DNA of 12,771 bases from Gemmatimonadota bacterium (GTDB lineage: Bacteria; Latescibacterota; UBA2968; UBA8231): NCBI GenBank assembly GCA_002712305.1, contig PATE01000119.1, positions 1-12,771 on the forward strand. Reading direction: 5' to 3'. Each line of letters starts with the position of its first letter. The stretch's first letter is position 1. The notes beneath the pieces were generated by a model. The model ran no database searches. It was given only the letters and a program-made list of their open reading frames with translations, and had not been told where the DNA came from. The translations under genes and the position numbers were made by a program. Shown in pieces: positions 1 to 12,771 of this stretch.

Positions 1-69
1 ACTGGTCCGTATCTCTGCCTGACGAAGGTGCCCGATGATCTGCTCTGCCGTGTAACGCTTTCTCGACAT
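1..69 (-). CDS. IS3-family transposase OrfA, N-terminal fragment
   Basis: The minus strand from the ATG at 69 encodes MSRKRYTAEQIIGHLRQAEI and three further residues before the window edge. This is the highly recognisable start of the IS3-family OrfA helix-turn-helix protein (family pattern MSRKRYTxEQIIxxLRxAE), which binds the IS ends and, as an OrfAB frameshift fusion, catalyses transposition. Only 23 codons are visible; the HTH core and the DDE domain of OrfB are outside. The ATG is preceded by AAGGGGGATCGT, which supplies a plausible GGGGG ribosome binding site. Whether the complete element is intact cannot be told from here. Confidence 0.85.
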   Translation of the reverse strand, partial: MSRKRYTAEQIIGHLRQAEIRTS

Positions 70-122
70 ACGATCCCCCTTGTTCTGTCCCAAATCCTAA
101 CTCGGGAATTGGGAACATTCCA
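1..122 (-). mobile_element. End of an IS3-family insertion sequence (partial)
   Basis: The left edge of the window holds the 5' end of an insertion sequence reading leftward: the start of an IS3-type orfA preceded by a short non-coding end. Read on the minus strand, the probable outer end is TGGAATGTTCCCAATTCC, starting at 122. It begins with TG, as IS3-type terminal repeats usually do. The other end and orfB lie outside the window, so the matching inverted repeat and the target duplication cannot be checked. The boundary at 122 is an estimate. Confidence 0.7.
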
Positions 123-509
123 GGGGGGAAGGTCAGGGGGATTAGGTTACCGGTGCTGGGCGGATTGGTAGTGTTGCTTGTCGCCGCTGCCACCGGCGGA
201 GACGACCCACCTCCAGTGGCCGCGGGATTCACCCCCAGCACAGTCACGCTGGCCTACCGTTTCTGAGTTCTTCTTTCCCGAGTTTCTTTAAAGTCACTTT
301 GGCGGTCGCCGGCCCTGTTGCTTTGGGTCCAGAGGCCGAGATGACGGTCCAGAGATCGACTATCATTTTCGAAGTGCATTTATCCATGACTATTCCTACT
401 GGTGTCCTTTCCAATTTGAGGCTTCGTAATTTCCGGTGCCTATTGAGGGGCGTTTGAGGGAAACGTCTCGCGGTACATTTTCTCAACTTCATACAAAACA
501 ACGAGTTCA
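123..509. other. 387-bp stretch without a clear gene, lower GC
   Basis: Between the IS end and the first dioxygenase gene no recognisable gene is seen. On the plus strand a reading frame is open from the IS end and closes at 264-266. From the GTG at 153 it would give 37 residues beginning with a hydrophobic run (VLGGLVVLLVAAATGG), like a signal peptide or lipoprotein start without a lipobox, and could be a gene remnant cut by the IS. From about 266 to 509 the sequence is visibly richer in A and T than its neighbours. That part may be imported DNA, or the leader and promoter region of the gene at 510. No tRNA, repeat array or strong terminator was found. Confidence 0.5.
244..387 (-). CDS. Hypothetical 47-residue protein (doubtful)
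   Basis: A short minus-strand frame from the ATG at 387 to the TGA at 244-246 encodes 47 residues (starts MDKCTSKMIVDLWTVISA, ends LRNGRPA). It has an AGGA about 6 nt before the ATG, an alternating hydrophobic stretch that could form beta strands, and a lysine-rich second half. It matches no family I recognise. The opposite strand over the same bases is also open in one frame, so it may be a chance ORF or a gene fragment. It is kept only because of the start signal and because the region has nothing else. Confidence 0.25.
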   Translation of the reverse strand: MDKCTSKMIVDLWTVISASGPKATGPATAKVTLKKLGKEELRNGRPA

Positions 510-1346
510 ATGATGAACGAGCGGGAACAGTTTCTCTTTGACCTTCAGGGATTCCTCAAAGTCGAGGATTTTCTGGACGCAGAGGAAGTCCAGGCGCTGA
601 ACGATGCCTTTGACGCCAATTGGGATCAGCGCATCGACGACCCGAATACGGCCCCGGCGGGAAGCACGTACGGCCCGGTTCGACGCGGCATGTTCACAGG
701 GATGCTCACGTGGGATCCGCCTCACTGTCAGCCCTTCCGTGATCTTCTCGCCCATCGAAAGCTGATCCCTTATCTGAACACGCTCTTCGGTCGAGGATGG
801 AAGATGGACCACTCCCCATTCATGTTGACGGGCGGCAAGGACACCGAGGGCCTGCGGATTCACGGATCGACATCACGACACTTCGATGACTCCCAGTACT
901 ACGTCTATCGGAATGGTCAGATGCGCTGTGGGATGATCGTGTGTCAGTTTCAACTGGCCGATGTCAACCCCGGAGACGGCGGCATGTGTGTGATCCCAGG
1001 CAGCCACAAGGCCAACTTCCCGTGTCCTGAGCCGATCCTCACATGGGACGAGGATCGTGAGGTTGTGTACCAGGTGCCCTGCAAGACAGGTGATCTGGTC
1101 ATCTTCAACGAGGCGACGCTCCATGGAACGCTCCCCTGGACGGCCGAAAATGAGCGCCGTTCCTTGCTCTATCGGTACAGCCCGAAGGTCGTGCACTTTG
1201 CGGGAGGCACGTATGAAGTGACCCAGCCCGAATGGGTGAGCGAGCTGACCGAGGCTCAACAGGCTGTGCTCGAACCTCCCTATATCTACAATCGTCCCCT
1301 TGTAGAAGATGATGGTGTGAGTGTCGTGCGCCCGCGTCGCGGATGA
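510..1346 (+). CDS. Phytanoyl-CoA dioxygenase (PhyH) family protein
   Basis: A 278-residue cytoplasmic Fe(II)/2-oxoglutarate-dependent oxygenase of the PhyH family. The double-stranded beta-helix iron ligands are visible: H124-F-D126 in TSRHFDDSQYY (the HxD motif), and a distal H205 in EATLHGTLPW. R217 or R218 in NERRSLLYRYSP is the likely 2-oxoglutarate-binding arginine. The family signature GDGGMCVIPGSHKANFP lies at about residues 155-171. No signal peptide is present. Two ATGs (510, 513) follow each other with no strong Shine-Dalgarno; either may be used. The substrate cannot be told from sequence. In bacteria of this type such genes occur in large paralogous sets for oxidation of small organic compounds, as the second copy at 8967-9779 also suggests. 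It is followed by the promoter of the B12 operon, so it is probably transcribed alone. Confidence 0.9.
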   Translation: MMNEREQFLFDLQGFLKVEDFLDAEEVQALNDAFDANWDQRIDDPNTAPAGSTYGPVRRGMFTGMLTWDPPHCQPFRDLLAHRKLIPYLNTLFGRGWKMDHSPFMLTGGKDTEGLRIHGSTSRHFDDSQYYVYRNGQMRCGMIVCQFQLADVNPGDGGMCVIPGSHKANFPCPEPILTWDEDREVVYQVPCKTGDLVIFNEATLHGTLPWTAENERRSLLYRYSPKVVHFAGGTYEVTQPEWVSELTEAQQAVLEPPYIYNRPLVEDDGVSVVRPRRG

Positions 1347-1361
1347 CGAAGCCGTCGATAG

Positions 1362-1391
1362 TTGACGGATCGGCCCGTGTCGGCGTACACT
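1362..1391 (+). promoter_or_regulatory. Sigma70-like promoter of the riboswitch transcript
   Basis: A TTGACG (-35) at 1362-1367 is followed by an 18-bp spacer and TACACT (-10) at 1386-1391. It lies 15 bp after the stop of the dioxygenase gene and about 50 bp before the first conserved riboswitch element. Initiation would be near 1398. It is predicted by eye from position and near-consensus boxes only. Confidence 0.55.
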
Positions 1392-1429
1392 GCGCCCCAT
1401 GGATGGTTGGCAGTTCAATCATCCGACCA

Positions 1430-1662
1430 TAAACGGCACATGGTGCCCGGATTTCGGCGATGGTCGTTCATCGTCGAGACGATTCGGGAGAATAGGGAAG
1501 GCAGTGAGAATCTGCCGCGGTCCCGCCACTGTGACCGGTCGCCGATCCTCGCTCGACCAGAGCGAATTCGCCTCTTAGCCGAGTATTGCACACCCACTGA
1601 CCCCAGGGTCGGGAAGGCAATCGGCTGGAGATACCGGAAGCCAGGAGACCTGCCTGCGCCGA
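1430..1662 (+). ncRNA. Cobalamin riboswitch aptamer
   Basis: The leader carries the conserved parts of an adenosyl-/cobalamin riboswitch in the right order. These are the GGCAC-ATG-GTGCC hairpin with GGTGCC at 1442-1447, GGGAGAATAGGGAA at 1486-1499, and the core GGCAGTGAGAATCTGCCGCG with TCCCGCCACTGTGACCGG up to about 1538. The B12 box AGCCAGGAGACCTGCC is at 1639-1654. The family binds cobalamin and lowers expression of B12 uptake or synthesis genes when the vitamin is plentiful. The intrinsic terminator downstream and the TonB-dependent receptor that follows fit transcriptional control of B12 import. The outer limits of the aptamer are approximate. Confidence 0.93.
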
Positions 1663-1708
1663 GACACGGAAACCTTCGAAGGAAAGGTGGCCCGCCCTGC
1701 GCATTCGC

Positions 1709-4009
1709 GTGGATTCGCCCCGTCCTCATTCGAGGTCGGGGTTTTCTGTTTTACCCTCCGCATGTTGGCGCCTCGCCATCTGCGTCGTCGTCTTGTGGCC
1801 GACCACGTCCAGGGCAGAGACCGTCCTACTGCGTTTCGTCGATGCCGACGGCAGATCGCCAGTCGTCGGCGTGACAGCGCGTCTGGCCGCTGGTGATCAC
1901 ACCGTGGTGGGCCTCAGCGACACATCCGGTGTCATTCAGTGGACGGGCGTTCCCAGGGGTGTCGCACGACTGCATGTCAAGGCCTTGGGGTTTGAGTCGT
2001 TGGACGTCCAGATTGACATCAACGGCCAGCCCTCCTCCATCACGCTGAAACCGCAGCCCCTGCTGATGGATGAGATGGTCGTGCGCGGCGTACGCGACGC
2101 CGATCACGTTCGAACCCCCGTTTTCGTCGAGTCTCTGTCCCCGGCGCAGATCTCAAGCCCGGGTGCAGATGTCGCTCAGGTCCTGCAGAGCGCAACGGGC
2201 GTCCGCATCCGCCGATACGGCGGCTTGGGCAGTGCCAGTACCGTCTCTGTCCGCGGATCCACCTCTGATCAGGTGCAGATCTATCTCGATGGGATCCCGC
2301 TGAATCGAGCCGGAGGTGGCGGCGTCGATCTGGGCTCCCTTCCCGTGGCCGGCGTGGAGAGCATCGACGTCTACCGGGGGGCCGTCCCCGCACGATTCGG
2401 CGGCAACAGCCTCGGCGGCGTCCTTCACCTGCGCACGAGATCTCTGGGTGGCCAGCGTCGGTGGCGAGTGCAGTCCTCCAGTGGCTCCTTCGGCACCCGT
2501 CAGGTGAATATGTCGGCTTCGATGCCGTTCAGAGCGCTGGATCTGATGGTGCTCGCCGATGTCAATCACAGCGACAATGACTTCCGCTTCTTCGACGACA
2601 ACGGCACCGAATACAATCAGGCCGACGATGGGTGGGTACGACGTCGCAACAGCGACTTCACTTCCCTGCGAACGATCGCCAAGGTGGGTCGCCGAGGGGG
2701 CACTCACCGTTGGCAGGTGCACGATCTGCACGATGCCAGCCACAAGGGCCTTCCAGGAATCGGGAACTTTCAGTCACTACATTCCCGCTTCGATACGTGG
2801 AGAAATCTGACCGAAGCACTGTTCTACGGCCCCCTGAGCCCCACCAGCGCCTACCGACTCCGTGCCTATCACAGCCTCGAACGCGGCACGTTCAAAGACC
2901 TGCGTGGCGAGGTCGGTGCCGCACAAGATCACGATCAGACGACAACCCGAGGGATCGGCCTCCACGGAGAATACGTCCGCCATATGGGCAACCAGCGATT
3001 GGCAACGCTCTTTCTCGATGCGCGCCAGGAGCGCTTCGACGGTGAGGATCTGTTGCAGGACGGGGCACCGGAGCCCAATGCCAGGCGGCGCGTCGCCAGC
3101 GTCGGCGGCGAATTAGAATCTCCCCTGGGTTACGGTCTGACAGCCCACATAGGCGGCCAGTGGGAGGGTTTCGACGATCGATTCTTCGACGATGGAAACT
3201 TCGTGCCCGCTGCCCCCTTTTCGCCTTTCCATGACCAACGAGGCCTGTGGGGAGCCCGGGGAGGCCTGTCCGCCGATCTCGGGTGGGGTTGGAGTCTGAA
3301 GACGCATGTGGGACGCTACGTACGGGCCCCGGGATTCTTCGAGTTGTTCGGCGATCGCGGCGCCATCGTCGGCAATACGGATCTGACCCCGGAGACGGGA
3401 TGGCATCGCGATGCGGGCCTGCAGTTTCGTGGTAGACAGTCGATTCGAACGATCGAGATCGTCGCCTACGACAATCGTGTGGAAGACCTGATCCGATTCG
3501 TGCAGAATTCCCAGTTTGTTTCACGCGCACACAACATTGGTGAGGCCTCGCTGCGCGGGATCGAAACCCGGGCCGAAGGTCGCTTGGGACTGATGCGGGG
3601 GATCTCTGTCTCTCTTCGATCTGCTTACACCTACCAGCGAGCGGAGAATCGATCCGCCTTCACCTTCGAGAAGGGCAACGATCTGCCCAATGCGCCGCGA
3701 CACCACGTTCAGGTGCATTCGAGTCTGAACATGGGCCCCTGGAATGTGCATTGGGACCTTCGTCGCGAGGGCCGGCATTACCTGGATCGGGCGAACCTGC
3801 GAACCGTCCCGGCTCGCACGATCCAGGGGATGGGCCTGCGTGCTCGACTCGGCTTGGGTCTTTCGGCCGCGCTTGAAATCCGCAACCTCACCGACAACCA
3901 GGTGGCTGATCTGTGGGGGTATCCCCTGCCCGGCCGCACAGTCCAGCTTTCCCTCTCCCTTGAACATCCCTCCACCCTTATTTCACACGTGTCTCGAGGA
4001 ACTCCATGA
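1709..4009 (+). CDS. btuB: TonB-dependent outer-membrane receptor, probable cobalamin transporter (BtuB-like)
   Basis: This encodes an outer-membrane active transporter powered by TonB-ExbBD. From the GTG at 1709 it has 766 residues. A hydrophobic signal segment (about 20-30, CWRLAICVVVLW) is followed by a likely cleavage after SRA. Then come a carboxypeptidase-regulatory-like domain (about 38-118), a TonB-box-like DEMVVRG (121-127), and a plug domain (about 130-245) with VSVRGSTSDQVQIYLDGIPL and SIDVYRGAVPARFGG. A long beta-barrel follows and ends in RTVQLSLSLE near the C-terminus. B12 as substrate is inferred from the cobalamin riboswitch, not from the protein. The start is uncertain: GTG 1709 lies just before the riboswitch terminator, without a good Shine-Dalgarno, and no ATG, GTG or TTG follows in frame before the signal segment. 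An ATG at 1759 is out of frame by one base (ATG-T-TGGCGC), so a small sequence error or frameshift is possible. It overlaps the next gene by ATGA. Confidence 0.88.
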   Translation: MDSPRPHSRSGFSVLPSACWRLAICVVVLWPTTSRAETVLLRFVDADGRSPVVGVTARLAAGDHTVVGLSDTSGVIQWTGVPRGVARLHVKALGFESLDVQIDINGQPSSITLKPQPLLMDEMVVRGVRDADHVRTPVFVESLSPAQISSPGADVAQVLQSATGVRIRRYGGLGSASTVSVRGSTSDQVQIYLDGIPLNRAGGGGVDLGSLPVAGVESIDVYRGAVPARFGGNSLGGVLHLRTRSLGGQRRWRVQSSSGSFGTRQVNMSASMPFRALDLMVLADVNHSDNDFRFFDDNGTEYNQADDGWVRRRNSDFTSLRTIAKVGRRGGTHRWQVHDLHDASHKGLPGIGNFQSLHSRFDTWRNLTEALFYGPLSPTSAYRLRAYHSLERGTFKDLRGEVGAAQDHDQTTTRGIGLHGEYVRHMGNQRLATLFLDARQERFDGEDLLQDGAPEPNARRRVASVGGELESPLGYGLTAHIGGQWEGFDDRFFDDGNFVPAAPFSPFHDQRGLWGARGGLSADLGWGWSLKTHVGRYVRAPGFFELFGDRGAIVGNTDLTPETGWHRDAGLQFRGRQSIRTIEIVAYDNRVEDLIRFVQNSQFVSRAHNIGEASLRGIETRAEGRLGLMRGISVSLRSAYTYQRAENRSAFTFEKGNDLPNAPRHHVQVHSSLNMGPWNVHWDLRREGRHYLDRANLRTVPARTIQGMGLRARLGLGLSAALEIRNLTDNQVADLWGYPLPGRTVQLSLSLEHPSTLISHVSRGTP
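1718..1752 (+). terminator. Riboswitch expression-platform terminator
   Basis: A strong intrinsic terminator: CCCCGTCCTC (1718-1727), loop ATTC, GAGGTCGGGG (1732-1741), a 10-position stem with one T-T mismatch, followed by TTTTCTGTTTT (1742-1752). It lies 64 bp after the B12 box, so it is the expected off-state of the cobalamin riboswitch. I did not identify the competing antiterminator strand. The hairpin overlaps the only in-frame start codon available for the receptor gene, which bears on where that gene really starts. Confidence 0.8.
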
Positions 4010-5403
4010 AGTGGATCCGGCGTACCGCCCTGCTCATCGCCGTCGCTTGCCCTTTCGGCTCAGCCTGGGCTCAGACCGACATGTTTATCGTCACCTCCGA
4101 CTTCGCCACCGGTTCCGCCTCGGTACTCAGCGCCGGTTCGGATGCAGCCCAGGTCAATCTGTTCACCGTTCATGCCGACGCGGTGGGCCAATACCATGAG
4201 GGGCGCATCTACATCGTCAATCGACTCGGTCAGGACAACATCATCGTCCTGGATGCGGCCAGTCCGACGCAGCCGCTCACGCAGTACTCCGTGGGCAATG
4301 GCACCAACCCACAGCAGATTCATCTGGTGAGCGAGTCCAAGGCCTACGTGACACGCTACGACGCCAGCGATTTGCTCGTCGTCGACCCCCGGGACGGAAC
4401 CGAACTGGGGACGATTGATCTGAGCGAGTTTGCCGATGATGACGGCATACCGGAGATGACGGAGATGATTCGTGTCGACGACCGGGTCTACGTCAGCTGT
4501 CAGCGTCTGGATCGGAACAATGGCTGGATCTCTGATGCGAGTTTCCTCATCGCCATCGACACGGCGACGGATCAGCTCATCGATCTGGATGCCGGCTCTG
4601 AGGGCGCACAGGGAATTCGCCTGTCGGCGCCCAATCCGAACAGCGTCGTCGCTGCGGGCAAGTTGATCGCAGTAGCTGTCGTGGCCGGCTTCGGAGATCT
4701 CGAAGGCGGCATCGATCTCATCGATCCCGTCGGTGGTCGAAGTCTGGGTCTGGCAGTGAGTGAGGCAGCCTTGGGCGGTGACATTTCTCTGCTCACCATG
4801 GCGTCGACGACAAAGGGATTCGCCGTCGTTTCAGACGCGAATTTCGTCAACAGCGTGAAACCCGTAGACCTGGAGACGGGCGTGGTAGGCGAACCCTTGA
4901 GTGGGCTCAGCGGCGGATTCATCTCGAGTGTCGTCGTGGATGGTAATCGCGTCATCGTCGGGGATCGGGGTAGCTTCAGCGATCCCACCGCGGCGGGTCT
5001 GAAGTTCTACGATGTGGAGGCAGGTATGTTGATCGGCGAACCCATCGATACGGGGCTCCCACCGGCCAGCATCGTGCCATTGCGCAACGTGGCCACCGCC
5101 ATCGTCGCCACCAGTGACGTCACACCATCCTCGTCAGCTCTGGAGGCTGTTTATCCCAATCCCTTTAACGCCACGGTGCAGATCCCTTTTCACACGACAG
5201 GCTCCGAGGTGGACGTTGCCATCTTCAGCCTTCTGGGACAGCGTGTACGTAGCCTGGTCTCGGGCAGCCTGGCCGCCGGCAGCTATCGCCTGTCTTGGGA
5301 CGGTCTCACCGACACAGGTGTCCGTGCCGCCTCGGGAACCTATGTGGTGCAGATGCTGGAGGGTGGCGAGCGTCACACCCAGAAGCTGACGCTGCTCCAG
5401 TAA
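4006..5403 (+). CDS. Exported beta-propeller-like protein with C-terminal sorting domain; candidate BtuG-like cobalamin-binding partner
   Basis: A 465-residue secreted protein whose ATG overlaps the receptor stop (ATGA), indicating translational coupling. A signal peptide (MKWIRRTALLIAVACPFGSA) probably ends at AWA before QTD; the AVAC inside it is a weak lipobox alternative. Residues of about 25-370 show repeated propeller-like units, such as GRIYIVNRLGQDNIIVLD, KAYVTRYDASDLLVVDP and VYVSCQRLD, as in YncE-like proteins. Residues 383-465 form an FlgD/T9SS type A-like domain starting YPNPFN, with IFSLLGQRVRSLVSG, LSWDGLTDTGVRAASGTYVVQ and an end in QKLTLLQ. In Bacteroides, the propeller lipoprotein BtuG binds B12 on the surface and pairs with BtuB. 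The same gene order under a cobalamin riboswitch suggests a comparable role here, anchored by the sorting domain. That role is inference; the fold and secretion class are better supported. Confidence 0.8.
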   Translation: MKWIRRTALLIAVACPFGSAWAQTDMFIVTSDFATGSASVLSAGSDAAQVNLFTVHADAVGQYHEGRIYIVNRLGQDNIIVLDAASPTQPLTQYSVGNGTNPQQIHLVSESKAYVTRYDASDLLVVDPRDGTELGTIDLSEFADDDGIPEMTEMIRVDDRVYVSCQRLDRNNGWISDASFLIAIDTATDQLIDLDAGSEGAQGIRLSAPNPNSVVAAGKLIAVAVVAGFGDLEGGIDLIDPVGGRSLGLAVSEAALGGDISLLTMASTTKGFAVVSDANFVNSVKPVDLETGVVGEPLSGLSGGFISSVVVDGNRVIVGDRGSFSDPTAAGLKFYDVEAGMLIGEPIDTGLPPASIVPLRNVATAIVATSDVTPSSSALEAVYPNPFNATVQIPFHTTGSEVDVAIFSLLGQRVRSLVSGSLAAGSYRLSWDGLTDTGVRAASGTYVVQMLEGGERHTQKLTLLQ

Positions 5404-5415
5404 CCCATCGACGGG

Positions 5416-5435
5416 TGACCGCAGTCTGGGATCGG

Positions 5436-5438
<3 letters not shown>
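5416..5438. terminator. Weak inverted repeat between convergent genes
   Basis: TGACCG (5416-5421) and CGGTCA (5433-5438) form a 6-bp inverted repeat with an 11-nt loop. It lies in the gap between the stop of the propeller-like gene and the stop of yidD and overlaps the yidD TGA. There is no T-run on either side, so it could at best be a weak bidirectional terminator. Confidence 0.25.
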
Positions 5439-6765
<1,327 letters not shown>

Positions 6766-6814
6766 TCGTGTTGTCAGTTGTTGGGGCCGGCGAGCTCGGC
6801 GGTGATCGCAACCA

Positions 6815-7867
6815 CTAGTTTGAGGTGGCCAGCAATCCTTCCTGTTCCTGCTGTTTCTGCCGATTCTGCCAATCATAATCGACAGGCCCATCGTAGAACG
6901 CCGACGGCGTCTCAATGGCCCACATCTGTTTACGAATCAGCCAGTTGTCCGGATCGCAGACGACGGCCTGACGCAACTGCTCTACCGCTTCTTCCCGCTT
7001 GTCACGCGACAATAGCACCCGCGCCAGTTGCAGGCGTGCATCCGCTTCGGCCTCATCGGCGGTCGACTCGCGGGCGTCGGTCTGTTCCATCTGCTGCCAT
7101 GACGGTGGGATCTCTCCTGTTGTTGCCCAGGATTCCAACTCGGCGCGAAAGTCGTCTTCATCGATGTTGACCAGACCGACGGGACGGACCAGCCTCCCCT
7201 GTGGGTCCAGCAGAATCCCGACGGGGACGTACTTCAATGCGCAAAGCTTGCCCACTTCGTTGCGTTGATCGGTCAACCGTGTGAAGGTGACAACCGCTTC
7301 ATCGAGCCAGGGTGTCGAAGCGTCAGCGCCCTGCACATCGCTGGCGATGGAGATGACCCGCACACGATCGCCGAACTGCTCATGAAAAGACTGCCACCCG
7401 GGCAGTTGGCCTCTGCATCCTCACCAGGAGGCCCACATGTAAAAGGCGGCCGGCTTGCCGATGACATGATCAGAGGAAACCAGATCCCCCGAGCCATCTT
7501 CGGGAAGCTGAATTCTGGGGGGTCGGTCTCCGACGCCCAGTCCTACCACCGATTCGCTAAGGCGGCCCACTTGCAGGATGTCGTCATCACACAGAAACCA
7601 CTGCAGGCCGACCGCATCGCCGAAGGCCGCCAACCGGCCGAAGAGAGTGCCATTAACCTGCCTTTGATCGCCGTCACCGAGAGGTACGCAGAGCTCTTCG
7701 TCGTCATCGCGGCAAACCCCCCATCGGTCATCGCCAATCAGCTTCGCTGAACAGCCAACCAACCCAGCGAAGAGCTCCAGCGGCACCCAGGCCTGATCGC
7801 CTTCGCGCATAGGAGCGGGGCTATGGGTCTGCTGATGTCCTTCGAGAACCAGCGTGAGCTCTTTCAT
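6815..7867 (-). CDS. Thioredoxin-like selenoprotein with internal TGA (Sec), U-x-C active site
   Basis: This reads as one 350-residue gene in a single frame from ATG 7867 to TAG 6815, interrupted only by TGA at 7423-7421 (residue 149). A GGAG lies 7 nt before the start. Residues of about 25-65 (AWVPLELFAGLVGC, GDDRWGVC) resemble a copper-amine-oxidase-N/stalk-like domain. Residues of about 115-265 form a TlpA/ResA-like thioredoxin fold: GKPAAFYMWASW, TGA, GCRGQLPGWQSF, VRVISIASD, and the cis-Pro loop KYVPVGILLDPQG. A TPR-like helical tail follows (ARLQLARVLLSRDKREEAVE) and a Q/E-rich end. The TGA replaces the nucleophilic cysteine, and a SECIS-like hairpin follows it, so selenocysteine is the best reading. 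The resolving Cys is two residues away (U-G-C), not three. No signal peptide is seen, so it should act in the cytoplasm in thiol/selenol redox chemistry. The alternative is a nonsense mutation in a Cys gene; the sister gene argues strongly against that. Confidence 0.85.
7390..7406 (-). promoter_or_regulatory. Bacterial SECIS hairpin of the thioredoxin-like selenoprotein
   Basis: Exactly 14 nt after the TGA (7423-7421), the mRNA has ACTGCC, loop CGGGT, GGCAGT: a perfect 6-bp stem with a 5-nt loop containing G residues. Bacterial SECIS elements, read by SelB, are short hairpins just downstream of the UGA with a G-rich apical loop. E. coli fdhF has its minimal hairpin about 11 nt away. Position, size and loop fit, and the geometry equals that of the second gene base for base. 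Confidence 0.8.
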
Positions 7868-8004
7868 TCTTCATCTCCACGGTCCATCGACCGGTGGTCA
7901 TCGGAGGTGTCGGAGCTTTGTTCGCGAATGTATCGGGCCAACCTCCACAACTCAAGAACCCGACAACGAAAACCCTCGCCGCATCCGTAACTGGCTGATC
8001 GGGG
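7868..8004 (-). promoter_or_regulatory. Gap between the two selenoprotein genes, possible internal promoter
   Basis: This 137-bp gap is the only sizeable one within the minus-strand row. Read leftward it contains TTGAGT, then 17 bp, then TACATT, a passable -35/-10 pair ending about 60 bp before the thioredoxin-like ATG. That gene could therefore also be transcribed alone. There is no clear terminator behind the redoxin gene. The promoter is read by eye and is weak evidence. Confidence 0.3.
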
Positions 8005-8952
8005 TCAATCGAGGGCATTCCAGTCGTGGGGTTCGGCTCGCAATGACAGGCGCAGCTCGTGATCTTGCGGCGCATGGCACAGCGCTTCGTCGCAGGCCTG
8101 GAACCGGATCTTCAGGGTGGGATCGATAGCCATCGACTCCGACGTCAGACCACGACAGATCACCTTGATCGTCACTGTCCCTTCGTAGACGGGCAGATCC
8201 TCCTCGAGCACCACCAGATGTTGGATGCGCGTGGACGGGAATCGGATGTCGTCGATGATGAGCAGGTCGCCCTCGACCGCCAGTTCCAGCGTCAAGGGAA
8301 CATACCCTTCGGGCAGCGGTTCCCCATAGATATGCTCCCCCGGCGGAATCTCGATCTCGACGGTGAGCACATTGAGTTGCTGTGGTCGAATCGTCGGCGC
8401 CGTGAACCACGCCCGGATCAGACCATGGCCCGTGTCGAGCCGAACCCCTTTGTGACCGGTATCGAGGCCGAACCGCTCCTGCACGGCGTTGGCCACGGAT
8501 TCGCGGATACGGTGATCGGGGCCGAAGTGTTTGTCGAAAACGATGCCCTGGTCGTCGACGAGAAACATGCCCGGATGGGGGACGCCGAAGTAGGCGTGAT
8601 CGGGCTCGATCTGGTCGTTGAACAGGCCCCACGCGCGAATCACCCGGCTGTCCGTATCCGACAACAGGGGAAACTCGACGCCATATCGTTCGGCAAAACG
8701 AGCGAGAATCTCAGGAGGATCGGGACTGATCGCCAGCACTACGATGCCCTCTTCGGCCAAGCGGGCTTTGTGGGCCTGCAGCTCGACCAGCTGCGTGCGG
8801 CAGAATCCTCACCAGGAGGCCGATCGATAGAACAGGATCAGCGCCCGACGTCCGTGGGCAACCTTCGACAGTCGCACCCAGCGACCGAAGGCGTCGACCA
8901 GTTCGAAGTCTTCGATGCGCGTCCCGATGGATGGGCCAGTGTGATTGGGCAT
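8005..8952 (-). CDS. AhpC/TSA redoxin–DsbD-alpha fusion selenoprotein with internal TGA (Sec), U-x-x-C active site
   Basis: This reads as one 315-residue gene from ATG 8952 to TGA 8005, with an in-frame TGA at 8811-8809 (residue 48). The N-terminal half (about 8-165) is a peroxiredoxin/AhpC-TSA-like redoxin: GTRIEDFELVDAFGRWVRL, ALILFYRSASW, TGA, GFCRTQLVELQAHKARL, IVVLAISPDPPEILARFAE, then PHPGMFLVDDQGIV. U48-G-F-C51 replaces the usual CxxC. The C-terminal part (about 190-308) resembles the DsbD N-terminal (alpha) domain, with IEIPPGEHIYG and a cysteine pair C287-DEAL-C292. A pairing of seleno-redoxin and DsbD-alpha suggests thiol-disulfide electron transfer within one chain. No signal peptide or membrane segment is visible, odd for a DsbD-alpha partner that is normally periplasmic. 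I preferred ATG 8952 because GGAG lies 6 nt upstream. ATG 8967, which forms a TGATG overlap with the dioxygenase gene, is the alternative. Confidence 0.88.
8778..8794 (-). promoter_or_regulatory. Bacterial SECIS hairpin of the redoxin–DsbD-alpha selenoprotein
   Basis: 14 nt after the TGA (8811-8809), the mRNA forms GCAGCT, loop GGTCG, AGCTGC: a perfect 6-bp stem and a 5-nt loop with GGU. The loop recalls the AGGUCU loop of the E. coli fdhF SECIS. Stem sequence differs from the other gene, while spacing, stem length and loop length are the same, as expected of a conserved structure. Confidence 0.82.
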
Positions 8953-8966
8953 GGGCCGCTCCTGCA

Positions 8967-9779
8967 TCAGTACCAGCGATCTTCCGGTGGATCGAAGACA
9001 AACCCGTGGAAGAGGGCTCGACGTTCGGGGCTGAGTCCGTTGTAGAAGGTGGCCGGATACTTCCAGTGCTCGGGATTGCCCACCATCCACGGCAACTCGT
9101 AGGCGTAGTAGAGGAGGATGCGCTGACCGCCTGGACGGGTGGCGGGACCACGCGTGTGCCACACGGCATTTTGAAATAGAATTGCCGTGCCCTGTCCTGC
9201 GCAGATCTGTCGCGCCCCGGGCAGTGTGTCGAATCCCGCCAGTTCGTCTGCCGTAGGTTCTCGATCCTGTCGATGGCTGCCTGGCACGAGCATCAGATTG
9301 CCCTGATCCGGTTCGTCCATGTCGGACAGGAGGTAGCCGATCTTCAGTTGCAGGTGAGGGATATTCGGACGCAGACTGCGGTATCCCCCATCGAAGCCGT
9401 CCATGTGCCATCCGGATTTGCCGTTGGGGCGAACCTCCTGTTCCCAGATCGCGTCGGAGGCGTGGAAGTGCGGCTTCTCGTGCAGCAGGCCACGCACATA
9501 GGGCATGATGGGCGCGTGGTCCATCAGATCGAGGAAGAGCGGATCGTCATCGAGAATATGGAAGATCCGCGTATCATTTCCCTCTTCCTGGATGGCCGAC
9601 ACCTGCAACGGTGTTCCCGACCCGGCGCGTCGTCGCTCGATCGCCCTTGCCAGCGCCGTGCGCAGGGTCTGGACATGGCTCGGTGCGAGAAAACCCTCCA
9701 GCACGACGAACCCATCCCGATCGAATCGATCGCACTCGTCAACGCTGATCTGTTCAGTAGCAGAGGGCGTGCTGCTCAT
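8967..9779 (-). CDS. Phytanoyl-CoA dioxygenase (PhyH) family protein
   Basis: A 270-residue Fe(II)/2-oxoglutarate-dependent oxygenase, second of its family in the window but not closely similar to the copy at 510-1346. Visible motifs are FDRDGFVVLEGFL near the start, the iron-binding H125-M-D127 in GKSGWHMDGFDGGY, GNLMLVPGSHRQD (160-172), a distal H208 in NAVWHTRGPATRPGGQR, and R220 as the likely 2-oxoglutarate ligand. I chose the ATG at 9779 because it overlaps the sulfatase stop (ATGA) and gives the normal start MSSTPSATEQISVDECDRFD. The frame extends to 9893 upstream, but that part is an atypical basic stretch read from sulfatase sequence. It is the fourth gene of the leftward row and is coupled to the selenoprotein gene by a TGATG overlap or a 14-bp gap. 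The substrate is unknown; a role in breaking down an organic compound released by the neighbouring sulfatase is a guess. Confidence 0.92.
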   Translation of the reverse strand: MSSTPSATEQISVDECDRFDRDGFVVLEGFLAPSHVQTLRTALARAIERRRAGSGTPLQVSAIQEEGNDTRIFHILDDDPLFLDLMDHAPIMPYVRGLLHEKPHFHASDAIWEQEVRPNGKSGWHMDGFDGGYRSLRPNIPHLQLKIGYLLSDMDEPDQGNLMLVPGSHRQDREPTADELAGFDTLPGARQICAGQGTAILFQNAVWHTRGPATRPGGQRILLYYAYELPWMVGNPEHWKYPATFYNGLSPERRALFHGFVFDPPEDRWY

Positions 9780-11101
9780 GGTGCCACCTTCGGTTCCTGC
9801 CCCGGAGACTGGCCATCTTTGTCGTTGATGCGCGCCCCGGAAGGCGCCGGTACCGGCCCTTCGAGCAGTGGATCGTCTGTCTCGTCCATCCATCGATGCA
9901 GGTGCATGCGCAGATCCTCTGCGGCCACCTCCGATTCGGCGTCGACGGCCTTTCCGTCGGCACTGATGAGATTGCGGGTTTCATTGGGATCGAAGACCAG
10001 GTCATAGAGCTGTTCCTGTGCCACCGCCCGATCAGCCCAGCCGTGGGCAAGCCAGACATCCTTCGCCGCACTCTCATCACAGTTCGGCCGCACGGGTGTG
10101 GTCTTTTCGTCATCAAAGCGACGGATGTACTTCCACCGGCGGGATCGCACTGCCCGCTGTGGCTCGTATGCCGCGTGAAAGGTCACCTCTGAAAAGACGT
10201 GTCCATTCACCTCTTCCGCCTCTCCACTCACCAGCGGCATCAGCGACGTTCCCTGCAACCACAGGGGTTTGTCGATTTGAAGCAGATCGCAGAGGGTTGG
10301 AAAGATGTCGATCTGCGATACCAGACCATCGCAGACCTTGCCTCCATCGAAGCCGCCGGGGCCACGCATGATGAGGAAGACACCCATACCGTGGTCTGTG
10401 AGATTGCACTTCATCCCCGGATAGGCCAACCCGTGATCGGTGGTGCAGATCACGAGGGTATTGTCTGCCAGACCATTGCGCTCTAGAGCATCCAGTACAC
10501 GCCCGTGCCCCTCGTCCATACGTCGTGCACTCTCGTGATATCCCGCCGTCATACGACGAATCTCCGGTGTATCCGGCAGGGGATCGGGTGTTCGAATGTA
10601 GCGCGAGGCCTCGACCGTGACATCCGGGTAGCGCAGATGCGTCTCCTGATAACCCACGTCGAGGAAAAAGGGCTCGGTGGGCTGGCCATTGAGAAAGGCT
10701 TCGGCGGCAGTTGATACGGTCTTCGCCTGGATGTTCTCGTGCTCGAGTTCCTCGTCGTATCCGATCACCTCGGGGCCATCTTCCCCGGCTGCTACATGCT
10801 GCATGCCCGCCAGAATCGTGCGATATCCCGTCGCATTCAGGGAGGTCACCAGGTGTTGGGCGTAGTCGGTCAGCGCGAATCCGCGGTGGGCCAGACCGAG
10901 CATGCCACTGGAGTGTGCACTCTGCCCCGTCAGCAGGGCAGCGCGACTGGGGGCACAGGTCGGGGCTGCACAGAAAGCCTGGCGAAACAGAACGCCCTGC
11001 TCGGCCAGCCGCTGAAGGTTTGGCGTGGGCACACTGTGCCCCATGGGCTGCACATAACGCCCCGTGTCGTGGGAATGGAGGTAGACGATGTTGGGTCGCA
11101 T
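9776..11101 (-). CDS. Type I sulfatase (formylglycine-dependent, alkaline-phosphatase superfamily)
   Basis: A 441-residue arylsulfatase-type hydrolase that releases sulfate from an organic sulfate ester. The core signature C49-A-P-S-R53 in PTCAPSRAALLTGQ marks the cysteine to be converted to formylglycine. N-terminal metal ligands lie in IVYLHSHDTGRY (5-16), a subgroup variant of the more common DDxG. A second metal site is in TTDHGLAYPGMKCNLTDHG, and the C-terminal region with LYDLVFDPNETRNL is typical of the family. No signal peptide is visible, so the enzyme appears cytoplasmic and would act on small imported sulfated molecules, possibly sugars. It begins 12 bp after the oxidoreductase stop, with AGGAAGG 6 nt before the ATG overlapping that stop. 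It ends in an ATGA overlap with the PhyH gene. The exact substrate cannot be read from the sequence. Confidence 0.94.
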   Translation of the reverse strand: MRPNIVYLHSHDTGRYVQPMGHSVPTPNLQRLAEQGVLFRQAFCAAPTCAPSRAALLTGQSAHSSGMLGLAHRGFALTDYAQHLVTSLNATGYRTILAGMQHVAAGEDGPEVIGYDEELEHENIQAKTVSTAAEAFLNGQPTEPFFLDVGYQETHLRYPDVTVEASRYIRTPDPLPDTPEIRRMTAGYHESARRMDEGHGRVLDALERNGLADNTLVICTTDHGLAYPGMKCNLTDHGMGVFLIMRGPGGFDGGKVCDGLVSQIDIFPTLCDLLQIDKPLWLQGTSLMPLVSGEAEEVNGHVFSEVTFHAAYEPQRAVRSRRWKYIRRFDDEKTTPVRPNCDESAAKDVWLAHGWADRAVAQEQLYDLVFDPNETRNLISADGKAVDAESEVAAEDLRMHLHRWMDETDDPLLEGPVPAPSGARINDKDGQSPGQEPKVAP

Positions 11102-11113
11102 GGGAAGCCTTCC

Positions 11114-12175
11114 TCAGTGGGAGTGTACGCTGACGCCGCGCTCGGTCATGGGCAATTCGATGCGCCGACCTCCTTGAACGTGGGACGCCACCATGGCGAA
11201 CAGGATCTCCATGCCACGCCGGATCACATCCAGACCGCTGCGTGTCGACGTCCCGTCGTGGATCGCTCGCAGCAGATCCTCCATGATGGCAACTGTTCCG
11301 GAACGCGCCTGCCAGTCGGGAAAGGGCAGCGGCTCCCAGTCGTATCGTGCATTGCGGCGCATGACCGCGTATCGAGAGGAATCTCCGTATCCCCGCAACA
11401 CGCCATTCTCGCAGACGATCTCAATGTCCAACGATGGCAGGTCGGTACAAGTGAGACGAAGGTTGTTGTCGAGTTCGACATGGGCGCATACGATGGCGGG
11501 GTCGGTGTCCACGGCGACGCCATCATTCTCGCTGTGAACGATACCGAGTTCATCCTCCCCGCGGCCTGTGAGCGTCGCCTGCACGGCGAGCGGCTCGGGA
11601 TCACCCAGCAGGTAGAATGCAGCATCGATGATGTGGGAGTGTGTGTGGAAGGCGGATCCACCTGCGGCGCCGATCAGAGCCGCTTGCGGCGCCCCGAGAT
11701 GACCGGCATCGAGGAAGGCCCGGGCCGTCTCGAAGCCCGTCCAATAGCGTCGCATCGCACCATACACGATGGGAATCTCGCGGGCACGCACGGCACTCAC
11801 GATTCGATCGAGATCGAGCTGCGACGTGCAGAGCGCCTTCTCAGTGTAGATCCCTCGCACGCCGGATTCGACGGCATCGACCAGCGGATTTGCCCGGGCG
11901 TGAGCGGGCGTCGTGACGGACACGACATCTGGTTTGACCTGTTCAAGAAGCTGCCCATGGTCGGTGAATCGTTCCTCCACATTGAAACGGTCACACCAGC
12001 TGTTCAGGCGATCAGCGTCGATGTCACTGGCAGCCACCAGTTCGACACCTTCCGTCGCCGCATACCCGGGGGCGTGACCGTAGGGCAGAATGAAATCCGC
12101 ATGATCGTAGGTGATCTCATCATCGATGGTACCGGCCATGCGACCGCAGCCAATGATCGCCGCTTTCAGTGTCAT
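11114..12175 (-). CDS. Gfo/Idh/MocA-family NAD(P)-dependent oxidoreductase
   Basis: A 353-residue oxidoreductase of the glucose-fructose oxidoreductase / inositol dehydrogenase family, acting in the cytoplasm on sugars or sugar-like polyols. The N-terminal Rossmann fold has AAIIGCGRMAG (5-15), VELVAASDID (44-53) and VVSVTTPAHA (84-93). EKAL (112-115) replaces the usual EKP, with K113 as the likely catalytic lysine. The C-terminal half has HTHSHIIDAAFYLLG, matching the family's conserved H-x-x-D region. Its ATG overlaps the stop of the Asp-box gene upstream (ATGA), and the sulfatase follows 12 bp downstream. It is therefore part of one unit with probable use on a sulfated carbohydrate. The specific substrate is unknown. 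A long open frame on the other strand over this gene is only its shadow. Confidence 0.93.
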   Translation of the reverse strand: MTLKAAIIGCGRMAGTIDDEITYDHADFILPYGHAPGYAATEGVELVAASDIDADRLNSWCDRFNVEERFTDHGQLLEQVKPDVVSVTTPAHARANPLVDAVESGVRGIYTEKALCTSQLDLDRIVSAVRAREIPIVYGAMRRYWTGFETARAFLDAGHLGAPQAALIGAAGGSAFHTHSHIIDAAFYLLGDPEPLAVQATLTGRGEDELGIVHSENDGVAVDTDPAIVCAHVELDNNLRLTCTDLPSLDIEIVCENGVLRGYGDSSRYAVMRRNARYDWEPLPFPDWQARSGTVAIMEDLLRAIHDGTSTRSGLDVIRRGMEILFAMVASHVQGGRRIELPMTERGVSVHSH

Positions 12176-12771
12176 CGTCTTGTGCCCTCCAGGCGAAAGT
12201 CTTCCAGATGGAGCGAATATCCCCGGATCTGTGCCTTCGGCGCGTCATCGAGGATGTAGTTGACCACATAGATCTCACCATCGTCAAAACAGACCCATCC
12301 GGAATACCCCGTATCGGACTCGAGATGGCGATCAAAGTCGATCGGTAATATGCGCGTGTGGGCATCCTGCCGACGACGTGCCCTGCACGACTTCAGATCG
12401 GTCAGGGCACCGAAGAAATTCTGCGTCCACCAACCGACCCACCCCTTGCCGCCCTGCATGTAGCGGCGGGTGATCAACATCAGATCGTCGTCGACCATCC
12501 CCGCTACGGGTCGATCACAGCCAGGCAGCGGGAAGGGAAACGGGCCCTGCCAGCTTTCACCGGCGTCGTCCGACAGCCACGTGCGCACCGACCACAAGGG
12601 CGTCTCGGCCGGTGGCAGACGCGTGTGCGCACCCAGGAGCCAGCGACCGGCGTGGTCGGCGTGGCGCAACTCGATCAGTTGATCGGGTACGATGCCGACG
12701 ACGGGCGTCGCTCGAGGACTGCTCCATGAATCACCGCCATCATCACTGATCCAGATCCAGTTGCTCTGCTC
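12172..12771 (-). CDS. Sialidase/BNR-like Asp-box protein (5' end outside the window)
   Basis: The last 199 codons of a protein running in from the right edge. The frame is open to base 12771, so no start codon should be assigned inside the window; a TTG at 12669 is merely internal. Two Asp-boxes (S-x-D-x-G-x-x-W) are visible, ISDDGGDSWSSP near the window edge and LSDDAGESWQGP about 50 residues later. They mark a six-bladed propeller of the exo-alpha-sialidase/BNR superfamily. Further blade-like stretches follow (DDLMLITRRYMQGG, YSGWVCFDDGEIYVVNYI), and the chain ends in a C-terminal beta strand GYSLHLEDFRLEG. Members include sialidases and other glycoside-acting or merely sugar-binding proteins; catalytic residues are not in the visible part. 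It overlaps the oxidoreductase by ATGA and is the first visible gene of the leftward row. Confidence 0.85.
   Translation of the reverse strand, partial: EQSNWIWISDDGGDSWSSPRATPVVGIVPDQLIELRHADHAGRWLLGAHTRLPPAETPLWSVRTWLSDDAGESWQGPFPFPLPGCDRPVAGMVDDDLMLITRRYMQGGKGWVGWWTQNFFGALTDLKSCRARRRQDAHTRILPIDFDRHLESDTGYSGWVCFDDGEIYVVNYILDDAPKAQIRGYSLHLEDFRLEGTRR

Follow-up and report, generated by a model that had tools for sequence, protein, structure and literature searches.

Does the in-frame TGA at positions 8811-8809 of this locus break a gene in two, or is it read as selenocysteine (Sec) within one continuous protein? On the minus strand of the window (the whole stretch of 12,771 nucleotides analyzed here), translation with TGA as U gives a single frame from the ATG at 8952 to the stop TGA at 8007-8005, in which 8811-8809 is the sole internal TGA, just as a sequence-only reading of this DNA had described it. 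Standard ORF calling splits this redoxin-DsbD-alpha gene into pieces at 9411-8809 and 8760-8005, which is also what that reading had expected of gene callers, namely, two truncated ORFs. The joined protein matches the Pfam family AhpC-TSA (PF00578) with 95.9 bits against a cut-off of 26, with a U-x-x-C motif present, and the family DsbD_N (PF11412) with 27.9 bits (cut-off 25); DsbD_N is likewise above its cut-off in 12 of the 14 family members (27.9-30.4 bits versus 25). These two matches, together with the conservation of the TGA and of the flanking protein in 12 other fusion genes, bear out the claim that both halves belong to one protein, and the assignment of residue 48 as Sec in a U-x-x-C motif is supported by the conservation of the codon, by Cys-containing homologues, and by the presence of Sec machinery in the genome. 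From sequence comparison, we consider it very probable that 8952..8005 encodes a single selenoprotein, which combines a Prx-like UxxC redoxin with a DsbD-alpha-like domain (Table 1).

Table 1. Features of the predicted redoxin-DsbD-alpha selenoprotein gene and of the adjacent partner gene, in window coordinates
Feature	Position	Strand	Remarks
Predicted redoxin-DsbD-alpha selenoprotein, complete CDS	8005..8952	-	315 residues; ATG 8952, stop TGA 8007-8005
In-frame TGA, predicted Sec48, first residue of U48-G-F-C51	8809..8811	-	SASW-U-GFCRTQL; same codon in 13 fusion genes
AGGAG Shine-Dalgarno	8959..8963	-	6 nt upstream of ATG; direct reading
AhpC-TSA/Prx-like redoxin domain, residues 9-138	8539..8928	-	Pfam, E 2e-27; structure model
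DsbD-alpha-like domain, residues 188-301	8050..8391	-	Pfam DsbD_N; Foldseek
C287-x4-C292 pair of DsbD-alpha-like domain	8077..8094	-	Translation, alignment
SECIS-like hairpin of fusion gene, GCAGCT-GGTCG-AGCTGC	8778..8794	-	Starts 14 nt after UGA; G at first two loop positions
Partner gene, TlpA/ResA-like WASW-U149-GC with TPR-like C-terminus	6815..7867	-	350 residues; TGA conservation
In-frame TGA, predicted Sec149 of partner gene	7421..7423	-	FYMWASW-U149-GC
Partner SECIS-like hairpin, ACTGCC-CGGGT-GGCAGT	7390..7406	-	14 nt after partner UGA

The 13 fusion genes that share the TGA codon, the window's included, are 32-66% identical and conserved at the protein level on both sides of it; a few of the 12 others are cut or damaged further downstream. 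Relatives were recovered from genome contigs when alignment A1 served as the query, whereas a contig search with the single protein returned none, and no relatives were found in the viral contigs searched. By this search, the Sec (TGA) form of the fusion occurs in Latescibacterota, Poribacteria, one Chloroflexi MAG, and Gemmatimonadota, phyla being named here as in the record titles (L057, from genome G001 of the window's own genus, is titled Gemmatimonadetes, and other genomes of the same family are titled Latescibacterota). In the 64 genomes searched from the window's phylum, the fusion is present in several genera, always with TGA at that codon. Acidobacteria hold the same two-domain fusion with Cys at the Sec position, so that the alignment at position 48 that the sequence-only reading had recommended returns Cys in this phylum and Sec in the four named above; many short homologues with Cys exist as well. 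Between the window and L057, pN was well below pS throughout, the two values being 0.25 and 0.60 before the TGA, 0.14 and 0.62 in the redoxin after the TGA, and 0.24 and 0.72 in the DsbD-like half. When 39 redoxin domains were placed in a tree, the 13 Sec fusion rows all grouped in a single clade (97/93), beside the Acidobacteria Cys fusions.

The survey of relatives also turned up several irregular copies. L030 has an extra TAG and L034 and L035 have several stops, the damage in these copies consisting of extra TAG or TAA codons and frameshifts; in L058, the DsbD-like half is cut short next to an N run in the assembly. L073 (CALQBJ020000168.1) is titled Bifidobacterium breve and encodes a protein that shares 75-80% identity with one from Acidobacteria, the bin probably being mislabelled or contaminated. 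A separate family of short, mostly exported Sec redoxins (GYW-U-PHCRRQLGQLQ; L036-L046, including L042, as well as L050 and L052), found in many relatives of the same class, forms its own clade in the tree; most of its rows share the 7-bp hairpin GCAGTTG-GGA-CAACTGC, from which L050 departs.

Searched for selA, selB, selC, and selD, the genes that the sequence-only reading had proposed to look for, the window's genome yielded all four: selA at 552.9 bits and selB at 350 bits, a tRNA-Sec with anticodon TCA at 66.6 bits (covariance model and ARAGORN), and a selD that has an in-frame TGA of its own at the active-site CGU. Across the 17 genomes behind L057-L073, selA was above the cut-off in 9 of the 11 genomes with the Sec form and in 0 of the 6 with the Cys form. 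The tRNA-Sec, for which strong scores (>60 bits) alone were counted because the covariance model picked up other long tRNAs as well in each genome, was likewise found in 9/11 versus 0/6. At least one of the two was present in 11/11 Sec-form genomes versus 0/6 Cys-form genomes, although the six Cys-form genomes are mostly Acidobacteria and are therefore not independent events. G068 is one of the two Sec-form genomes in which selA did not pass the cut-off; there, part of a selA gene is present at the edge of the contig that also holds the tRNA-Sec.

The hairpin downstream of the UGA is present as described, a perfect 6-bp stem with a GGTCG loop starting 14 nt downstream (8794-8778), and it fits the constraints for bacterial SECIS elements (bSECIS) given in a 2026 review (6 bp, 5-nt loop GGTCG, 20-nt spacing; PMC13188914). 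Because the peptide QLVELQ tends toward a palindrome, a control was needed in which the downstream stretch was recoded synonymously in the gene's own codon usage; an equal hairpin arose in 11.5% of the recodings of the window stretch (p 0.115), and the corresponding value for the partner gene was p 0.41. QLVELQ in GC-rich codon usage thus often yields an equally stable hairpin, and the window hairpin, which says little by itself, was rejected as stand-alone evidence. An Rfam scan of 8700-8850 at a relaxed threshold gave no match to a SECIS family and one chance match only.

The hairpin gains weight when homologues are compared. Near the same offset, Sec homologues have a mean of -7.2 kcal/mol (z -1.9, n=23), in contrast to -2.1 (z -0.3, n=21) in Cys homologues. 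In-register stem cells are paired in 148/168 cases in Sec rows versus 104/154 in Cys rows, counts which, as the rows are related, are not independent trials. The pair at stem positions 18-26 illustrates the pattern, being T-A in 12/24 and C-G in 11/24 Sec rows but paired in just 9/22 Cys rows. In short, the predicted stem shows covariation among the Sec homologues and has broken down in those with Cys. In the window's genome, which was searched for the AhpC-TSA and Sec-machinery families, four Sec genes were found (the redoxin fusion, its neighbor, selD, and a TPGU-type Prx), and in each of them a 6-bp stem of Watson-Crick pairs begins 11-15 nt downstream of the UGA, with a G within the first two positions of the loop. 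The background for such a hairpin was 36/3711 TGA trinucleotides (1%) in the genome sequence scanned, with limits taken from the published bSECIS model (PMC13188914) and an offset window of 10-16 nt chosen after the examples had been seen. The two Sec genes that lie elsewhere in this genome, the TPGU-type peroxiredoxin L113 (G000:C133:25932-26300) and the selD L025 (G000:C93:47061-47981), each have a SECIS-like hairpin.

These data also bear on other accounts of the TGA. The window comes from a draft MAG, and damaged copies exist among relatives (L030, L034, and L035), as would suit a nonsense mutation, a pseudogene, or a sequencing error in a Cys-coding gene. However, genomes from four phyla, assembled independently of one another, share this TGA codon, the sequence on either side of it is under purifying selection, and the TGA form is confined to genomes with selA or tRNA-Sec; we consider damage or error very unlikely and rejected it as contradicted by the conservation of the TGA. 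A genome-wide reassignment of UGA, e.g., to Trp or Gly, would turn the TGA into an ordinary sense codon and could account for in-frame TGAs in two adjacent genes, in selD, and in a Prx elsewhere. Yet each of the four TGAs occupies a redox or catalytic Cys position and has a hairpin after it, while the long neighboring genes (HemB, sulfatase, TonB receptor, and oxidoreductase) lack internal TGAs and the fusion gene itself terminates at TGA; nor were in-frame TGAs seen at Trp or Gly positions of housekeeping genes within the window. With the TGAs confined to redox Cys sites and TGA still used as a stop, reassignment was rejected as exceedingly improbable.

Two separate proteins would result if translation stopped at 8809 and restarted at TTG 8760; the product of the restart, 251 residues long, would lack the redoxin active site. 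Mechanical ORF calling yields exactly these pieces, and premature termination probably happens to some degree in all Sec genes. Such a restart would, however, omit the stretch C51...QLVELQ that follows the TGA and is conserved across phyla, and the N-terminal piece would stop within its fold. Given this conserved skipped stretch and incomplete fold, restart was rejected, and we assign it a very small probability; a single selenoprotein remains our preferred reading.

Directly downstream of the fusion gene lies the partner gene (7867..6815), which was missed by the sequence-only reading and is, by prediction, a second selenoprotein. It combines an AhpC-TSA/thioredoxin-like part with TPR-like repeats, and the TGA is conserved in about 20 further genomes from the phylum. 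With the TlpA/ResA-like UGC selenoproteins (NF041054, WAxxUGC_long) it shares WASW-U-GC, the WAxxUGC motif being present, but it scores 117.3 bits (aligned residues 50-258) against an equivalog cut-off of 300, so that we regard it as a relative rather than a scored member of that family. The fusion and the partner lie side by side in just three cases, namely, the window, L057, and L058 (where the neighbor is broken), and apart elsewhere; among the gene neighborhoods of relatives, nothing recurs besides this TlpA-like partner (L057 and L058). Adjacency so limited lends little support to a functional pairing of the two. Two PhyH dioxygenases and a sulfatase are also found near the Sec genes of the window (510-1343, plus strand; 8970-9893 and 9779-11101, minus strand), and the PhyH adjoining the redoxin gene is missing from the corresponding place in L057.

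An AF2 model of the fusion protein (pLDDT 90.9, pTM 0.84) gives the redoxin half a Prx fold, with a VIA Z of about 22 to BcpB, Bcp4, and AhpE. As these matches covered the redoxin half only, a separate model was built for the C-terminal half (pLDDT 92.3) and used for a search of its own; the top Foldseek matches were DsbD N-terminal domains, with E 4e-6 to 3pfu. When the protein is aligned with AhpE, a true peroxiredoxin, the peroxidatic Cys of AhpE corresponds to C51 and the Thr of its TxxC to Sec48. In true peroxiredoxins, this Thr precedes the peroxidatic Cys or Sec by three residues (PxxxTxxC or TxxU). Since U48 replaces the Thr and C51 aligns with the peroxidatic Cys, the active site of the fusion would be a thioredoxin-like UxxC rather than a peroxiredoxin-like one. 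The original placement of the TGA at the nucleophilic cysteine of the redoxin family is therefore correct in the thioredoxin/ResA sense, but not in the sense of AhpE, where C51 and not Sec48 occupies the peroxidatic position.

A DsbD-alpha domain would be expected in the periplasm, but the window protein and L057 leave no room for a signal peptide, and a simple hydropathy scan found no hydrophobic N-terminal stretch in the window protein or in the scorable rows of its 11-row Sec clade, which comprises Latescibacterota, Poribacteria, and Chloroflexi. Across L057-L090, the scan gave a signal-peptide-like hydrophobic N terminus for the majority of Cys homologues, as it did for L066 and L067, the two basal Sec forms. 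Most simply read, Sec would have been gained in an exported ancestor and export lost afterwards. Nor is the protein a full DsbD transporter, as its 315 residues hold AhpC-TSA/redoxin and DsbD_N only, with neither a membrane domain nor a C-terminal thioredoxin domain; the lack of a signal peptide excludes a DsbD-type membrane donor for the window protein.

On comparative evidence, we propose that the hairpin 14 nt downstream would direct SelB and Sec-tRNA-Sec to decode UGA 8811-8809, inserting Sec48. Sec48 would attack a peroxide or disulfide substrate, and C51 would resolve the intermediate, giving an Se-S bond that might be reduced by thioredoxin or by the neighboring WASWUGC TlpA-like selenoprotein; in members where they are present, C287/C292 may relay electrons. 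We infer with moderate confidence that the fusion protein acts as a cytosolic selenol/thiol oxidoreductase.

It is tempting to go further and cast the DsbD-alpha-like domain of the Sec-containing protein as an intramolecular donor, with C287/C292 reducing the U48/C51 Se-S bond. The domain has the fold and the Cys pair of DsbD-alpha, which is known to carry out thiol-disulfide exchange with partners of the thioredoxin fold; C287-x4-C292 aligns with the C-x5-C of DsbD, and the pair is kept in most members, Cys forms included. Against this stand the absence of a signal peptide and the loss of the pair in L062, L063, and L065 (YQAYDERTRYTP, or no clear counterpart), in which the Sec redoxin site is intact. 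The initial description of a DsbD-alpha-like domain with C-x4-C thus holds for the window protein but not for some members of the family, and a relay through C287/C292 would not be essential to the family, as relatives lost the pair. We regard an intramolecular donor as doubtful. A still more elaborate scenario strikes us as quite unlikely: a self-contained cytosolic selenium relay, for which a redoxin would have captured DsbD-alpha, elsewhere an electron carrier of the periplasm, gained Sec while exported, and then lost its signal peptide, the pair now reducing the Se-S bond in-chain with the adjacent selenoprotein as partner.

How does the predicted cytosolic oxidoreductase compare with known systems? 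The Sargasso Sea survey (PMC1088965) had already described Prx-like thiol:disulfide oxidoreductase selenoproteins with UxxC, which appear as "Prx-like 1" in PMC2398784; the 2026 review lists them, together with TlpA-type UGC proteins, among the known Sec families (Table 1 of PMC13188914). The window protein has in common with them PF00578, UxxC in place of TxxU, Cys homologues, and a bacterial SECIS within the coding region, but it differs by its C-terminal DsbD-alpha-like domain. Neither this domain nor a Prx-like/DsbD-alpha fusion is named in the parts of the review's family table consulted, which do name TsoB (rhodanese/DsbD fusion-like); the review as a whole contains "DsbD" just once. TsoB is likewise a Sec fusion, as is Prx-like 3/Unknown_3 (PMC2398784), in which a Sec redox domain is joined to another; by description, however, both are set apart, the former by a rhodanese domain with UxxxxU and the latter by CxxC plus three Cys. 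Because the UxxC Prx-like family is known and the fusion is not named there, as far as those parts go, we regard the fusion as a new architecture in a known Sec family and not as a new kind of system.

None of the NCBIfam Sec models was above its cut-off on the fusion protein. Compared with DsbD-alpha itself (PF11412; PDB 1jpe, 1l6p, and 3pfu), the window domain is alike in fold, Pfam match, and a Cys pair near the domain end, but it has C-x4-C instead of C-x5-C, and its chain lacks the DsbD membrane and gamma domains and an export signal. The closest counterparts in layout are the Acidobacteria redoxin-DsbD_N fusions (L068-L073), which have the same two domains in the same order but Cys at the Sec position; L071 and L072 have a signal-peptide-like start, and the hosts of these Cys fusions lack selA. 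In the literature searched, which left most subscription journals outside, we found no description of a Sec-bearing DsbD-alpha fusion, of its export-signal loss, or of its pairing with the neighbor, and no paper containing both "selenoprotein" and "Latescibacterota".

With the fusion described here, a known Sec family gains a two-domain form, and the use of Sec, with several selenoproteins per genome, is documented in Latescibacterota. Because both genes are split by gene callers, current annotations of these uncultured bacteria probably lack this redox capacity. Finally, the Sec/Cys pairs across phyla, with or without Sec machinery and with or without a signal peptide, constitute a natural series for the question of why Sec is kept in some lineages.
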